From NCBI GenBank assembly GCA_016744855.1, contig JADGDO010000001.1, positions 1-64,000 of the forward strand: a stretch of DNA of 64,000 nucleotides. Direction: 5' to 3'. Under the pieces are notes generated by a model. That model searched no databases. It was given only the letters and a program-made list of their open reading frames with translations, and had not been told where the DNA came from. Shown one piece after another: positions 1 through 64,000 of this stretch. The stretch's first letter is position 1; the number at the start of each line of letters is the position of its first letter. This stretch comes from Candidatus Fermentibacteraceae bacterium (lineage in GTDB: Bacteria > Fermentibacterota > Fermentibacteria > Fermentibacterales > JCC-6). The position numbers were made by a program, and so were the translations under genes.

Positions 1-258
1 GTTCTCTTGTCAGGAGTATTGATCTGGCTGATACCTGTCGGGCTTCTTCTCCGGCTTCTTGGTAACCCATTGGGACTTCCTGCTGCAGGAGTAGGTTTTC
101 TCTCTGTAGCACTAAGTCACGGTTTTTTCTGGGCAGCTATGCTGAAAGACGGGCAGATGCGCGGATTGAAAGCTGCAGCAGTAACTTTTCCGGATTTGTT
201 ACTGTTCGTGCCTGCAACCCTGTTTTCCCTTTGGCAGATCATAACTAAGCGTGCATAG
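1..258 (+). CDS. C-terminal fragment of an integral membrane protein (5' truncated)
   Basis: The reading frame is open from the first base of the window and ends at 258, so only about 85 C-terminal residues are visible. The fragment is strongly hydrophobic, with three likely membrane segments, a short charged loop (KDGQMRG) and a basic tail ending in TKRA. A similar arrangement of C-terminal membrane helices after a cytoplasmic catalytic domain is seen in the GT2 protein at 7328-8431. Together with the glycosyltransferase next door, this makes the tail of a membrane-anchored glycosyltransferase plausible. No catalytic motif is visible, so the function is inference only. A TTG at position 7 could be called a start but is probably internal. 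Confidence 0.5.
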   Translation, partial: VLLSGVLIWLIPVGLLLRLLGNPLGLPAAGVGFLSVALSHGFFWAAMLKDGQMRGLKAAAVTFPDLLLFVPATLFSLWQIITKRA

Positions 259-353
259 TGCTAGCGGAGTAAGTGTTTTTCCTCTTCCATTCTTGCATTC
301 TGTGGTGTATACTTGAGCAAATTTGGTTATTCATCTTCAGTATTAGGGGGCCC

Positions 354-1112
354 ATGTCTAAAATCGTTGTTGTTCTTCCCGCATACAATGCTGAGCAGAC
401 TCTCAGGGAGACTCTTTCAGAGATTCCAGAGGGACTGGCTGACGAAGTAATTCTTGTAGATGATTCAAGCGGGGATAATACAGTTGATCTTGCCAGATCA
501 CTGGGACTCAGGGTGATAGTTCACCCCCAAAATCTAGGCTACGGAGGCAATCAGAAAACCTGTTACAACGAAGCCCTGAGACTAGGTGCTGATATAGTGG
601 TAATGCTTCATCCCGACCTTCAATATCATCCTAAATACCTGACAGAGCTTGTTAAACCTCTTATAGAGGGAACTGCAGATGCTTCATTTGGAAGTAGAAT
701 GATCTATAAGAAGAATGCTCTTGAAGGTGGAATGCCATTTTACAAGTTTATCGCTAACATCATGCTCACTGGGTTTGAAAACCTCTGTCTTGGTGCTCAT
801 TTCACCGAATACCATTCTGGACTCAGAGCATACACAAGGGGTTTTCTTGAAGCAGTAAATTACAATCAAAACTCAGATGGTTTTATTTTTGATAATGAGA
901 TCATAATTCAGGGATTTCACAAGAAGTTCCGGATTAACGAGATATCAATAAAAGCCCGCTATTTCGATGAAGCGTCATCAATTGCTTTTTTCCCCAGTGT
1001 TATTTACGGACTGGGTATACTTAAGAGGATTGCTTCTTACAAGTTTCATCAATGGGGTATAAAAAAATCCCCTCTGTATGCGGAGCATGTACACCCAGAT
1101 GTTTTATCATAA
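354..1112 (+). CDS. GT2 family glycosyltransferase (DPM1-like)
   Basis: A 252-residue GT-A fold glycosyltransferase of family 2, predicted to transfer a sugar from a nucleotide donor to a polyprenyl-phosphate or similar acceptor at the cytoplasmic membrane. The N-terminus has the nucleotide-binding strand VVLPAYNAEQTL, an Asp-Asp pair at residues 36-37 (VDDSSGDNT), and an HPDLQY segment where the DxD-type metal motif is expected. No membrane anchor follows the catalytic domain. The frame extends upstream to 273, but ATG 354 is preferred: it has a purine-rich TAGGGGG just upstream, and the GT2 fold begins immediately after it. The gene opens a rightward cluster with three radical SAM genes and a GT39-like gene, which suggests a role in making an envelope lipid or glycan. 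Confidence 0.85.
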   Translation: MSKIVVVLPAYNAEQTLRETLSEIPEGLADEVILVDDSSGDNTVDLARSLGLRVIVHPQNLGYGGNQKTCYNEALRLGADIVVMLHPDLQYHPKYLTELVKPLIEGTADASFGSRMIYKKNALEGGMPFYKFIANIMLTGFENLCLGAHFTEYHSGLRAYTRGFLEAVNYNQNSDGFIFDNEIIIQGFHKKFRINEISIKARYFDEASSIAFFPSVIYGLGILKRIASYKFHQWGIKKSPLYAEHVHPDVLS

Positions 1113-1127
1113 TCGGCAAGGATTGAT

Positions 1128-2546
1128 ATGAGAATTGTTCTTTTTGTACCCAACTGGACTTTTGTGGATATGAGGTCGAAGGATACCCAGGGTATTGCAG
1201 GAGTCTGGCCTCCAACCGGTTTGATGTATGTAGCATCTGTCTTGCAGAAGGCAGGTCATGAGGTTTTCATCGAGGATGGAGCCTTTTGGACCCAAGAAGA
1301 GCTGATAAAGAGAATCCTTGACCATAACCCTGATATCATTGGTGCTTTTTCGATAGCTATGTTCTGGGAACGTTTAGCAAAACTGTTCAAGTTACTCAAA
1401 ACCAGGAAACCCGAGTTGAAAATTATTGCTGGAGGACATGGTCCTTCTGCCTTCGGGGAGCAGTGTCTTATTGATTCACCAGAACTTGATGTAGCTGTAC
1501 GTGGTGAGGCGGAATACACTGTACTGGAACTCGTTGAAGCCTGGAGTAGCGGTGCTGATATTACGGAAATTGAAGGGTGCACACTTAGAGACAGCAGCGG
1601 AACGGTTGTTAAGAATCCTTCCCGCAAGCTTATCGAAAACCTTGATGAACTACCTTTCCCTTCTGTTGACCTGATAGATCTTGAACTGTATCAACCCTCA
1701 GCAGGCCAAGTTCTTCGGCTTCCTGTTATGCAGGTTATCAGTTCAAGGGGCTGTACGCATATGTGTCTTTACTGCTACAGACTTATGGGCGACCGCTGTC
1801 TGAGAATGCGCTCCCCTGAAAATGTTGTAGACGAAATCGAACTTTACGTGAAGCAATACGGTGCAAAGGAAATCAAATTCTGGGATGAATTATTTACACA
1901 CGACAAAGTTCGGATTATTGAAATATGTCGTCTCATCGTAGAGAGAAAACTGGATATTACCTGGTGGTGCTCAGCGAGAGGGGATACTGTTGACGAGGAA
2001 ATACTTCTTGCAATGAAGGCTGCTGGCTGCTGGTGTATCAATTTTGGAGTGGAATCTGCGGTTCAGAAGAATCTCAATACCCTTAGAAAGGGCATCAAAG
2101 TTCAAACGACTATAGATGCTATCAAGTTAACACATAAGGTGGGAATCAGAACGTTCGGCACTTACATATTCGGTATTCCCGGGGAAACTTATGAAGAGGG
2201 TCTTCAGACCATAAAACTTGCCAAGGAAATGAAATCTTTTTACACCGAATTTTTCCCTATCACTCCTTTCCCCGGTGCAGAACTGTATGATAATTCCCAG
2301 AAATACGGCAAAGTTCTTAGACCTCTTTCTGATACTGGAATGCTAAAAGAAGAGATCCCTTTTGAACCATACACAATGGATGCAGAACAGATAGCAAAGT
2401 TGCGGAAGCTTGCATATAAAGCTGTTTATATCAACCCGGGATTTATACTGATGAGAGTGTTTGCCATCAGAAACTGGTTTGATGTTAAGACTCTTTTTGG
2501 TGGGGCTATATCACTTGTGAAAATTATCTTTGTTAAGAAAAAATAG
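1128..2546 (+). CDS. B12-binding-domain radical SAM protein
   Basis: A 472-residue protein with a cobalamin-binding-like N-terminal domain (about residues 1-145, with PPTGLMYVASVL, a GGHGPS loop and VRGEAEYT) followed by a radical SAM barrel. The [4Fe-4S]-binding cysteines are C209, C213 and C216 in CTHMCLYC. A basic C-terminal tail with a hydrophobic stretch may touch the membrane. Known relatives include methyltransferases and ring-forming enzymes acting on lipids, phosphonates or natural products, so substrate cannot be read from the sequence. The usual DxHxxG cobalamin-ligand motif is not evident, as in many members of this family. The start ATG follows an AAGGA. It lies 15 nt after the GT2 gene and is probably co-transcribed with it. 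Confidence 0.85.
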   Translation: MRIVLFVPNWTFVDMRSKDTQGIAGVWPPTGLMYVASVLQKAGHEVFIEDGAFWTQEELIKRILDHNPDIIGAFSIAMFWERLAKLFKLLKTRKPELKIIAGGHGPSAFGEQCLIDSPELDVAVRGEAEYTVLELVEAWSSGADITEIEGCTLRDSSGTVVKNPSRKLIENLDELPFPSVDLIDLELYQPSAGQVLRLPVMQVISSRGCTHMCLYCYRLMGDRCLRMRSPENVVDEIELYVKQYGAKEIKFWDELFTHDKVRIIEICRLIVERKLDITWWCSARGDTVDEEILLAMKAAGCWCINFGVESAVQKNLNTLRKGIKVQTTIDAIKLTHKVGIRTFGTYIFGIPGETYEEGLQTIKLAKEMKSFYTEFFPITPFPGAELYDNSQKYGKVLRPLSDTGMLKEEIPFEPYTMDAEQIAKLRKLAYKAVYINPGFILMRVFAIRNWFDVKTLFGGAISLVKIIFVKKK

Positions 2547-2575
2547 CAGAGTTTTTAGTTCCCCTTCCGGAAAGG

Positions 2576-3673
2576 TTGTTGTTAATATTGTTGAAGTTGA
2601 TAAAGATGTTGCCTTGGCTCCTGAATATGAAAAGGCCTTCATTTGTCATTTTGTTTGTTACAGCAAAGTGTAATGCCAAATGCTCTTTCTGTTTCTACGC
2701 AGATAACATCAATGATCACCACAAAGGCATAGAGCTTTCAGCAGAAGAATACTTGCTTATATCGAAGTCAGCAGGTAATATACCATACCTTCTAATCTCT
2801 GGTGGCGAGCCCGTACTTCGGAACGATCTCCCTGAGATAATCGGCTATTTCGTTGAAAATGCTTCATCAAAATTTGTAACAATACCTTCAAATGGACTTT
2901 CCCCTGAAAAGACTTACAAACTGTTTGACACCCTGACATCCAGATATCCTGGTACTCATTTCAGGGCTGCTTTCAGCTTGGACTACCCCGATGAACGCCA
3001 TGATAAGGTTCGGGGAGTTGAAGGATGCAGGAATTCTCTAGTAGAGTCTGCCAAGCGTATTGCTGCACTGCGCGAGAAGAAAACTAATTTATCTATGGAT
3101 CTTGTCACTGTTTTTATAGATCAGTCGGAAGAGGATCTGAAGAATCTCAGGGAGTTTGCAGATCACAATGTTCGTCCCAATAATCATGAACTCCATGTAC
3201 TTAGAGCAGATGGACCCGGTGGGGCATCTGATTCTATTGATCTCGAACTATTTCTTAGGGAGCTCGCTGTTTTTGGAGAGAAGGGGCGAGTAGAAGAAAC
3301 AAGAGCCCTCAGTGCCATTTTCCGCTCAATAAACAACACATTTCTCAGAGCAATGAATCGCCTTTGCCGGGGAACCTGGACAGGCCCCTGCAGGGCTGGA
3401 AGCAAATTCACTGTTATTGATGAATACGGCAAGGTTAAATTGTGTGAAATCCGGGATGATATACTTGGCGATCTCAGGGAAAACGAATACAATCTTGTTC
3501 AAATTCTTCGCTCGAAGTCTTCTCTTAAAACAATTAGAGATATGAACAAAGATAAATGCACCTGTGCCTGGGAATGTGCCATGTCAACTAACATCATTTT
3601 CAATTTCAGATTCTATCCGGAGTTAATTTACAGAACACTCCGTGAACTTTTTACAAGAAGGAAGCCTCAATGA
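2576..3673 (+). CDS. Radical SAM protein with SPASM-like C-terminal cysteines
   Basis: A protein of about 365 residues with the radical SAM motif at C32, C36 and C39 (CNAKCSFC) and a GGEP motif for SAM binding. The C-terminal third is cysteine-rich (one Cys in GPCRAG, another in VKLCEIR, then CTCAWEC), which resembles a SPASM or twitch auxiliary cluster domain. Such proteins modify peptides, lipids or small molecules. The start is uncertain: TTG 2576 lies directly on a GGAAAGG, and several in-frame TTG codons and ATGs at 2606 and 2627 are possible. The stop overlaps the ATG of the next radical SAM gene by 4 nt, indicating translational coupling. Confidence 0.8.
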   Translation: MLLILLKLIKMLPWLLNMKRPSFVILFVTAKCNAKCSFCFYADNINDHHKGIELSAEEYLLISKSAGNIPYLLISGGEPVLRNDLPEIIGYFVENASSKFVTIPSNGLSPEKTYKLFDTLTSRYPGTHFRAAFSLDYPDERHDKVRGVEGCRNSLVESAKRIAALREKKTNLSMDLVTVFIDQSEEDLKNLREFADHNVRPNNHELHVLRADGPGGASDSIDLELFLRELAVFGEKGRVEETRALSAIFRSINNTFLRAMNRLCRGTWTGPCRAGSKFTVIDEYGKVKLCEIRDDILGDLRENEYNLVQILRSKSSLKTIRDMNKDKCTCAWECAMSTNIIFNFRFYPELIYRTLRELFTRRKPQ

Positions 3674-5181
3674 AAGTCGTCCTTGTTAAAACTCCTGTTG
3701 TCAATTTAAGAAATAGTCCTTTTGGTTCTGTACCGGGCATCCCCACAAATCTTGCTTATCTTGCTGCAGTTCTACGGAAGTCCGGCCATTCTGTCGCTAT
3801 TGTTGATGCCTATGGATTGGCTCCTCATGATTTTTCATCATACATGGGCAAATTCGAGGTACGAGGTCTGCTTCCTGAAGAAATAGTTCAAGTTATTCCC
3901 AAAGATGTTGATGTAATCGGCCTTTCTGTTCACTGCACGCTGGAGCATGGACTCGCAGTCAGCATTCTCAGCGAATGCCGAAAGCTTTTCCCCAAAGTTC
4001 CGCTGATTGTGGGGGGGTATCACACCACCTTCGCAGTAGATCCATTTATTAAGGCCGGGGCTGATTATGTTCTTCAGGGAGAAGGAGAACACAGATTTCC
4101 AATGCTTCTAGAGATGCTGGAATCAGGCCGTGAGTTCACAATGGACGGGATATACGGTCATGGTTACAGTAGCGAGCGTACCCCGGAGGTTTGTCCCATT
4201 GAAGACTTCCCTTTCGGATTCTTCGATCCACTTCCCCTTGAAACTTATTGGGGATTGCGATTCGCCCATGGTCCTATTCAAGCAGATAAATATCTAAGCA
4301 TATTTACCAGTCGGGGCTGTCCTTATAATTGCGCATTTTGCCAGACTCCCAAGATGTGGGGATTGAAATGGATGGCTAAAAGTTATGGGCGTATTGTGGA
4401 TGAGATGGACTATTATCATGAAAAATACGGCGTGACCGAATTTCATATACAGGATGAGAATTTTTCCTTATCAAGTGAAAGAACACGGAATTTTGCTCTT
4501 GAACTGATCAAACGGGGAAGAAAATACACCTTCTGCTTTCCATCAGGAGTTAAGGCTGAGACTCTGGGGCTGAAGGAACTTGAACTTCTTAAACAAGCTG
4601 GCTGCTATTATATGGGAATATCCCCTGAATCAGCTTCTGAAAGAATTCTTAAGGGAATGAATAAGATTGTCGACCTTGAGCATGTTGAGAAAGTTGTGAA
4701 GTGGTGTTTTGACCTGGGCATAGGAATCAACTGTAATTTTGTACTGGGTTTCCCAGGGGAAGAAAAAGTGGACAGAAAGAAAACCTACCGTTTCATACGC
4801 AAGCTGATCCGCCTTGGTCTCGATGAGATTGTGGCTTTCATGTTAACTCCTCTCCCGGGAACAGACATGTCGTATCTTATGCCAGAGGAAATTGAGTATG
4901 AGGAAATTAACTTCTCTCCCACATGGCGAGAAAACTACAACGTGATTAGTCGGGCCAGACTATGGATATACACTCAGTTCATTGTTCTCAAATTCCTCTA
5001 CCACCCAGTGAAATTTTTCCAGGTATTTATCAGTATTTTGACTCGCCAGTTCCGATTAAAGGGAGATATGACAGTATATCGGTTTATGGTTGACCTGAAA
5101 GACCGATTCATTCGTCCCATCTTTCATAGAAGAGAGAAGATGAAAACTCCCAGCGTTGAATTTTACCCACCACCTGAATGA
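3670..5181 (+). CDS. B12-binding-domain radical SAM protein
   Basis: A 503-residue protein with the same architecture as the one at 1128-2546: a B12-binding-like N-terminal half (NLAYLAAVLRKSGHSV, GGYHTTF, LQGEGEH) and a radical SAM core with C217, C221 and C224 (CPYNCAFC). The C-terminal 100 residues are basic and aromatic, possibly a membrane-associated region. It overlaps the preceding radical SAM gene by 4 nt. Two cobalamin-type enzymes and one SPASM-like enzyme between glycosyltransferases suggest successive modifications of one lipid- or peptide-linked substrate. That is inference; the substrate is unknown. Confidence 0.85.
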   Translation: MKVVLVKTPVVNLRNSPFGSVPGIPTNLAYLAAVLRKSGHSVAIVDAYGLAPHDFSSYMGKFEVRGLLPEEIVQVIPKDVDVIGLSVHCTLEHGLAVSILSECRKLFPKVPLIVGGYHTTFAVDPFIKAGADYVLQGEGEHRFPMLLEMLESGREFTMDGIYGHGYSSERTPEVCPIEDFPFGFFDPLPLETYWGLRFAHGPIQADKYLSIFTSRGCPYNCAFCQTPKMWGLKWMAKSYGRIVDEMDYYHEKYGVTEFHIQDENFSLSSERTRNFALELIKRGRKYTFCFPSGVKAETLGLKELELLKQAGCYYMGISPESASERILKGMNKIVDLEHVEKVVKWCFDLGIGINCNFVLGFPGEEKVDRKKTYRFIRKLIRLGLDEIVAFMLTPLPGTDMSYLMPEEIEYEEINFSPTWRENYNVISRARLWIYTQFIVLKFLYHPVKFFQVFISILTRQFRLKGDMTVYRFMVDLKDRFIRPIFHRREKMKTPSVEFYPPPE

Positions 5182-5240
5182 TGTTGAATTGATATTTTGA
5201 TTTGTTTTTATGCATTCTATGATGTAATCCGGGAGATCAA

Positions 5241-6974
5241 ATGAGAAGAAGGCTTTTTCCACTGCTTTCCATTTTGCTGTTGGCAGGTTTTTTCGTTTAT
5301 GCCAACTCATCAATCCGACTACATGGCTCGGCAGACAAAGCAGTGCAATTGTTTACCATTTTTCCTGCTGTTCTGCTCTTTGGTCTGTCTGGCCATAATC
5401 CATTCAGAAAGATTGTTGAATTCGTTGCTTCAATCTCTACTGGATTGTTTCTTCTCTCTCTCTCTCTCCTTGTCCTTGCCTTCATGATTTATATGAGCTT
5501 GGTCCCCTTTGAAGGAATTCCCAAGGGCGGTGACGAGGCAGCTTATCTGTTCCAAAGCAAGATTTTTGCAGCTGGAGAACTAACTGCCCCAGAACCGAGT
5601 GTTGCTAACCCTCGTTCTCTTTTCCCATTCAGACACTTCATTTTCCGTAATGATGAATGGTTTGTAATGTACACTCCACTCCACTCTATTCTTATGGCTC
5701 CTTTTACTGCAGTGGGTACTTCGTGGCTGCTGGGTCCATTGGAGTCGCTTCTATCCCTTCTGGGAGCATTTTTACTCATGAGACGGTTGGCAGGAGATAA
5801 GACCGCCAGGCTTGGTGTGTTCGTAATGGCAATTTCTCCATTTTTTCTTTTTATGGGCTCAACCCATATGGCTCACAATACCAGTCTCATGCTCGTTACA
5901 TGGGCTCTCTTTTATCTGGTAAAGGGAGTACAGGAAAACAGGTATTCCGGTCAACTTGTATGTGGACTTCTTTTGGGCCTTGCTCTTAACACTAAGCCCT
6001 ATCCGATAATACCCTGGTCCTTCACCATTATTGTTGTGCTTTTTGCAAAGCTCAAAACAAGAGCATTTGCAGTAATTCTTAGAATTGCTGCTGGTGCTGT
6101 TTTGCCTGTTTTGTTTTTTCTTTTTACAAATTACCGCTATTCTGGAGACGCTTTTTCACCTGCATACAATCTCGCAAGGGGAGGGGGTTTGATCGGCTTC
6201 GGTGAGCACAAGGCCTGGTTTCCGGAATACGGGGACCACACCCACACTCCACTCAGGGGTATGATGAACCTTCTCAGACAGGCTGGAGCCGGAAGCACAA
6301 TTCTTCTTGGCTGGCCTTTGCTTTCCCTTTTGCCAGCGATGGCAGTGATTTTTGATAGAAAGGTATTGAAAAAAACCTGGCCTCTTTATCTGTCCATTTT
6401 GCTTATAGCTCCGTTTTTGATTTTTCATTATGCCGCTGCTATCGCATACGGGCCCAGACATTACTACACAACACTCCCATCATTCGCCCTTCTTACTGCA
6501 GTAGGGATTACTGTGCTGATAAGAAAATGGAAGGAAAAAGCATTTGTAACTGTGGCAGGACTGTTTCTTGTGTCAACACTGATGATCTACCTGCCAGATG
6601 GTATCCGCTTGAGAAGTGGTCCCTGGCAGGCAATAGATTCGATTCCCATGAGTCTTGCTGAACAAACTGTAGATCCCCCTGCTGTAGTATTCATGGAGGC
6701 AAGTGAACACGGCTATCCCAATATACTCAGCGGTCTGCTTGCCACTGATCCTTTTCTTCGGGGAGACATTATTTTCTGTGCCCACCAGACCACGGCTGAG
6801 GACAGAGACCACATCAACGGAATTTTTCTAGGCAGGAATCCGTATCTTTTCCATGATGTTGGAAGTGAATTTGTCATTGAAGAGTGGTCAGACAGCCTTT
6901 CAGAGTTACTTACCCCTGAAAGGGAACTTATGCCTGACTGGGCACCGGAAAACCTTCCAGAAGCTGGTAATTAA
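5241..6974 (+). CDS. GT39/ArnT-like integral membrane glycosyltransferase
   Basis: A 577-residue protein with roughly ten or more hydrophobic segments, typical of the GT-C fold that uses polyprenyl-phosphate sugars on the outer face of the cytoplasmic membrane. After the first membrane helices comes an acidic pair D98-E99 in GGDEAAY, the position of the catalytic acidic residues in PMT/ArnT-type enzymes. The loop with YTPLHS is also typical. A GGGAG lies upstream of ATG 5241. The first GT2 gene could make its polyprenyl-sugar donor. An uninterrupted (TC)8 tract lies inside the gene at 5453-5468. Confidence 0.75.
   Translation: MRRRLFPLLSILLLAGFFVYANSSIRLHGSADKAVQLFTIFPAVLLFGLSGHNPFRKIVEFVASISTGLFLLSLSLLVLAFMIYMSLVPFEGIPKGGDEAAYLFQSKIFAAGELTAPEPSVANPRSLFPFRHFIFRNDEWFVMYTPLHSILMAPFTAVGTSWLLGPLESLLSLLGAFLLMRRLAGDKTARLGVFVMAISPFFLFMGSTHMAHNTSLMLVTWALFYLVKGVQENRYSGQLVCGLLLGLALNTKPYPIIPWSFTIIVVLFAKLKTRAFAVILRIAAGAVLPVLFFLFTNYRYSGDAFSPAYNLARGGGLIGFGEHKAWFPEYGDHTHTPLRGMMNLLRQAGAGSTILLGWPLLSLLPAMAVIFDRKVLKKTWPLYLSILLIAPFLIFHYAAAIAYGPRHYYTTLPSFALLTAVGITVLIRKWKEKAFVTVAGLFLVSTLMIYLPDGIRLRSGPWQAIDSIPMSLAEQTVDPPAVVFMEASEHGYPNILSGLLATDPFLRGDIIFCAHQTTAEDRDHINGIFLGRNPYLFHDVGSEFVIEEWSDSLSELLTPERELMPDWAPENLPEAGN
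5453..5468 (+). repeat. (TC)8 dinucleotide microsatellite inside the GT39-like gene
   Basis: Eight uninterrupted TC units lie in the coding strand around codons 71-76, within a membrane helix rich in Leu and Ser. Loss or gain of one unit would shift the frame, so the tract could act as a slipped-strand switch. A biased codon run is an alternative explanation. Confidence 0.8.
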
Positions 6975-6983
6975 ACTAAAACT

Positions 6984-7316
6984 TCACTTTCCCCAACTGC
7001 AGGAGCACAAGGCTATTTGCTCCAGCAGCCACTTATCAGCTCCAATTTCGCGTATACGAAGTGTATTCTTGTAAGCTAAGTTGTGATGAGGATTACCATC
7101 TTTGTAGAATTCATTAAGCAGAGAGCATGGAAACTCAGCGCACTCCCCGCAGAAAAGAAGACCTTTTTTTGTTACACAAGCTCGTGTTGGACAATCATTG
7201 AGCATGACCTGCTCATCACGACACCCCATGCAGTTTGCATTTTCTTTGAAATTCTTACAACTGCCACAATAGATTCCGCAATACCCCAGTTTTTCCTGAT
7301 GATTCATTGTCACCAC
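6984..7316 (-). CDS. DUF3795-type cysteine-rich protein
   Basis: A small protein (110 residues from GTG 7316, about 107 from ATG 7307) with the cysteine pattern of the DUF3795 family: GYCGIYCGSC, CMGC, CPTRAC, then LFCGECAEFPC. These proteins are common in anaerobes and are thought to bind metal or an iron-sulfur cluster through these cysteines; no reaction is established. It converges with the GT39-like gene with only 9 nt between stops and lies just downstream of a GT2 gene on the same strand. Its link to the glycosyltransferases is unclear. Confidence 0.75.
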   Translation of the reverse strand: MVTMNHQEKLGYCGIYCGSCKNFKENANCMGCRDEQVMLNDCPTRACVTKKGLLFCGECAEFPCSLLNEFYKDGNPHHNLAYKNTLRIREIGADKWLLEQIALCSCSWGK

Positions 7317-7327
7317 ATTCCCATAGG

Positions 7328-8431
7328 TCAGTATTTTTTCCCAAATGCGTACTGAATTGACCCTTGAACTATTCCCCAGCTAAGAACTGCCATGTCATAG
7401 AGACAGAGTAATGAAAAAGCGAAACGCACATTCCTCTTGAGGTCCTTGTTGCATTTCCGAAGGAAGTTTGTGTGACACAACAGAGCTGCACAGAGCAACA
7501 ACATTGCAGTGATAAGAGGAACTATTGAAAGCGAGAGTAAACTACAGAGAATGCATAGCTGAGCGCTAAGCACCAAGAGAATTGAAAGCACAACCCATCT
7601 GCTGTGGTGTGTACCGGATTCGTGTACATTAATGTATCGCCCAAACAGTCTTCTCCTGATCTGTCTCCAACCACTTTTCGCCTGAGCCCTAGCCATTCTC
7701 AGTCGTCTTGTGGTGAATTGAGCAAGATTGTATGCTGCCAAGTGATTAACTAAAATGGATTTATCCAGAATGATGATCCCACCGTTATCAACAATAGTGT
7801 AACCTAATTCTTCATCCTCAACAGTGGGTTCGGGGATTCTAACATTGAATCCTCCGATTTCAATGAATTTGTCTCGCCTTACTGCCGAACACCATGTTGC
7901 GAAAGTAGCATTTCCAGTTTCCGGCATCCTGCTGAAGCTGTAATAATAGTAATAGTTCTGATACTGTGAAACAAGATCAGAAGCAGGGCAGATAGGAGTG
8001 TAAAGGGTTTGTACAGCCCAGATCGATTCATCTGCAAAATGAGATGCCATTTTCTCGATAAGATCACCGGGCACAATTACATCTGAATCAAGAAAGAGAA
8101 TCACCTGGCCTTTTGAGGCAGATGCTCCCATGTTTCTTGCAATTGCCGGACCTTTTCTGCCTCCGGTGCTGAGAAGGGTAATGTTGAACTCTCTCGCGAT
8201 AGTTGTTGTATTGTCAGTTGATCCATCATCAACAAAAATTATTTCATAAGGTTGTTTTGATTGATTGGTTATTGACTCAAGGCAGTCCTTTATTGAGGCC
8301 TCTGCATTCCATGCTGGAATAATTACTGAAATTGTAAGATTCAATCTTCCCCCGAATCTGAGAATCATCTTGATATAAATTCTTCTTGTTTTGTTCCACT
8401 CATCATTCAAATCCTTGGGTTTAAAATACAT
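7328..8431 (-). CDS. GT2 family glycosyltransferase with C-terminal membrane helices
   Basis: A 367-residue protein: a GT-A domain (SVIIPAWNAEASI, VDDGST, and a DSDV motif for the divalent metal) followed by an acidic VEDEELGY acceptor-site motif and then several hydrophobic segments near the C-terminus. It probably adds sugars to a lipid-linked glycan on the inner face of the cytoplasmic membrane. The first ATG (8431) gives a 30-residue leader before the fold; an in-frame ATG at codon 22 is an alternative start. It is transcribed away from the arylsulfotransferase-like gene. Confidence 0.85.
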   Translation of the reverse strand: MYFKPKDLNDEWNKTRRIYIKMILRFGGRLNLTISVIIPAWNAEASIKDCLESITNQSKQPYEIIFVDDGSTDNTTTIAREFNITLLSTGGRKGPAIARNMGASASKGQVILFLDSDVIVPGDLIEKMASHFADESIWAVQTLYTPICPASDLVSQYQNYYYYYSFSRMPETGNATFATWCSAVRRDKFIEIGGFNVRIPEPTVEDEELGYTIVDNGGIIILDKSILVNHLAAYNLAQFTTRRLRMARAQAKSGWRQIRRRLFGRYINVHESGTHHSRWVVLSILLVLSAQLCILCSLLSLSIVPLITAMLLLCAALLCHTNFLRKCNKDLKRNVRFAFSLLCLYDMAVLSWGIVQGSIQYAFGKKY

Positions 8432-8690
8432 TAATTATGGATTAAGAAAAAGAGGATAGGAAAAAACGGTATGTTGTTAAATATGCTTGTTTTGTTGTGT
8501 TAGAAATGGATCGAGTTATTTTTTTTAGTTGGGGTTTGGGTCTGTTTGAGTTTTAGAATACAGTGTATATTCAAACAATATTAAGCATATCTTTGTTGCC
8601 TTCTCTTTTCAGAAGCTCATTTTCACCGTGGTCGTAAACCGTTGAAGTGATATGGTTTGACTTGGAGGGTATTACAGCTTTGAAGGTGAG
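8432..8690. other. Divergent intergenic region, AT-rich
   Basis: About 260 nt between two outward-facing genes. It is AT-rich and must hold promoters for both directions, but no hexamer pair with good spacing and similarity to the sigma-70 consensus could be singled out. No gene, hairpin or repeat was recognised. Confidence 0.5.
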
Positions 8691-10055
8691 ATGAATCTTA
8701 TGGGTTTAGATAAAAGCAAATTTAAAAAGCTATTGGTTCTCGCTCTAATTCTGTTTTTCATTTTCAGCATCGTAGGTTATAAGTACAGGGGACTAATCAG
8801 GCTTAAAATGCTTGCTGTTTTGCATTCCTTTGACGATGCACCTGCTGAATCTGCTGATACTATGCCTCCCGGTGCCTGGTGGCCTGCGAGAGAAACTGCT
8901 TTAGTGGAATCCGACTTAAGTGACCTTACTGAAAGCGAGAGAGAGCAGATAGAGCTGCTTCGATCTCTTGGTTACCTATCTGGATATGAAGAAGCTCCTC
9001 TTGAGATGAGTGTAACTGTATATGATACCGCGCAAGCTGACCCCGGTTATAATATTATCATTTCCGGCCATGGCCCGGGTGTTGATCTTATTGATATGGA
9101 TGGTAATGTAGTTCATAACTGGTTCAACAGTGAAGTCTCCTTGTACGGTATTTGGCCTCATGCTCAGGATCAGGAGATTCCCATAGATTTCTGGAGAAGA
9201 GCTTATCTTTCTGACAATGGTGATTTGACTGTTTTGATTGAAGCTGGTGGAGTCGTTAAGGTTGATAAAGACTCACAACTACTCTGGGCAAGTGAGTATC
9301 TTGGGGCGCATCATGACATTGATGTTGATGAGAATAATAATGTCTACACTATTGGAAGAGATATTCACATCAATGCAGATTATTTTCCGGATAATTATAT
9401 TTCAGAAGATTATATCTGTGTTCTAGATTCCCTTGGAAACAGGACTCATTGGATTTCAACACTTGATGTTGTAAGAAATTCAAAATATGCTCCCACTTTG
9501 CGCAGAATGACTGATGGTGGTGATGTTCTTCACTGCAACACAATTGAGTATATCAGACCTGATATGCTTCCAGAAGGGTATTCCGGTCCTCTTCGTCCCG
9601 GAAGTGTTCTTCTTTCGTTTAGAGCTATCGATCTAGTTTGTGCTGTAGATCTTGTTGAGGAGACAGCCTACTGGGCAGAATCCGAGCTTTGGCATATGCA
9701 GCATCAGCCGACTGTTATGCCAGATGGAAGCATACTTGTTTTTGATAATCAGGGACTCGGTGAAATATCCACCATTATTCAGTTTGACCCTGTTACTACT
9801 GAAGTAATCTGGCTGTACAGAGGAGATGAAGAAAATCCCTTTTACTCTATCGGCTCCGGCTCTTGCCAACGTTTATTGAATGGTAATACATTGATCACCG
9901 AATCAATGATGGGCAGGGCGTTTGAAGTTACATCGCAAGGGGAAATTGTCTGGGAGTTTTACAATCCTTATCGTGCAGGAGAAAATCTCGAACTCATCGC
10001 AACACTTTTTGAAACAGTTCGAATAGAGTCTGAGCTAGTTGAAGGATGGTTGTGA
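8691..10055 (+). CDS. Arylsulfotransferase (ASST)-like membrane-anchored beta-propeller protein
   Basis: A 454-residue protein with one N-terminal membrane anchor (about residues 13-29) and an exported beta-propeller-like domain resembling arylsulfate sulfotransferases (PF05935/PF14269 type). It has repeated strand-turn units with Gly-Asn/Asp turns and conserved histidines in GAHHDID, VLHCNT and WHMQHQP. Family enzymes move sulfate between phenolic groups in the periplasm; activity here is unproven. A distinctive LRSLGYLSGY segment at residues 90-99 sits between anchor and propeller. It matches the LGYL tail often seen at the ends of sulfatase/phosphodiesterase-family proteins and on the ribbon-helix-helix protein at 57000. 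The start is ATG 8691 or ATG 8700. Confidence 0.7.
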   Translation: MNLMGLDKSKFKKLLVLALILFFIFSIVGYKYRGLIRLKMLAVLHSFDDAPAESADTMPPGAWWPARETALVESDLSDLTESEREQIELLRSLGYLSGYEEAPLEMSVTVYDTAQADPGYNIIISGHGPGVDLIDMDGNVVHNWFNSEVSLYGIWPHAQDQEIPIDFWRRAYLSDNGDLTVLIEAGGVVKVDKDSQLLWASEYLGAHHDIDVDENNNVYTIGRDIHINADYFPDNYISEDYICVLDSLGNRTHWISTLDVVRNSKYAPTLRRMTDGGDVLHCNTIEYIRPDMLPEGYSGPLRPGSVLLSFRAIDLVCAVDLVEETAYWAESELWHMQHQPTVMPDGSILVFDNQGLGEISTIIQFDPVTTEVIWLYRGDEENPFYSIGSGSCQRLLNGNTLITESMMGRAFEVTSQGEIVWEFYNPYRAGENLELIATLFETVRIESELVEGWL

Positions 10056-10070
10056 TTTATTCATAAGACT

Positions 10071-13000
10071 TTATAGAGGTCTTGCCAGTATTACAACCTG
10101 TGCATCGGTGATGTGCTCGCCGGCACATAGTGCATCTGCATAAACAATATATCTTCCAACCGGGTAATTATTGCCGAACCATTCAAGAATAAGTACCTCA
10201 CCTGGAACGATTGATGAATAGAGTTTTTCCAGCTCCATACCCCTCACATCAAACACTTTGACAGTTACATCGCAGGCCTGCATTGGAAGGTTTACCTCTA
10301 TTCTTAGAGGCGTGTTGGGTGGATTGAAAACGCTCGGGGTCAAAGAGAGGAATTCATTTGTGGAAGCCTCGACAATACTGTTCGGTGCACCTGGAGTAGC
10401 CTGACAAAGACATGTTCCCCAGTTGCCCGAAATGAAACCCATTTCGGTTTGGGATCGTCTTTCTATACTGGCTGCTGCATTACCACCCCAAGAGTTGGTA
10501 TACGGAACCATATCCAGCGCTCTAAAGCCCTCTGAAACGATAAGTGTATCTGATGAGTTGTTCAGAGAGGGCCAGGGAGAAAGTTCAATTACCGGGCAAT
10601 TTACCGTTCCCCAGCTATATTGAAACTCATCTGCGCTCTCAGTGATAATCAGGAATTCATCTGGTGTGAGTTGTCCTTCGGGTATGGTTGTACAAGTCGA
10701 TGGATCTGAAAATGTAATGTCGGAGAGCTTTATAGTAGCATCTGTCCCGTTGAAAAGCTCGATCCATTCAGTTTCATGGTAGAAAATTTCATTGATACAG
10801 AGGGATGGTGGGCGATTCCAGATGGTTTCAGCAATGTTGTTTGATTCATTTACATCATGCTCACAGAACAATTCCGCTGTTGCAACTGTTTCCTCTTCTG
10901 ACCCCATCCACTGCGCACTTATTGAGACGGTGTCTCCTAGAGCGGGGGGAATTGGGCTAGAAGAGTGAATCTCATTCCCATCAATGGTTATTGTTATTGA
11001 CAGCTCTCCCTGAGAAACGGTATCAGTTCCTGCTGAGCACAGTTTTACTTCGAACTGTGTCTCTGTTCCCTTTTCTCCCATCGGTGGCAGGAAATTTGCA
11101 GAAACAAGTGAAAAGTCTACACCTTCCATGATTCCGCTTGGAGGCAGTAGGGGAGTCGGTCCTGTCTGTGATGAAATCCAGCTTTCTTCGGAGTCGGTGT
11201 GCTCTGGTGTGATTCTTTCGATACTCAGATCTGAACCAGGATCGAAGGGGATGTTGTCGGTTTGAATTTCCGGAGTTCCATATGTTGATACGACAATAGA
11301 ATCTAGCAGCAGTAGCAGAGGATCTGTACCAGAAAGACCATCTCCTATGGTTGTGTTTGCCGGATAGAAAATTGGAGCCCCGGCGGGAATGTCGTAAGGC
11401 ATACTTCCCTCTGAGTATTCCGGATCCAGAATTAGTGCATAGCTGCCCGGTGTTATGAATGGATTTGAAGGAGCTGTAAGCTGGTCTACTGCATCAAGGT
11501 CTGATATTGAAAACAATGTGATGTCAGCCATGCCCGGGCCTGGAAAAAACAACTCTATGAATTCATCGCAGTCTTCATTCGAAGGGTTGCAGAGAACTTC
11601 AGTAATAACCGGCCATGATGGATTTTCAGAAACATAGGTGCAGTAACCTGTGTTGTTGCCGGTGAGTGTATCCGCTGAATTTTTAATCTCTGCTGCTGCC
11701 ACAAAGAGACCGCTGTCCGGTAGGGGGCAATGAATTTCCAGAGTATCGGTTTGCCCTACAGCAAGGGGCACTGTTTGCTGATGGAATATTTCGGTGGAAG
11801 ATGGCGATACATCTCCATCAAGGTCCCAGAAGGCGGTACACAAACCTTCCGCATCTGAAACACCCAGGTTGCTAAGGATAACCTTGAAAGAGCCGTTTCC
11901 TTCAGAAAAAATTGAATCGGTTGCAAGGTCGATCCAACCTTCTGAACTTTCAACAGTTCCCGGTGAACCACCCAGCTCTGACTGTGTCCAGTTGAATTCA
12001 GCGTCGGGTCCAAGTGGTAGTATCCTTTCCATCGAGTAGCCGTCTCCAGGGTTAAACGAGATGTTATCGAGCCCGTCATCATCACACATAAGCGGGTCTT
12101 CATACAGAAGCGGAGTCCCGGCTGTGGAGAGGAGAGTAGAAAGAGATGGTTCTCCTTGGGAATAAATGAGAATCGGGTCGTCTGTTGTGAGCCCGTTACC
12201 GATTGTTGTGTTGGCAGGAGTGAAAAGGGGAACTTCAGGGGGGATATTTAGTGTACCCTGATACTCTGGATCAAGAATTAGTGCTGCCTGTTCTGATCCG
12301 ACGTATGCCTGCCCATTTAATGAAACAATACAATCTACAGCATCTCCGTCGGTGAAACTGCAACCAGCCAGGGGGAAAACACCGGGGCCGGGGTAAAAGA
12401 CCTCAATGAATTCCTCCTGGTCCTCTATTAGAGGATTTGCCATCAGTTCTGTGATAACCGGATTAATCCCTCCTCCGGTTGTGAAGTGGATTCTACAGCT
12501 TGTTCCGGGTGCAGAGCAGACTGCGGGATAGCATCCTCTTTCGGGGGAGATGAAAATTACAGCTAGAGTGTCTGTTTCCCCAGGAATCAGATTCCATGCC
12601 TCTGTACTGTAAAGAACCTCTTCCGGCTCGGGAATGGAATCTCCATCTGCATCCAGGTAAAGTACAACCCAGCCCGAATCAGGTGAAACCGTGCCATGAC
12701 ATGAAACGTAGGCGGTAAGAAGATTCGAGCTTCCGGGGTCTGGATCATTGCATTCCAGAAAGAGGGAATCGATTGATATAAAAAAAGTGTCAGGAGGAGC
12801 TTCTGTTGATACACCCGGTCCAGGTTCGCCTACAAACCAGTTTGGTTCGCTGTCGGGTGCAGTAATGGGGTATCTTCCTAAGGAGAGACCTTCCCCTGGA
12901 TCGAAGGGAATTGAATCGAGCCCGTCATCGTCACAGTTGGTCCATTCCTCTGATTGAAGTGGAGTACCGAATGTGGAAACAACATCGCTCTGTGATGAAC

Positions 13001-13388
13001 CTGAAGGAGCATAAAGGGTTATCGGATCAGAGGAAGCCAAACCGTTGCAAATGGAGTGATCACCGGTAGTGAGAATTACAGTTCCGTCCGGGAAAGAAAG
13101 CCATGGATCATTCGGATAATCTTCTTCCAGAAGAACTGCAAATCCCCCTGAAGGAATAATTGAAGTTTCTGTGACTACGCCTGCTTGTGGAAATGCTCCA
13201 GACCAGGGAAGAAGGTAATCGAGCGCATCACCATCTGTGACAGAGTAGCCGCTGATATCAAGGGTTTCGGTATCTGAATTATAGATTTCAATGTATTCAC
13301 CCGAAATATCGTTGAAAGGGTTAGAACACACCTCTGATATTACAGGTTGCTGGTAAAGAATTGCAGAAAAAAGAATTATTGCTTCCAT
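10071..13388 (-). CDS. Secreted multi-lamin-tail-domain protein with C-terminal sorting domain
   Basis: An 1105-residue exported protein. After a short hydrophobic N-terminus come four lamin-tail-type (LTD) modules, starting near residues 18, 308, 590 and 862. Each opens with a V/I-x-E-x-x-x-N-P-like strand and a GEYIEIYN/EEFIEVF/DEFIELF/TEWIELFNG motif. CARDB-like beta-sandwich linkers rich in Asp, Ser and Thr lie between them. The last 70-80 residues (VFDVRGMELEKL ... GRYIVYADA) look like the FlgD/type IX secretion C-terminal domain of FCB bacteria. Predicted surface structural or adhesive protein. It is last in a leftward run starting with mgtE, 32 nt after a small secreted protein gene. 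Confidence 0.75.
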   Translation of the reverse strand: MEAIILFSAILYQQPVISEVCSNPFNDISGEYIEIYNSDTETLDISGYSVTDGDALDYLLPWSGAFPQAGVVTETSIIPSGGFAVLLEEDYPNDPWLSFPDGTVILTTGDHSICNGLASSDPITLYAPSGSSQSDVVSTFGTPLQSEEWTNCDDDGLDSIPFDPGEGLSLGRYPITAPDSEPNWFVGEPGPGVSTEAPPDTFFISIDSLFLECNDPDPGSSNLLTAYVSCHGTVSPDSGWVVLYLDADGDSIPEPEEVLYSTEAWNLIPGETDTLAVIFISPERGCYPAVCSAPGTSCRIHFTTGGGINPVITELMANPLIEDQEEFIEVFYPGPGVFPLAGCSFTDGDAVDCIVSLNGQAYVGSEQAALILDPEYQGTLNIPPEVPLFTPANTTIGNGLTTDDPILIYSQGEPSLSTLLSTAGTPLLYEDPLMCDDDGLDNISFNPGDGYSMERILPLGPDAEFNWTQSELGGSPGTVESSEGWIDLATDSIFSEGNGSFKVILSNLGVSDAEGLCTAFWDLDGDVSPSSTEIFHQQTVPLAVGQTDTLEIHCPLPDSGLFVAAAEIKNSADTLTGNNTGYCTYVSENPSWPVITEVLCNPSNEDCDEFIELFFPGPGMADITLFSISDLDAVDQLTAPSNPFITPGSYALILDPEYSEGSMPYDIPAGAPIFYPANTTIGDGLSGTDPLLLLLDSIVVSTYGTPEIQTDNIPFDPGSDLSIERITPEHTDSEESWISSQTGPTPLLPPSGIMEGVDFSLVSANFLPPMGEKGTETQFEVKLCSAGTDTVSQGELSITITIDGNEIHSSSPIPPALGDTVSISAQWMGSEEETVATAELFCEHDVNESNNIAETIWNRPPSLCINEIFYHETEWIELFNGTDATIKLSDITFSDPSTCTTIPEGQLTPDEFLIITESADEFQYSWGTVNCPVIELSPWPSLNNSSDTLIVSEGFRALDMVPYTNSWGGNAAASIERRSQTEMGFISGNWGTCLCQATPGAPNSIVEASTNEFLSLTPSVFNPPNTPLRIEVNLPMQACDVTVKVFDVRGMELEKLYSSIVPGEVLILEWFGNNYPVGRYIVYADALCAGEHITDAQVVILARPL

Positions 13389-13420
13389 ACACGATAGTAA
13401 CCCGCACTATTCCTCTATTT

Positions 13421-13717
13421 TCAAGGTGCGGGAGTGAGAAGCTCCAATGGAAGGCCCTCAAGCAAGGGCAGAAGAGAATCAGGTGTGCCTGACTCAGGCG
13501 CAGTATCTGAAAACTCCAGCAGGAGTTCACAGAAGTTATCATTTCCCCACAGAAAAACCTCATCCGGCGCAGCTTCGAGGCCGATTTCAGAAAAGAATTC
13601 ACCAAGCTGCTGCGGGGTTGCCTCTGTCATAATTGTTCTGAGAGAATCCAGTGCTGAATTCATGTCTGCCGGGGGGGCTGAGAACAGCCCCGCCAGCAAT
13701 AGAAAAATCAGGAACAT
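13421..13717 (-). CDS. Small secreted protein of unknown function
   Basis: A 98-residue protein with an N-terminal signal-like helix (MFLIFLLLAGLFSAPP) and an acidic, Leu-Pro-rich remainder that looks helical. No family was recognised. It begins 3 nt after the stop of the SIMPL lipoprotein gene and is followed 32 nt later by the lamin-tail protein gene, so the three exported products are probably co-expressed. Confidence 0.6.
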   Translation of the reverse strand: MFLIFLLLAGLFSAPPADMNSALDSLRTIMTEATPQQLGEFFSEIGLEAAPDEVFLWGNDNFCELLLEFSDTAPESGTPDSLLPLLEGLPLELLTPAP

Positions 13718-13720
13718 CTG

Positions 13721-14449
13721 CTAATCAATCTCGTAAGAGACTGATACATTGAGTGTAACAGAGGAATTTCCCGGAGAAATAGGGGGGGAGTCGTAATAGT
13801 AATCTTCTGCATACCCACCGTAATTGTAACTGTCGTAGCCTCCGTAGTAGTCTATCCATTCACTGACATTGACAGGGTCTCCCAGAGAAACACCGAGACC
13901 TTCTGCGAGCTGTTCAGCAGTTTCTTTAGCCTGGAGGAGAGCAGCCTCTCTGGCCTCTGCAACAAGTTCATCCCTGTTGCTTACTGTGAACTGAATACCA
14001 CCGACAGATGTAGCACCGCCGTTGACAACTGCTGCAAGAACCACGCCCACCAGTTCGATGTCTGAAACTCTCAGGGTAAATGAATGTGTGAGATGGTAGA
14101 TGTTTTCACCTGTGTACTCGTAGGTATTGTAGTCGTACTCTTCTTCCATGTAGAGGCTGTAGCCCACAGTTTCGATATCATTCTCGTCGACTCCCAGCTC
14201 AACAGCCGCAGCTATTGCTCCTTCAGCGAGTTCTGTGGCTTCTTCGACAGCAACTCCTGCGTCTATGTCTGATACGTCAACGCTGAAATTGAGTACTGCC
14301 ATATCTGCCACTCCGGTCGCGGTGCCAATACCGGTAACACTTATCGATGGCGGATAGGGTTGAAATTGGTCACTGACTCCGGTGTTGCCTGTATCTGCAC
14401 AGCCCAATAACAGTATGGCTGCAGCCGCTGAAAAAAGTAATCCCCTCAT
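13721..14449 (-). CDS. SIMPL (DUF541) domain lipoprotein
   Basis: A 242-residue lipoprotein: signal peptide with lipobox LLLGC (C17), then the SIMPL/DUF541 fold (PSISVTGIGTATGVADMA, a helical AVEEATELAEGAI segment and VSNRDELVAEAREAALLQAKE). The C-terminal quarter is unusually rich in Tyr, Gly and Asp. SIMPL proteins (E. coli YggE, Brucella BP26) are periplasmic or outer-membrane proteins linked to oxidative stress, some forming ring-shaped oligomers; the molecular role is unsettled. It sits 9 nt after yjbQ on the same strand. Confidence 0.85.
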   Translation of the reverse strand: MRGLLFSAAAAILLLGCADTGNTGVSDQFQPYPPSISVTGIGTATGVADMAVLNFSVDVSDIDAGVAVEEATELAEGAIAAAVELGVDENDIETVGYSLYMEEEYDYNTYEYTGENIYHLTHSFTLRVSDIELVGVVLAAVVNGGATSVGGIQFTVSNRDELVAEAREAALLQAKETAEQLAEGLGVSLGDPVNVSEWIDYYGGYDSYNYGGYAEDYYYDSPPISPGNSSVTLNVSVSYEID

Positions 14450-14458
14450 CCCGGTACC

Positions 14459-14875
14459 TCACTCTCCGATTATTTTGACCATCACTCTTTTTCTTCTGCG
14501 GCCATCAAATTCACCGTAGAAGACCTGTTCCCAGGGACCCATATCCAGCTTTCCATCAGAAACTGCAATAACCACCTCACGGCCCATTATCTGTCGCTTG
14601 TGGTGCGCATCCCCATTGTCTTCTCCCGTAAGATTGTGACTGTAACGCGAAGGGTCATGCGGAGCCAGTTCCTCAAGCCATCTTCTGTAGTCTTTGTGCA
14701 GACCAGGTTCATCATCATTTATGAACACACTTGCTGTGATGTGCATAGCATTAACTAAACAGAGCCCTTCCTGTATACCACTTGAATGCAGTTCTTCTTC
14801 CACTTTACGGGTTATGTTCAGGAATCCAACTCGTTCTGGAGTATTAAACCATAGATATTTTTTGTGTGATTTCAT
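14459..14875 (-). CDS. YjbQ/UPF0047 family protein
   Basis: A 138-residue protein of the YjbQ family, recognised by its conserved order of motifs: [30 protein letters not shown], the [10 protein letters not shown] segment carrying the conserved histidines, and a C-terminal [18 protein letters not shown]. It is full-length for the family. A secondary thiamine-phosphate synthase activity has been reported for E. coli YjbQ, but the physiological role is not settled. It lies 56 nt downstream of glgB in the mgtE-glgB run; no functional link is evident. Confidence 0.85.
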
Positions 14876-14931
14876 TAGCCATTCCTCTCTTTCGTTGCAT
14901 TATACGAAAAAAATGACCTTGTAAGAAGAGC

Positions 14932-17070
14932 TTACCCGAGAGAATAAACTGAACAACAGAGCTTGTGGAGAGTTACTTCAATCGAGTGGTCAAAACCGTG
15001 CAGTGGGACAGGTTTCGAACGAGAAACTTCCTCGAATGGAAGTAGACTGTTGAAGACAAGTTTCCATTCGCCGGCAATTGGAACACCTATTTTGTAGTTA
15101 TTTCTATCTATCGGGGTCATATTGAAAATGCACAGCATGGGACAATGGTTTTCTGTTTTTCTGAGGAATGAAACAATGGTTGAATCGGTGTCAGAGAAAT
15201 CAACCCACTGGAATCCACTACCACTACAGTCACTTTTAAAGAATTGAGGGTGCTTCTTTGAAAAATTGTTCAATGAAGCTGTAAATTCTTTCATCTCATC
15301 GGTACCTTCAGGAAGGCTGATACCTGGGTTCCACTCTGTTTCCTGAGCTCTTTCTCCACCCATGAAAAGAAGTTGTTTCCCTGGGAAGAACCATTGATAG
15401 CAGAGTAGAAGTTTCAAGTTGGCTTCCTGCTGTTCTCTGTTTCCGGGCATTTTGCTTAAAAGAGATCCCTTCCCGTGTACCACTTCATCATGAGAGAGCG
15501 GTAGAATGAAGTTTTCACTCCATGCATACATAGCGCTGAAAGTGATTTTATTCAGCATGTGCTTTCTGTAGAGAGGATCTGCCTGGAAAAATTCGAGGGT
15601 ATCGTTCATCCAGCCCATATTCCACTTGAAGTGAAAACCAAGACCACCCTGTGCCGGTGGAAGTGTAACGCCAGGCCAATCGGTGCTTTCTTCAGCAACC
15701 ATAATTGCACCGGGAAACATTGATCCTGTATAGTGATTAAGCTCTTTCAAAAATTCAACAGCTTCAAGATTTTCTCGTCCACCAAACTGATTCGGAATCC
15801 ATTCACCTTCTGAGCGGGAGTAATCTAGATAGAGCATTGAGGCTACCGCATCGACTCTGATTCCGTCAGCGTGGAATGTATCAAGCCATTGGAATGCACT
15901 TGCATAAAGAAAATTTCTAACTTCATTCCTTCCGTAATTGAATATCAGAGTGTTCCAGTCCGGGTGATATCCCTTCCGGGGATCCTCGTGTTCATAAAGG
16001 AATGTCCCGTCAAACTCGGCAAGTGCCCAGGCGTCTGAGGGGAAATGTGCCGGGGGCCAATCAACTAGAACGCCGATATCTGCATTGTGACATCTGTCAA
16101 TAAACCTACAGAATTCCCGTGGCGTTCCCATCCTGCTTGTCGGGGCAAGAAAACCTGTTACCTGGTAACCCCATGACTCATCAAGTGGATGCTCCATTAT
16201 CGGAAGAAGTTCTATGTGTGTAAAACCGAGGGTTTTTACATAAGGTATTAACCAGTCACCCAATTCGTTCCATGAGTTAAAATCATCCCCTTTGCGAGTC
16301 CAGGATGCGGGATGCAGTTCATAGATTGACATCGGTGATTCGAAAGAGTTTCTTTTACTTCTTTTTTCCATCCATTCGCTATCAGACCATGAGTATGAAA
16401 AAGGATCTTCAACACGAGATGAATTACCTGGTCTCTTTTCAAAAGAAACTGCATAGGGATCTGACTTCTCAATTCGGCTTCCATTTTTCGTGGTAATGAT
16501 ATACCTGTAAAAATCACCGCATGAGACACCAGGTATGAATAGCTCCCAGACCCCGCTCTCTCCAAGGCTTCTCATCGGGTGACGTCGCCGGTCCCAGTTA
16601 TTGAAAGAACCTACTGTACTCACAGCAAGAGCATTGGGGGCCCATACTGTGAAGAGTGTTCCATTTACATCGCCAGCACGGTGAATCCTGCCTCCCATTT
16701 TCTTGTGCAGTTGCAGATGTTTTCCGCTGTTGAAAAGATGAAGATCAATCTCACCGAACTGAGGCAGGAAAGTATAGGGGTCAGCTGTCTGCCAGCTTGT
16801 TCCGTTCTCTTGTTCAATCCTGAGTTCATAGTTAAAAAAATCTGTTGCCTCGGATGAATTCCAGACAAATAGACCTCGGTGATCGATCTGATGCATTTCA
16901 AGGATTTTTCCATGAGAGATGGCATTGATTGATACAGCACCGGGGCAGAAGGCTCTGATTGAAACTGTTCCATTTGATTGATTATAGTGTATTCCAAGAA
17001 CTGAATGGGGATCAGCACAGGGTCCATCGATTATTTTCTCAATTTCCAGATTGGTAAGAGAGTGTCTCAC
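14932..17070 (-). CDS. glgB: 1,4-alpha-glucan branching enzyme
   Basis: A 712-residue GH13 branching enzyme that makes alpha-1,6 branches in glycogen. The N-terminus contains the CBM48-type beta-sandwich regions (DPHSVLGIH, FTVWAPNALAVSTVGSFNNWD). The catalytic barrel shows the nucleophile Asp near residue 407 (DGIRVDAVAS), the acid/base Glu near residue 459 (MVAEES) and the transition-state HD near residue 527 (LPLSHDEVVHGKGSL). FMGGE near the C-terminal side is also typical. Length fits the family. Its ATG overlaps the mgtE stop by 4 nt. No other glycogen gene lies nearby. Confidence 0.95.
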   Translation of the reverse strand: MRHSLTNLEIEKIIDGPCADPHSVLGIHYNQSNGTVSIRAFCPGAVSINAISHGKILEMHQIDHRGLFVWNSSEATDFFNYELRIEQENGTSWQTADPYTFLPQFGEIDLHLFNSGKHLQLHKKMGGRIHRAGDVNGTLFTVWAPNALAVSTVGSFNNWDRRRHPMRSLGESGVWELFIPGVSCGDFYRYIITTKNGSRIEKSDPYAVSFEKRPGNSSRVEDPFSYSWSDSEWMEKRSKRNSFESPMSIYELHPASWTRKGDDFNSWNELGDWLIPYVKTLGFTHIELLPIMEHPLDESWGYQVTGFLAPTSRMGTPREFCRFIDRCHNADIGVLVDWPPAHFPSDAWALAEFDGTFLYEHEDPRKGYHPDWNTLIFNYGRNEVRNFLYASAFQWLDTFHADGIRVDAVASMLYLDYSRSEGEWIPNQFGGRENLEAVEFLKELNHYTGSMFPGAIMVAEESTDWPGVTLPPAQGGLGFHFKWNMGWMNDTLEFFQADPLYRKHMLNKITFSAMYAWSENFILPLSHDEVVHGKGSLLSKMPGNREQQEANLKLLLCYQWFFPGKQLLFMGGERAQETEWNPGISLPEGTDEMKEFTASLNNFSKKHPQFFKSDCSGSGFQWVDFSDTDSTIVSFLRKTENHCPMLCIFNMTPIDRNNYKIGVPIAGEWKLVFNSLLPFEEVSRSKPVPLHGFDHSIEVTLHKLCCSVYSLG

Positions 17071-18425
17071 GTTATTATCTTCATCGCAAGGCCCAGAAGT
17101 AGAAGATATCCTATTGAATCAGTACAGGCTGTAAGCAGAATGCTGCTACCTAGAGCAGGATCTCTTCCCAGACCCCTGAGACCCAGTGGAATTCCAGCAC
17201 CAAGAAGCCCAGCGAGAGCCATGTTCGCGACAATTGAGATGAAAATTACTATGCCCAGTGATAAAGCTCGCGTTGGATCGCTTGCTGTGAAGAATGCTAC
17301 CGAAGCTGCGACAGAACCTGCAACCAATCCAAGCAGAGTACCCAGTGCAGATTCTTTAAACAGGGCTTTCTTTGCGCTCGTGAAATCCAACTCACCGAGA
17401 GCTATACCGCGCGTGATTACAACGAGAGACTGATTACCGATGTTTCCCCCCATACCGGCAACAACCGGCATGAATGCAGCAAGGGTAGCCAGTTGGGCTA
17501 TTGTTCCTTCGAAAGCTCTTACCACAGTTGAAGCTATGAATGCGGTTACAAGGTTAACAAGTATCCATGGAAATCTCTGTTTAAATGCTGTGGGAACGGG
17601 AGTGAAAACACTGTCGTCCTCAGAAAGGCCTGCCATACGGTACATATCCTCAGTCGCTTCTTTTTCCATGACTTCAAAGAGTGAATCACCGGGAATAACA
17701 CCCATTAGGTGATGATTGGCATCGACCACCGGTACTGCCATAATGTCATACTTGCGAGCTATTACAGCGGCTTCTTCGCTGTCAGCATCGGTGTCGACGG
17801 TAAAGGGGTCTTCTACCATCAGTTGGCGAATCGAGGTGTCCTGGGGGCAGGTTACCAACCTTCTTAGAGGGACAACGCCCATAAGTCTGTTGTTTTCATC
17901 CACCACATAGACATAAAAGGGAACATCTACTGATTCGCTCTGATTTCTGATCTGTTCAACTGCTTCGCTGGCGGTGAAGTCTGGTCTTATAGACATATAG
18001 CTTGAAGCCATTATCTGTCCGGCACTGTCTTCCGGATAAATCATCAGCTGCTCTATGCGGTATTGGTTCGTGTCTGGGAGAAGTTTAAGGATTTTATCGT
18101 GACGATCTTCACCTATCTGCCCAAGAACTTGAAGAGCATCGTTGGGGTCCTGTCTCTTTAGAATCCTGGCAATACTCTCATCATTGATATCTTCGAGAAC
18201 CTCAGTTAGAAGAGAATCGGGAAGTTCAGCGAGTACATCTCCTGCCTTTAGCTGACTGAAGAGCATATCAACAAGCATTCTGGTTTCCGCAGGGGTCAGG
18301 TTTACCGAAAACAGATCTGCAATATCAGCCGGGTGTATTTTACTAATAGCAACTGCAGCCCTGCCCATTGCTTTCTGTGCAAGCAGCTTGCGTATGTAAT
18401 TCATCTGGGTAGGGGTAATAGCCAC
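17067..18425 (-). CDS. mgtE: MgtE-type magnesium transporter
   Basis: A 452-residue MgtE family transporter. The cytoplasmic N-domain (about residues 1-130, HPADIADLF-type superhelix) and two CBS domains (about 135-255; DENNRLMGVVPLRRL, DANHHLMGVIP) form the Mg2+ sensor. The C-terminal 170 residues form five membrane helices with the conserved MPVVAGMGGNIGNQS pore segment. It imports Mg2+ and closes when cytosolic Mg2+ is high. No M-box-like leader is visible in the short upstream gap. It heads the leftward run with glgB. Confidence 0.93.
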   Translation of the reverse strand: MAITPTQMNYIRKLLAQKAMGRAAVAISKIHPADIADLFSVNLTPAETRMLVDMLFSQLKAGDVLAELPDSLLTEVLEDINDESIARILKRQDPNDALQVLGQIGEDRHDKILKLLPDTNQYRIEQLMIYPEDSAGQIMASSYMSIRPDFTASEAVEQIRNQSESVDVPFYVYVVDENNRLMGVVPLRRLVTCPQDTSIRQLMVEDPFTVDTDADSEEAAVIARKYDIMAVPVVDANHHLMGVIPGDSLFEVMEKEATEDMYRMAGLSEDDSVFTPVPTAFKQRFPWILVNLVTAFIASTVVRAFEGTIAQLATLAAFMPVVAGMGGNIGNQSLVVITRGIALGELDFTSAKKALFKESALGTLLGLVAGSVAASVAFFTASDPTRALSLGIVIFISIVANMALAGLLGAGIPLGLRGLGRDPALGSSILLTACTDSIGYLLLLGLAMKIIT

Positions 18426-18474
18426 GCTAGCTTCTCCTCAAAAGGATCTGTTGAAAGGTTCTAGACGAATCTTT

Positions 18475-18822
18475 TTACATTAATGTGTTTTCCGGTTTAC
18501 ATAAACCGAACTTGTAAGCAATTTCTCCTAGGAGTGGAAGAGGCTCTACTTTTCCACTGAATCCATTAATCAGACCGATCACAAAGAAGGCGAAAGCTGC
18601 CAAACCTGCAATTGAATCTACGAAAAAAGGTGTTCCTGGTATAAATCTCACAATTCCCAGAATTATCGGGATTAAAGATTGCTGAGCATGAAACATTGCG
18701 AAGCGGTTTTCTCTGCTTGTGAGCAAGGCAATAAAGAACCCGATGATCCCGAAATATGAGATACCTGCCATTGCTTTGCCGTTTTCAATGTCTGTTGAAC
18801 TGATGTTGAATGCTGTTGTCAT
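18475..18822 (-). CDS. DUF4870/Tic20-like membrane protein, paralogue 3
   Basis: A 115-residue protein with three membrane segments. It shares with its two upstream neighbours the order: N-terminal D/E-I-E-x-G-K-x-M-x-G-I-x-Y, an N-R/K-[FY]-x-M-[FY]-HAQQ motif in the first loop, and a C-terminal FxGKVEPLP...KFGLCK. This is the layout of DUF4870/Tic20-like small membrane proteins, whose function is unknown. It ends with the same FGLCKP-type tail as the others, about 50 nt before mgtE. Confidence 0.75.
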   Translation of the reverse strand: MTTAFNISSTDIENGKAMAGISYFGIIGFFIALLTSRENRFAMFHAQQSLIPIILGIVRFIPGTPFFVDSIAGLAAFAFFVIGLINGFSGKVEPLPLLGEIAYKFGLCKPENTLM

Positions 18823-18838
18823 TCTTTTTCTCCTTGAC

Positions 18839-19225
18839 CTACTCGATTAGAGCGGAGCTATCCTGCTTGCAAAGGTTAAACTTGAAAGCCAGCTTTCCAA
18901 TTAGTGGAACCGGCTCAACTTTGCCAGTAAACCCGTTAACCATTCCCATTATCCACAATACCAACAATACTATGTCACCGAGAATTATAACTATGTCTAT
19001 AAGCCACCCTATTATTGGAATCACAGAGGCTACCCAGAAAATGTTTCCGATAACCCAGAATATCATGATTATAAGGGCTTGCTGAGCATGGTACATGACA
19101 TATCTGTTGTCTTTGCTGGAAATCAGAGCAATCAGAAAACCGATAGGCTCAAAGAGGTATGCGATTCCACCCATCGCCTTGCCACTCTCTATGTCGGAGG
19201 AACTGATGTTGAAATTTTCGGGCAT
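18839..19225 (-). CDS. DUF4870/Tic20-like membrane protein, paralogue 2
   Basis: A 128-residue paralogue of the genes on both sides. It keeps DIESGKAMGGIAYL, the MYHAQQALI segment and the KVEPVPLIG tail, with an extra hydrophobic stretch in the middle (four possible membrane segments). It is separated from the next copy by 16 nt and from the first copy by a terminator-like hairpin. Function unknown; the family is often considered a small membrane-shaping or transport-accessory group, but nothing here shows that. Confidence 0.75.
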   Translation of the reverse strand: MPENFNISSSDIESGKAMGGIAYLFEPIGFLIALISSKDNRYVMYHAQQALIIMIFWVIGNIFWVASVIPIIGWLIDIVIILGDIVLLVLWIMGMVNGFTGKVEPVPLIGKLAFKFNLCKQDSSALIE

Positions 19226-19242
19226 GGAATTTTTCCTTACTG

Positions 19243-19269
19243 AAAAGGGGGCGATAGATACCGCCCCCT
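19243..19269 (-). terminator. Rho-independent terminator between DUF4870 paralogues 1 and 2
   Basis: An 8-bp GC-rich stem (AGGGGGCG with CGCCCCCT) and an 8-nt loop, followed on the minus strand by a short T run. It lies directly after the stop of the first copy and before the second, so it likely lowers expression of copies 2 and 3. Confidence 0.65.
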
Positions 19270-19291
19270 AACAAACAATGTAAACCTAAGT

Positions 19292-19663
19292 CTACTCTAC
19301 GTCTGGAGAACCATCAGCAGCTGGAGGAGGTGTTCCACCGTCTGCAGGCTTCAGGATTCCAAATTTGAAAGCCCACTCACCAACAACGGGGAGAGGTTTA
19401 ATCTCGCCCTTGAAACCGTTGAGCATACCAATGATAAAAAGAACAAATGCTCCAAGACCGATCAGCCAACCGATAACCGGAATAGCTACAACAAACATGC
19501 AGATAACAATGATCAGACTCTGCTGAGCATGGTACATTACATACTTGTTGTCTTTTTTGGTCAGGAATGCAATCAGAAAACCGAGCAGACCGAAATAGGC
19601 GATTCCGCCCATTGTTTTTCCGTCTTCAATCTCAGCAGGTGTGATACCATAGTTGTTGTCCAT
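19292..19663 (-). CDS. DUF4870/Tic20-like membrane protein, paralogue 1
   Basis: A 123-residue first member of the tandem trio: EIEDGKTMGGIAYFG, a KYVMYHAQQSL motif, two further membrane segments and the EIKPLPVVG / FKFGILKP end. An additional acidic Gly-Pro-rich tail is present. A strong GGAGGGAG lies upstream of the ATG, suggesting this copy is well translated. The three copies differ enough to be long-standing paralogues rather than a recent duplication. Confidence 0.75.
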   Translation of the reverse strand: MDNNYGITPAEIEDGKTMGGIAYFGLLGFLIAFLTKKDNKYVMYHAQQSLIIVICMFVVAIPVIGWLIGLGAFVLFIIGMLNGFKGEIKPLPVVGEWAFKFGILKPADGGTPPPAADGSPDVE

Positions 19664-19757
19664 TAAAAACTCCCTCCATAAAACTCACTTATTACTATTA
19701 CTACCCAACAGCACATGGCAACATTCAGTAAAGAGACCCCCATGTCAACCTCACCCC

Positions 19758-19786
19758 TTGCAGCATGCTTTCTAAGACTGCATTAT
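19758..19786 (+). promoter_or_regulatory. Putative sigma-70-type promoter for the 19811 gene
   Basis: TTGCAG and CATTAT separated by 17 nt, ending about 25 nt before ATG 19811. Each hexamer matches the consensus at four of six positions. Inference only. Confidence 0.35.
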
Positions 19787-19810
19787 ATTCGTGAATAGAA
19801 AAGAGGCAGT

Positions 19811-20215
19811 ATGAACGAAGTTGTTAAACCAGACAATGATTTGTTATCGATTGTATCAATTTTCCATTTTGTTCTCGGTGGTTTCCAGATGCTTTTTTCA
19901 CTGATTGGACTGATTTATCTCGGGATGGGCATACTTATCGCTTCCGGAGAACTTGAGTCGGCAAAAGGGACACCCCCTCCAGCTGAAATTGGATGGATCT
20001 TTGGTGCCGTTGGTATTGTTTTTACATTAGTTTTCCTGACAATAGGTCTGTTAGCAATAAAAACAGGCACTAATATCAGGAAAAGAAAAAACCGTACTTT
20101 TTGCATTGTGATTGACTCCATATTATGTATGATGATACCTTTGGGAACTATTGTGGGTATATTTGGGTTAGTTTTATTAATGAAGCCAGAGAATGCAGGA
20201 CAATTTGAGGGGTAA
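19811..20215 (+). CDS. Small membrane protein of unknown function
   Basis: A 134-residue protein with three likely membrane helices (about residues 15-45, 62-85 and 105-127) separated by short loops, one Pro-rich (GTPPPAEIG) and one very basic (RKRKNR). The overall look is of a DUF4870- or DUF4064-like small membrane protein, but no firm family was recognised. A GAGGCAG precedes the ATG. It is followed 15 nt later by a PilZ gene, so the two may be co-transcribed. Confidence 0.65.
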   Translation: MNEVVKPDNDLLSIVSIFHFVLGGFQMLFSLIGLIYLGMGILIASGELESAKGTPPPAEIGWIFGAVGIVFTLVFLTIGLLAIKTGTNIRKRKNRTFCIVIDSILCMMIPLGTIVGIFGLVLLMKPENAGQFEG

Positions 20216-20230
20216 GGAAGGAAGAGACAG

Positions 20231-20560
20231 TTGATCAAAAACACTGTTTCCGAGAAACGCAGAGAGAAGAGATACGGCGGCAAACTTCAGGTAGTAATAG
20301 GTACTCACGGCATGCCGGGGAAGCCTGTTACAGCACTGAACCTGAGTGCTTCCGGTTTGTATTGCATTTGCGACAATCCTCTTGGTGACCTCACCAGAGT
20401 CGATGTTTCGGTGAATCTGGATGAAAATCAGGTAATGGCCAGAGCCGTGGTTATCCGCGAGGAGGAACTTCCTGATGGCAAATGGGGTATAGGTTTATTC
20501 TTTACTAGAATTCGATTTGAGGATAGACAGTTTTTCGCAAGATATGTAAACGGGGAGTGA
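20231..20560 (+). CDS. PilZ domain protein
   Basis: A 109-residue single-domain PilZ protein. It carries the two motifs that bind cyclic di-GMP: RREKR near the N-terminus (RxxxR) and NLSASGL (D/N-x-S-x-x-G). It starts at TTG 20231 after a GGAAGGAAG. Probable c-di-GMP receptor controlling surface or motility functions; type IV pilin-like genes occur 10 kb away, but no direct link is visible. It is followed within 5 nt by the PorV-like gene. Confidence 0.8.
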   Translation: MIKNTVSEKRREKRYGGKLQVVIGTHGMPGKPVTALNLSASGLYCICDNPLGDLTRVDVSVNLDENQVMARAVVIREEELPDGKWGIGLFFTRIRFEDRQFFARYVNGE

Positions 20561-20564
20561 TCTT

Positions 20565-21656
20565 TTGAAAAAAGCACTGCTTTCTTTTGCCGTTATCGGG
20601 GTGCTGGCTTCTTCTGCCAGTGCAGACAAGTACGCCGGAGAGTTTATGTACATTGGAGCAGGGGCAAGAGCTCTCGCTCTTGGTAGTGCTTTTTCTGCAG
20701 TTTCAGATGACATAACAGCAGGATACTGGAATCCTGCAGGCCTTGTTCAGAGCAGAATGAAATCTGTCGCATTTATGCATTCAGAACGGTTCGGCGGTCT
20801 CATTTCTTATGATTACCTGGCATATTCTCAGGAATTCAATGGTGATGTGTATGCGGCCAGCTTCTTTAGAACAGATGCCGGTAAAATAGCAGACACCAGC
20901 AATCTTCAATGGTATGACACCGGAAGTGATGGTGTTTTCGGCGAAGACGGAACAGGTGCGCCTGGTGATAGTGGTAATGACGACTACGAAAACGGTAGTA
21001 ATCCATCCGGTACCGAGGGTAATGGTGAATGGGATCCCGGCGAGGAACTTATTTACGACGAGGGAAGAATCACATGGAACAGTGCTTCTGACAATGCTCT
21101 TTACCTTTCGTGGGGAAGATCTTTGAATGACAGGTTATCTTTTGGTGCATCTTCAAAACTTATATACAGAAAACTTATGGATTACTCGGCATGGGGTGTC
21201 GGTTTTGATGTAGCTCTTCGTTGGAATGCTACGGAATCATTCGCTTTAGGTTTGAACCTTCAGGATGTGTTTGGAACCTACATGTTCTGGGACACTGGAG
21301 TGAGCGAGAGTGTTTTACCTACTGCCAAAATGGGTGCATCGTTTGTCTGGCCCATATCCAAGTTCCATTCAGTTATTACATTTACTGCAGATGGAGATTT
21401 CCGCTTCGAAGGAAGAGAATTCGCCACGCAGTACAGCCTCCCTGAAGCCGGAATCAGTCTCGATACACATATGGGAGCTGAACTTCTTATTAAAGACACA
21501 GTAGGTCTTAGAATCGGTTCAAACGAGGGAAACATGACAGCAGGTCTCGGGTTCACCATCAAATTTAGCAATCACCCTGTTTCTCTGGATTATGCATGGC
21601 TGACGCACGATCAACTCGATAGCACCCACAGGATCTCAGTGGGAGTAGGCCTCTAA
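20565..21656 (+). CDS. PorV/PorQ family outer-membrane beta-barrel protein
   Basis: A 363-residue outer-membrane protein starting at TTG 20565. It has a signal peptide (KKALLSFAVIGVLASSASA), then the PorV/PorQ hallmark GEFMYIGAGARALALGSAF and ITAGYWNPAGL, and alternating beta-strands to the C-terminus. An acidic Gly/Asp/Asn-rich loop lies near residues 110-160. In Bacteroidetes, PorV shuttles type IX secretion cargo to the attachment complex. Three proteins in this window carry C-terminal sorting-like domains, which fits such a role. Similar FadL-like barrels exist, so transport of a hydrophobic substrate is an alternative. Confidence 0.75.
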   Translation: MKKALLSFAVIGVLASSASADKYAGEFMYIGAGARALALGSAFSAVSDDITAGYWNPAGLVQSRMKSVAFMHSERFGGLISYDYLAYSQEFNGDVYAASFFRTDAGKIADTSNLQWYDTGSDGVFGEDGTGAPGDSGNDDYENGSNPSGTEGNGEWDPGEELIYDEGRITWNSASDNALYLSWGRSLNDRLSFGASSKLIYRKLMDYSAWGVGFDVALRWNATESFALGLNLQDVFGTYMFWDTGVSESVLPTAKMGASFVWPISKFHSVITFTADGDFRFEGREFATQYSLPEAGISLDTHMGAELLIKDTVGLRIGSNEGNMTAGLGFTIKFSNHPVSLDYAWLTHDQLDSTHRISVGVGL

Positions 21657-21663
21657 ATCAAAT

Positions 21664-22266
21664 ATGGGTTACGCTAAAGAAATTTTACGCAAAGGGGTCC
21701 ATTTCGGATCTTTGATTATTCCTGCCTCTGCAATATTTGTTCCGCGAATGGAAATGGTTCTTATCCTTACGGCTCTTGCCCTCGGGATGTTAATTGTCGA
21801 CATCATTCGCTCACGTAACAAAGTTTTTCGCAAATTCTTCCTCGGTCTTTTTGGTAAAGTTCTTCGCGGTAAGGAACAGGATGGAGGAATGACTGCTTCA
21901 ACTGTTCTCATGGCTAGTGCTGCTTTAACCATACTTATTTTTCGAACTGAGATTGCAGTATCAGCACTCGTTTTTTTATCAGTCGGTGATACTTTTGCAG
22001 CTCTTATCGGAAAAAAATTCGGCAGAACAGTCCTTGTTTCGGGAAGAACTCTCGAAGGAAGCCTTGCAGCTTTGCTCAGCTGTCTGCTGGTCTCTCTACC
22101 GCTTATTCAGATCTCGGCCTCCAGAGGCTGGAGTCTTTCTCCGTCAGCTCTTGCAGCCGGTGCAATTGCTGCAACCCTGGCAGAGCTTTTTGAGATTCCT
22201 CTTGATGACAATCTCAGAATTCCGATTATTGCCGGGCTCGTAATGGAACTGGTGATACCAGGATGA
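21664..22266 (+). CDS. CDP-diglyceride/polyprenol kinase-like membrane protein
   Basis: A 200-residue integral membrane protein of the SEC59/dolichol kinase-like group that phosphorylates lipid alcohols with CTP. It shows the N-terminal ILRKGVHF motif, the central acidic FLSVGDTFAALIGKKFGR segment and GRTLEGSLA, which together mark the CTP-transferase fold, with about six membrane helices. Substrate (diacylglycerol, phytol or polyprenol) cannot be told. It starts 7 nt after the PorV-like gene and its stop overlaps miaB by 4 nt. Confidence 0.75.
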   Translation: MGYAKEILRKGVHFGSLIIPASAIFVPRMEMVLILTALALGMLIVDIIRSRNKVFRKFFLGLFGKVLRGKEQDGGMTASTVLMASAALTILIFRTEIAVSALVFLSVGDTFAALIGKKFGRTVLVSGRTLEGSLAALLSCLLVSLPLIQISASRGWSLSPSALAAGAIAATLAELFEIPLDDNLRIPIIAGLVMELVIPG

Positions 22267-23564
22267 TATGTCACATTGAAGTTTACGGCTGTCAAATGAA
22301 TGCTCATGATGGAGAAATTCTTTCAGGAATACTTAAATCAGCAGGTCATACTGTTGTTAAAAATGCTTCCATCGCTGAAGCTATCTTTGTTGTTACTTGT
22401 GCTGTTCGGGAACACGCGGAAACAAGGGCCCTGGGTCGAATAACACATCTGGCTGGCATGCCTGACCAAAAACCGCTTATGATTATCTGCGGATGTGTTG
22501 CCCAGGAACATGGTGACAGACTACTTAAGAAAATGAAGCTCCTTGATTTTGTGATTGGCCCCGATCTGTATCATAGGATTCCTGATCTTCTGAGGGAGAA
22601 AACCGGACGATTATCTCTTACTGAACAGGGAGTAGAGAAGTACGAGTCTGTTTCTCCAGATAGAAAAGAGTTTCCCAGAGCATTCGTTACCGTTATGCGT
22701 GGATGCAACAATTTCTGCACCTATTGTATCGTACCTTATGTTCGGGGCAGAGAACGCAGTCGGCCCTCCGATTTGATAATAAATGAAGTCAGAGGCCTCT
22801 TAAAGGCCGGCTACAAAGAAATTACCCTTCTGGGGCAGAATGTCAATTCATATATACATGCTGGTATAAATTTTCCGAAACTTCTTGAAATGGTTTCCAT
22901 AGAGGCGGGTAACAAATGCAGAGTAAGATTCGTAACGAGCAATCCTCGAGATCTTTCCTTGGAGTTAGCTCAGGTCATGGCATCTCACGAAAACATTTGC
23001 AATCAGTTTCACCTTCCAGCACAGTCCGGAAATGACAGAGTTCTGAAAGCTATGGGCAGAGGATATACCCGAAATGAGTATATCGCCAAAGTTGTTATGT
23101 TGAGGGAGCTTATGCCTGATATTGTTATATCAACTGATATGATTGCAGGTTTTCCTGGGGAAACAACTGAAGAATTTGAAGAGACTATTTCCCTTCTTCA
23201 AGAAGTCAGGTACGACTATGCTTTCCTTTTCAGATACAGTGAGAGGGAAGGAACAGCTGCCTTGCAGATATCTCCTCCTGTTCCAGTTAAAGAAAGACTT
23301 GCCAGGCTCTCAAGAATGCAGGATCTGCAGGCAGAGATTACTCTGGAGAAATCAAGGGAAATAGTAGGTAAGCATATGACAGTTCTTGTTACGGGTCCTG
23401 CCAGGCGGGAAGGGCAGATGGCTTCAAGAACAATGGGTAACAGACTGGTTATTCTGGAATCACTGAGCTATGAGCCAGGCCAGATGGTGCAGGTCAGAAT
23501 AACAAGAGCAGACGGTTATACACACTTCGGCGAACCTCTATCAACACTGTTGAAAAAGAATTAA
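22263..23564 (+). CDS. miaB: tRNA-2-methylthio-N6-dimethylallyladenosine synthase
   Basis: A 433-residue methylthiotransferase. It has the N-terminal MTTase domain with cysteines C10 (VYGCQMN), VTCAVRE and ICGCVAQ for the auxiliary cluster. The radical SAM cysteines are C148, C152 and C155 (RGCNNFCTYC), followed by YVRGRERSRP and LLGQNVNSY, which is the MiaB subgroup signature. A C-terminal TRAM-like region ends with RADGYTHFGEPL. It adds a methylthio group to i6A37 of tRNAs. Full-length for the family. ATG 22263 overlaps the upstream stop by 4 nt. Confidence 0.93.
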   Translation: MICHIEVYGCQMNAHDGEILSGILKSAGHTVVKNASIAEAIFVVTCAVREHAETRALGRITHLAGMPDQKPLMIICGCVAQEHGDRLLKKMKLLDFVIGPDLYHRIPDLLREKTGRLSLTEQGVEKYESVSPDRKEFPRAFVTVMRGCNNFCTYCIVPYVRGRERSRPSDLIINEVRGLLKAGYKEITLLGQNVNSYIHAGINFPKLLEMVSIEAGNKCRVRFVTSNPRDLSLELAQVMASHENICNQFHLPAQSGNDRVLKAMGRGYTRNEYIAKVVMLRELMPDIVISTDMIAGFPGETTEEFEETISLLQEVRYDYAFLFRYSEREGTAALQISPPVPVKERLARLSRMQDLQAEITLEKSREIVGKHMTVLVTGPARREGQMASRTMGNRLVILESLSYEPGQMVQVRITRADGYTHFGEPLSTLLKKN

Positions 23565-23639
23565 TCGATCAATCGTTTATTGAAAGACAGTTCGCAAAAG
23601 CAGAATCAGAAAACTCTATAAGAGAGCGATAATGGTCAG

Positions 23640-24713
23640 TCAGAACCATTTTTTTCTCTTGAAAAACCATATCATTCCCATAGCAACAAGAAGCATGATT
23701 AAGAGAACAGCAGGGTAAGTCCATTTCAATGCCAGTTCCGGCATGAAGTGAAAATTCATTCCGTAAACTCCTGCTATGAAGGTTAGGGGAATGAAAATAG
23801 TAGCAATAATGGTCAGCACCTTCATGATGTCATTCATACGGTTGCTTACTACGGTCAGATATGTATCGTGCATCCCCGCTAGAAGGTCTCTTTGGGTTTC
23901 CACCATATCAATTACCTGAATTGTGTGGTCATAAAGATTTCGAATGTATCTATCCGTCTCTTGATGAATAAGAACTGATTGGCTGTTTCCCAGGGAATTC
24001 AGTTCTTCGCGGAGGGGCCAGACAGCCTTTCTCAGCAGGAGAACACTTCGTTTGAGTCTGTATATCTCTTTCATGTGCTCTGGTTCTGCTTCCGCCAGTA
24101 TCAGGTCCTCAGTTTCTTCTATGTAATCCCCGATAAATTCAAGTGCCACAAAGTAGTTGTCAATTACTGAATCCATAAGAGTGTAAGCAAGATAGTCTGA
24201 GCCTGAGGTCCGTACTCTTCCAGCTCCTGTTCTAATCCTTTTCCGAAGAGGATCAAAAACATCACCTTCTCTTTCCTGAAAAGATATTACATAATTTTTA
24301 CCAAGTATTAGACTAACATGCTCTACATCTATGTCGCGAATTTTTTCATTGAATGTCATCATCTTCATAACCAGGAAAATGTAGCCCGTAAACTCTTCCG
24401 TTTTCGGTCTCTGCCCGGTATTTACTATATCCTCTATTGTCAGAGGATGAAGGTTTAGCGTTCTGCCTATCTCTGTTACAATATCAGTGTTGTGAATACC
24501 GATTACATTGATCCAGGTGACAGATTCACCTGCCGCGAAGTTGACTGCTTCGGTAATGCTGCAGTCTACCTTTTCATTAAAACCCGACTGTGTGTAGTCA
24601 ATAACATCGATTCTGACTTTTTCCACCTTACGACTACCTACAAAGACAGGCTCTCCCGGGGGAAGGCCTACTTTCTTCCTGTGCGCAGAGACTATTTTTC
24701 TGATTTTTCTCAT
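23640..24713 (-). CDS. corA: CorA-type magnesium/cobalt transporter
   Basis: A 357-residue CorA family channel: a cytoplasmic alpha/beta N-domain (NVIGIHNTDIV, HPLTIEDIVNTGQRPK), a long helical stalk, and two C-terminal membrane helices with the selectivity motif YGMNF at the end of the first. The C-terminus is basic (FKRKKWF). It would import Mg2+ as a pentamer. The window thus has two unrelated Mg2+ uptake systems, mgtE and corA. It is the last gene of a leftward run after xseB, 11 nt away. Confidence 0.93.
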   Translation of the reverse strand: MRKIRKIVSAHRKKVGLPPGEPVFVGSRKVEKVRIDVIDYTQSGFNEKVDCSITEAVNFAAGESVTWINVIGIHNTDIVTEIGRTLNLHPLTIEDIVNTGQRPKTEEFTGYIFLVMKMMTFNEKIRDIDVEHVSLILGKNYVISFQEREGDVFDPLRKRIRTGAGRVRTSGSDYLAYTLMDSVIDNYFVALEFIGDYIEETEDLILAEAEPEHMKEIYRLKRSVLLLRKAVWPLREELNSLGNSQSVLIHQETDRYIRNLYDHTIQVIDMVETQRDLLAGMHDTYLTVVSNRMNDIMKVLTIIATIFIPLTFIAGVYGMNFHFMPELALKWTYPAVLLIMLLVAMGMIWFFKRKKWF

Positions 24714-24724
24714 ACCGTAGACGG

Positions 24725-24922
24725 TCAGCTGTCAATCTCTGTAAGCATTTGAGAAACTGATTTTTCAGTTTTTTTCAATCGCGCGCGAAGAGTCTTTATT
24801 AGCAAACCAGCTCTTTGTACTTTTTCTTCCAGATCATCAACAGGGCAGTCATCCCGGCTGACTGCGTCTACAATTCCCTGCAGTTCTGCCAGCATTTGTG
24901 AATAAGTCATGTTTTCAGTCAC
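24725..24922 (-). CDS. xseB: Exodeoxyribonuclease VII small subunit
   Basis: A 65-residue all-helical protein matching XseB: SYSQMLAEL-like start, a DDCPVDDLEEKV heptad region and a second long helix. It packs on XseA to form exonuclease VII, which degrades single-stranded DNA from both ends. Its start overlaps the end of xseA by 8 nt, as is common. Confidence 0.88.
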   Translation of the reverse strand: MTENMTYSQMLAELQGIVDAVSRDDCPVDDLEEKVQRAGLLIKTLRARLKKTEKSVSQMLTEIDS

Positions 24923-26180
24923 TTTTCTCTCCAGTCTTTCCCTTTACGAGGGCCGTCAGTGAACCGTGATTCATGGTAATTTTCACCATCTGTCCTTCGC
25001 TTATCAGGTTGGCGCTGCGCAATGGATTACCGTTTTCATCACGAACTACTGACCATCCCAGCTTGAGCATTTTTGAAGGATCGCGCATTTCAATTTGTCT
25101 CTCTGATTCAGAAATCCGGGTTTCGATATGATGCAGTTTACCTACAACTGCCAGATTAAGCTTTGAAGCAAGTTTTTGGAGAACTTCTGCTTTCCGCGAG
25201 GGGAGAGAGGCAAGGTAAAGGGTAAGATTTCCTGTCAAATTTGTCAGTTTGAGGTTTTCGATTTGAATGAGTGGGGAAATCTTTGAAACAAGAATTTGAC
25301 TGAGTGTTGATACACTGTCATCGAATCGTGCAACCCTGTCTACCAGGATGGATGCGGCATGAGTAGGGGTTTTTGCTCTTGTATGTGCTGCATAGTCTGG
25401 AAGCGTCGTGTCAATCTCGTGACCGATCCCGGAAATCACCGGCCAGGGAAGCTGAGCTATTGTTCTGGCTATTCCCTCGTTATTGAACCAGGATAGATCT
25501 GTGGTGGACCCACCACCTCTTGTTAACACAACAGCATCGAGCGAATCACCTCTGTGGGTCATCAGTTTGTTGAATGCAGAACAGACAGAATTTGCTGTTT
25601 CCGAACCCTGCATAAGGGCCCATGCTGCATGTACCCTGAATGGGTAACCAGACTCTTCCAGTGTTTTCACAAAGTCTCTTTCAGCAGCTGAACCTTTTGA
25701 GGTAACGAGACCGATGTTGAGGGGAAGCTGGGAAAGAGGGAGTGTACCGTTCTCTTCGAGGATTCCTTCTTGTGAAAGTTGTTTAATCAGTCTTTGGAGA
25801 TGAATAGCCGCTGAATCACCGGCAAAATCGGCATCAAATCCTTTCATGAGAAGCTGAAAACGTCCCGAACGATCCCAGAAGCTTACAGAAACAAGAATTC
25901 TCACTTCGATCTCGTTTACAAGATCAAATAGTTTTCCCTTTCTTCCTGTCTCCAGTGAAATTCTAGAACGATCTCCTGCAAACAGGGCACAATCTACTAC
26001 TGCTGGGGACTGTTCTCCAGCGGCTGCAGGGTCTGCAAGCTGGAAGTATGTATGCCCTCTGCCTGAAACTCTTCTAAGGCCTGTTATCACGCCTCTTATC
26101 CACATTGGTGCCGGGAAGCTGGATTGCAGAGATGATTTTACGCTTTGATTTAACTCCAGAACGGTGAGATCTGTCTGCAT
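24915..26180 (-). CDS. xseA: Exodeoxyribonuclease VII large subunit
   Basis: A 421-residue XseA: an N-terminal OB-fold for single-stranded DNA binding (about residues 1-100, WIRGVITGLRRVSGRGHTYFQL), the catalytic domain with GLVTSKGSAAERDF, LTRGGGSTTDL and PVISGIGHEIDTTLPDYAAHTRAKTPT (quoted in part), then a coiled-coil region. Together with XseB it trims single-stranded DNA. It starts 8 nt after the PPC-like gene, so that small exported protein and xseA-xseB-corA may share a transcript. Confidence 0.93.
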   Translation of the reverse strand: MQTDLTVLELNQSVKSSLQSSFPAPMWIRGVITGLRRVSGRGHTYFQLADPAAAGEQSPAVVDCALFAGDRSRISLETGRKGKLFDLVNEIEVRILVSVSFWDRSGRFQLLMKGFDADFAGDSAAIHLQRLIKQLSQEGILEENGTLPLSQLPLNIGLVTSKGSAAERDFVKTLEESGYPFRVHAAWALMQGSETANSVCSAFNKLMTHRGDSLDAVVLTRGGGSTTDLSWFNNEGIARTIAQLPWPVISGIGHEIDTTLPDYAAHTRAKTPTHAASILVDRVARFDDSVSTLSQILVSKISPLIQIENLKLTNLTGNLTLYLASLPSRKAEVLQKLASKLNLAVVGKLHHIETRISESERQIEMRDPSKMLKLGWSVVRDENGNPLRSANLISEGQMVKITMNHGSLTALVKGKTGEKSD

Positions 26181-26188
26181 GGATTTTG

Positions 26189-26569
26189 CTAATGAATTTT
26201 CAGTGAAAACATTCCGCCGTTACCTCCGGCATCGTGAACAATCACATAAACCGGACCGGAATCCTGAGAGGGCAGAGTAACGGATTCATTCCCAGTTTCT
26301 AAACCGCTGACTATGGCAAACTCCAACGCATACAAAAAATCTTCACCATAGGGGAGGTTCATAAAAACATCAAAATCCAGTTCATCGGACGCAGTGACAA
26401 TATCAAAGTTTGTCTGGTCATCCACAGATTCAAGGATTACCCAGTAAACCGTATCGTTATCAAGTGAGACTGTGTAAACCGCAGTTCCTCCCCGGTCCAT
26501 AGAGTCAGTTACTTCGAGTAGGGGAGAAGAGGCTGCGAGTATTAAAAAAACTGTGCAAATAGAAATCAT
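26189..26569 (-). CDS. Small exported protein with PPC-like beta-sandwich
   Basis: A 126-residue protein with a signal peptide (MISICTVFLILAASS) and a beta-rich remainder resembling the bacterial pre-peptidase C-terminal (PPC) domain: AVYTVSLDNDTVYWV, DFDIVT-like strands and a final GPVYVIVHDAGGNGG ... FSLKI. ATG 26569 is preferred because GGAG lies 5 nt upstream and a signal peptide follows; the frame continues upstream to 26644. PPC domains usually ride on secreted enzymes; a free-standing copy suggests a small periplasmic binding or accessory protein. Function unknown. Confidence 0.6.
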   Translation of the reverse strand: MISICTVFLILAASSPLLEVTDSMDRGGTAVYTVSLDNDTVYWVILESVDDQTNFDIVTASDELDFDVFMNLPYGEDFLYALEFAIVSGLETGNESVTLPSQDSGPVYVIVHDAGGNGGMFSLKIH

Positions 26570-27023
26570 GTTTTCTCCATTCTGTTCACTTGAAAAATGG
26601 TGAACATTTACGTCACAGTCAAGCAGGAAAAACCCCTGTTTCAAAAATGATTAATCCCATGCCGCTCAATGCGCCACATAAAGAGGAGATAGATGGATGA
26701 TTGCAGTTGCTTGAATCCCGCATCCCATAAAAAAGGGCTGGAATCCCATGAAATTTACAAATCACATTTAATGAGAAAATAAAACTAGAATAGAGACAAA
26801 ATACATCATTTGAGGTGACGATTCCTCTCTTCTGCTGATTGCCTGATAGAGCACTCCAGAAGCAACTGGGGGGAGAAAACATTAGTAATGGAGCATGGCG
26901 TAAGTAACCACAAGGTGGTGATATATCCGTAGCTTAATTCTGCGACATCTGTCTCGGTGGGGGGTTTCTATTTGCCGTAAATTAGTGTATTATCTCTAAT
27001 CAACAGAAGAAAGGAACAGTTAC
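26570..27023. other. 454-nt divergent intergenic region
   Basis: This region lies between the PPC-like gene (minus) and the nucleoside kinase gene (plus). A 7-bp inverted repeat TGTTCAC/GTGAACA (26583-26589 and 26600-26606) lies just upstream of the minus-strand start and could be an operator. TATTAT at 26988-26993, about 30 nt before the kinase ATG, is a possible -10 box, but no good -35 accompanies it. No RNA gene or convincing small gene was seen; an 87-codon minus-strand frame here lacks a start site and known features. Confidence 0.45.
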
Positions 27024-28589
27024 ATGCCAGCAGAGAGCCTTAGCAAAAGAACCTCAATAGCAGTAAAAGATTCGAACGGGATGATACTTCCTCTTGGAAC
27101 TTCAAGTGGCGAGCCCATTCCACCTTGGACATCGGAGGGTAGAGAGGTTTACCGCAGAGGGCTGATTTTGGCTCTCGATCTTGCTGTTAAAAGGGCATAT
27201 CCAGAGTGGAAACTCTGGGTGGAACACTCTATTTCTCTCGGATACAGATGCAGAGTAGAGGGTATGAATGCCGGGTCGGAGGCAGAAGTTTGTTCCAAAC
27301 TGAACTCTGAACTTAAAAAAATCACAGAAGAAGCAATTCCTATCGAATTTCGTAAACTCACTTCCGAAGAGGCATTAAGCCTTGTGGGAGAACACTCCCT
27401 TCTGCCTAGATGGCATATGGGCCGCGATGATTACGTAACTAATGTTCTCGGGGATTCCTGGGCATTCGCGATGGGTCCAACAGTTCCTGATACCTCCTGG
27501 CTTACAGTCTGGGACCTCAGACCTTCGAAAGAAAGTTTCCTTCTCCGTTTTCCAGGAAGCAAAGCTTGGCCTGAGATAGTTCCCTGGGTTGAAAGTCCAA
27601 CTCTTTCGAAGGAACTTGATCTTGAGGAGAAGCACATAGGCCGAATGAAAGTTCACACTGTTGACATGTTGAACAGACGAATTCGTGAAGACGGGGGAAG
27701 ACAGGCAGTGATGATGAGTCACTTCTATCAGAACAGAAGGATTGTTCAGATAGTAAGCAGACTGGGCGACGAGTTTCCCGCCAAGCGAATTGTAATGGTT
27801 GCCGGTCCCTCTTGCAGTGGGAAAACAACTTTTACAAGAATGCTTGCCACCTATTTGCGCGCTCAAGGTTTCGGCACAAAAATGATCAGTGTTGATAACT
27901 ATTTCAGAGACAGATCTGAAACCCCTAAGAACAAGGATGGAAGTTTTGACTTTGAGTGCATAGGAGCTCTCAATACAGAGCTCTTCGGTGATCATGTTAA
28001 GCGGCTTGTAAACGGTGAAACTATAAAACTTCCGGTTTTCAATTTTCATACAGGTGTCAGGGAAGATGATGTTACTCCCATGACTCTGGCATCGAATGAA
28101 TTTCTACTTATTGAAGGCATTCACGGCCTTAATGACAGCCTAACACCAGGAGTTGATGTAAGCGACAAATTCAAGATTTACATTAGCGCACTTACTACCC
28201 TGAATATTGATCGATTGACAAGAATGTCTACTTCTGACGGCCGCCTTCTTAGAAGAATAGTCAGAGATAGTTTTAGAAGAGGTTATTCAGCCACCGATAC
28301 AATCCTGGGGTGGCCCAGTGTACGGAGAGGCGAGAGAAAGAATATTTTCCCTTATCAGGAGAAAGCTGATATGATGTTTAACTCAGCTCTTCCCTACGAG
28401 CTACCAGTCTTGAAACCGTATCTTGTATCACTGCTTGAAGATGTGGTTGAGGGATCTGATGCGTTTTATGATGCAGACAGACTTCTCAGGCTTCTTGACT
28501 GTGTAGAACCAATCAGCGAGAGTGTTGTACCCAGATTGAGTATCCTGAGGGAATTCATTGATGGGCTTCTACTTGATTGGAGTGAGTAA
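27024..28589 (+). CDS. Nucleoside kinase (uridine kinase-like) with ThrRS-related N-terminal domain
   Basis: A 521-residue protein. The C-terminal half is a P-loop kinase of the uridine kinase/phosphoribulokinase group: Walker A at residues 261-269 (GPSCSGKTT), SVDNYFRDR, and LIEGIHGLND at the Walker B position. The N-terminal 250 residues (GREVYRRGLILALDLAVKRAYP, VEHSISLGYRCRVEG) look like the second additional domain of threonyl-tRNA synthetase seen in two-domain nucleoside kinases of Thermotoga and clostridia. Predicted to phosphorylate uridine/cytidine or a related nucleoside. It overlaps the M1 peptidase start by one base. Confidence 0.75.
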   Translation: MPAESLSKRTSIAVKDSNGMILPLGTSSGEPIPPWTSEGREVYRRGLILALDLAVKRAYPEWKLWVEHSISLGYRCRVEGMNAGSEAEVCSKLNSELKKITEEAIPIEFRKLTSEEALSLVGEHSLLPRWHMGRDDYVTNVLGDSWAFAMGPTVPDTSWLTVWDLRPSKESFLLRFPGSKAWPEIVPWVESPTLSKELDLEEKHIGRMKVHTVDMLNRRIREDGGRQAVMMSHFYQNRRIVQIVSRLGDEFPAKRIVMVAGPSCSGKTTFTRMLATYLRAQGFGTKMISVDNYFRDRSETPKNKDGSFDFECIGALNTELFGDHVKRLVNGETIKLPVFNFHTGVREDDVTPMTLASNEFLLIEGIHGLNDSLTPGVDVSDKFKIYISALTTLNIDRLTRMSTSDGRLLRRIVRDSFRRGYSATDTILGWPSVRRGERKNIFPYQEKADMMFNSALPYELPVLKPYLVSLLEDVVEGSDAFYDADRLLRLLDCVEPISESVVPRLSILREFIDGLLLDWSE

Positions 28590-30475
28590 TGCATATTCTT
28601 TTGATTTTGTTATCGATGTACAGTCCAAGATTCAGCCCGATGGTTTTAACCCGCCCCCTCAGTCCAGCCCTTCAGCCCCTTTACCAGGAGTTTGAACTGG
28701 AACCTGTGGATGTTTTGCATTACGACCTTTCTATTGCAGTAGATATTGACGCTGAAACAATAGATGCCACGGCAGAAGTTTCCCTTGTTCCAACAGAAGA
28801 TAATCTTACAGAATTCAAGCTCTATCTGAAGCAGCTCACTGTTACTCAGGTTTCAGGTGCTTCTTCTTTCAGTCATGTTGCGGATTCCCTCTTTATAACA
28901 CTTCCGAGTCCTGCCTCAACATCTGATACAATTGATCTGGTAATTGACTATTCGGGTAACCCGCCAGAAGAATCGTGGGGAGGATTTCACTTCCATCAGC
29001 ATGCCACCTATCACATGGGTGTAGGTTTTGTTAGCGACCCTTCAATGGGAAAATACATGTTCCCCTGTCATGATAGGCCTGCAGACAAAGCATCGTACGA
29101 TTTCCATATCACAGTTCCTGATACACTTTATGCAGTTGCAAACGGTGATTCGTCTGGAGTTACTGACAATGCGGACGGTACTCTGACTTACCACTGGACA
29201 CTTGAGCAGGAGATGTCCTCCTACCTGGCAGCAATAAGCATTGCAGACTACACAGTTCTTCACGATTCCACCGATTCCAGGATTTACTACTACGTCTATT
29301 CATGGGACGTCGACGATGCACTGGCCTCATATGCGCATGTTGACCTGATGATGGCACAGTACGAGGCTGTTTACAGCCCCTATCCATGGGATTGCAAATT
29401 CAGCTTTGTACAGACACCAAAGGGTGATATGGAGCACCTATCTCAGGTGTATCACCTTGCTTCCGCGGTAAACGGGAATACCAACTATGACTGGCTGCTT
29501 GCTCACGAGATGAGCCATCAATGGTGGGGAGACTGTGTAACAGAGCGATTCTGGACAGATGTATGGCTCTCTGAGAGCTTTGCAACATACAGCGAGGCCA
29601 TCTGGATGGAGAGTTACGGTCAGGATGAGTACATGGATTATGTTAAAAACAACATCATGAAGCCCTATCTGAACAGCGGAGAGCTCTTCCCGATTGTGGG
29701 AGCAGAAACCCCTTCGGAACTCTGGAGCAATACGACCTATGAGAAGGGCGCTTCCGTGCTCCATATGCTGAGGCAGCTGCTTGGTGATACCGCTTTCTTC
29801 GATGGCTATGATACATACTTCGCTGAATACAGTTATGCACTTGCGCTTACTGTTGATTTTATCGACCACATGGAAGTTCAGTATGGAGGAGATCTCGACT
29901 GGTTCTTCGATCAGTGGGTTTACGGTGAGGGATACCCCATTTACGACATAGAAACAGGCTGGGTTCAGCAGGGTTCTGACTGGAGACTTACCATAAATCT
30001 GGGGCAAATGCAAACAGTCAGCAATTTCTTCACGATGCCTGTAGAGTTCCTTGTTGAGGGAACCGGACAGGATACCCTTCTCACATTCCTGAATGATACA
30101 CAAAATCAGGAGGAGATTTTCATACTTCCATTCGAGCCCTCCTCAGTAGTGTTTGATCCAGACACGAAAATTCTCAGTACATCGGTTCTCGGAGTAGAAG
30201 AACAGACATATCCTCCCATGGGAGGGGTTGGAACAATGTATCTTGGTCCGAACCCGGCATCACTGAATTCCACTATTAATTGGCAGGGAACAGGGGAGAT
30301 GACATTGCAGATCAGGATTTACGATCTCTCTGGCCGTGTTGTCGAGAGACTCATTCTTGAGCCCTCTTCCAGATCACTTGATCTCAGCTCTATTCCAGTT
30401 GGAACATATATCGTTGATGCCGTTGCGCCCGGTAACATGAGGCAGAGTGCGAGGCTTGTTATACTTGGTGATTAA
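28589..30475 (+). CDS. Secreted M1-family metallopeptidase with C-terminal sorting domain
   Basis: A 628-residue gluzincin aminopeptidase. Zinc ligands H306 and H310 with catalytic E307 (HEMSHQWW) and the distal E329 (LSESFATY) are intact. The substrate-site GAMEN motif is replaced by GDMEH. The N-terminal beta-saddle domain begins after a signal-like stretch (HILLILLSMYSPRFS). The C-terminal 80 residues (LGPNPAS ... IRIYDLSGRVVERL ... IPVGTYIVDAVAPG) form a type IX/FlgD-like sorting domain, so it is probably exported and attached to the surface. Proposed role: peptide digestion outside the cell. Confidence 0.88.
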   Translation: MHILLILLSMYSPRFSPMVLTRPLSPALQPLYQEFELEPVDVLHYDLSIAVDIDAETIDATAEVSLVPTEDNLTEFKLYLKQLTVTQVSGASSFSHVADSLFITLPSPASTSDTIDLVIDYSGNPPEESWGGFHFHQHATYHMGVGFVSDPSMGKYMFPCHDRPADKASYDFHITVPDTLYAVANGDSSGVTDNADGTLTYHWTLEQEMSSYLAAISIADYTVLHDSTDSRIYYYVYSWDVDDALASYAHVDLMMAQYEAVYSPYPWDCKFSFVQTPKGDMEHLSQVYHLASAVNGNTNYDWLLAHEMSHQWWGDCVTERFWTDVWLSESFATYSEAIWMESYGQDEYMDYVKNNIMKPYLNSGELFPIVGAETPSELWSNTTYEKGASVLHMLRQLLGDTAFFDGYDTYFAEYSYALALTVDFIDHMEVQYGGDLDWFFDQWVYGEGYPIYDIETGWVQQGSDWRLTINLGQMQTVSNFFTMPVEFLVEGTGQDTLLTFLNDTQNQEEIFILPFEPSSVVFDPDTKILSTSVLGVEEQTYPPMGGVGTMYLGPNPASLNSTINWQGTGEMTLQIRIYDLSGRVVERLILEPSSRSLDLSSIPVGTYIVDAVAPGNMRQSARLVILGD

Positions 30476-30492
30476 TTTTACAGGGAGTGATA

Positions 30493-30954
30493 ATGAGTGA
30501 TAACCTGATCGAGATGGCTGAAAGCAATGTAAAAGAGAAAGATCCCACAGAGCAGAAGAGGCTTAAGAAGGGGAATAGCAGGGTAAAGCTGATCTCTGCT
30601 GCTGTTCTCTTCATACTTCTGGTCGCAGTGGCTTTCAACAGCTGGAAGCAGATTCAAAGGATGTATGAGCCTCCCGAACTCTCAGAACAAGAGTTGATTG
30701 AGGAAATGAACAGCTATTTGTTTGTCTCTGTTTCAAAGCTGCTCTCATACGAGGCAACCAATGCAAGACTCCCCCTTACCGAGGAGGAGCTTCTCGGGTG
30801 GGACGACCCGCTGATTGAATACTCTACTTCAGGAGAGTCTTTTATCCTATCAGTTCTATATGCGGATACTGTGATTTCTTTTGAATCGGGTGATGATCCT
30901 TCAGAACTGCTTACTGAAGACGCGCTCAGAGGAATGGGAATAGTAACTGATTAG
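30493..30954 (+). CDS. Single-pass membrane protein of unknown function
   Basis: A 153-residue protein with a charged cytoplasmic N-terminus, one membrane helix (VKLISAAVLFILLVAVAF, about residues 36-53) and an acidic extracytoplasmic domain. ATG 30493 is preferred over GTG 30487 because AGGGAG sits 5 nt upstream of it. It resembles the short inner-membrane accessory proteins of pilus loci in layout only. It lies 17 nt after the M1 peptidase gene and before two pilin-like genes. Confidence 0.65.
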   Translation: MSDNLIEMAESNVKEKDPTEQKRLKKGNSRVKLISAAVLFILLVAVAFNSWKQIQRMYEPPELSEQELIEEMNSYLFVSVSKLLSYEATNARLPLTEEELLGWDDPLIEYSTSGESFILSVLYADTVISFESGDDPSELLTEDALRGMGIVTD

Positions 30955-31031
30955 CCACAATAGGAACTAAAGTGACTGTGGGCTGTGGCAAGATTTATGC
31001 TTATTAAATTACTGAAATGGGAGGTGTTGCT

Positions 31032-31484
31032 GTGCGAAAAGGATTCACTCTGATCGAGCTGATGATAGTTGTAATTATCATCGGTATTCTGGCAGCTATT
31101 GCGATACCCAAATACATTAGCGTTACCAAGAAAGCCGAGGCTGCACGGGTAATCTCTGATTTCAGAGTAATCGCTTCCGCTGTTCAGATGTATGTTGGCG
31201 AAACCGGAGAGTACCCTCCTGATTACTATCCCGGCGGTATTCCACGTGAGCTGAGGCCATATTTTGCAGATGGCTTTTCTTTCAATCTTCGACCCACCCT
31301 TGATGTCAGGTATGACTGGGAGAACTGGGTTCCTTATGGCTATCGGGTGATAGTTTACGGAGTTTCTGTAACAACTGATGATATGGCGCTGGTTAATGCC
31401 ATAGCTGAAGTTTATCAAGGTGAGTTCATGTGGTCTCTCAATAAAAATTACACATTTGTTATGGAATACAGACAAACGGATTAG
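31032..31484 (+). CDS. Type IV pilin-like protein (major/minor pseudopilin)
   Basis: A 150-residue protein starting at GTG 31032, six nt after GGAGG. It carries a class III signal: a short basic leader (MRKG), cleavage before Phe, conserved Glu at mature position 5 (FTLIEL) and the hydrophobic helix ending LAAIAIPKY. The C-terminal globular domain is rich in Tyr and Pro. It would be processed by a prepilin peptidase and assembled into a pilus or pseudopilus. No pilus ATPase or secretin is in the window. Confidence 0.88.
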   Translation: MRKGFTLIELMIVVIIIGILAAIAIPKYISVTKKAEAARVISDFRVIASAVQMYVGETGEYPPDYYPGGIPRELRPYFADGFSFNLRPTLDVRYDWENWVPYGYRVIVYGVSVTTDDMALVNAIAEVYQGEFMWSLNKNYTFVMEYRQTD

Positions 31485-31497
31485 GAGCGATCTAACT

Positions 31498-31890
31498 ATG
31501 AAAAAAGGATTCACTCTTATTGAGTTGATGATAGTTGTGGTTATTATCGGAATTCTTGCTGCTATAGCCATTCCGAAATTCCAGGATGTTTCTGCAAGCG
31601 CAAAGAAAGCTGCCTGCCGCTCCAATCAGAGGCTTGTTGTTGAAGGGCTGAACATGTACTTCGCAGATAATCAGGAGTACCCTGTGCTTAACAGATCAGC
31701 CTGGGTGGACTGGTATCTCGACGGTTATGTACCACAGAATCTGACCTGCCAGGAAGGTGGCGGTAAATACGCCTTCCAGGTTTACAAATCGTATAACAGT
31801 GATACATACCAGTTATGCTCATGGGCTTCTGATTCTGATTGCTGGCCTGTTCACGGATACATCTGGAACGGTAGTTTTAACTGGAATTAA
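31498..31890 (+). CDS. Type IV pilin-like protein
   Basis: A 130-residue second pilin-like protein, 13 nt after the first. The leader MKKG, the FTLIE start of the mature protein and the LAAIAIPKF helix are all present, and nucleotide similarity to the first pilin over this segment is obvious. The globular part differs and has several cysteines (AACRS, LTCQEG, LCSW, DCWP) that could form two disulfides. ATG 31498 is chosen by the leader; frame extends upstream within the previous gene. A strong terminator follows. Confidence 0.88.
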   Translation: MKKGFTLIELMIVVVIIGILAAIAIPKFQDVSASAKKAACRSNQRLVVEGLNMYFADNQEYPVLNRSAWVDWYLDGYVPQNLTCQEGGGKYAFQVYKSYNSDTYQLCSWASDSDCWPVHGYIWNGSFNWN

Positions 31891-31913
31891 TAGGTCGATT
31901 CATAAAAAAAAAG

Positions 31914-31946
31914 AATCCCGGCTTGAATAGTTCAAGCCGGGATTTT
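31914..31946 (+). terminator. Perfect 14-bp bidirectional terminator
   Basis: A 14-bp perfect stem (31914-31927 with 31931-31944) with a 3-nt loop, preceded by a 9-A run and followed by TTTT. It can end transcription of the pilin operon from the left and the propeller lipoprotein gene from the right. Confidence 0.9.
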
Positions 31947-31956
31947 GTAGTTTCAG

Positions 31957-33099
31957 CTACTCTGTTTCAAGTAGCCAGACTTTCTGGAATCCCTCTGCAG
32001 GGTCTTCTGCATATGCCAGGATGTTACCGTTGGTGAAATCGAAGTGCCAGGAGTGTCCGTCCGGCTGATTACCTTCAAGAACTACAGTTTTAAGGTATTC
32101 CCCTTCAGAGTTAAAAACCTTGAATGTGGGCTGTGCAGGGCCTCCCAAAAGAATCCAGAGATTTTTCTCTTCGTCGATCTCCAGTCCACGGATCATTGGT
32201 TTATAAGGAGCTGCCTCGAGAGAGGATACAGCATCTTCGCTACCCATAGCAAGAGCTTTTGCTACTAAAACCAGTCTTTCAGACTCCAGTTCTTCCTCAG
32301 TTCTTAGAACCGGCTCAAGGTCAAGCTCAATAGCAAATAGCTCTTGACCTGTCTGGTCATAGGCATAGACTATTGCCTCATCTGTTGATCTGGGTGCAAT
32401 GTAGAATCTGCCGGAAAAATCGCTAGCAAGGTCATAGCCAAACCAGACCAGGCTTATGATTGCACTCATATCCTGAGGATTAAATGGTATACGTTCTTCA
32501 AGGAAAACAACAAGTGGTTCATCCACTCCGATCTCATTCAGGGTGATTTGAATCAAAACCACTGGTTCTCCGTCTATAACTTCTACATCAAGGAATTTTC
32601 TCATATATGTTCTACCGGCTGCGCCTTCAAGGCAGGTCGGTGGAGAACCGAACGATGGTTCTGAACCAATCCACTCTCCTGTGTAGTAATCAAAAGCATG
32701 AATACCGAGTGTTTCAGAACCATCTCCAACAAGAATCAATGTTCCATCTTCTGTTATTGTAAGGAAAGCGGTGCTTATCAACTCACCTGGACCATTTCCC
32801 TCTCGGCTGATCTGCCTCAGAAATTCACCTTCAGGGGAGAATACCTTAATACAGCACGCTGCTCTATCGAGAACTGCGATGTTTCCATCAGGACCGGTGA
32901 TTGCCCCTTCTATAGCACCGAAAACCAGAGTGGGGTCTCCCAGATCTACCCCGATTGAATCAATTTTGAACATGCTGAGTGTCTCTTCAGCTTCCTGAAG
33001 AGTTTCATCGGAATCATTCTGAGACTCAGCTTCACTGCAACCTGAAGCAAAGGCTAGAGCTAAAAGGATTGCTATGCTCAGATAAAGAAAATGTTTCAT
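31957..33099 (-). CDS. 6-bladed beta-propeller lipoprotein, paralogue A
   Basis: A 380-residue lipoprotein starting at ATG 33099, preceded by AAAGGGG: signal peptide with lipobox FASGC (C21), an acidic linker, then a six-bladed propeller of the BF-type/NHL-like kind (GPDGNIAVLDRAACCIKVFSPEGEFLRQ, read in part). The Cys-Cys pair in DRAACCI and the motif RQISREGNGPGEL are shared with the neighbour. Upstream codons to 33150 are probably untranslated. Function unknown: such proteins bind ligands or act as scaffolds at the envelope. Confidence 0.75.
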   Translation of the reverse strand: MKHFLYLSIAILLALAFASGCSEAESQNDSDETLQEAEETLSMFKIDSIGVDLGDPTLVFGAIEGAITGPDGNIAVLDRAACCIKVFSPEGEFLRQISREGNGPGELISTAFLTITEDGTLILVGDGSETLGIHAFDYYTGEWIGSEPSFGSPPTCLEGAAGRTYMRKFLDVEVIDGEPVVLIQITLNEIGVDEPLVVFLEERIPFNPQDMSAIISLVWFGYDLASDFSGRFYIAPRSTDEAIVYAYDQTGQELFAIELDLEPVLRTEEELESERLVLVAKALAMGSEDAVSSLEAAPYKPMIRGLEIDEEKNLWILLGGPAQPTFKVFNSEGEYLKTVVLEGNQPDGHSWHFDFTNGNILAYAEDPAEGFQKVWLLETE

Positions 33100-33184
33100 T
33101 TTTTTCCCCTTTCGTTCTTTTGCGTTGTCAGTAGAAGGACAGAGAATCATTGAAAGCCGTTACAATCTGAAAATAGTGGTTGTT

Positions 33185-33272
33185 CCGAAAGTGCAAAACA
33201 GACTGTATGCTGATACATTAACACACTCATAAAGCAGAGAGGTAACTGCTCTACTCATTCTGACACTTTCGG
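33185..33272 (-). repeat. Widely spaced 9-bp inverted repeat upstream of propeller lipoprotein A
   Basis: CCGAAAGTG (33185-33193) and CACTTTCGG (33264-33272) are perfect complements separated by 70 nt. They lie in the 232-nt gap between the two propeller lipoprotein genes, upstream of the leftward gene. They may be two half-sites of a regulator or the base of a long leader stem. Confidence 0.45.
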
Positions 33273-33290
33273 TGCAGTGGCTTATGCAGA

Positions 33291-33320
33291 CTGAAACCCA
33301 TGCTTCACCATGGGTTCCAG
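33291..33320 (-). terminator. Terminator-like hairpin after propeller lipoprotein B
   Basis: A 12-bp stem with one mismatch (33291-33302 with 33309-33320) and a 6-nt loop, downstream of the gene stop on the minus strand. Only a short T run follows, so strength is uncertain. Confidence 0.5.
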
Positions 33321-33331
33321 TTTCTAATCAA

Positions 33332-34474
33332 TCACTCAACTTCAAGAGTCCATACTTTCTGGAAACCGTCGGCAGGGTCTTCTGCGTATGCAAGAATGCT
33401 GTTGCTGAAATTGCTGAAACTGAAGTTCCAGGAGTTACCGTCCGGTTGGTCCCCTTGAAGAACTACACTGCGCTGGTACTCACCGAGATTATTGAAGACC
33501 TGGAATGTTGGCTGTGAGGGCCCTCCTAGAAGTACCCACAGATTTCCTGCGAAATCCACCTCAAGACCTCTTATCATAGATTTAAATTCGGAAGCTTCAA
33601 TTGAAGGTACTAATTCCGCTGCATCCATGGCCATTGCTCTTGCTGTGAGAATAAGCATTTCAGTTTCCAGTTCTTCTTCCGTTCTCAGCACAGGTTGTAT
33701 ATCAAGTTCAATTGTGAATAGTTCTTCTCCGGTAGAATCATATGCATAGACAATTGCCTCTTCCGTGGATCTGGGAGAAACATAGAATCTGCCTGAAAAA
33801 TCGCATGCAAGATCATATCCAAACCAGATCAGACTGATCAGATCTGAAATATTGTCTTGTTCAAACGGTATCCGATATTCATGGAATGTAACCAGAGGCT
33901 CTTCCATACCTACTTCATTAAGAGTTATCTGTACCACAACTTCAGGTTCACCGGTTGATGTATCAACATCAAGGAATTTCCGCATGTATGTTGAACCCGA
34001 TGCTCCTTCCAGACAAGTGGGCGGGGGATATGTATAGCATGGATCTGATCCAATCCACTGTCCGGTGAAGTAGTCAAAAGCATGAATACCCAGTATTTCC
34101 GAACCGTCGCCTGTAACAACAAGAGTTCCATCTTCAGTAATAGTTAGGAATGCTGTGGTGATCAGTTCTCCGGGGCCGTTGCCCTTCCGGCTTATCTGCC
34201 TCAGAAACTCACCATCAGGAGAGAAAACTCTTATACAGCAGGCAGCTCTGTCGAGAACGGCGATGTTGCCATCTGGGCCTCTTACTGCCCCTTCCACAGC
34301 TCCGAACACCTCTGAAGAATCACCCAGTTCAACTCCCATAGAGTCGATTTTAACAATGTAATCCGCTGAATCTTCAGTCTGTTGTGTTTCATCACTTGAT
34401 TTCTGCTGATTTGCATCTTTGCAACCTGCATTCATCAGAAGCAGTGTCGATAAAAACACTAGATACTTCAACAT
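33332..34474 (-). CDS. 6-bladed beta-propeller lipoprotein, paralogue B
   Basis: A 380-residue lipoprotein with lipobox MNAGC (C18), an acidic Gln/Ser-rich linker and the same propeller as the neighbour at 31957. Identity is high through RGPDGNIAVLDRAACCI, RQISRKGNGPGEL, the central 'STEEAIVYAYDSTGEELF' region and the end, making this a clear tandem duplication. The outer surface loops differ. Function unknown. Confidence 0.75.
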   Translation of the reverse strand: MLKYLVFLSTLLLMNAGCKDANQQKSSDETQQTEDSADYIVKIDSMGVELGDSSEVFGAVEGAVRGPDGNIAVLDRAACCIRVFSPDGEFLRQISRKGNGPGELITTAFLTITEDGTLVVTGDGSEILGIHAFDYFTGQWIGSDPCYTYPPPTCLEGASGSTYMRKFLDVDTSTGEPEVVVQITLNEVGMEEPLVTFHEYRIPFEQDNISDLISLIWFGYDLACDFSGRFYVSPRSTEEAIVYAYDSTGEELFTIELDIQPVLRTEEELETEMLILTARAMAMDAAELVPSIEASEFKSMIRGLEVDFAGNLWVLLGGPSQPTFQVFNNLGEYQRSVVLQGDQPDGNSWNFSFSNFSNSILAYAEDPADGFQKVWTLEVE

Positions 34475-34552
34475 GTTACTCCCTTCAGTCTGTTGTAATT
34501 TTCAATACCGCTAGATGTAAGGATAGAGAGAGCGGATATTGTGTTACAAAAG

Positions 34553-34579
34553 CGGGGGCACGGATTACCCGTGCCCCCG
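34553..34579 (-). terminator. GC-rich terminator downstream of the SucD-like gene
   Basis: An 11-bp perfect stem (GGGGGCACGG pairing with CCGTGCCCCC, plus a closing C-G) and a 5-nt loop, with TTTT on the minus strand soon after. It closes the leftward SucC/SucD operon and insulates the lipoprotein gene. Confidence 0.8.
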
Positions 34580-34603
34580 AAGTTCAGTCTTGTTACATGT
34601 GTA

Positions 34604-35566
34604 TTACTTGATGAATTCTGAAGTAGCAGCAAAGACTGAATCCGGTCTGTCGACAACTGTCACACCCGCATCCTCCAGAGCTGCTTTCTTGGCCGAATAT
34701 GTTTCACTCTCGTTTCTGATCATCGCACCTGCATGACTCTGAGCTACTCCGGCTTCTGTGAATTTGCCACCGAGAAAAACAACAATCGGTTTTTTAATTT
34801 CTCCGTTTTTAACAGCCAGGGCTAGGTCATTTTCCTGAGTTGTTCCGGTTTCGGCATAGATAGCCATTACTTCTGTCCTTGGATCGGCTTCAAATGCCCT
34901 TGCAGCGTCAAGAATAGTAATTCCGGGTACAGGGTCTCCTCCTACACAGAGAACTGCGGAAAGACCGGGATAATCTTCTCCCCAGAGAGGGCCGAAGGAA
35001 CCATCGGGTTTAGGACCCGGAAGCTCTGGTCTGCAATGAAATGCTGCAAGCAATTGGCTTAACCCGCCAGATCTGCTGATAACACCGACTTTGCCCGGAA
35101 GGTAATTCTTTTTTGCCCAGGAAGCTTTTCCACCGATAAGACCGAACAGGTAACCATCTGTGTCGAGCATTCCAACAGTGTTTGGTCCCAAGCATTTTGC
35201 GCCTGTTTCAAATGCCTTTTCCTTAATCTTTATCGAATCCTGTGTTGCTACACCATCTGCTGTTAGAACCAGGAATTTTATTCCTGCGTCCATGGCGTCA
35301 TATGCAGCTCCTGCGATTGCACCAGCCGGTACAAAGAAAACAGCGCTGTTTATATCGGGATGAGCAGCTACTGCTTCAGCAGCAGTGTTGTAAACAGGGA
35401 CGCCATCAACTTCCTGTCCACCCTTACCGGGTGTTGTACCCGCTACTATTTCGGTGCCAAAGCCCCTCATCAATCTTGATCTACTTTTACCCTGACGACC
35501 GGTAATCCCGAATACAAGAACTCTGGGAGTATCGATATCACAAAGGTGTTTGAGAATGCCGGCCAT
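34604..35566 (-). CDS. Succinyl-CoA synthetase alpha-like (acyl-CoA ligase) subunit
   Basis: A 320-residue SucD-like protein: N-terminal CoA-binding Rossmann domain (VLVFGITGRQGKSRSRLM, AGTTPGKGGQEVDGVPV) and C-terminal ligase domain with the phosphorylated histidine at H278 (QSHAGAMIRN) and the VLCVGGDPVPG motif. Thus the catalytic His is conserved. An insertion of roughly 20-25 residues between SRSGGLSQLL and VLCVGGDP makes it longer than typical SucD. It would form an acyl-CoA and ADP/GDP-linked ligase with the beta-like subunit whose gene it follows (one-base overlap). The acyl substrate is unknown. Confidence 0.85.
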   Translation of the reverse strand: MAGILKHLCDIDTPRVLVFGITGRQGKSRSRLMRGFGTEIVAGTTPGKGGQEVDGVPVYNTAAEAVAAHPDINSAVFFVPAGAIAGAAYDAMDAGIKFLVLTADGVATQDSIKIKEKAFETGAKCLGPNTVGMLDTDGYLFGLIGGKASWAKKNYLPGKVGVISRSGGLSQLLAAFHCRPELPGPKPDGSFGPLWGEDYPGLSAVLCVGGDPVPGITILDAARAFEADPRTEVMAIYAETGTTQENDLALAVKNGEIKKPIVVFLGGKFTEAGVAQSHAGAMIRNESETYSAKKAALEDAGVTVVDRPDSVFAATSEFIK

Positions 35567-37029
35567 TATAGTACCTCCCCGGGAAGATCAAGCTCTATTG
35601 TGAGTTCACCGTTGCCCTCAAGAATTGAAACTGTTTCGCACACTAGGCATCCAATACATTTTGCCTCAGGGTTTGCAACGATTCTTCCGTTTTCCCACAG
35701 AAGGAATCCTGTCGGACATTCCTTTACGCAGATAGGTTCAATGTTATCAGGGTTTTTATCCGGATGGTAGATAAATCTTGCTGGGGGAGTTTTCACTTCA
35801 AAAGCAAGTTCACCGGCCTCAGGAGTGAATTTCTGTTGCACTCTGTGATCTGTTGCGATCTCGCTCAAATGTTCAACCATTGCATTGGGAAAAATCTCCG
35901 GTCGGAATGTTCTAATCTTTACAGGAAGACTCTGTGATACTTGTTCCAGAAGTTCCATCGCCTTTACCTGATCTGTTCCCCCGAAACGGAGAAGAGAGGG
36001 GAGGGGAGTTGCAGATTCTTTCAATGCTTTCCAGACTGCCGAGGCCAGATGATACTGGTTCTGGAAGGCCATTCCACTTCCTGTAAGAATAAGAACCTGT
36101 GCCTCTGGCTGGCTCATGATTGCTCTCAGGATTCTGTAGCTTTTAAATCCACTTAAACCACCGGAGGTATCACTCTCATTCAGGGAGAAAATGTCATCCC
36201 TGCCACCCGTAGTCATTTCCCAAAGCATTTTGCCCCCACCGCCGCAGAGGTTTGTAGCAACTGCAATGGTACCCTCAGGGGCCTTTTCTCTTGAGGCGCG
36301 GAAGAATCCGGTTCCGGCAGGGTCATCTGCATTGATAGCCTCTACTGCTTTTTCAAGCGGAGTACTGTCACTTGTGGAGCTTTCGGGCACTTTAAACAGT
36401 TCTGCATTTTTACGGGATACTGCATGCTTCTCGAATTCTGCCCGACAGTCTACTGCGATGTGTGAACCGTCTGCAAGGACTGCAATGGGGTTTGTTTCGA
36501 GAACTGTGAGCTTGTACCCGATAAAGGTTCTCGTCATTTTCTTCAGAAATTCAGCCAGTTCAGTTGAATTTGGAATTCCTTCAAGCTGTTTTTCAATATC
36601 ATCGGTTGAGGGGGGATTCAGGAGGCTGAACTTGATTTTGATCAAAGATGAAGTTCTTCCCTCAATTCCTGTTCCACCGTCAGGGCTGAATAGAATAACG
36701 CCACCCGGCAGGTTTTCTCCATCACCGAAATCTAGAAGGCAGGCTGCATAATACTCTTTTTTTATATCCACTGCCTGGGCTGAAAGAACTCCCTGGCAAT
36801 TTTCTTCAGCCAGTAGTTCCCTGAGCCCGTTTGCTATCTCATCAGGGGTTGACGCACGTCTTACAAGGCCTCTTCCAGCGCGACTGGTTGCCCCCGGAAT
36901 CTGGGCTTTCAGAAAGACTACAGGTTCGGGAAGGATTTCCGGCATTGCATCATGGAAGACGGCCGGTACCAGAGGTACATCATGATTTTCCAATAGAATT
37001 CTGGTTTTATACTCGGGCAGAGCCGGCAT
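35566..37029 (-). CDS. Succinyl-CoA synthetase beta-like subunit fused to a FixX-type ferredoxin domain
   Basis: A 487-residue protein. Residues about 1-215 resemble the ATP-grasp domain of SucC; residues about 220-420 resemble the flavodoxin-like beta C-domain (AVATNLCGGGGKMLWE, ILTGSGMAF). The last 60 residues are an extra domain with cysteines C434, C438 (followed by Pro), C458, C461 and C464, spaced CxxxCP-x19-CxxCxxC. That is the pattern of FixX and of the C-terminal ferredoxin of ETF-quinone oxidoreductase. Normal SucC is about 390 residues and has no iron-sulfur site. It lies 1 nt after a radical SAM gene. The fusion points to an acyl-CoA ligase that senses or moves electrons. Confidence 0.8.
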   Translation of the reverse strand: MPALPEYKTRILLENHDVPLVPAVFHDAMPEILPEPVVFLKAQIPGATSRAGRGLVRRASTPDEIANGLRELLAEENCQGVLSAQAVDIKKEYYAACLLDFGDGENLPGGVILFSPDGGTGIEGRTSSLIKIKFSLLNPPSTDDIEKQLEGIPNSTELAEFLKKMTRTFIGYKLTVLETNPIAVLADGSHIAVDCRAEFEKHAVSRKNAELFKVPESSTSDSTPLEKAVEAINADDPAGTGFFRASREKAPEGTIAVATNLCGGGGKMLWEMTTGGRDDIFSLNESDTSGGLSGFKSYRILRAIMSQPEAQVLILTGSGMAFQNQYHLASAVWKALKESATPLPSLLRFGGTDQVKAMELLEQVSQSLPVKIRTFRPEIFPNAMVEHLSEIATDHRVQQKFTPEAGELAFEVKTPPARFIYHPDKNPDNIEPICVKECPTGFLLWENGRIVANPEAKCIGCLVCETVSILEGNGELTIELDLPGEVL

Positions 37030-37030
37030 G

Positions 37031-38083
37031 CTATTCTCCTTTTTTCTTCATCTTAAGAAGAAGGTTGTCAGTTCTTTTAACTCCTTTGGCCCAGTCCAGG
37101 GCTACGGGAACATTGAGGGAATAAAGATAGTTGTATTCCGGATAGCAGGAAGCTGTACAGGCATTGCAGGGTAGATCACGTTCAGAGAGGTAATGAAACG
37201 CTTCCTTGAAGCCTCCATTCAGTGCATTTTTCGCACCTTCATATTCACCGATAAGCAATGAACAAGGGTAAACAGTTCCATCTACATCGATGTTGCAATA
37301 TGCTCTTCCGGCCATGCATGAGGGCCCGTAGAAGCGCTCCTGAATTCTGGTTTTTGAGTAATCCTGCCACTTAGAAGCTGCATTCAAATAGTTGTTGCTG
37401 AGCAGAATTGGAGCTCCTGCCTTTTTCATTGCGATCAATTTTTTGAAAGCATTCGAATACTCTTCAGCGGTCGGCATCATAGCAGAAGTATTTCCACCAA
37501 GTGTGTCATTGTGGTGAAGAGTCTGGAATGTTGTCATGAAGCCATACTTTTCTGCAGTGATCATGATTTCATCAAGAAGATGAATATTGTTTTTTGTGAG
37601 AACACTGATTGACCATAGCCGGACTTTGCCTGAAGCAGCTTCAAAGGCAGCTGTGACCTTATCCCAACTCCCTTCTTCACGATTTGCATCGTGAGCTTCC
37701 TTCGGTCCGTCATAAGAGAGAACAAGATGATCAATGTTGTTCAGGATTTCTGGTTGTGATGGTATGAAATAGCCGTTCGAATCAAGGCTCACATACATTC
37801 CCAGTTCCCTGGCATATGCACACAGTTCAACAATATCTTTCCTGGCGAGTGGCTCGCCGCCCCATACACCAATTCTCATTGTGCCCGCTTCAGCCATCTG
37901 TCTGAAAATGTCTTTCCATTGCTCTGTCGAAAGATCGGGTCTGCATCTGGAAGGAATCTGACAGTAAGAGCATCTGCTTGGGCAGCGATCTGTGACTGAA
38001 ACCATCACATTCAGCGGGGTTCTCGCGCCGAATCGGCACTTAAGAGCACCGATGCCCATTTTTGCCTGTCCTGCTAAATTCAT
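37031..38083 (-). CDS. Radical SAM/SPASM domain protein
   Basis: A 350-residue protein with radical SAM cysteines C34, C38, C41 (CPSRCSYC), the GGEP motif (VWGGEPLARK) and a C-terminal SPASM-type cysteine region (GPSCMAGRAYCNIDVDGTVYPC ... LPCNACTASC, in part). SPASM proteins modify peptides or small molecules and often need a partner redox protein. It overlaps the DUF362 gene by 4 nt and is adjacent to the ferredoxin-fused SucC-like gene, which could supply or take electrons. Substrate unknown. Confidence 0.85.
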   Translation of the reverse strand: MNLAGQAKMGIGALKCRFGARTPLNVMVSVTDRCPSRCSYCQIPSRCRPDLSTEQWKDIFRQMAEAGTMRIGVWGGEPLARKDIVELCAYARELGMYVSLDSNGYFIPSQPEILNNIDHLVLSYDGPKEAHDANREEGSWDKVTAAFEAASGKVRLWSISVLTKNNIHLLDEIMITAEKYGFMTTFQTLHHNDTLGGNTSAMMPTAEEYSNAFKKLIAMKKAGAPILLSNNYLNAASKWQDYSKTRIQERFYGPSCMAGRAYCNIDVDGTVYPCSLLIGEYEGAKNALNGGFKEAFHYLSERDLPCNACTASCYPEYNYLYSLNVPVALDWAKGVKRTDNLLLKMKKKGE

Positions 38084-39099
38084 TTCTCCTCCGGTTCACC
38101 GAGCCACTGAGGGCCGTAGGGAAGGCTCTTCTTCCATTCATCAGCTTCTTTTTTCTGACCGAATATGGAATAAGATAAGTTGTACCAGCGCTTTGCACCG
38201 GCTTTCATTACACCAATGAGAGGACCATCCTTTTGAGATTCTTTTTCCTTATTCTTTCCGCGTATTCTTTTCTCCACCTTAGCCACAAAGTTGGGTTGAG
38301 CCTGCTTGAAGTTGAAGGACGGAAGTTTCTCAAGAGGGGGGATGCATACATTTTCCAGTTCATCAAGGGATCCAACCTGTCCGTTTCCCTTTTGTATGCA
38401 TTCCACACTGAGTGGGTCAATACCCATAACCTCAGCAATTGAGTGATCCATGGCTACCGGGTCTGTAGAAAGGGCAACGAAGTCTGTCTGCTTGGAGATT
38501 CCGGGTTTGGGGCCATTACCCTCAAGGCTTACAGTGCCATCAGCCAGAATGAATTTAACAGGTATCGCCTTGTTCACAGCAACTATGTAATCAGATAGTC
38601 TGCCGTGATAGTTGTGTCTTCCATCGTTTAGACAACCGTAAAGATGCTTCATCGCTACAGAGATCACAGATCTGTAGTGAGTTTTTACTACCGGAACTGA
38701 GATTACCGGCATTCGTGTACATATCTCTGGTATTCCAAAGGTGAGACCATCAACGGTGACTTCCTTCCAGGGGTTTTCGCTGAAATTATGCCAGATCAGC
38801 CCCTGTCTTTCTATAACTGCATCCATTTTCTGTACACGAAGAGCCTTTGAAGCGTCAACGAGTATCTGGCTGGATTCACCTATATAGATCTGTCCGGTGT
38901 ATTCCTTCAAACGACTGCATAAAGCTTCAACAACCCATGGGGAGGTGTTAACACCCGGGCGAAGATAGTCCCAGGTAAGGTTTACTTTTATCAGTACGTC
39001 CTGACCCTGCTCGAGTTTTTCACGCCAGGCAAAGTTCTCAAGCAGCCTTCCGACAGCCCTGTCTACTCCTGCTTCGGTTGAAGTGTAAAGTACTTTCAT
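38080..39099 (-). CDS. DUF362 domain protein
   Basis: A 339-residue DUF362 protein: VLIKVNLTWDYLRPGVNTSPWVVEAL, SVPVVKTHYRSVISVAMKHLYG (both quoted in part) and LSTDPVAMDHSIAEVMG. Many DUF362 proteins end in a ferredoxin domain; here none is visible, and the C-terminal 100 residues are basic with few Cys. The family function is not established. It is the first gene of the leftward operon leading to the SucC/SucD-like pair, suggesting a common pathway. Confidence 0.85.
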   Translation of the reverse strand: MKVLYTSTEAGVDRAVGRLLENFAWREKLEQGQDVLIKVNLTWDYLRPGVNTSPWVVEALCSRLKEYTGQIYIGESSQILVDASKALRVQKMDAVIERQGLIWHNFSENPWKEVTVDGLTFGIPEICTRMPVISVPVVKTHYRSVISVAMKHLYGCLNDGRHNYHGRLSDYIVAVNKAIPVKFILADGTVSLEGNGPKPGISKQTDFVALSTDPVAMDHSIAEVMGIDPLSVECIQKGNGQVGSLDELENVCIPPLEKLPSFNFKQAQPNFVAKVEKRIRGKNKEKESQKDGPLIGVMKAGAKRWYNLSYSIFGQKKEADEWKKSLPYGPQWLGEPEEK

Positions 39100-39284
39100 T
39101 CTATTTCCTCTTTCAATGTCTTTTGAAGCTCTAATATAATATGGAATAATCTTCGGTTGAGTGATGTAGATATACAGCTGGGCATTGACATTGATGTTCC
39201 GGTGAAGAATCTTTTGATGTTAATGGTCGAATATTCTGTTCGATTTAGTGCCAGCTGGGTTGCTGGAAAACTGGGAGGAATGTT

Positions 39285-39908
39285 TTGAAAAGAAGTTTGT
39301 TTATTCTTATGCTAGTCTGTGTTGCTGCATCTTTTGCAGCTCGTTTGGAAATAACAAATGATACCGGCAGCTACACGTTTTACTATGTGAAGATCTCATT
39401 ATCCTCAGCAGATTCCTGGGGTGATGACAGACTGGGCTCAAGCGAGACTATCAGCCCCGGTGATACCCGCTCATTCCGTCTTAGTAATGGCACATACGAT
39501 GTTAAGATTGAAGACGAAGATGGAGACGAATACGTTTTCTGGAATGTTGACGTAAGCGGCACTGTTAGTATGTATGTCGATCTCGATGATCTTGGAGAGC
39601 AGAATTGGGGAAGTGGTTCCTCTTCATCATCCTACGGCGGAGATATGGCTCCTGTTACTATCGATAACGAACTCGGCAGCTGGACTATCTGGTATGTATA
39701 TGGTGATCCAAGTGATTCACCATGGGGTGATGACCGTCTCGGTTCAGAGCTTCTTTCTCCGGGCGAGGCTTTTACATTCTACGTACCCGCTGGTGACTAC
39801 TACGATTTCAAGTGTGTTGACGAAGATGATGACACATACACCCTCTGGGAAGTATGGGTTGATGAGGATGGTTTCTACTGGAGCGTAGAGCTCTCTGACA
39901 TGGATTAA
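39285..39908 (+). CDS. Exported protein with two tandem copies of a small 'WGDDRLG' domain
   Basis: A 207-residue exported protein starting at TTG 39285, five nt after GGGAGGAA. The signal peptide is KRSLFILMLVCVAASFA. It contains two repeats of about 80 residues, each with L/V-x-I-x-N-[DE]-x-G, a Tyr/Trp-rich strand, WGDDRLGS, LSPG-like turn, a F-x-[LV] strand, YDx[KF], and VDEDDDTY/EDEDGDEY, then a final W-N/E-V. The linker is Ser/Gly-rich. The domain looks like a beta-sandwich. A related single domain occurs at 53198 and possibly 62018. Function unknown. Confidence 0.7.
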   Translation: MKRSLFILMLVCVAASFAARLEITNDTGSYTFYYVKISLSSADSWGDDRLGSSETISPGDTRSFRLSNGTYDVKIEDEDGDEYVFWNVDVSGTVSMYVDLDDLGEQNWGSGSSSSSYGGDMAPVTIDNELGSWTIWYVYGDPSDSPWGDDRLGSELLSPGEAFTFYVPAGDYYDFKCVDEDDDTYTLWEVWVDEDGFYWSVELSDMD

Positions 39909-39925
39909 TCCAGGATAAATTAATA

Positions 39926-39961
39926 ATGGGGGGGCCGTTTATCGGCTCCCTCATTTTTTTT
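39926..39961 (+). terminator. Rho-independent terminator with T8
   Basis: A 12-bp stem with two G-T wobbles (39926-39937 with 39943-39954), 5-nt loop and eight T's, just after the stop of the repeat protein. It overlaps the last codons of nth on the other strand. Confidence 0.8.
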
Positions 39962-40583
39962 GAGCACTGAACCAGGGACAGAGATTGACAAGTGTACAGA
40001 TCGTGCATAGAGGTTTTCTTGCCTTACAAACTTTTCTACCATGTGTTATCAACCTGTGGCAGAATATTGTCTGCTGACTTCCAGGAATCAGTCTTTTCAA
40101 TTCTATCTCGATTTTGTCAGGATTTTGGCTCTCGGTCAGACCCAATCGTAGAGATTGCCTTTTAACATGTGTGTCTACAGTTATTGAAGGCTTACCGAAT
40201 ATTTCACCTGTTACCACGTTTGCGGTTTTCCTTCCGACCCCGGGTATTTTCACCAGCTCTGAAATTGTGTCCGGAAGCCCATTTTCGGCCATAAAAGCGG
40301 CTGCTTTGATGATGAATCCTGCTTTGTTCCTGAAGAGACCGATAGTCTTAAGAGTTTCTTCCACATCGGGCTTATCGGCATGAGAAAGGTCCTTCATTGT
40401 CGGATATTTTTTCCATAAAACTGGAGTTACCCTGTTCACGGCCGCGTCTGTGGTTTGTGCAGAAAGGATAGTGGCAATAACAAGTCTTTCCGGGATTCCA
40501 TCATACTTAAGCTGACATTCCGCATGCGGATAAAGCTTTTTCAGTGAATCAAGAATGATACAAATGTTTTTTTCATTTTTCAT
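39951..40583 (-). CDS. nth: Endonuclease III
   Basis: A 210-residue DNA glycosylase/AP lyase for oxidised pyrimidines. It shows the HhH motif IPGVGRKTAN with catalytic K119, catalytic D137 (VDTHVKR), and the C-terminal [4Fe-4S] cysteines spaced CX6CX2CX5C (CKARKPLCTICTLVNLC). It is full-length for the family. It lies 10 nt downstream of an exported-protein gene on the same strand; nth is probably co-transcribed with it. Confidence 0.93.
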   Translation of the reverse strand: MKNEKNICIILDSLKKLYPHAECQLKYDGIPERLVIATILSAQTTDAAVNRVTPVLWKKYPTMKDLSHADKPDVEETLKTIGLFRNKAGFIIKAAAFMAENGLPDTISELVKIPGVGRKTANVVTGEIFGKPSITVDTHVKRQSLRLGLTESQNPDKIEIELKRLIPGSQQTIFCHRLITHGRKVCKARKPLCTICTLVNLCPWFSAQKK

Positions 40584-40593
40584 AATTGTTGTC

Positions 40594-41904
40594 TCAGTTC
40601 ATAACAGTAAGTTTTAAGGTATTGTGCGCGTTTGAAGTTATTGCAGTTACAAAGTACAAACCAGTTTCAAGCCCGGTTATATCAATCCGATTTTCAAATG
40701 ACTCTTCCGGAAGAACACTGATTGTTTCCTCAATGCGTCCATAAATATTTGTAACTATCAGGGTGATGCCAGTTCCAGCAGTCTGCTGCACAAAAAGAGA
40801 AACAGTATTTCCGTATGAAGGATTGGCTATCCGAAGTATTCTGTTTTGTCCCATGGTTGAGTATTCAGATTCAATTCCCTGCGGTTCAATTGTTCCGAGG
40901 GAATCTGTTTTTATGAAAAATGAATTCATTGAACCATCACTGATATATCCACCAATTGAACAGAAGCCGTTATCGGGGCATGCGGTCATAAAAATGGATC
41001 TGAAAGAGTCTCCAAACCCAAAAGTGTTGTTCCATAAAAGCCCTCCATTCTGATCTGTCTTGGCCAGGTAAGTTCTTCTTTGAGAACCTTCCATTATGCT
41101 GCCGGTCCCAGCAAGATTGCCATCAGAAGTTTCTATAATGCTGTAAATTTCAACAGAGCTGAAATGGGCATAGCTCCATAGTATTGATCCGGAGTTATCA
41201 ATACATATAAATCCATCCTCAACTGCAGCAGCAGCAATAACACCATTCCAGAAAATCACATCCCTGAAAATATGATCAGGGAAGTCAAATTGATTCTGAA
41301 GCTGCCCTGAACTGCTCAGTGTGAAAATTCTCCCTCCAGTTCCATGAATATCACAGGTTATGAAATTACCGTACGCACCTTGTGATATCCTGATAGGTGA
41401 ACTGTCATCGTGGCTTGTAAGCCACTGAAACTCACCGAAAGCATCTGTTTTTAGAATTTGAGAGGATGTAGTTCTTGCATTCTCAAGCTGAGACAAAATA
41501 ACATAACCACCATCATTGCAGGAGATGATTTCCCGAGGTAAGTGTTCAGAATACTCTGGAAACGCAACAGTCCAGCAAGGAGTTCCATCTAATGTTGTCT
41601 TTTGGAGACAAAGCGCATTCTGCTGAGTAGATACTGTAACAAGACAAGAATCCATAGATAGACATCCATTTATGTTTGCCGGGGGTGAGATGGAATCTTG
41701 AACACAATCACCGAACATATTCGTCCACATCATTCTTGATCCCTGTGAAAAAGGAGAATCAGTTGAACCGAACAGTATGTAGTCATTTTCGGGGAGGACA
41801 ATGACACTGCTGACAAAATCATTGTACTCTGTGGGGTATGTGCCAAGGAATGAGATAGCCCCCTGAAATGCAAATGTTATCAGAGAGATAATTGAGATAT
41901 TCAC
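40594..41904 (-). CDS. Exported beta-propeller-like protein with C-terminal sorting domain
   Basis: A 436-residue protein starting preferably at GTG 41904, where AGGGAG lies 8 nt upstream; GTG 41913 overlaps that site. A signal peptide (MNISIISLITFAFQG) precedes repeated units with DG/NG-type turns and FIKTD/LAKTD-like strands, typical of delta-60-like or propeller repeats in FCB surface proteins. The last 80 residues (SYGNTVSLFV ... GRIEETI ... LETGLYFVTAI) are a type IX-like sorting domain. Role unknown, probably cell-surface. It is divergent from rmlC. Confidence 0.65.
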   Translation of the reverse strand: MNISIISLITFAFQGAISFLGTYPTEYNDFVSSVIVLPENDYILFGSTDSPFSQGSRMMWTNMFGDCVQDSISPPANINGCLSMDSCLVTVSTQQNALCLQKTTLDGTPCWTVAFPEYSEHLPREIISCNDGGYVILSQLENARTTSSQILKTDAFGEFQWLTSHDDSSPIRISQGAYGNFITCDIHGTGGRIFTLSSSGQLQNQFDFPDHIFRDVIFWNGVIAAAAVEDGFICIDNSGSILWSYAHFSSVEIYSIIETSDGNLAGTGSIMEGSQRRTYLAKTDQNGGLLWNNTFGFGDSFRSIFMTACPDNGFCSIGGYISDGSMNSFFIKTDSLGTIEPQGIESEYSTMGQNRILRIANPSYGNTVSLFVQQTAGTGITLIVTNIYGRIEETISVLPEESFENRIDITGLETGLYFVTAITSNAHNTLKLTVMN

Positions 41905-41918
41905 TATGGACACTCCCT

Positions 41919-41946
41919 TTGCATTTGAATTTCTTTGTGCAATAAT
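41919..41946 (+). promoter_or_regulatory. Possible promoter for rmlC
   Basis: TTGCAT and AATAAT separated by 16 nt, 33 nt before ATG 41979. A perfect TTGACA at 41946-41951 also exists but lacks a suitably spaced -10. Inference. Confidence 0.3.
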
Positions 41947-41978
41947 TGACAGATAATCATAGCTACTGAAAGGAAATT

Positions 41979-42539
41979 ATGCCAGTCATTCTCTCTCATG
42001 TTGCAGAAAAAATCCATGGTGTTGAATTCAGGGAATGCAAAACTTTTCCTGATAGTAGAGGCAGTTTTACAGAGGTATTCCGTTCTGAATGGCCACAAGA
42101 TGTTCACTATGGAGATCAAATTCAGCTTAACCTGTCTCGTTCCAATAAGAGTGCTATGCGGGGTCTCCATTTTCATCATAACCAGAGTGACTGGTGGATT
42201 CCGGTATCGGGTACTCTCCAGATCGCACTTGCTGACCTGCGTACCGGATCGCCAACCTATATGGAAACTCAGTCATTGGAACTCCGAAGCAGTGATTCAG
42301 TCTGTCTTCTTATCCCTCCAGGTGTTGCTCACGGCTTTCTTGCTCTTGAGGATATCTGTCTCATCTATGCTGTAAACAGATACTACGACGGGGCAGATGA
42401 GCAGGGAGTTGCATGGAACGATTCGGATCTTGCTATAAACTGGAAAATCGGAGATCCTGTTCGTTCAGACAGAGACCGTAGCAACCCAACAGTGAGAGAG
42501 CTTCAGGGGCAAGGGCTTCTACCGGTATTCAAAGGCTAA
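41979..42539 (+). CDS. rmlC: dTDP-4-dehydrorhamnose 3,5-epimerase
   Basis: A 186-residue cupin epimerase that converts dTDP-4-keto-6-deoxyglucose to dTDP-4-keto-rhamnose. Typical motifs are present: DSRGSFTEVF, MRGLHFHH (active-site His), DLRTGSPTY, IPPGVAHGFL with the conserved His, and YYDG. GAAAGG precedes the ATG. Rhamnose synthesis partners (rmlA, B, D) are not in the window. Convergent with the Eis-like gene, overlapping its end by 4 nt. Confidence 0.9.
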   Translation: MPVILSHVAEKIHGVEFRECKTFPDSRGSFTEVFRSEWPQDVHYGDQIQLNLSRSNKSAMRGLHFHHNQSDWWIPVSGTLQIALADLRTGSPTYMETQSLELRSSDSVCLLIPPGVAHGFLALEDICLIYAVNRYYDGADEQGVAWNDSDLAINWKIGDPVRSDRDRSNPTVRELQGQGLLPVFKG

Positions 42540-43771
42540 AAATCCCAATCATATGAGGGCTCTGGCAACCTAAGGGTATCATCAAGCTCCCTGAGCAGGT
42601 CAGTCGGGGCTTCAATTTCGTCTGTATACGGAAGCATTGAGGCCGATGAAGTGCCGTTCCACAGCCTTGTAAAGGTGTTTACTGAACATTTCATTACAGG
42701 AAGACCTTCCGTGCAACCCCGTTCTGCAGTTGATGAATCCGAGAACCTGACAGTGTACTCTCCAGCGCAGCCCCTCCAGTTGAAGGAGGAGTCGAGGTAG
42801 TTTTCTACAGGATCAGTCAATATAAGATTGAAACTGCATGGCTTGCCGGGAACAGTCATTCCATTTGTGCATTTAACCAGGTCGAGAATTCTGCACTGTG
42901 TCCAACTTGCTGTTCTGATTCCCACCTTAGAACCTGATGAATCAGAGCTTTGTCTGTTTGATGACATGGGCTTTGCAAGCAGAGATTGAATTTGGATACC
43001 AGAGGGTTCATGGATACTGACTAGATCAATCTGGTCACCGAATGACTTTATGGAAAGAAGAATGTCTTTGAACTGTTCAGGTGTGTTAAAAACTGCCCAA
43101 GCTATGCGCATCGGGCCATGCTCTCCTTTTACAGAGGAGACCACGTAGTGGTGTGTAAGGCTGCCTTCTTCACTGAAAAAGCCCATTGTGAACGATTTCT
43201 TATTCAGTTCCATCTCTGTTCGGGTAAAGAGAGGTGGAAGATTTACAGAACCGTGACAGCGAAGCCTTTCGCAGCGGTTTTTATGGATTATCTCCCAATC
43301 GCTGTTCGATAGTCTTCGGGGGAGTTTTAGGGGTGAACCCGAGATCAATATCTCAGATGGTCTGAAGTAGACAACCCTCATGTAGGGATAGTTTCCAAAA
43401 CCCACTTTGTCGTAGAAGCCCTGCTCGAACATTCCGAGACCTGCAACAACTTCACCCCTGTCGGCTCCACGGGCCAGTAGTTCAGCTGTTAGTGTTCCCG
43501 CAAATCCTTTTTTTCTTCCGTGAAAAGCCACTGTAATTGCTGTTACTGCGCAAAAGGGAAGTTTCTCCGAGTGGGAGATGTGGTTGAATGTACCTGTGTG
43601 GGATACTGCAAGTGCAACGGCTTCACCGTTGTTCTCACCCACGAGAGCATCACCCGAGTTAAACAGGTGTTCTACAACTTTTTCCTGACCTTTTTCAAGC
43701 CATCCTGCATCTTTCCAGATGGTAACACAGTTTTCAAAGTGCAGTTCCTTGTTGTATAGAATTCCTCTCAT
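42536..43771 (-). CDS. Eis-like GNAT acetyltransferase
   Basis: A 411-residue protein with the layout of Eis-type N-acetyltransferases: tandem GNAT domains, with the first carrying the acetyl-CoA site (ITVAFHGRKKGFAGTLTAELLARG), a Tyr/Gly motif (GFYDKVGFGNYPYM), and a C-terminal SCP2-like domain (LILTDPV region). Eis in Mycobacterium acetylates aminoglycosides and proteins; here the substrate is unknown. The first 25 residues are less typical. It lies downstream of tRNA-Leu on the same strand. Confidence 0.75.
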   Translation of the reverse strand: MRGILYNKELHFENCVTIWKDAGWLEKGQEKVVEHLFNSGDALVGENNGEAVALAVSHTGTFNHISHSEKLPFCAVTAITVAFHGRKKGFAGTLTAELLARGADRGEVVAGLGMFEQGFYDKVGFGNYPYMRVVYFRPSEILISGSPLKLPRRLSNSDWEIIHKNRCERLRCHGSVNLPPLFTRTEMELNKKSFTMGFFSEEGSLTHHYVVSSVKGEHGPMRIAWAVFNTPEQFKDILLSIKSFGDQIDLVSIHEPSGIQIQSLLAKPMSSNRQSSDSSGSKVGIRTASWTQCRILDLVKCTNGMTVPGKPCSFNLILTDPVENYLDSSFNWRGCAGEYTVRFSDSSTAERGCTEGLPVMKCSVNTFTRLWNGTSSASMLPYTDEIEAPTDLLRELDDTLRLPEPSYDWDF

Positions 43772-43812
43772 GAATAAATCCTTTCATTTGCAGTTAAGGA
43801 TAATATAGAGAA

Positions 43813-43838
43813 AGGGCTGTAACTTTCGTTACAGCCCT
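43813..43838 (-). terminator. Terminator of tRNA-Leu
   Basis: A perfect 11-bp stem with a GAAA tetraloop on the minus strand (43838-43828 with 43823-43813), followed by TTTCTCT. It starts 2 nt after the CCA end of the tRNA. Confidence 0.85.
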
Positions 43839-43839
43839 C

Positions 43840-43926
43840 TGGTACCGTGGGGGGGACTTGAACCCCCACAAGGTTGCCCTCACTAGGTCCTGAACCTAGC
43901 GCGTCTGCCAATTCCGCCACCACGGC
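43840..43926 (-). tRNA. tRNA-Leu (anticodon CAG)
   Basis: An 87-nt class II tRNA read on the minus strand, with a 7-bp acceptor stem GCCGTGG/CCACGGT closed by a G1-U72 wobble, discriminator A and an encoded CCA. The anticodon arm is CTAGG-TTCAGGA-CCTAG, giving anticodon CAG. A long variable arm, typical of tRNA-Leu, precedes a T arm with GGTTCAAGTCC. The tRNA reads CUG codons. Confidence 0.95.
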
Positions 43927-43945
43927 TCCGTTTCTCACAGGCGCA

Positions 43946-43973
43946 ATTATGCTAAAACCCGTGCAAAAGTCAA
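43946..43973 (-). promoter_or_regulatory. Sigma-70-type promoter of tRNA-Leu
   Basis: On the minus strand, TTGACT (43973-43968) and CATAAT (43951-43946) are 16 nt apart, each one base from consensus. They lie about 20 nt before the tRNA start, the right distance for a tRNA promoter. Confidence 0.7.
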
Positions 43974-43983
43974 TCCCCCCTGA

Positions 43984-43989
43984 TATATT
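43984..43989 (+). promoter_or_regulatory. Possible extended -10 promoter of smpB
   Basis: TGA immediately before TATATT gives an extended -10 (TGnTATAWT type), 22 nt before the smpB ATG. A weak GTGCAA (43961-43966) lies 17 nt upstream. Both overlap the tRNA promoter region on the other strand. Confidence 0.45.
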
Positions 43990-44010
43990 CCCCCTACCGA
44001 AGGGACGGAA

Positions 44011-44481
44011 ATGACTGAAAAAGCACGAACAATTGCAAGAAACAGAAGAGCCAGACACGACTATCACATAATGGAAACCATCGAAATGGGGATGGTTCTT
44101 CTCGGTAGCGAAATTAAATCGATCAGAAGCGGGAAAGTCAGTCTTGTGGGAGCTTATGCACAGTTTGACGACAATCTGGAGCTCTGGGTTCACGGAGTTC
44201 ACATTGCTGAATACCCTGAAGCCCGTGATAACCACGAACCTGATCGATGCAGAAAGCTTCTTGCCCACGGTAAGGAACTAAAAAAAATAAGAAGAAAAGT
44301 TGAAGAAAAGGGCGTAACGCTGATTGCCCTCGACGTTCATCTTTCAGAGGGTGGTCGGGCAAAAATACAGATTGGCCTCTGCAAAGGAAAAACGAAGTAT
44401 GACAAAAGATCCGATATTGCAGACCGCGACAGCAAGAGAAGAATGGATGTTGCAATGAAACATGCTCTGAGAGAGCAATGA
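44011..44481 (+). CDS. smpB: SsrA-binding protein
   Basis: A 156-residue SmpB: ARNRRARHDYHI, GMVLLGSEIKSIRSGKVSL, HIAEY, the basic RKLLAHGKELKKI and the RRMDVAMKHAL tail. It binds tmRNA and brings it to stalled ribosomes. It is full-length for the family. It leads a rightward run with an amidase gene (4-nt overlap). ssrA itself was not found in the window. Confidence 0.95.
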   Translation: MTEKARTIARNRRARHDYHIMETIEMGMVLLGSEIKSIRSGKVSLVGAYAQFDDNLELWVHGVHIAEYPEARDNHEPDRCRKLLAHGKELKKIRRKVEEKGVTLIALDVHLSEGGRAKIQIGLCKGKTKYDKRSDIADRDSKRRMDVAMKHALREQ

Positions 44482-45593
44482 ACAATCTTCTTCTTCTTTC
44501 TGCTCTAGCAGTGGTTAACCTCAATCTTTTTCCCCGACATGACGGTGTTATCGTTGAGTTTATCTCAGGGCAGATTCTTGAGCCTGTTGTCAGCGCCTCA
44601 GGAAATACTATCAGAATCGATTTCAACGAACCGGTCAACCTGTTTGAAGCACAATCCTTGCCCATATGGATCGACAGGTTGGTGGAAGATTCCACCGGTG
44701 TTACTATTGAATTTGATGAATTGATTGATTCTGCCGACTGGGCACTCAGCGGTGATTCAATGGCAATGATTGTATTTGCCAGGGCAGAGGAGGAGATACT
44801 TCTTCCTTCAGTTTCATGGCAGGCTCCTCCTGCTCCACCCGATACGAGTACCTGGTCTGATTCACTTGTTTTCGCTGCACTGGAGCGGGGCGAGGGTTCA
44901 CCATGGCTTGTTGATTTCGATTGCATTGTGATTGATCCCGGTCACGGTGGAAGAGATCCGGGCGCCGTAGGCGCATCGGGGAGTCAGGAGAAAGACAGAA
45001 CCCTGGAAATATCACTCATGATAAGGGATTTGTTGAGAATTAGGCTTCCTGAATTGCGAGTTGTTCTTACAAGAACCACAGATGATTATGTCTCTTTGGG
45101 TGCAAGAACAAGAATTGCCAATAGAAACAGAGCCGATCTTTTTGTAAGTATTCACTGTAACGCAGCACCGAATCGTTCTGCACACGGTTTTGAAACCTAC
45201 TTTCTCTCAAGAGCGAGGACAGACGATGCAAGAGCAGTTCAGATGCTGGAGAATAACGCGCTTGAACTTGATGAAGAAATGTCAACTCCAGAGAATCCCC
45301 TTTCCTTCCTGCTTGCAGACATGTCGCAATCTATTTTCCAAAATCAATCAAGCCACCTCGCTGGAGCAATACAGAACAGTTTCAGTGAGGCTTTTCCGAT
45401 AAGAAGAGACAGAGGTGTGAAACGGGCTGGTTTTTATGTTCTTAGAGGAGCCTATATGCCAGCGGTGCTTGTTGAGGTAGGTTTCATATCTAATCTGGAG
45501 GAAGAACAGGAACTGATTTCACTGGACTTCCGTTTTAAAACTGCACAGGCTATTGTTGAGTCTATAGTTGAATATTCCGAAAGGGAGAATTAG
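44478..45593 (+). CDS. N-acetylmuramoyl-L-alanine amidase (Amidase_3)
   Basis: A 371-residue periplasmic cell-wall hydrolase: an N-terminal beta-rich region like AMIN (about residues 15-115) and the Amidase_3 zinc domain with IDPGHGGRDPGA, VSIHCNA, and a catalytic Glu in VLVEVGFISN. It cuts the amide between MurNAc and L-Ala. The very short N-terminal hydrophobic stretch (NNLLLLSALAVVNL) serves as signal. The next gene overlaps by 1 nt. Confidence 0.9.
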   Translation: MNNLLLLSALAVVNLNLFPRHDGVIVEFISGQILEPVVSASGNTIRIDFNEPVNLFEAQSLPIWIDRLVEDSTGVTIEFDELIDSADWALSGDSMAMIVFARAEEEILLPSVSWQAPPAPPDTSTWSDSLVFAALERGEGSPWLVDFDCIVIDPGHGGRDPGAVGASGSQEKDRTLEISLMIRDLLRIRLPELRVVLTRTTDDYVSLGARTRIANRNRADLFVSIHCNAAPNRSAHGFETYFLSRARTDDARAVQMLENNALELDEEMSTPENPLSFLLADMSQSIFQNQSSHLAGAIQNSFSEAFPIRRDRGVKRAGFYVLRGAYMPAVLVEVGFISNLEEEQELISLDFRFKTAQAIVESIVEYSEREN

Positions 45594-46210
45594 TGGTTGC
45601 TAAAAAGAAAAAATCTGCTGGACCGGGTTCTTCGAGACTTGTCAGATCACTCATAATCGTTGCTGTTGCTGCCTTGCTTATGGGTGTTACTGCCAAGGTT
45701 ACTATGGATACTTTGAACAGGAAAATGGGTCTTGAAACAGACGAGACTTCTCAGTCTGCTGATACTACATTGACTGAGGAAAACCTGGAAGTTGCTGTGA
45801 TGCCGGAATTCGACCCCACAACAGTGACTGGGACAGGTTCAGCCATTTGGGCCCCTGATTGGAAAACTACACCATGTTCACTCTATATTTCTGAGGGATC
45901 TGAAGCAATTTTCGATTCACTTCAGCAGTCTCCTTCTCCTGCTTCAAGGAATACAGAGCTTCAGCTTCTTGTTGAACTCTGGGCTGGTTACAGCGGATTT
46001 GAAGCAATTGAAATTGAGAGGGTTTGGGTATTTGCAAGTGGTGACACATGTTTTATCGATTTACCAAGATCTGCAGACTGGCAGGGAGTCAGAAAAACAA
46101 TAGAGAGCAGATTTATATCATATACTGTGCTTTACCCATTTGTCGCCGGAGAAATGCTTGAAGGTTTTGAAGAAGGTATTCCTGTTGCGGGAGTACCATC
46201 CATCAGATAG
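45593..46210 (+). CDS. GerMN-like membrane-anchored protein
   Basis: A 205-residue protein starting at GTG 45593, with a membrane helix (LIIVAVAALLMGVTA, about residues 19-34) and an extracytoplasmic domain. The domain follows the GerMN outline: CSLYISEG strand, a helical ELQLLVELWAGYSG, then FASGDTCFIDLPRS and a second helix before VAGEMLEG. Similarity is faint, but the order amidase-GerMN-rph-rdgB is a neighbourhood recalled from other bacteria. A possible partner of the amidase at the cell wall. Confidence 0.55.
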   Translation: MVAKKKKSAGPGSSRLVRSLIIVAVAALLMGVTAKVTMDTLNRKMGLETDETSQSADTTLTEENLEVAVMPEFDPTTVTGTGSAIWAPDWKTTPCSLYISEGSEAIFDSLQQSPSPASRNTELQLLVELWAGYSGFEAIEIERVWVFASGDTCFIDLPRSADWQGVRKTIESRFISYTVLYPFVAGEMLEGFEEGIPVAGVPSIR

Positions 46211-46241
46211 AGTTTAATTGCAAAACAGGATTGGTAGCATA

Positions 46242-46976
46242 ATGACAGAAACAAAGAGAATTGATGGCAGACTTTGGGATCACTTGAGAGATATTTCTCT
46301 CGAAACAGCTTACCAGCCGGGTCCACATGGAAGTGTTCTTGTTTCTTGGGGAGAGAACAGGGTTCTCTGTTCCGCTACAGTGGAATACAAAGTACCCGCT
46401 TTCCTCAGAGGTAAGGGCAAAGGTTGGGTTACCGCTGAATACGATATGCTTCCCGGTAGCGGAGACCGCCGGATCAGACGCGACAGAACGGGTAACGGTA
46501 TCAAGGGTCGCAGTCAGGAAATTCAAAGGCTTATCGGCCGTTCACTCAGGCAGTGTGTAAACATGGCAGACATGCCGGACAAAACCATTACAGTAGACTG
46601 TGATGTGCTCGTTGCCGATGGAGGTACCCGTGTGGCAAGTGTAACGGGAAGCGTTGTTGCTCTTCGCCTGGCGATCCTGAGAATGCTCTCGAGTGGAAAG
46701 CTGGAAAAAGATCCCTGGCGGCAGTACATCGGTGCTTTGAGTTTGGGTGTTGTTAAGGGTGATACACTTCTTGACCTGTGCTATGAGGAAGACAGCAGGG
46801 CAGATATGGATATGAATGTTGTCGCAGGAGAAGATGGAATGCTCATTGAGATACAAGCTTCAGCGGAGGAAAACCCAGTAGCACACGGTACTGTTTTCAG
46901 TATGGCAGCAAGTGCGATTGAAGCAATTAGAGAGATAGTAATTCCAGCACAGAAAGCAGCTGCGGGAGAGCTATGA
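46242..46976 (+). CDS. rph: Ribonuclease PH
   Basis: A 244-residue phosphorolytic 3'-5' exonuclease that trims tRNA 3' ends. It shows SVLVSWGENRVLCSATVE, GWVTAEYDMLPGS, the phosphate-site RSQEIQRLIGRSLR (in part), and the DCDVLVADGGTRVASVTGS motif (in part). A frame extends to TTG 46218, but ATG 46242 gives the usual family start and length. It overlaps rdgB by 4 nt. Confidence 0.93.
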   Translation: MTETKRIDGRLWDHLRDISLETAYQPGPHGSVLVSWGENRVLCSATVEYKVPAFLRGKGKGWVTAEYDMLPGSGDRRIRRDRTGNGIKGRSQEIQRLIGRSLRQCVNMADMPDKTITVDCDVLVADGGTRVASVTGSVVALRLAILRMLSSGKLEKDPWRQYIGALSLGVVKGDTLLDLCYEEDSRADMDMNVVAGEDGMLIEIQASAEENPVAHGTVFSMAASAIEAIREIVIPAQKAAAGEL

Positions 46977-47557
46977 GTCAAATAGTTCTGGCTTCTGCAA
47001 ACAGAGACAAGCTCAAAGAGCTCGAAAAGCTTATCAATCATGGTGAGATCGTTGCTATAGGGGAGATTATTCCCGGTTGGGATGTTGAGGAAACTGGCCT
47101 AACCCTCGAAGAAAATGCTCTTCTTAAGGCTAGAGCCGCCGCTGAGGCAACAAACAGGGTTTCCATAGCTGATGACACCGGTCTTTTTGTGTGGGCCCTT
47201 GGCGGGGCTCCAGGCGTTTACACAGCTAGATATGCCGGTGAAAGTTGTTCTTACAGTGACAACACCGCAAAACTTCTTAATGCTCTAAGCGGAGAAAAAC
47301 CCCCTAACAGAAAAGCTTCTTTCAAGACTGTAATTGCCATGGTAACCCCGGAAGGGGAAGAACACGTTTTTGAGGGTTCAGTTGACGGGTTAATAACGGA
47401 AGAGCTACGGGGTGGTGGTGGATTCGGGTATGATCCTGTTTTTTATTCCACTGAACTTGGTAAAACATTTGCCGAATCTACCTCTGAAGAAAAAGGCACA
47501 GTTTCTCACCGTGCCAGGGCCATGAAAGCTCTTACGCTCTATCTTGAGGAGAAATAA
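46973..47557 (+). CDS. rdgB: XTP/dITP diphosphatase
   Basis: A 194-residue HAM1/RdgB family pyrophosphatase that removes non-canonical purine nucleotides. Motifs: VLASANRDKLKELE, ADDTGLFVWALGGAPGVYTARYAG (in part), GFGYDPVFY and TSEEKGTVSHRARAM. Full-length. The ATG overlaps the rph stop by 4 nt, consistent with the common rph-rdgB pair. Confidence 0.93.
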   Translation: MSQIVLASANRDKLKELEKLINHGEIVAIGEIIPGWDVEETGLTLEENALLKARAAAEATNRVSIADDTGLFVWALGGAPGVYTARYAGESCSYSDNTAKLLNALSGEKPPNRKASFKTVIAMVTPEGEEHVFEGSVDGLITEELRGGGGFGYDPVFYSTELGKTFAESTSEEKGTVSHRARAMKALTLYLEEK

Positions 47558-47908
47558 ATGATTTTGCTGCTTATTTTGATACTCCAACCGCTACCTGATG
47601 ATTTCTCTCCGGTCGATTGTCTTCTTGATTCTCTCCAGTATAACTCAATCTATCCGGATCCTTTTCCGGAGGATGTGCTTATCATGCTTGAAGATGAGGA
47701 TACAAGTACCTGTATTGATAGCGATGATCACTATTTCGATTTTGTCTTAAGAGAGAACCACAAGCCAGGGGGGCCTGGAGATCCGAACACCTCCCCGGTT
47801 ATTGACCGCTTCAGAGTGTACAGCGATGGCACAATACTTTGGTTCAGCCCTCTGCCCGGGATGTACATTGCCTGGGAAGATTTTCTAGCTGGAGTCACCG
47901 GGCTGTAA
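47558..47908 (+). CDS. Small exported acidic protein of unknown function
   Basis: A 116-residue protein beginning directly after the rdgB stop, with a short hydrophobic N-terminus (MILLLILILQP) and an acidic, Pro/Asp-rich body. It has two cysteines (DCLL, TCID). No family was recognised. It probably shares the rdgB transcript. Confidence 0.6.
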   Translation: MILLLILILQPLPDDFSPVDCLLDSLQYNSIYPDPFPEDVLIMLEDEDTSTCIDSDDHYFDFVLRENHKPGGPGDPNTSPVIDRFRVYSDGTILWFSPLPGMYIAWEDFLAGVTGL

Positions 47909-47973
47909 CGGGAGAAGTTATGCAATATCCGCTGACACTGGAAACAGAAGTCGTTTTATGAAACCTTCATCAA

Positions 47974-48483
47974 TTGAAGGTGTTCCCTTTGCTGTCGAGT
48001 ATGCAAGAGGAAGCACCGGGATTTCTGGTTCGGGATTCAAATATGTCTCTTGACCTTCACGGATACACGGTCTCTGAAGCATTGACAATGTTTGTCAGCC
48101 ATTACAACGAGAGGCTTGGCAGGGGAGACACATCCAGGTTCACAGTGATTCACGGTTACGGTTCTGGAGGTACCGGAGGAAAGATACGCACAGCTCTTCG
48201 TAAACTCCTTGCAGCTTTCCCCGATGAGGTAGTAACAGATACTACTCCCGTGAATCCAGGTGTTACAATCATTATGCCTATCGGAAAGCTTCCCGGAGGA
48301 GCAGGAATTCTCACCGGTGAGATTTACGAGTTCTGCATCAATGGAAAGACTGAGTCAAAGATACTGGGAAAATTCAGACAGTTCGGTGATCTGAAGGTGA
48401 AGAATGCACTGAGACAGATGGTAAAGAACGGCAGACTAAGCGCTTCAAGAAAAGGCAAGCACGCCTTCTACAGCAGCCTTTAA
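47974..48483 (+). CDS. Smr domain protein
   Basis: A protein of 169 residues from TTG 47974, or 146 from ATG 48043. It carries an Smr domain with the LDLHGYTVSEAL motif and the VIHGYGSGGTGGKIR glycine-rich loop. Smr domains bind or nick nucleic acids (MutS2, ribosome-rescue and RNA-decay factors). The C-terminal 50 residues (LGKFRQFGDLKVKNALRQM...) look like a winged helix. The start is unclear: a 31-codon frame beginning at ATG 47958 overlaps the N-terminus in another frame and ends in TCT-TGA-C. Confidence 0.7.
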   Translation: MKVFPLLSSMQEEAPGFLVRDSNMSLDLHGYTVSEALTMFVSHYNERLGRGDTSRFTVIHGYGSGGTGGKIRTALRKLLAAFPDEVVTDTTPVNPGVTIIMPIGKLPGGAGILTGEIYEFCINGKTESKILGKFRQFGDLKVKNALRQMVKNGRLSASRKGKHAFYSSL

Positions 48484-48484
48484 T

Positions 48485-48838
48485 TTACGTTGAAAAGCTT
48501 GATTTAAGGTACATGCCCAGGACAAAGGCCGAGATTCCAGCAATAACATTGACAAGAATGAACCCACCGGCAGCTAAAACTTCACCTGAGTTCCAGAGCT
48601 TCACAGCATGTCCGCTGAATGCGCTGAAGGTAGTGAGGGCACCGAGAAATCCGGTTGCCGCAAATAGAGCGAACTTTGAGTCGTGTGAAAGTAATCCCAT
48701 TACAAGGCAGCCGGCGAGATTAACTGCTATTATTCCGAATGTGCTTCCGGTAAGACTGACTACTGCATGCCTGACAACGGCACCGGCAAATCCGCCGGCG
48801 CCGACAGCTGCAGCTTCATAGATAAGGGTCAGTTTCAC
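48485..48838 (-). CDS. crcB: Fluoride exporter CrcB/FluC
   Basis: A 117-residue, four-helix membrane protein of the Fluc family, which forms dual-topology dimers that export fluoride. Typical motifs: [23 protein letters not shown] with the pore Asn, and [13 protein letters not shown] fluoride riboswitch is often found near crcB, but here the gene overlaps fusA by 4 nt and none is possible upstream. It converges with the Smr gene. Confidence 0.88.
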
Positions 48839-50916
48839 CCTTTTTTGTGTTCCTTAAGAACCTCTTCAGCAACAGAAACAGGTACTGCTTCATAATGTTC
48901 AAACTGCATGGAGAATGTTGCTCTTCCCTGAGTAGAGTTTCGGAGGTCTGTTGCGTATCCAAACATTTTTGAAAGAGGTATTCTTGCCTTGAATTCTTTT
49001 GCATTTCCTCTGGCTTCCATTGAAACAATGATTCCTCTTCGCTCGTAAATGCTTCCAGATACTCCGCCGGAGTATTCTTCGGGACTTATGATTGAAACAG
49101 ACATCATTGGCTCAAGAAGTCTTGGACCGCACTTCAAGAAGGCCTTTTTGAAAGCATTTCTTGCACAGATACGGAACGCCATTTCGGAGGAATCAACCGC
49201 GTGGCTTGAACCATCTTTCAGAGTGACGCGAACATCCACAACAGGGAAACCGCAGTAAATACCGTCTTTCATTGCATCGATGATGCCCTTTTCCACTGAA
49301 GGAATGTATTCCCTCGGAATGTTTCCACCCTTTACAGAGTTTTCAAATTCAAACCCTGTGCCTGCAGGAAGTGGTTTAACAGTGAAGACGATATGGGCAT
49401 ACTGTCCTTTTCCACCGGTCTGTTTCTTGTATTTTTCATTCCAGTCTACTGAACTGCTTATTGTTTCTCTGTATGCAACCTGAGGCTCATTTACATCAAC
49501 TTCAACGAAAAATTCACGCTTAATCCGGTCAACCAGAATTTCAAGGTGAAGTTCTCCCATACCCGATAAAACAGTGTCACCGGTTTCCTCGTTGGTCTCT
49601 ACAGTGAAGGTAGGATCTTCCTCAGAGAGTTTGGCCAGAGCTTCTGTAAGCTTGTCTCTGTCCTGTCTCTTTATGGGTTTAACCGCGATGCTCAGAACTG
49701 GAGCAGGGAACTCGATTGCCTCAAGAATTATCGGTTCATCAATTGAACAGATGGTGTCTCCCGTAATTGTGTCGGAGAGCCCGATAACAGCACCAATCTC
49801 ACCGGTATTCAATCGTTCAACAGCTTCGCGTTTGTTTGCATGCATTCTGAGAATCCTGCCGACTCTCTGCTTCTTACCTGTTGTGGAATTGAAAACGTGC
49901 GTTCCTGCTTCCAGAACACCGGAGTAAACTCTTGTGTAGATGAGTTTGCCTGTGTGTCTGTCTGTAACGACTTTGAATGCCAGAGCAGCCAGTGGACCAT
50001 CATTACCCGGAGCGCGTTTCTCGAGCTTGCCGGTCTTGCTTTTTCCGCTGATTGGAGGAAGATCAAGAGGTGATGGGAGATAGGCTATAACTGCATCAAG
50101 AAGTCTCTGTACACCTTTGTTCTTGTAAGCGCTTCCACAGAGAACAGGGCAGACAAGACCAGCATGTGTGGCTTTTTTTATAGCGAGAGAAAGTTCTGCT
50201 TTTGAAATTTCTTCATCTGCACAGAATTTATCAAGAAGTGCTTCATCGACTTCACTGACCTTTTCGACAAGAATAAGTCTCTGTTTTGCAGCTATTTTTT
50301 CCATATCAGCTGGGATAGGCTTTTCCTCGAATTTCATTCCACCTGTTGATTCGTCATAGTAGACTGCGCAGTTGTCGACCAGATCAACTATTCCAAGGAA
50401 TTCCTTCTTCTCACCAAGTATCGGGATTGTTATCGGAATAGCGTTGGCATTCAAGCGAGAGTGAAGTTCTTTGAGAACTCCGTAGAAGTCTGCTCCTGAT
50501 CTGTCCATTTTGTTAATAAATGCGATTCTTGGAACAGCGTACTTTTCAGCCTGACGCCAGACAGTCTCGCTCTGGGGCTCTACTCCACCAACAGCACAAA
50601 AGAGTGCAATGGTTCCATCGAGAACTCTGAGACTTCTCTCAACCTCAACCGTGAAGTCAACATGACCCGGGGTATCAATCAGGTTGATCTGATGTTGCTT
50701 CCACTCGGTTGTTGTTGCAGCACTTGTGATTGTAATTCCGCGCTCCTGTTCCTGCGCCATCCAATCGAGTGTTGCTTCTCCATCGTGAACTTCACCTATT
50801 TTGTGTGATTTGCCTGTGTAGAAGAGAATTCTTTCAGAAACTGTAGTTTTACCAGCATCAATATGAGCCATAATTCCGATATTGCGAATTTTAGCGAGAT
50901 TGTATTCGCCTGCCAT
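48835..50916 (-). CDS. fusA: Elongation factor G
   Basis: A 693-residue translational GTPase. The G domain has [17 protein letters not shown] and NKMDR; domain II has the EAGTHVFN strand; domains III-V include GMGELHLEI and a C-terminal [15 protein letters not shown]-like end. It drives tRNA-mRNA translocation on the ribosome. It stands apart from rpsL/rpsG and is followed by crcB. A promoter-like region lies between it and tex. Confidence 0.96.
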
Positions 50917-50956
50917 CTATCCATCTCCGTTCGTGAATGATTTGTTTGAAGGGTGG

Positions 50957-50986
50957 AATATACGCTAACTGCAACACACTGTGCAA
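50957..50986 (-). promoter_or_regulatory. Possible fusA promoter
   Basis: On the minus strand TTGCAC (50986-50981) and TATATT (50962-50957) are 18 nt apart, about 40 nt before the fusA ATG. The tex promoter candidate on the other strand (CTGCAA at 50969-50974, TTATAT at 50992-50997, 17 nt apart) overlaps it. Confidence 0.4.
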
Positions 50987-51025
50987 AAAAATTATATTCC
51001 AGACTAAATATACAAAGGAGAATTT

Positions 51026-53128
51026 ATGAATATTCAAGGAAGAATTGCTTCTGAACTTAAGCTGGATTCAAGCAAAGTTGCAGAAGTACTTGCTCTTATG
51101 GGGCAGGGAGCAACCATCCCATTCATTGCAAGATACAGAAAAGAAGCCTCCGGTGGAATGGATGAAGTTGTTCTTGCATCTCTGCGCGATACATGGCAAA
51201 AGCTGGAAGCACTTGATAAACGGAAGGCAGCAGTTCTTTCTTCCCTGGAAGAGCGGGAACTGCTTACTGATGATCTCAAAAAGAAGATCAGTGATGTGAA
51301 ATCTCTTACTGAGCTGGAAGATATCTACCTTCCGTTCAGGCCTAAGAGAAGAACAAGAGCAGCAAAAGCAATTGAGAGTGGTCTGGAACCTCTTGCTGAT
51401 TTACTTCTCAAGCAGAATAGGGAAGATGATCCCGAGCTTCTAGCATTACCCTTTGTTAGTGATTCTGTACAGGATGTTGAAACAGCACTTGCCGGTGCAA
51501 GAGACATTATAGCAGAGAGAATGGCTCAGCATTCCGGAGTAAGAGCAGAGATGCGAAGGCTCTTTCTGAATAAAGGCTATTTCAAGTGCAAAGTTATAAA
51601 GGGCAAAGAGGAAGCAGGAAGCAGGTTCAGAGACTGGTTTGACTGGTCGGAAAAAGTTGCCACTGCTCCGTCCCACAGGGTTTTGGCTATGCGAAGAGGG
51701 GAAAGGGAGCTTTTCCTTAATCTATCCATTCATGTTGATGAGGAAACTACTTCTTCTGTTATGAGAAGGCATTTCCCGATTATGGAAAACAGATGTGGTG
51801 AACAGATTCATATGGCTCTGGAAGACGGTTTCAAAAGGCTTCTAGGACCCCAGATGGAAACCGAGATTAGACTCGTCTCCAAGGAAAAAGCAGACAGGGA
51901 AGCTATTTCAGTTTTCGCTCTGAACCTTCGTGAGCTAATCATGGCTGCTCCTCTGGGCGGGAAAAGAGTGATGGCGATTGACCCCGGCTTCCGCACCGGT
52001 TGCAAAACAGTTTGCCTGGATGAACAGGGCAGATTTCTCGAGTATTCAACAATTTTCCCGGCAATAGGTAAAACAGATTCAGCAGCAGCTGAGGTAAAAA
52101 AACTCATAAAGAAACACAGCCTCGAATACATCGCGGTAGGTAATGGAACTGCCGGCCGTGAGACCGAGAGTTTTCTGAGAGCGCTCGAGCTGCAAATTCC
52201 TGTTGTGATGGTAAATGAAAGTGGCGCTTCTATATATTCTGCTTCAAAGATTGCCAGGCAGGAGTTTCCTGACCTGGACCTTACGATAAGAGGTGCTGTT
52301 TCCATCGGAAGAAGATTACAGGATCCTCTGGCTGAACTTGTTAAAATCGACCCGGGTAGTGTTGGTGTCGGACAGTATCAACATGATGTAGATCAGAAGC
52401 AATTGAAACTGGCCCTTGATGATACAGTGATGTCTTGTGTTAACTCTGTGGGGGTTAATCTTAATACTGCCAGTGCAAAACTCCTCTCTTATATCTCGGG
52501 TCTGAGCCCTGCCAGGGCCTCATCCGTAGTAAAATTCAGGGATGATTCCGGTGGGTTTGTATCGAGAGCCCAGTTGAAGAAAGTTGCCGGAATTGGTCCT
52601 GTTGCTTTTCAGCAATGTGCAGGTTTCCTCCGTGTAGCAGGAGCATCCAACCCACTCGACAGAAGTGCAGTGCATCCGGAGAGTTATTCTATTGTTAAAA
52701 GAATGGCGACAGATGTTCAAACTGATGTTAAGGGTCTTATGGAAAGCGCAGACAAGAGAAAGCTTATAAAACTGAGCGACTATGTTACAGCTGACAGGGG
52801 AATGCCGACACTTCGGGACATTGTAGCAGAGCTGGAGAAACCCGGAAGAGATCCCAGGAGTGTCTTTGAGACTTTCTCATTTGCTGATGTTCACACTATT
52901 GACGATTTGAGCGACGGTATGAAACTACCGGGATTGGTTACTAATGTGACAGATTTCGGTGCATTTGTCGATATCGGGGTCCATACTGACGGGCTTGTAC
53001 ATGTAAGTCGATTAAGTACAAAGTGGATCAAGCATCCCTCAGAGGTTGTTCATGTGGGAATGAAAGTAGATGTTACCGTTACAGGTGTTGAGAAGTCGAG
53101 GAAAAGAATCAGTCTTTCTATGATCTGA
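51026..53128 (+). CDS. tex: Tex family transcription accessory protein
   Basis: A 700-residue Tex protein: N-terminal helical domain (IPFIARYRKEASGGMDEV, in part), a YqgF/RNase H-like domain near residue 315 (VMAIDPGFRTGCK), a helix-hairpin-helix region (GLSPARASSVV, VAGIGPVAF) and a C-terminal S1 RNA-binding domain (LVTNVTDFGAFVDIG, HVSRLS). It binds nucleic acids and influences transcription and translation. It is a little shorter than usual. The ATG follows AAAGGAG. Confidence 0.93.
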   Translation: MNIQGRIASELKLDSSKVAEVLALMGQGATIPFIARYRKEASGGMDEVVLASLRDTWQKLEALDKRKAAVLSSLEERELLTDDLKKKISDVKSLTELEDIYLPFRPKRRTRAAKAIESGLEPLADLLLKQNREDDPELLALPFVSDSVQDVETALAGARDIIAERMAQHSGVRAEMRRLFLNKGYFKCKVIKGKEEAGSRFRDWFDWSEKVATAPSHRVLAMRRGERELFLNLSIHVDEETTSSVMRRHFPIMENRCGEQIHMALEDGFKRLLGPQMETEIRLVSKEKADREAISVFALNLRELIMAAPLGGKRVMAIDPGFRTGCKTVCLDEQGRFLEYSTIFPAIGKTDSAAAEVKKLIKKHSLEYIAVGNGTAGRETESFLRALELQIPVVMVNESGASIYSASKIARQEFPDLDLTIRGAVSIGRRLQDPLAELVKIDPGSVGVGQYQHDVDQKQLKLALDDTVMSCVNSVGVNLNTASAKLLSYISGLSPARASSVVKFRDDSGGFVSRAQLKKVAGIGPVAFQQCAGFLRVAGASNPLDRSAVHPESYSIVKRMATDVQTDVKGLMESADKRKLIKLSDYVTADRGMPTLRDIVAELEKPGRDPRSVFETFSFADVHTIDDLSDGMKLPGLVTNVTDFGAFVDIGVHTDGLVHVSRLSTKWIKHPSEVVHVGMKVDVTVTGVEKSRKRISLSMI

Positions 53129-53197
53129 CTTCTGGGTCCGGCACAGGAACTACAACTCCCTTAAGGGGTAGATGCAGATGAAAGGAGTTCAGAATAA

Positions 53198-53524
53198 ATG
53201 AAAATTTCCCTGCTTCTGCTGAGTATTCTGGCACTGTTTGCATGGGCTGATGGTTCAAGTGCCACCGTCGAAATAAAGAACAGTACATCGACCGAATTCT
53301 ACTTTGTCTGGGTTACCGAATCCGGAAGAGAAAAGTGGATCGATCTGCTTGGATTGTCAATTCTACCACCGGACAGTTCCGCCGTCTTCCAGGTAACTGA
53401 AGGATGGTATGATTTCAGGATTGAAGATTGTGACTGGAGAACATATTCCTTTTCAAACATTCCCATTGAAGGGGGGACAAGCTTTCTCTGGGAGGTTTTA
53501 CCGATTCACGAAGATGCCGACTGA
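53198..53524 (+). CDS. Small exported single-domain protein of the 39285 family
   Basis: A 108-residue exported protein: a signal peptide (KISLLLLSILALFAWA) followed by one domain that matches the repeat in the protein at 39285-39908. It shares V-x-I-x-N-S/D-T/x, the F-Y-F-V/Y-Y-V strand, a DLLGLS/DDRLGS turn, a SILPPDSSAVFQV strand, YDFRIED, and a final W-E-V. Acidic C-terminus. AAAGGAG precedes the ATG. It follows tex by 69 nt. Function unknown. Confidence 0.65.
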   Translation: MKISLLLLSILALFAWADGSSATVEIKNSTSTEFYFVWVTESGREKWIDLLGLSILPPDSSAVFQVTEGWYDFRIEDCDWRTYSFSNIPIEGGTSFLWEVLPIHEDAD

Positions 53525-53541
53525 GCCTGCTTCCGGAAACC

Positions 53542-54048
53542 TCAGCTACCCTCGAGTTCCATCCTGACCGCTGCGTGCATCTCGTGGATAGCTTCTTTCA
53601 AATGCGACAATTCGCCTGAAACTTCCTCCGCGTCACCGAATGCTACCTGAAGCAGAGCATCATTCGCTACTCTGAGCCTGCCGCTTACAACACCTGCAAG
53701 AAACTTGAGGAACAGAACAGCAATTTCCGGTTCCTTGTGAAGCATTTTCGAGAATTCTTTTTCACCCATTATTAACAGACAGCCGTTGCTTGAAGCAGTT
53801 ACCGAAGCAGATCTTGCCGATCCATCGAGAAAAGACATTTCGCCGAAGATATCTCCACGTTTCAGAAGAGCAAGCACGAAATCCTCTCCGGCTGAATCGT
53901 CGTGAACCCGGAACTCACCGCGAGTTATTATATAGATTTCTCTGCCATTGCTCTCTTTCTCAATAACGGTGCTCCCGATCTGAACATTCCTTCTGCTGCA
54001 GAACCAGACTACTCTTGCCGCTAGTTCCCTCGGTATTGTTACATTCAT
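53542..54048 (-). CDS. Cyclic nucleotide-binding domain protein
   Basis: A 168-residue protein with a CRP-type cNMP-binding beta-roll (ESNGREIYIITRGEFRV, LKRGDIFGEMSFLDGSARSASV in part) and the Gly-Glu and Arg residues that hold the nucleotide phosphate (GEMSFLDGSARSA). It lacks a DNA-binding helix-turn-helix; the C-terminus is a long helix. It probably senses cAMP or a related signal and regulates a partner, which may be the ABC/lipoprotein module it overlaps. The ATG overlaps the TPR gene's stop by 4 nt. Confidence 0.8.
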   Translation of the reverse strand: MNVTIPRELAARVVWFCSRRNVQIGSTVIEKESNGREIYIITRGEFRVHDDSAGEDFVLALLKRGDIFGEMSFLDGSARSASVTASSNGCLLIMGEKEFSKMLHKEPEIAVLFLKFLAGVVSGRLRVANDALLQVAFGDAEEVSGELSHLKEAIHEMHAAVRMELEGS

Positions 54049-54758
54049 TGTTTGTCATCCACTTCTTTACTCCTGCTGAAGTATTCAGGGGGGGGAGAGA
54101 AGTAATCGGGATAATAAAGTCCTTCTCTGATAGCCTCTCTTAGAAAGAAACTACGTCTTCTGTAAAAGAGACTGTAGGGGTTGAGTGAATCTGATCTTGC
54201 TTCAAAGACTTCCGCCAGGATTGTGGACGAGGAAGGCTCATTGTATGAATTCTCTATGTCTCCCCCCACTCTTCTCAGTAGGGATCTGTAGACGAGAGTT
54301 TCTTCGATTATCTCTTCAGATGATCCGGTTTCTGTTTCCCAGAGTAGAAATGCGAATTCATACAGAACATCCAGGCTATCAGGATTGTTTCGAACTCCCT
54401 CTCTGATGAAATCCATTCCCTCTTCTACATTGCCCAAGTTAATAGCCAGGTGATAGGCTGCATCTGTGTAAACACTTGTGAAAGAGGGATCAAGCCTTGC
54501 TATCAGCCACATCTGAGGAAGATAGTCTGTTACCTCTTTCCAGGAGGTTCCCTGAAACTGCTCTATATGATGATAATCATCCAGCTGAAGATAGAGTGCG
54601 CTGGCTGCGAAGTGTTTCAGTCTTTGAAAGCCAGAACCTAAAACCTGGATATGTTGGAAAGTATCAACACTTGCTCGCTTCGATACTGCCATTCCTGCAG
54701 TTATAGCTAGAAATAGGAATAGAATTGCCGAGGCTGTAAGAAGAAAACCTGTTTTCAT
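54045..54758 (-). CDS. Membrane-anchored TPR-like protein
   Basis: A 237-residue protein starting at ATG 54758, with an N-terminal membrane anchor (GFLLTASAILFLFLAITAGMAV, in part). It then has the LYLQLDDYHHIEQF segment and helical repeats resembling TPRs (WLIARLDPSFTSVYTDAAYHLA, in part; GVRNNPDSLDVLYEFAFLLWE). The frame extends upstream but the anchor and an AAGGAA favour 54758. Proteins of this type are recalled next to ABC transporters in other bacterial phyla; function unknown. Confidence 0.65.
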   Translation of the reverse strand: MKTGFLLTASAILFLFLAITAGMAVSKRASVDTFQHIQVLGSGFQRLKHFAASALYLQLDDYHHIEQFQGTSWKEVTDYLPQMWLIARLDPSFTSVYTDAAYHLAINLGNVEEGMDFIREGVRNNPDSLDVLYEFAFLLWETETGSSEEIIEETLVYRSLLRRVGGDIENSYNEPSSSTILAEVFEARSDSLNPYSLFYRRRSFFLREAIREGLYYPDYFSPPPEYFSRSKEVDDKQ

Positions 54759-55126
54759 TTTCTTCTTTTCCTTCCGCTGATAATAAATACTGCAACAGCA
54801 AGTACTAGAAAAATTGCAGCATCTCTGAATAATTTGCCCCATATGAAAGGCGCTGCCCATGGTTGATTGAAAAACCACTGAGTACCGTGATTCCTGGATC
54901 CTTGGGCATGGTTATGACCAGCATGTGAGTCTTCAACCTGTTCATCGATTGAATGTTCGCTGTCACACTCCTCACAGGTCTCATCTTCTGCTTGTTCAGG
55001 ACCGGCGGGATGCTCTACATCAAGATGTTCAGAAGGCGCAACTTCAGCAACATCATAGTCGGTTTGGCAGCTCGCAAAAACAAGCAATGCGAATAACAGA
55101 GTCATCGAGATGATGCATCGTATCAT
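54755..55126 (-). CDS. His/Cys-rich lipoprotein with C-terminal membrane helix
   Basis: A 123-residue protein. A lipobox FASC (C20) follows the signal peptide. The middle is very acidic with ETCEECDSEH and a His cluster (HAGHNH, NHG), which looks metal-binding. A membrane helix (about residues 101-117) and a basic RKRRK end follow. A protein with both a lipid anchor and a C-terminal membrane helix is unusual. It overlaps the ABC permease gene by 4 nt and the TPR gene by 4 nt, so it belongs to that module. Not recognised in any family. Confidence 0.65.
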   Translation of the reverse strand: MIRCIISMTLLFALLVFASCQTDYDVAEVAPSEHLDVEHPAGPEQAEDETCEECDSEHSIDEQVEDSHAGHNHAQGSRNHGTQWFFNQPWAAPFIWGKLFRDAAIFLVLAVAVFIISGRKRRK

Positions 55127-55878
55127 TTCAGATCACGTCCTCTGAATACTGCCAGTGCCAGAGAAAGCATGAAAGCTGAGTAGCAGAGACCGTAAAAAAT
55201 AGCTATGAAAAAGTAAACCGGCTCAATCTCAAAGCCGTGCGCAATAGGATCTTTGATGTGAAAGACATCAGCATGAGGAAGCAGCATTCTCACAGCCCTC
55301 ATGAGTCCCGGGGCGGAGGGGAGGATGTTTACAAATTCAACTACACTCATCTGACTTACAACAAAAAGCATTGTAGTCAGTGGCCAGTTCAGCGGAGGAG
55401 AGGTGGAGAAGCTGAAGAAAAAGACGGTTGAAAGAAGGAACCATCCTTCAACTATTATTAAAACAGTTGCAGGAAGCAGGTCGCCCGGGATAGGAAGTTT
55501 GTGAAACAGAAGAATAAGCATGAGCCCGAGACATGTTACTAGAAGAGCTGCTGCCTGGACAAGCGCCGCTCCGAAGAATCTTCCCAGAAGATATTGCCAG
55601 CGGGATAGAGGTACAGCTATCAGAGGCATCAGAGTTCTTGTTTCTTTATCTCTCGGATAAAGGTTTGCCGCCAGGCCCAATGCAAGAAGAAGCGCTCCCA
55701 GTTCTATACCGAACAGGCCGAAGTCCAGAATGAATCTTCCCTGGTTTGATACGTCAAAACTTGGCACAGAAGCAATTGCTGCAAGAGCAAGTAGTATTAC
55801 TAAAAGGATTCCCCAGATTGTTCTTCTTCGGAAAAGCATTCTCAGAGTCATAAGAGAAAAAGTGAAAACTGCTTTCAT
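55123..55878 (-). CDS. ABC-2 type transporter permease
   Basis: A 251-residue membrane protein with six predicted helices, starting with the basic-aromatic MTLRMLFRRRTIWG typical of ABC-2 permeases. The cytoplasmic loop YPRDKETRTLMPLIAVPLSRWQYL (in part) is characteristic of NosY/Yhf-type exporters. It would pair with the ATPase encoded just upstream (4-nt overlap) for export or lipid/complex assembly. Substrate unknown. Confidence 0.8.
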   Translation of the reverse strand: MKAVFTFSLMTLRMLFRRRTIWGILLVILLALAAIASVPSFDVSNQGRFILDFGLFGIELGALLLALGLAANLYPRDKETRTLMPLIAVPLSRWQYLLGRFFGAALVQAAALLVTCLGLMLILLFHKLPIPGDLLPATVLIIVEGWFLLSTVFFFSFSTSPPLNWPLTTMLFVVSQMSVVEFVNILPSAPGLMRAVRMLLPHADVFHIKDPIAHGFEIEPVYFFIAIFYGLCYSAFMLSLALAVFRGRDLK

Positions 55879-56753
55879 TTTGAATCACCTGCCGTTGCGT
55901 CAATGAAGACATCTTCCAGTGACTTCAGTGCCATTTCTACCCTTGTGATTTGCAGATTATCCCGCCTCAGATGGTCAATTCTGCTCTGAAGGTCGGCCTC
56001 CGGTATTGTTTCCTCAATTTCTTCTCCGGTTTTTCTACTGAGAACTGTTATCCTGTAGAGGTTTTCCTCTCCCAGCAGCTGGGCCATTGAGCCCTCTGCC
56101 ATCAGTTTGCCTCCAGCGAGAATAACTGCCCTGTCACAGATAGTTTCAACGTCCGACAGAATGTGTGAAGAGAGAAATATTGATGCCCCTCTCTTGTTTT
56201 CTTCGATGATGATCTCTCTGAATTCTTTCCTTGCGATAGGGTCAAGTCCACCGGTCGGTTCATCCATAATAAGGAGTTCTGGGTTTGATTGAAGAGCAAG
56301 GGCAAGGCTCAGTCTCTGCCGCATTCCCTTGGAGAACTGTCTTATGCCCGTTGTTTCCCACTTTGACAAGCCAACTCTTTTGAGAAGCTTTAGCCAATCA
56401 CTCCCCATGCCCGATAATCCGCGCATATCGGCAAACATTGAAAGATATTCCATGGGAGAGAACGAGTCATCGTAATCAGGGTTTTCCGGAACGTATCCGA
56501 TTTTATTTCTTACTTTTGATTCGGCAGGGGAGTTACCCCATAGTGTTATTCTGCCTTCTGAAGGTTTGAGAAGCCCGAGAATGCACTTTATTGTGGTGGT
56601 TTTACCGGCCCCATTGTGCCCTATAAAACCGACTATTTCGCCCTGTTCTACATTGAAAGATATATCCGAGATAGCTTTCACAGAGCCAAGTCCCCTTTTT
56701 CTGGGGAAATGCTTTCTTAAATTAACTACCTGAATAGGATGCGTATCAGCCAT
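55875..56753 (-). CDS. ABC transporter ATP-binding protein
   Basis: A 292-residue ABC ATPase of the CcmA/NatA type. Walker A at residues 45-53 (GHNGAGKTT), Q-loop, signature FSKGMRQRLSLA, Walker B LLIMDEPTGGLDP and the switch His in SSHILSDVE are complete. The C-terminal 70 residues are the usual extension of this group. It forms the motor for the ABC-2 permease. First gene of a five-gene overlapping block. Confidence 0.9.
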   Translation of the reverse strand: MADTHPIQVVNLRKHFPRKRGLGSVKAISDISFNVEQGEIVGFIGHNGAGKTTTIKCILGLLKPSEGRITLWGNSPAESKVRNKIGYVPENPDYDDSFSPMEYLSMFADMRGLSGMGSDWLKLLKRVGLSKWETTGIRQFSKGMRQRLSLALALQSNPELLIMDEPTGGLDPIARKEFREIIIEENKRGASIFLSSHILSDVETICDRAVILAGGKLMAEGSMAQLLGEENLYRITVLSRKTGEEIEETIPEADLQSRIDHLRRDNLQITRVEMALKSLEDVFIDATAGDSK

Positions 56754-56999
56754 GAGGTCTCCCGTCGTTTATCTTATAAGTTAAGACAAAATATGCTGAA
56801 ATGTATGCAGAAGCAAGGTTCGGGAGCTGACCTAAATAACAGAGTTTAGGCAAGCCAAACACTCTCCTCTGTTGCAAGGAAACAAGACACTGGCATTTAG
56901 TACCGTATCATCAACCTCAATTCATGAGTATTATCATTAAATCTCCATGACTTTCGATTTGATCCTACAGCGTGCTCAGCTCTATTGTTAGTCTTGCGA
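56754..56999. other. Gap between the RHH gene and the ABC block
   Basis: 246 nt of AT-rich sequence between two leftward genes. It probably holds the promoter of the ABC block. No clear promoter, hairpin or gene was recognised; an overlapping minus-strand frame (56897-57151) runs into the RHH gene out of frame and looks spurious. Confidence 0.4.
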
Positions 57000-57197
57000 C
57001 TAGCCGAGGTATCCGAGACCTTCCAGTTTTTTCCTGATATCCTCTTCTGATTCGTCCGAATCAGGGTCAAGCTTGTCGAGTTCTCTTTCAATAATCTGAA
57101 GAATGAATTCCTCTGTTGAAGAATACCCACCGGCTTCAGAAACCTTTTCAAGCCTGTTCTTCATTTCATCGTCTATCTTCATTTTGATTTTAGCCAT
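57000..57197 (-). CDS. Ribbon-helix-helix protein with C-terminal LGYLG tail
   Basis: A 65-residue protein: an N-terminal ribbon-helix-helix fold (IKMKIDDEMKNRLEKVSEAGGYSS with the EEFILQIIER helix), an acidic linker and the tail LEGLGYLG (residues 58-65). RHH proteins bind DNA as dimers, but the linker and tail go beyond that. The tail matches the LGYxG motif known from C-termini of sulfatase/phosphodiesterase-family proteins. It sits 18 nt downstream of the membrane protein gene of the AlkP block. Possibly a regulator or adaptor of that block. Confidence 0.75.
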   Translation of the reverse strand: MAKIKMKIDDEMKNRLEKVSEAGGYSSTEEFILQIIERELDKLDPDSDESEEDIRKKLEGLGYLG

Positions 57198-57215
57198 TTT
57201 TTACCTTCCACCAAT

Positions 57216-57983
57216 TTACACTTTTACTTTGAATACTACAGCCCCAACTATTGCCCAGAGGCTTGAGAAAACCAGAAAAACAGTAAACCATCCCCATCTT
57301 CCACCAAGAATTACGTAATTAATCTCTTCTATGTGAGAGTGGATGCTAAGAACTTCTCCTTCTGCATTGCTATTCCATGGGCGGAGTAGAGCCTGGATCA
57401 ATCCGCTTTTTTCTGCTCCCCTTATCTGAATTGAACCAGATGATCCTGCTGAACCGAGCTTTAAACCCATCGAGCTATAAGAGAAGAGACCATTCTCTCC
57501 GTAAAAGGAGAAGCTCTGCTCAAGGGAATCAGCAATAGTAACTATGGGGGAAGCCAAAGTACCGGTTTCCGGTTCTCCAGTTTCATTTTCCGGTATGGAG
57601 TTTTCCCAGAGAACAGTAACTGTGGAGAGGTTGCCAGCGTTCAGAGGTACGCGAGAATATCTGGCATCAAGCTGGGCAGCTATGATGATAAATGGAATCG
57701 TGATTATCAGCATCGGTTTCAGGAGGTGCCACAGGTATATGAAATTGTCCACTATCAGATTGAAAGCAAGTTTCAGAACAGTGGGGGGACTTTCAAGGAA
57801 CAAAAGCATTCCCAGCGCACGTGACCCCATTTTACGCCTAAGGGAGGAAATAGCCTGCTGGTTTGATGTTTTCTTGAAGACCAAAATCATCATTACTCCT
57901 GCGAGAGCACTTATCCACATCAGCCCCCAGAGGGGATGCAATGATTGAAAAGGTTTCAGTAAGAGATCGAAGAGAGTGTTCAT
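57216..57983 (-). CDS. Membrane protein, YidC/DUF106-like layout
   Basis: A 255-residue membrane protein starting at ATG 57983, one nt after the AlkP gene, with GGAGGA upstream. It has a membrane helix, a basic cytoplasmic segment (FKKTSNQQAISSLRRKMG), two further helices, an extracytoplasmic loop with two beta-rich stretches, and a final helix. Layout resembles the DUF106/EMC3-YidC membrane insertase relatives, and I recall similar proteins beside AlkP-family genes, but the match is not firm. Confidence 0.5.
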   Translation of the reverse strand: MNTLFDLLLKPFQSLHPLWGLMWISALAGVMMILVFKKTSNQQAISSLRRKMGSRALGMLLFLESPPTVLKLAFNLIVDNFIYLWHLLKPMLIITIPFIIIAAQLDARYSRVPLNAGNLSTVTVLWENSIPENETGEPETGTLASPIVTIADSLEQSFSFYGENGLFSYSSMGLKLGSAGSSGSIQIRGAEKSGLIQALLRPWNSNAEGEVLSIHSHIEEINYVILGGRWGWFTVFLVFSSLWAIVGAVVFKVKV

Positions 57984-57984
57984 G

Positions 57985-59928
57985 TTATACATCCTCCTCG
58001 AGCAGAACGGCATTGATCAGTGAACCCATTTCGGTTAGTGTCGGATTCACGGGTATGTTTTTAAGTGATGTTACGAGTGATCCCGGGCAAACATCTGGTG
58101 AGATGCAGTGTGTTCCGCTCCAGGGATCCATATTATCAGAAATAACATCTTCCGGAAACGCACCCAGGGTTGTTTCCCAGCTTGCTCTGTATCCGTGTGC
58201 GTACCCAACAAGCATGTCAGGAGCCCAGGGGGGCATTGCATAACCAGGGTATGTGTCTTCAAGAATAAAGAGATTTTTTATGGGTTTTTCACCGGTAAGC
58301 GGGTCAACCGCCCCCTCAAGGGAGGATTTAAGGTTTTCCATGAGGTTTCTCTTATCGGCAAGGGTTACAACACCATTTTTTTCTCTTCCGGCCTGATTAA
58401 TGTAAAGACCGTTAAGACCCAGTCCGTAAGCACCAGTCTTGCTCCAGTCCAGGCAGGCATACATATCATTGTTCCGCTCATAGGGAGATGATATGTCAGC
58501 AAAACCCTCCGCAGCTAGGAATGTGTTGAGGTTAAAGCTTCTTCTGAAAGGTGCAAAACCGTGATCGGAAAGCAGAATTATTTCTGTTCGGTCATCGAGC
58601 AGCTCCATTGCTTCGCCAACAGCTATATCTATTCTTGAATAGAGATCAGCTATAACCCCGGCAAATTTCGGATCTGTTGTGCCGTAGAGAGGGCTTGCAG
58701 GGTCCATAGATCTATAGAACATGTGAACATTAAGATCTAGGCTTGTAAAATAGAAGAACATCAGTCCTTCGCGGTATTTTGAGAGTACAGAATGAAAAAG
58801 ACTCATTCTTTCCTCAAGAACAAGATCAGCCTGTGATAGATAGTCATCGTCATCGAAAATGCCGCGCGACAGGGCTTTGGTATCTTCAGGGAATCCCTGC
58901 GTATAAAATGGACCAGCATCCTCGGCGAGATCTCTTGAGTACCAATCCGGGCTTGAAATGGGAAGAGCCGGGTTTTCGGGATCAATATTCAGAGGAGTCA
59001 GGTAGAGCTTTAGTTTGGGTGTTATCTCCTTGAGGTAGAACCTTCCTATTGCATGTACTGTCGAGAGAGGACCAAGTGCAGGGAAACTGAAATGCATCCA
59101 TGGTGTCCACTGCTTTTCACCGATTACAACGGAGGCATCTCCCATATCTATTCTTACAGCTTTTGATTCTCTGTCGACCCATGCTTTTACTTCGACGCTC
59201 ATAGTTGGGTTACCCTCAATAAGCGAATTCTCCGGGCCATCCACACGGCAAGTGTAACATCCATCACCGTAATCCCTTACCGGAATCACTACTCCTCCAC
59301 CTGTGTTGTCGGAGATGGAGCGGGGATCATCAGTAAAGAAGGTAAAGCTACCCTGGCTTCCTCGCACATCAGGCGTGCCCAATCCGGAAAGAAATAATCC
59401 GTTGCTGTCTGAAGGGGGTGGGGGGAAATCAACCGGCAGTTTCACCATGGTTACCGGTATCCCCTTCTCCAGAAGTGCGTTCCAGAAGGGAGTTCCTCTT
59501 CTCAGTAAGTTGACTCCGCCACCGGAGAGGGGAAGGCGCAACTTGCCTAGATTTAGGGTGGAGTCTGGAGGAGAAACCTCTGATATTGATAGAAATGGTC
59601 TCATGGTTGCCGGATCTCTGTGGATGAAATCAAAAATTCCATGGACGGGTGGTGGGGCTCCTGTGATGAAATTTGACCAGGCAACAGGGCTCTGTGGTGG
59701 GTTGGATGTTCCGAGCTTGTTAAAAGAACCCATTTCCTTCAAGCGACTGGTATTTGGCATAAGGCCGCGTTCCATAAAACTTGCAAGAAGATTGGGATCC
59801 ATTCCGTCTACAGCAAGCACTATCATTCTTTTACCTGATTGGCCTGTTGTTTTTCCACAACCGGCACTCAGTGCAGCGAGTGCAGCGGGAGTGAGAGCTG
59901 CTTTTTTAAGAAATTCTCTTCTTTTCAC
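57985..59928 (-). CDS. Alkaline phosphatase superfamily phosphodiesterase, Tat-exported
   Basis: A 647-residue AlkP-superfamily (nucleotide pyrophosphatase/phosphodiesterase type) enzyme. A twin-arginine signal (MKRREFLKKA) and a lipobox-like SAGC lead to the catalytic domain. The nucleophile Thr is T89 (NFITGAPPPVHG) and the metal ligands are in VLAVDGMDPNLL and LLSDHGFAPF. The middle contains GLGTPDVRGSQGSF, also found in the neighbour. Predicted to hydrolyse phosphodiesters or phosphonates outside the cytoplasm. It overlaps the next AlkP gene by 4 nt. Confidence 0.88.
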   Translation of the reverse strand: MKRREFLKKAALTPAALAALSAGCGKTTGQSGKRMIVLAVDGMDPNLLASFMERGLMPNTSRLKEMGSFNKLGTSNPPQSPVAWSNFITGAPPPVHGIFDFIHRDPATMRPFLSISEVSPPDSTLNLGKLRLPLSGGGVNLLRRGTPFWNALLEKGIPVTMVKLPVDFPPPPSDSNGLFLSGLGTPDVRGSQGSFTFFTDDPRSISDNTGGGVVIPVRDYGDGCYTCRVDGPENSLIEGNPTMSVEVKAWVDRESKAVRIDMGDASVVIGEKQWTPWMHFSFPALGPLSTVHAIGRFYLKEITPKLKLYLTPLNIDPENPALPISSPDWYSRDLAEDAGPFYTQGFPEDTKALSRGIFDDDDYLSQADLVLEERMSLFHSVLSKYREGLMFFYFTSLDLNVHMFYRSMDPASPLYGTTDPKFAGVIADLYSRIDIAVGEAMELLDDRTEIILLSDHGFAPFRRSFNLNTFLAAEGFADISSPYERNNDMYACLDWSKTGAYGLGLNGLYINQAGREKNGVVTLADKRNLMENLKSSLEGAVDPLTGEKPIKNLFILEDTYPGYAMPPWAPDMLVGYAHGYRASWETTLGAFPEDVISDNMDPWSGTHCISPDVCPGSLVTSLKNIPVNPTLTEMGSLINAVLLEEDV

Positions 59929-61931
59929 AATACTTTTCCATCCATATATCCCGGCGTTTCAAGGCCTAGTATTTTCAGTACAGTCGGTGCGACATCAATA
60001 ATGGCAGGAGAGTCTGACTCGTGTTTCCAGCTTGTAAAGAGAACTCCCTTTACAAGTTCTGAATCATGGCAGTGGTCACCATTCCAGTGTCTGTCATTGG
60101 GATAAATCACACGCTTGCCTACGCATCCTGTAACACAACCCCAGTCTGCACGGTATCCGGATTCAGTACCCGGAATAATGTCAGGGCTTCTGTCTATATA
60201 TCCTCCCGAATAGATATCACGGGCGAATTTAACGGATCGGATTACCTGCTTCCCCTCATCTGCGAGTTGAAGAAGCTTTCCTCTGATCTCAACCATAAGA
60301 GAATCAGCCTCTTCGGGGGTTACGATTCCTTTGCCCTCACGGTTTTTCATGTTGAGATTAATACCGGACAGACCCATAGCGTATGCTTTTGTTTGTGACC
60401 AGTCCACACCATGATAAGAAGCATCAATGGTTTCAACGCCTTTTTCAAGCACCATATAGTCATTATCAACAAGCCATTTATTGAAGTCGATACAAGTGTG
60501 GAAAGAATTGAATCCGTGATCAGACATAACTACCAGTCTCTGGTTTTTCTTCATTCCACTCATGGTTTCTCCCACAAGTTTGTCCATCTCCTGGTACATA
60601 TTGTGGATAACAGTTCCCGGTTCAATCCCGTCACCCCAGAACATGTGCTGTATCCTGTCTGAAGTGTCAAAAACGCATACAGTCAGACCGTCTTTCCCGT
60701 TGGTAAGAGCGTTGGTGAACATTCTTTTGCGTTCGTGGTAGTAAGCCCAGGCCATGTCAAGAAAGCTTTCCTCGTCCAGGTGGCCATTTGACAATGCCCA
60801 TGTGTCTTCAGCAAGACCGAGAGTGGCAAATTGCCCGACAGCACCGGCAAGATATCTGGAGTAGTGAACCGGGTGAGAAAGTGGAACAACAGGGCTGGAT
60901 GGATCGACATGAAGAGCAGTACAATAAACTAGTGGACCTTCTGTAATCCGGAAACGGGCAATGCCTCTTACTTTTGTACGCCCCGATCTGTAACAAACTG
61001 TTAGCCATCCCGAGAGTTTTCCTCCCTGAACCTTGATAGTCTCATCTCCGGAGCGTATCTCCCAGTAACCGTTTTTGATCTCCTTCAGAAGAACATCAAC
61101 AGGATCACATCCCTCAGGTCCGGGAACTGCTCCTACCCACCTGTTTTTATCATCTTTAACGAGAACACAGCCCATGCCACCTGTGAATTTAGCCTCGTCT
61201 TCTGAAGCAGACATCACGGTGTAGCTTCCCTGACTTCCTCTAAGATCAGGAACGCACATACCGCTAAGCAACCTTCCATCAAGAGGTTCAGGTGGATATG
61301 TAATTGGGACTCTTATGATAGTAGATCTGATTCCGTATTTTCCAAGAAGGCTCCAGAAAGGTTTACTCATTCGAAGCAGAGTGGAGGAAACCTCTTCTTT
61401 TTTGAAACCCAAGAAATTCCTTTTAGTATATGTTTTTGTCTTTACGGAGCTGAGTACCGCAAGGTATCTTTTGCGGTCAGCTGAAAGAAAGTCAAAAATT
61501 CCGTGCTTTCCAGGATTAACTCCTGTTTGAAAACTTGACCATGCAACAGGGGAGACTCCCGGAGTAGTTGTTTTCATACGGTGGTAGGAGCCCTGTTGAG
61601 AAAGTTTTTTCAGGTTTGGGAGGTCCCCGTTTGCCCAGTATCTCTCAACAAGTTCAGGTGAAAGACCGTCGAGGCCCAGAATTACAACCTTGTCGCTTAT
61701 AGGTTTGTTTGGAAGCTTTCTCTTCTTCAAAGATCGAATCAGTGCCATGATAGGCCAGAAGAGGAAAGAAAGCAGTGAAACTGCTATAGCGTTCAGAAAT
61801 ACCATAAATGATGTAAGAATACCGAATCCGGCACCCGGTCCTATGTATGCATCTGCAAGGGATGGAAAAATCAGCAGAGCAATTATGAATATCAGTTTCA
61901 GAGGTCTCCTCCCGTCCAGAGTTAAAAGCAA
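59925..61931 (-). CDS. Alkaline phosphatase superfamily phosphodiesterase, membrane-anchored
   Basis: A 668-residue paralogue of the gene it overlaps. The N-terminus has two membrane helices (about residues 11-28 and 35-65), then the AlkP domain with VILGLDGLSPEL, T136 as nucleophile (SFQTGVNPGKHG), GMCVPDLRGSQGSY, and the metal site MSDHGFNSFH. It is probably on the outer face of the cytoplasmic membrane. The pair may work on the same or related envelope phosphoesters. First gene in the block. Confidence 0.88.
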   Translation of the reverse strand: MLLTLDGRRPLKLIFIIALLIFPSLADAYIGPGAGFGILTSFMVFLNAIAVSLLSFLFWPIMALIRSLKKRKLPNKPISDKVVILGLDGLSPELVERYWANGDLPNLKKLSQQGSYHRMKTTTPGVSPVAWSSFQTGVNPGKHGIFDFLSADRKRYLAVLSSVKTKTYTKRNFLGFKKEEVSSTLLRMSKPFWSLLGKYGIRSTIIRVPITYPPEPLDGRLLSGMCVPDLRGSQGSYTVMSASEDEAKFTGGMGCVLVKDDKNRWVGAVPGPEGCDPVDVLLKEIKNGYWEIRSGDETIKVQGGKLSGWLTVCYRSGRTKVRGIARFRITEGPLVYCTALHVDPSSPVVPLSHPVHYSRYLAGAVGQFATLGLAEDTWALSNGHLDEESFLDMAWAYYHERKRMFTNALTNGKDGLTVCVFDTSDRIQHMFWGDGIEPGTVIHNMYQEMDKLVGETMSGMKKNQRLVVMSDHGFNSFHTCIDFNKWLVDNDYMVLEKGVETIDASYHGVDWSQTKAYAMGLSGINLNMKNREGKGIVTPEEADSLMVEIRGKLLQLADEGKQVIRSVKFARDIYSGGYIDRSPDIIPGTESGYRADWGCVTGCVGKRVIYPNDRHWNGDHCHDSELVKGVLFTSWKHESDSPAIIDVAPTVLKILGLETPGYMDGKVL

Positions 61932-62017
61932 TTATACTTCTTAATCAAACTGGGGTAAAAGGAAAAAGTTCCAAAACTTCGAAAAACTTCCAGAAACTTC
62001 CAATGTAAGGAGTAACC

Positions 62018-62347
62018 ATGAAAAGGATTTTGTTTTTTCTAGTTCTAATTCTGTTGGCCGGGTGTGGAGGATCGAAGATCCAACTCAATAACGGGACAGG
62101 CATGGATCTCTCATCGGTTACCCTGTCTATCGCAGGAAATTCCGAGACCTGGAGCAATATTGCGGCAGATCAAACTTTCGGATCAGACATATCCATTCCA
62201 AGTGAAGCTGCAACTATTCTTATAGAGTGGGAAGCTGCCGGAGAAGAATGGTCAATGGAATATGTAACTATCGATTCAGCCAGTATTGCGGACAGGATAA
62301 GCATTCTTTTCGCGTTTGAGGAAATAAGCGTAAATTACTCCTTTTAA
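62018..62347 (+). CDS. Small lipoprotein, possibly of the 39285 domain family
   Basis: A 109-residue lipoprotein with lipobox LLAGC (C16) and one beta-rich domain (IQLNNGTGMDLSSVTLSIAG, in part) that begins like the domain in 39285-39908 and 53198-53524 (I-x-L-N-N-x-T-G) and has a comparable strand order, but lacks the DDRLG motif. It is divergent from the AlkP gene. Function unknown. Confidence 0.55.
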   Translation: MKRILFFLVLILLAGCGGSKIQLNNGTGMDLSSVTLSIAGNSETWSNIAADQTFGSDISIPSEAATILIEWEAAGEEWSMEYVTIDSASIADRISILFAFEEISVNYSF

Positions 62348-62408
62348 GTAAGTTGAGGCGACCTGCTTCATCTACAGGGGTGCCTGTATCATGAATAAAT
62401 AGGCATAT

Positions 62409-62431
62409 TCCCGGTTCAACTGGAACCGGGA
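62409..62431 (+). promoter_or_regulatory. Hairpin covering the ribosome binding site of the CoA activase gene
   Basis: A perfect 9-bp stem (TCCCGGTTC with GAACCGGGA) and a 5-nt loop, whose 3' arm contains most of the GGGAG that lies 5 nt before ATG 62438. No T run follows, so it does not look like a terminator. It could restrict translation until melted or bound. Confidence 0.55.
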
Positions 62432-62437
62432 GTACAA

Positions 62438-64000
62438 ATGAATAAAATAGTTGCTGGTATTGATATAGGATCTGTTGCTATTAAAGTCGCATTCCTGCAG
62501 AATAAAAAAATTACAAGAGGCATTTACCACAGACACCAGGGAAAACCCCTTGAGTCTCTGCTACACCTCTACACCAAGTATCCTGAATTGAATAGAACAC
62601 CGGTAGTTCTTACCGGCTCTGGCTCAACAAGAATAGCTGAATTTACAGACATTTTAATTGTGAATGAAGTAGTAGCTCTTTCTGCTTCAATTTCTGAATA
62701 TCTGTCAGATGCAGGGTCTGTTATTGAAATGGGTGGACAGGACTCAAAACTTCTTCTTATGCGATATGATGCATCCGGGGAAACTGTTATGGACGAATTC
62801 TCAATGAATTCAATATGCGCCGCAGGTACAGGATCATTCCTCGATCAACAAGCTGGAAGGCTCGGTCTTTCTCCAGAGGAGATGGGAGACCTAGCAGTTA
62901 CCTGCGAAAACCCTCCTAGAATCGCAGGCCGATGCAGTGTCTTTGCTAAGAGTGATATGATTCACCTTCAGCAGGTTGGCGCAACTGTTGCAGAGATAGT
63001 TAGTGGTCTGTGTTTTGCAGTAGCAAGAAATTTCAGAAGCGTTATCGCCGCAGGAAGGCGTTTCAGATATCCAGTTGTTTTTGTTGGTGGTGTTGCTGCA
63101 AACAACGGTATGGTCAAAGCTTTTGAAGATGTTCTTGACGGTGAAGTAATAGTACCGGAACACTTCAGCATGTTTACTGCAGCTGGCGCTGCACTCTCTA
63201 GAAAACCCATAGTTCTTACTGGTGATCAGATCCAGGAATTGATAAATGCTACCGCGTCCGGTATCGAAACTCTGCCCTCTCTGAAGCCTTTTGCTCTGGA
63301 AGCAGCAGATTTTTCTATTTCTGATGAACTTCCACCAGAGGGTGTTTACCTCGGTATAGATGTCGGATCAATTAGCACCAATCTCGCAGCTGTCTCTACC
63401 GATGGGAAAGTCATTGATAGGTTGTATCTCAGGACTGCAGGCAAGCCTCTTGAAGCAGTTAAGAACGGCCTTAGAACCATGGGACCAAGAGTTTCCTCAG
63501 TACCAGTTCTTGGAGTCGGTGTTACCGGTAGTGGTAGATACATGACAGGTGATTTTGTAGGAGCGGATGTTGTTCGGAATGAAATATCGGCACAAGCCAG
63601 AGCTGCTATTGAAATTGATCCTGAAGTTGATACAATTTTTGAAATAGGTGGACAGGATTCCAAGTACATTTCCATAGAAAATGGTCGTGTAGTTGATTTC
63701 GAAATGAACAAGGTCTGTGCCGCTGGAACCGGTTCATTTCTGGAGGAGCAGGCAGAAAAACTGAGCCTTGATATACGGGAGTTCGGTCCGATGGCTCTTT
63801 CTGCTTCCGATCCATGTCGCCTAGGAGAAAGATGCACTGTGTTTATGGAGAGTGACGTTGTCTCTCATCAGGCTGCCAGTACTCCAGTTGAACAGATAAC
63901 ATCCGGTCTCTGTTATTCTATTGTAAAAAACTATCTTCACCGTGTTGTCGGTGAAAGAGCAATAGGAAAAAAGATTTTCTTTCAGGGGGGAACAGCTTAC
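62438..64000 (+). CDS. Acyl-CoA dehydratase activase (BadF/HgdC type), two-domain, 3' truncated
   Basis: The frame is open from ATG 62438 to the end of the window (521 codons visible). It contains two copies of the ASKHA activase domain: the first starts at VAGIDIGSVAIK, the second at YLGIDVGSISTN, near residue 306. Each has EMGGQDSK/EIGGQDSK, a CAAGTGSFL loop and a GRCSVF or GERCTVF segment whose cysteines form the bridging [4Fe-4S] cluster of activases. Large activases of this kind energise 2-hydroxyacyl-CoA dehydratases or benzoyl-CoA reductase-like partners using ATP. The partner is probably beyond the window. Confidence 0.88.
   Translation, partial: MNKIVAGIDIGSVAIKVAFLQNKKITRGIYHRHQGKPLESLLHLYTKYPELNRTPVVLTGSGSTRIAEFTDILIVNEVVALSASISEYLSDAGSVIEMGGQDSKLLLMRYDASGETVMDEFSMNSICAAGTGSFLDQQAGRLGLSPEEMGDLAVTCENPPRIAGRCSVFAKSDMIHLQQVGATVAEIVSGLCFAVARNFRSVIAAGRRFRYPVVFVGGVAANNGMVKAFEDVLDGEVIVPEHFSMFTAAGAALSRKPIVLTGDQIQELINATASGIETLPSLKPFALEAADFSISDELPPEGVYLGIDVGSISTNLAAVSTDGKVIDRLYLRTAGKPLEAVKNGLRTMGPRVSSVPVLGVGVTGSGRYMTGDFVGADVVRNEISAQARAAIEIDPEVDTIFEIGGQDSKYISIENGRVVDFEMNKVCAAGTGSFLEEQAEKLSLDIREFGPMALSASDPCRLGERCTVFMESDVVSHQAASTPVEQITSGLCYSIVKNYLHRVVGERAIGKKIFFQGGTAY

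Follow-up and report, generated by a model that had tools for sequence, protein, structure and literature searches.

The window analysed, a 64,000-nt stretch of DNA from Candidatus Sabulitectum (Fermentibacterota), contains an operon of four minus-strand genes. In order, these were found to encode a DUF362 protein of 339 aa (38080..39099; open reading frame and Pfam match), a radical SAM protein of 350 aa with a SPASM/twitch-like C-terminus (37031..38083), a SucC-like beta subunit of 487 aa fused to a C-terminal ferredoxin domain (35566..37029) and a SucD-like alpha subunit of 320 aa (34604..35566), the last three being defined by open reading frames, Pfam matches and alignment. Coordinates and Pfam matches agreed with the four leftward, tightly packed genes of the first-pass annotation. 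Where it gave overlaps or gaps of 1-2 nt, the first and third junctions, in the same order, are overlaps of 4 and 1 nt, and the second is a gap of 1 nt. A terminator-like 12-bp stem on the minus strand, 25 nt past the SucD stop (34579-34553), was recognised by consensus match only; it is compatible with the end of the operon, the regional count of such sites being no higher than in shuffled sequence. The four-gene order was conserved across the ligase carriers of Fermentibacterota. The earlier view that the set is not a standard sucCD arrangement was also supported.

The DUF362 domain (PF04015) was matched with 115.3 bits against a cut-off of 24. The protein contained no ferredoxin-type cysteine motif and had no solved relative by sequence, and its predicted model was weak (pLDDT 61). 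DUF362 is placed in the same Pfam clan as the lactate racemase LarA (PMC11770544). The neighbouring protein matched Radical_SAM (PF04055; 65.6 bits against 29.5), with the CxxxCxxC motif at C34/C38/C41 and six further invariant Cys in its C-terminal half. Its best PDB match was PqqE (6c8v), and no curated NCBIfam subfamily was reached, all scores among the best 25 of 52 falling below the cut-off.

In the SucC-like protein, an ATP-grasp domain (residues 1-200; ATP-grasp_2, 32.8 bits against the Pfam cut-off of 29.5) is followed by a CoA-ligase/substrate domain (about 240-395). The Mg-binding Asn/Asp and Glu (E178, N180 and D194) were invariant in the alignment, and correspond to E197, N199 and D213 of E. 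coli SucC. The ferredoxin-like tail (residues about 405-487; 35569..35817, minus strand) was delimited by alignment, profile match and Fer4, scoring 21.6 bits on its own against Fer4 PF00037 (cut-off 21.1). Of 42 Fermentibacterota genomes, 30 carried the fusion, and nine genomes of other families had a relative of full length that included the tail (E 1e-40 or better). Because it was thus conserved in the phylum and full length elsewhere, a frameshift or assembly error joining two genes near codon 425 was ruled out, and the extra iron-sulfur domain claimed for this subunit proved to be real. Four of its cysteines, C438 (35718-35716), C458 (35658-35656), C461 (35649-35647) and C464 (35640-35638), were invariant in all rows aligned and had the CP...CxxCxxC spacing of ferredoxins. 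C434, which the first-pass annotation had included in the same cluster site, was replaced by Ser in several rows and was therefore rejected as a ligand, leaving a predicted four-Cys [4Fe-4S] site. By sequence, this predicted site corresponds to cluster 2 of ferredoxins that hold two; most members of the Fermentibacterota group, and L130, have retained only one of the pair. Open-licence PMC papers yielded no account of a SucC or citryl-CoA synthetase (CCS) fused to a ferredoxin.

The SucD-like protein exceeded the Pfam cut-offs of both CoA_binding (75.8 bits) and Ligase_CoA (32.3 bits). The active-site His reported previously, H278 (codon 34735-34733), was invariant across a 15-row alignment, and the catalytic Glu is E239; with the catalytic residues of both subunits intact, the suggestion that the ligase may be functional is catalytically plausible. 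In place of the SucD motif S[RK]SGTLTY the protein has SRSGGLSQ, with the SGG of the CCS type. SGT was found in 38 of 38 canonical SucD loci and SGG in 25 of 25 loci of the Fermentibacterota type, as well as in every distant relative aligned or scanned and, as a single reference, in the small subunit of an Aquificota-type CCS adjoining its lyase (L101). An 18-aa insert in the SucD-like protein was missing from both canonical SucD and the distant relatives.

The two subunits gave their highest sequence scores with SucD and SucC, yet failed to reach the NCBIfam succinate-CoA ligase cut-offs (198.5 against 336 and 56 against 370 bits), while a structure search placed CCS and SucC level (Z 24.7 against 24.4). 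In a tree with long branches and no known root, the ligase formed a separate clade (support 100/99) outside both the SucC clade and ACL/CCS, with SucC as its nearest neighbour and a very long stem (2.52 changes per site) leading to the Fermentibacterota group, in which a change of substrate is therefore possible. Most distant relatives narrowly passed Citrate_bind (PF16114; 27-31 bits, one below). The beta subunit of the window did not match this model at its cut-off, a Sabulitectum orthologue scoring 20.4 against 26.8, and some SucC-sized proteins (390-424 aa) also passed. As judged by sequence, the ligase belongs neither to canonical SucCD nor to the known CCS, and the label "SucC-like" should not be taken to mean that succinate is its substrate. 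The family, which occurs in several uncultured phyla, had no model of its own among the matching Pfam and NCBIfam models.

The distant relatives of the ligase kept company with a citryl-CoA-lyase homologue, an HD protein, aconitase-family enzymes and a (homo)isocitrate-dehydrogenase (IDH) homologue. At six of nine distant loci (L124, L125, L126, L128, L129 and L131), a short lyase homologue directly followed SucD, and where those contigs extended further, mostly HD, aconitase-family and IDH genes came next. A citryl-CoA-lyase homologue was present in eight of the nine carrier genomes, on another contig in two, and each of four lyases tested passed at least one NCBIfam citryl-CoA-lyase subfamily cut-off. 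The aconitase of L125 exceeded the homoaconitase cut-off (762.6 against 529.9). Among close relatives of the ligase, L039 and L041 had operons of the form IDH-HD-LeuCD-LeuC-LeuD-lyase-ligase, the L039-type lyase carrying an insert of about 80 aa. As canonical SucC (six of nine) and full-length citrate synthase (eight of nine) were also held by the distant carriers, the ligase is not simply the succinyl-CoA ligase of these cells.

Within Fermentibacterota, the aconitase-family, IDH and HD partner genes were kept but scattered. G000 retained orthologues of all the L039/L041 partner genes except the lyase, among them both LeuC/LeuD pairs as well as IDH and HD genes lying side by side (identities of 71% and 58% to their L039 counterparts). 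The ligase tracked with the dehydrogenase-HD pair and the aconitase-family genes: counting good genomes regardless of relatedness, IDH was present in 15 of 16 with the ligase vs 2 of 6 without (p=0.009), whereas, counted in the same way, the radical SAM gene showed no such association (p=0.25). The IDH and aconitase homologues of the phylum matched no curated single-substrate model. The genome of the window contained no citrate-synthase-fold protein, hence neither a lyase nor a citrate synthase of that fold, and a standard TCA cycle was rejected there on this ground; in nearly all of its relatives in the phylum these enzymes were likewise not found. Canonical SucC was not found in the genus Sabulitectum; Aegiribacteria hold it in addition to the ligase.

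The explanation we favour, with a probability of about 0.52 for the whole, is that the SucC-ferredoxin/SucD pair is a citrate- or homocitrate-type acyl-CoA ligase with a redox tail, sharing its operon with a separable radical SAM/DUF362 unit. The pair would belong to the succinyl-CoA/citryl-CoA synthetase superfamily; given the lyase, aconitase and IDH company of its distant relatives and its SGG motif, its most likely substrate is a citrate- or homocitrate-type hydroxy-tricarboxylic acid, not succinate. The putative reaction would be ATP + acid + CoA <-> ADP + Pi + acyl-CoA via phospho-histidine H278, and may run in reverse, making ATP; we infer substrate, direction and cluster role alike. 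The [4Fe-4S] tail would most likely dock a redox partner, or sense the redox state and gate the ligase, and a role in electron transfer is possible. Ancestral partners were probably a citryl-CoA-lyase-type enzyme, one or two aconitase-family hydro-lyases, a (homo)isocitrate-dehydrogenase-type enzyme and an HD-domain protein, of which Fermentibacterota have the genes dispersed over the genome and lack the lyase.

Rather improbable, in our estimate, is a divergent form of succinyl-CoA synthetase, its tail serving as the docking site for the ferredoxin oxidoreductase of 2-oxoglutarate (or of another 2-oxoacid), so that succinyl-CoA and electrons pass within one complex. The SucC clade is nearest, the top sequence scores are with SucD and SucC, and the profile matches of the tail include 8ys5_D, the ferredoxin subunit of a 2-oxoglutarate:acceptor oxidoreductase (E 1.2e-5); since Sabulitectum lacks a detected canonical SucC, a succinate role is conceivable there. 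Against this stand the scores below the curated cut-offs, SGG instead of SGT, the canonical SucC of Aegiribacteria and most distant carriers, the citryl-CoA-lyase homologue as constant companion outside Fermentibacterota, and an operon with no oxidoreductase gene. Unlikely, too, is a drift of the Fermentibacterota ligase to a new acid outside the citrate series after loss of the lyase. The long stem, the inserts in SucD and in the L039-type lyase, and the lyase-less window genome would fit such a change, but in L039 and L041 this subgroup is still found with the lyase and with genes for IDH and the aconitase family, and G000 has kept all of these partners but the lyase.

Less probable still is a single functional system made up of all four genes, as the first-pass annotation had supposed in proposing an electron-linked acyl-CoA pathway or a modification system. 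Their tight, conserved order in the ligase carriers of the phylum would suggest it, and the expected co-occurrence of the four families did hold there; in other phyla it did not, no radical SAM or DUF362 gene adjoining the ligase relatives. The four L034/L039-L041 genomes yielded no radical SAM orthologue. Next to the operon, DUF362 was lacking at L133 and L048 and, by clade, in Fermentibacter and some others. Conversely, in Fermentibacterota where no ligase was found (L207-L212), the radical SAM gene occurred with DUF362 in G013, G037 and G040 and without it in G016, G018 and G011, several of these ligase-less genomes keeping it at the same syntenic place. Because the radical SAM gene persists in relatives without the ligase, a four-protein system is weakly supported; for the same reason, its serving as a substitute for the lyase was thought unlikely. 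Outside the phylum (L213-L221) it lay among glycan-type genes with no ligase adjoining. The radical SAM and DUF362 proteins, though encoded in the same operon, would form a unit separable from the ligase and with a function of its own.

The favoured reading of a citrate- or homocitrate-type ligase bears on citrate cleavage and its reverse, key steps setting the direction of the TCA cycle, forwards or backwards. A survey of the cleavage step discusses only ACL, CCS with CCL, and reversible citrate synthase (PMC9802188). An enzyme from a separate branch of ligases that carries its own iron-sulfur domain would be a new addition to the citrate step or the homocitrate series, and would open the redox control of a CoA ligase to testing. 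In metagenome-assembled genomes such genes are likely to be mis-annotated as sucC/sucD, with TCA cycles inferred from them. A bolder and rather doubtful extension would make this the third type of tricarboxylate-CoA ligase, with the fused [4Fe-4S] ferredoxin domain gating or wiring it, in a homocitrate-type pathway where ligase and lyase replace homocitrate synthase alongside two aconitase-family enzymes and a homoisocitrate-type dehydrogenase, and thioester energy is kept as ATP; the Fermentibacterota version would then use a non-homologous lyase.

Compared with known systems, the radical SAM protein resembles PqqE-like radical SAM/SPASM enzymes in its core, Cys-rich C-terminus and best PDB match, but reaches no curated model and has glycan-type neighbourhoods outside the phylum. 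The tail shares cysteine spacing, profile match and a Fer4 score over the cut-off with the ferredoxin-type subunits HycB, DmsB and KorD, but is fused to a ligase and mostly keeps one of two clusters. SucCD, nearest in overall sequence, has the same fold, ATP-grasp and catalytic Glu/Asn/Asp/His, whereas the ligase differs in its sub-threshold scores, SGG, a tail of about 80-90 residues and other gene company. In Hydrogenobacter thermophilus, CcsA/CcsB and the citryl-CoA lyase Ccl cleave citrate in two steps (PMC9802188). With CCS (structures 6hxq and 6hxp), the best structural match, tied with SucC, the ligase has in common a two-subunit ATP-grasp architecture with phospho-His, SGG in the small subunit and, in its relatives, a short citryl-CoA-lyase-type companion; it differs from CCS in the absence of a lyase from the window genome, its separate clade, its fused ferredoxin tail, and the aconitase-family, IDH and HD genes that join the operons of its relatives.

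The four tightly packed leftward genes described by the first-pass annotation were borne out by both open reading frame positions and Pfam domains. The minus-strand operon (39099-34604) encodes a DUF362 protein, a radical SAM protein whose C-terminus is rich in Cys, and SucC-like and SucD-like proteins of 487 and 320 aa, respectively; all four expected domains scored above the Pfam cut-off. Directly 3' of the SucD-like gene is a 12-bp terminator-like stem, such matches being no more frequent in this region than in shuffles. Just downstream of the operon are tandem, similar genes for lipoprotein-like 6-bladed beta-propellers (DUF5128; 31957-33150 and 33332-34474), a close family of which (cluster 12) occurs in several loci of Sabulitectum, a strictly anaerobic fermenter (PMC5763382). 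A tandem pair of prepilin-like genes (KGFTLIELMIVV...) occupies 31017-31484 and 31420-31890 on the plus strand. A small secreted-type protein without a Pfam match (39285-39908) and an endonuclease III-like gene (39951-40583), clusters 5 and 7, are syntenic with the operon in much of the phylum.

The extra C-terminal iron-sulfur domain noted on the SucC-like subunit is a real fusion. Within a sample of 385 genomes, where incomplete MAGs blur absences, profile searches recovered the SucC-like protein in 30 of 42 Fermentibacterota genomes (G000-G041, G000 being that of the window), and tail-bearing relatives in nine genomes of other families, a label of gene content and kinship (E 1e-41 to 1e-63). 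The tail reaches the Fer4 cut-off by itself, a profile of it finds both HycB and a 2-oxoglutarate:acceptor oxidoreductase subunit, and pLDDT is near 90 over most of it in a model of the protein chain alone. When the Fermentibacterota-type and distant groups were aligned, C438, C458, C461 and C464 (window numbering) were the only invariant cysteines, so that four of the five proposed ligands stood, whereas C434 was rejected as a non-conserved remnant. In the topology of ferredoxins with two clusters, these four are the ligands of the second one. Most distant relatives and loci L046 and L047 have a full cysteine set for both; the other members of the Fermentibacterota-type group have lost the first cluster, as L130 has independently, and the second is lost in none of the aligned relatives. 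As a sequence pattern, repeated loss of the first cluster and never of the second argues for a functional cluster, and a [4Fe-4S] cluster would have a role in the ligase.

Co-occurrence of the four families had been named as a check, and within the phylum nearly all genomes with the ligase do keep the gene order. The radical SAM gene, however, was also found in Fermentibacterota without a detected ligase (six loci viewed in context, three with DUF362 alongside). Among genomes at least 90% complete, taken as independent of kinship, it did not track the ligase (18/18 with vs 5/6 without, p=0.25). In other phyla it adjoins carbamoyltransferase-, glycoside-hydrolase- or glycosyltransferase-type genes, as judged by eye from sequence. 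The radical SAM and DUF362 proteins may therefore have a separate role; the common Pfam clan of DUF362 and lactate racemase (PMC11770544) provides a lead only.

Outside Fermentibacterota, a citryl-CoA-lyase homologue comes after the ligase in L124, L125, L126, L128, L129 and L131, with an HD-domain (HD) protein and aconitase-family genes further downstream in L124, L125, L126 and L129, and an isocitrate/homoisocitrate-dehydrogenase homologue (IDH) additionally in L125 and L126. The lyase is present in eight of the nine distant carrier genomes (on a different contig in two), full-length citrate synthase in 8/9 and canonical SucC in 6/9. The one distant carrier without the lyase is G281, whose SucC-ferredoxin gene (L127:9257-10828) comes after a carboxyltransferase-like gene; this gene and that at L132:8534-10081 have no SucD alongside. 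In L125, a bacterial-microcompartment-shell-like protein is encoded within a few kb of the ligase operon, at 4063-4656. Fermentibacterota-type ligases were also observed in L034, L039, L040 and L041, from genomes of 4.4-7.1 Mb whose phylum labels (Myxococcota, Riflebacteria, Phycisphaerae) are those of the record titles. In L039 (titled Myxococcota) and L041 (Phycisphaerae), the ligase stands in an operon of the order IDH-HD-LeuCD-LeuC-LeuD-lyase-ligase, the Leu genes being of the aconitase family. As all four ligases are nested inside the Fermentibacterota group in a 61-row tree, gene transfer between phyla is likely.

Apart from the lyase, the parts of this operon also occur in G000, but scattered: LeuC/LeuD pairs lie at two loci (L171, L172), and IDH and HD are neighbours at a third (L189), as they are in seven further carriers. 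The HD protein has no obvious pathway role, although its gene is always found together with that of the dehydrogenase or the lyase (L039:1436-2011, L124:10523-11056, L189:10435-10992). IDH follows the ligase across genomes at least 90% complete, taken as independent of kinship (15/16 carriers vs 2/6 non-carriers, Fisher p=0.009). A search of G000 for a citrate-synthase-fold protein found none; ordinary citrate synthase occurs in a few other Fermentibacterota. The substrate would be a tricarboxylate. Since the L125 aconitase scores above the homoaconitase cut-off, and homocitrate in fungi requires two aconitase-family enzymes (PMC3556520), it may be an acid of the homocitrate series.

Within the succinyl-/citryl-CoA synthetase superfamily, the enzyme represents a branch that carries a conserved predicted [4Fe-4S] domain and is named by no curated model; it scores below the NCBIfam succinate-CoA ligase cut-offs. 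In the 61-row tree, which has long branches, composition warnings and a root of unknown position, the ferredoxin-tailed ligases form their own clade, with the long-stemmed Fermentibacterota-type group sister to the distant group, adjoining canonical SucC but lying outside it. A structure search ranked citryl-CoA synthetase (CCS; 6hxq) and SucC equal. With SucCD the ligase has in common the superfamily catalytic residues E178, N180 and D194 (SucC-like) and E239 and H278 (SucD-like), the last being the active-site His reported earlier; E178, N180 and D194 occupy the positions of E. coli SucC E197, N199 and D213. The alpha-subunit motif at the helix start, however, is SGG in 25/25 Fermentibacterota-type loci and in the distant relatives, as against SGT in all 38 canonical loci. 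SGG is shared with the small subunit of one Aquificota-type CCS (a label of gene content and kinship), which adjoins its lyase. In the tree, the ferredoxin-tailed ligases stand apart from ATP-citrate lyase/CCS.
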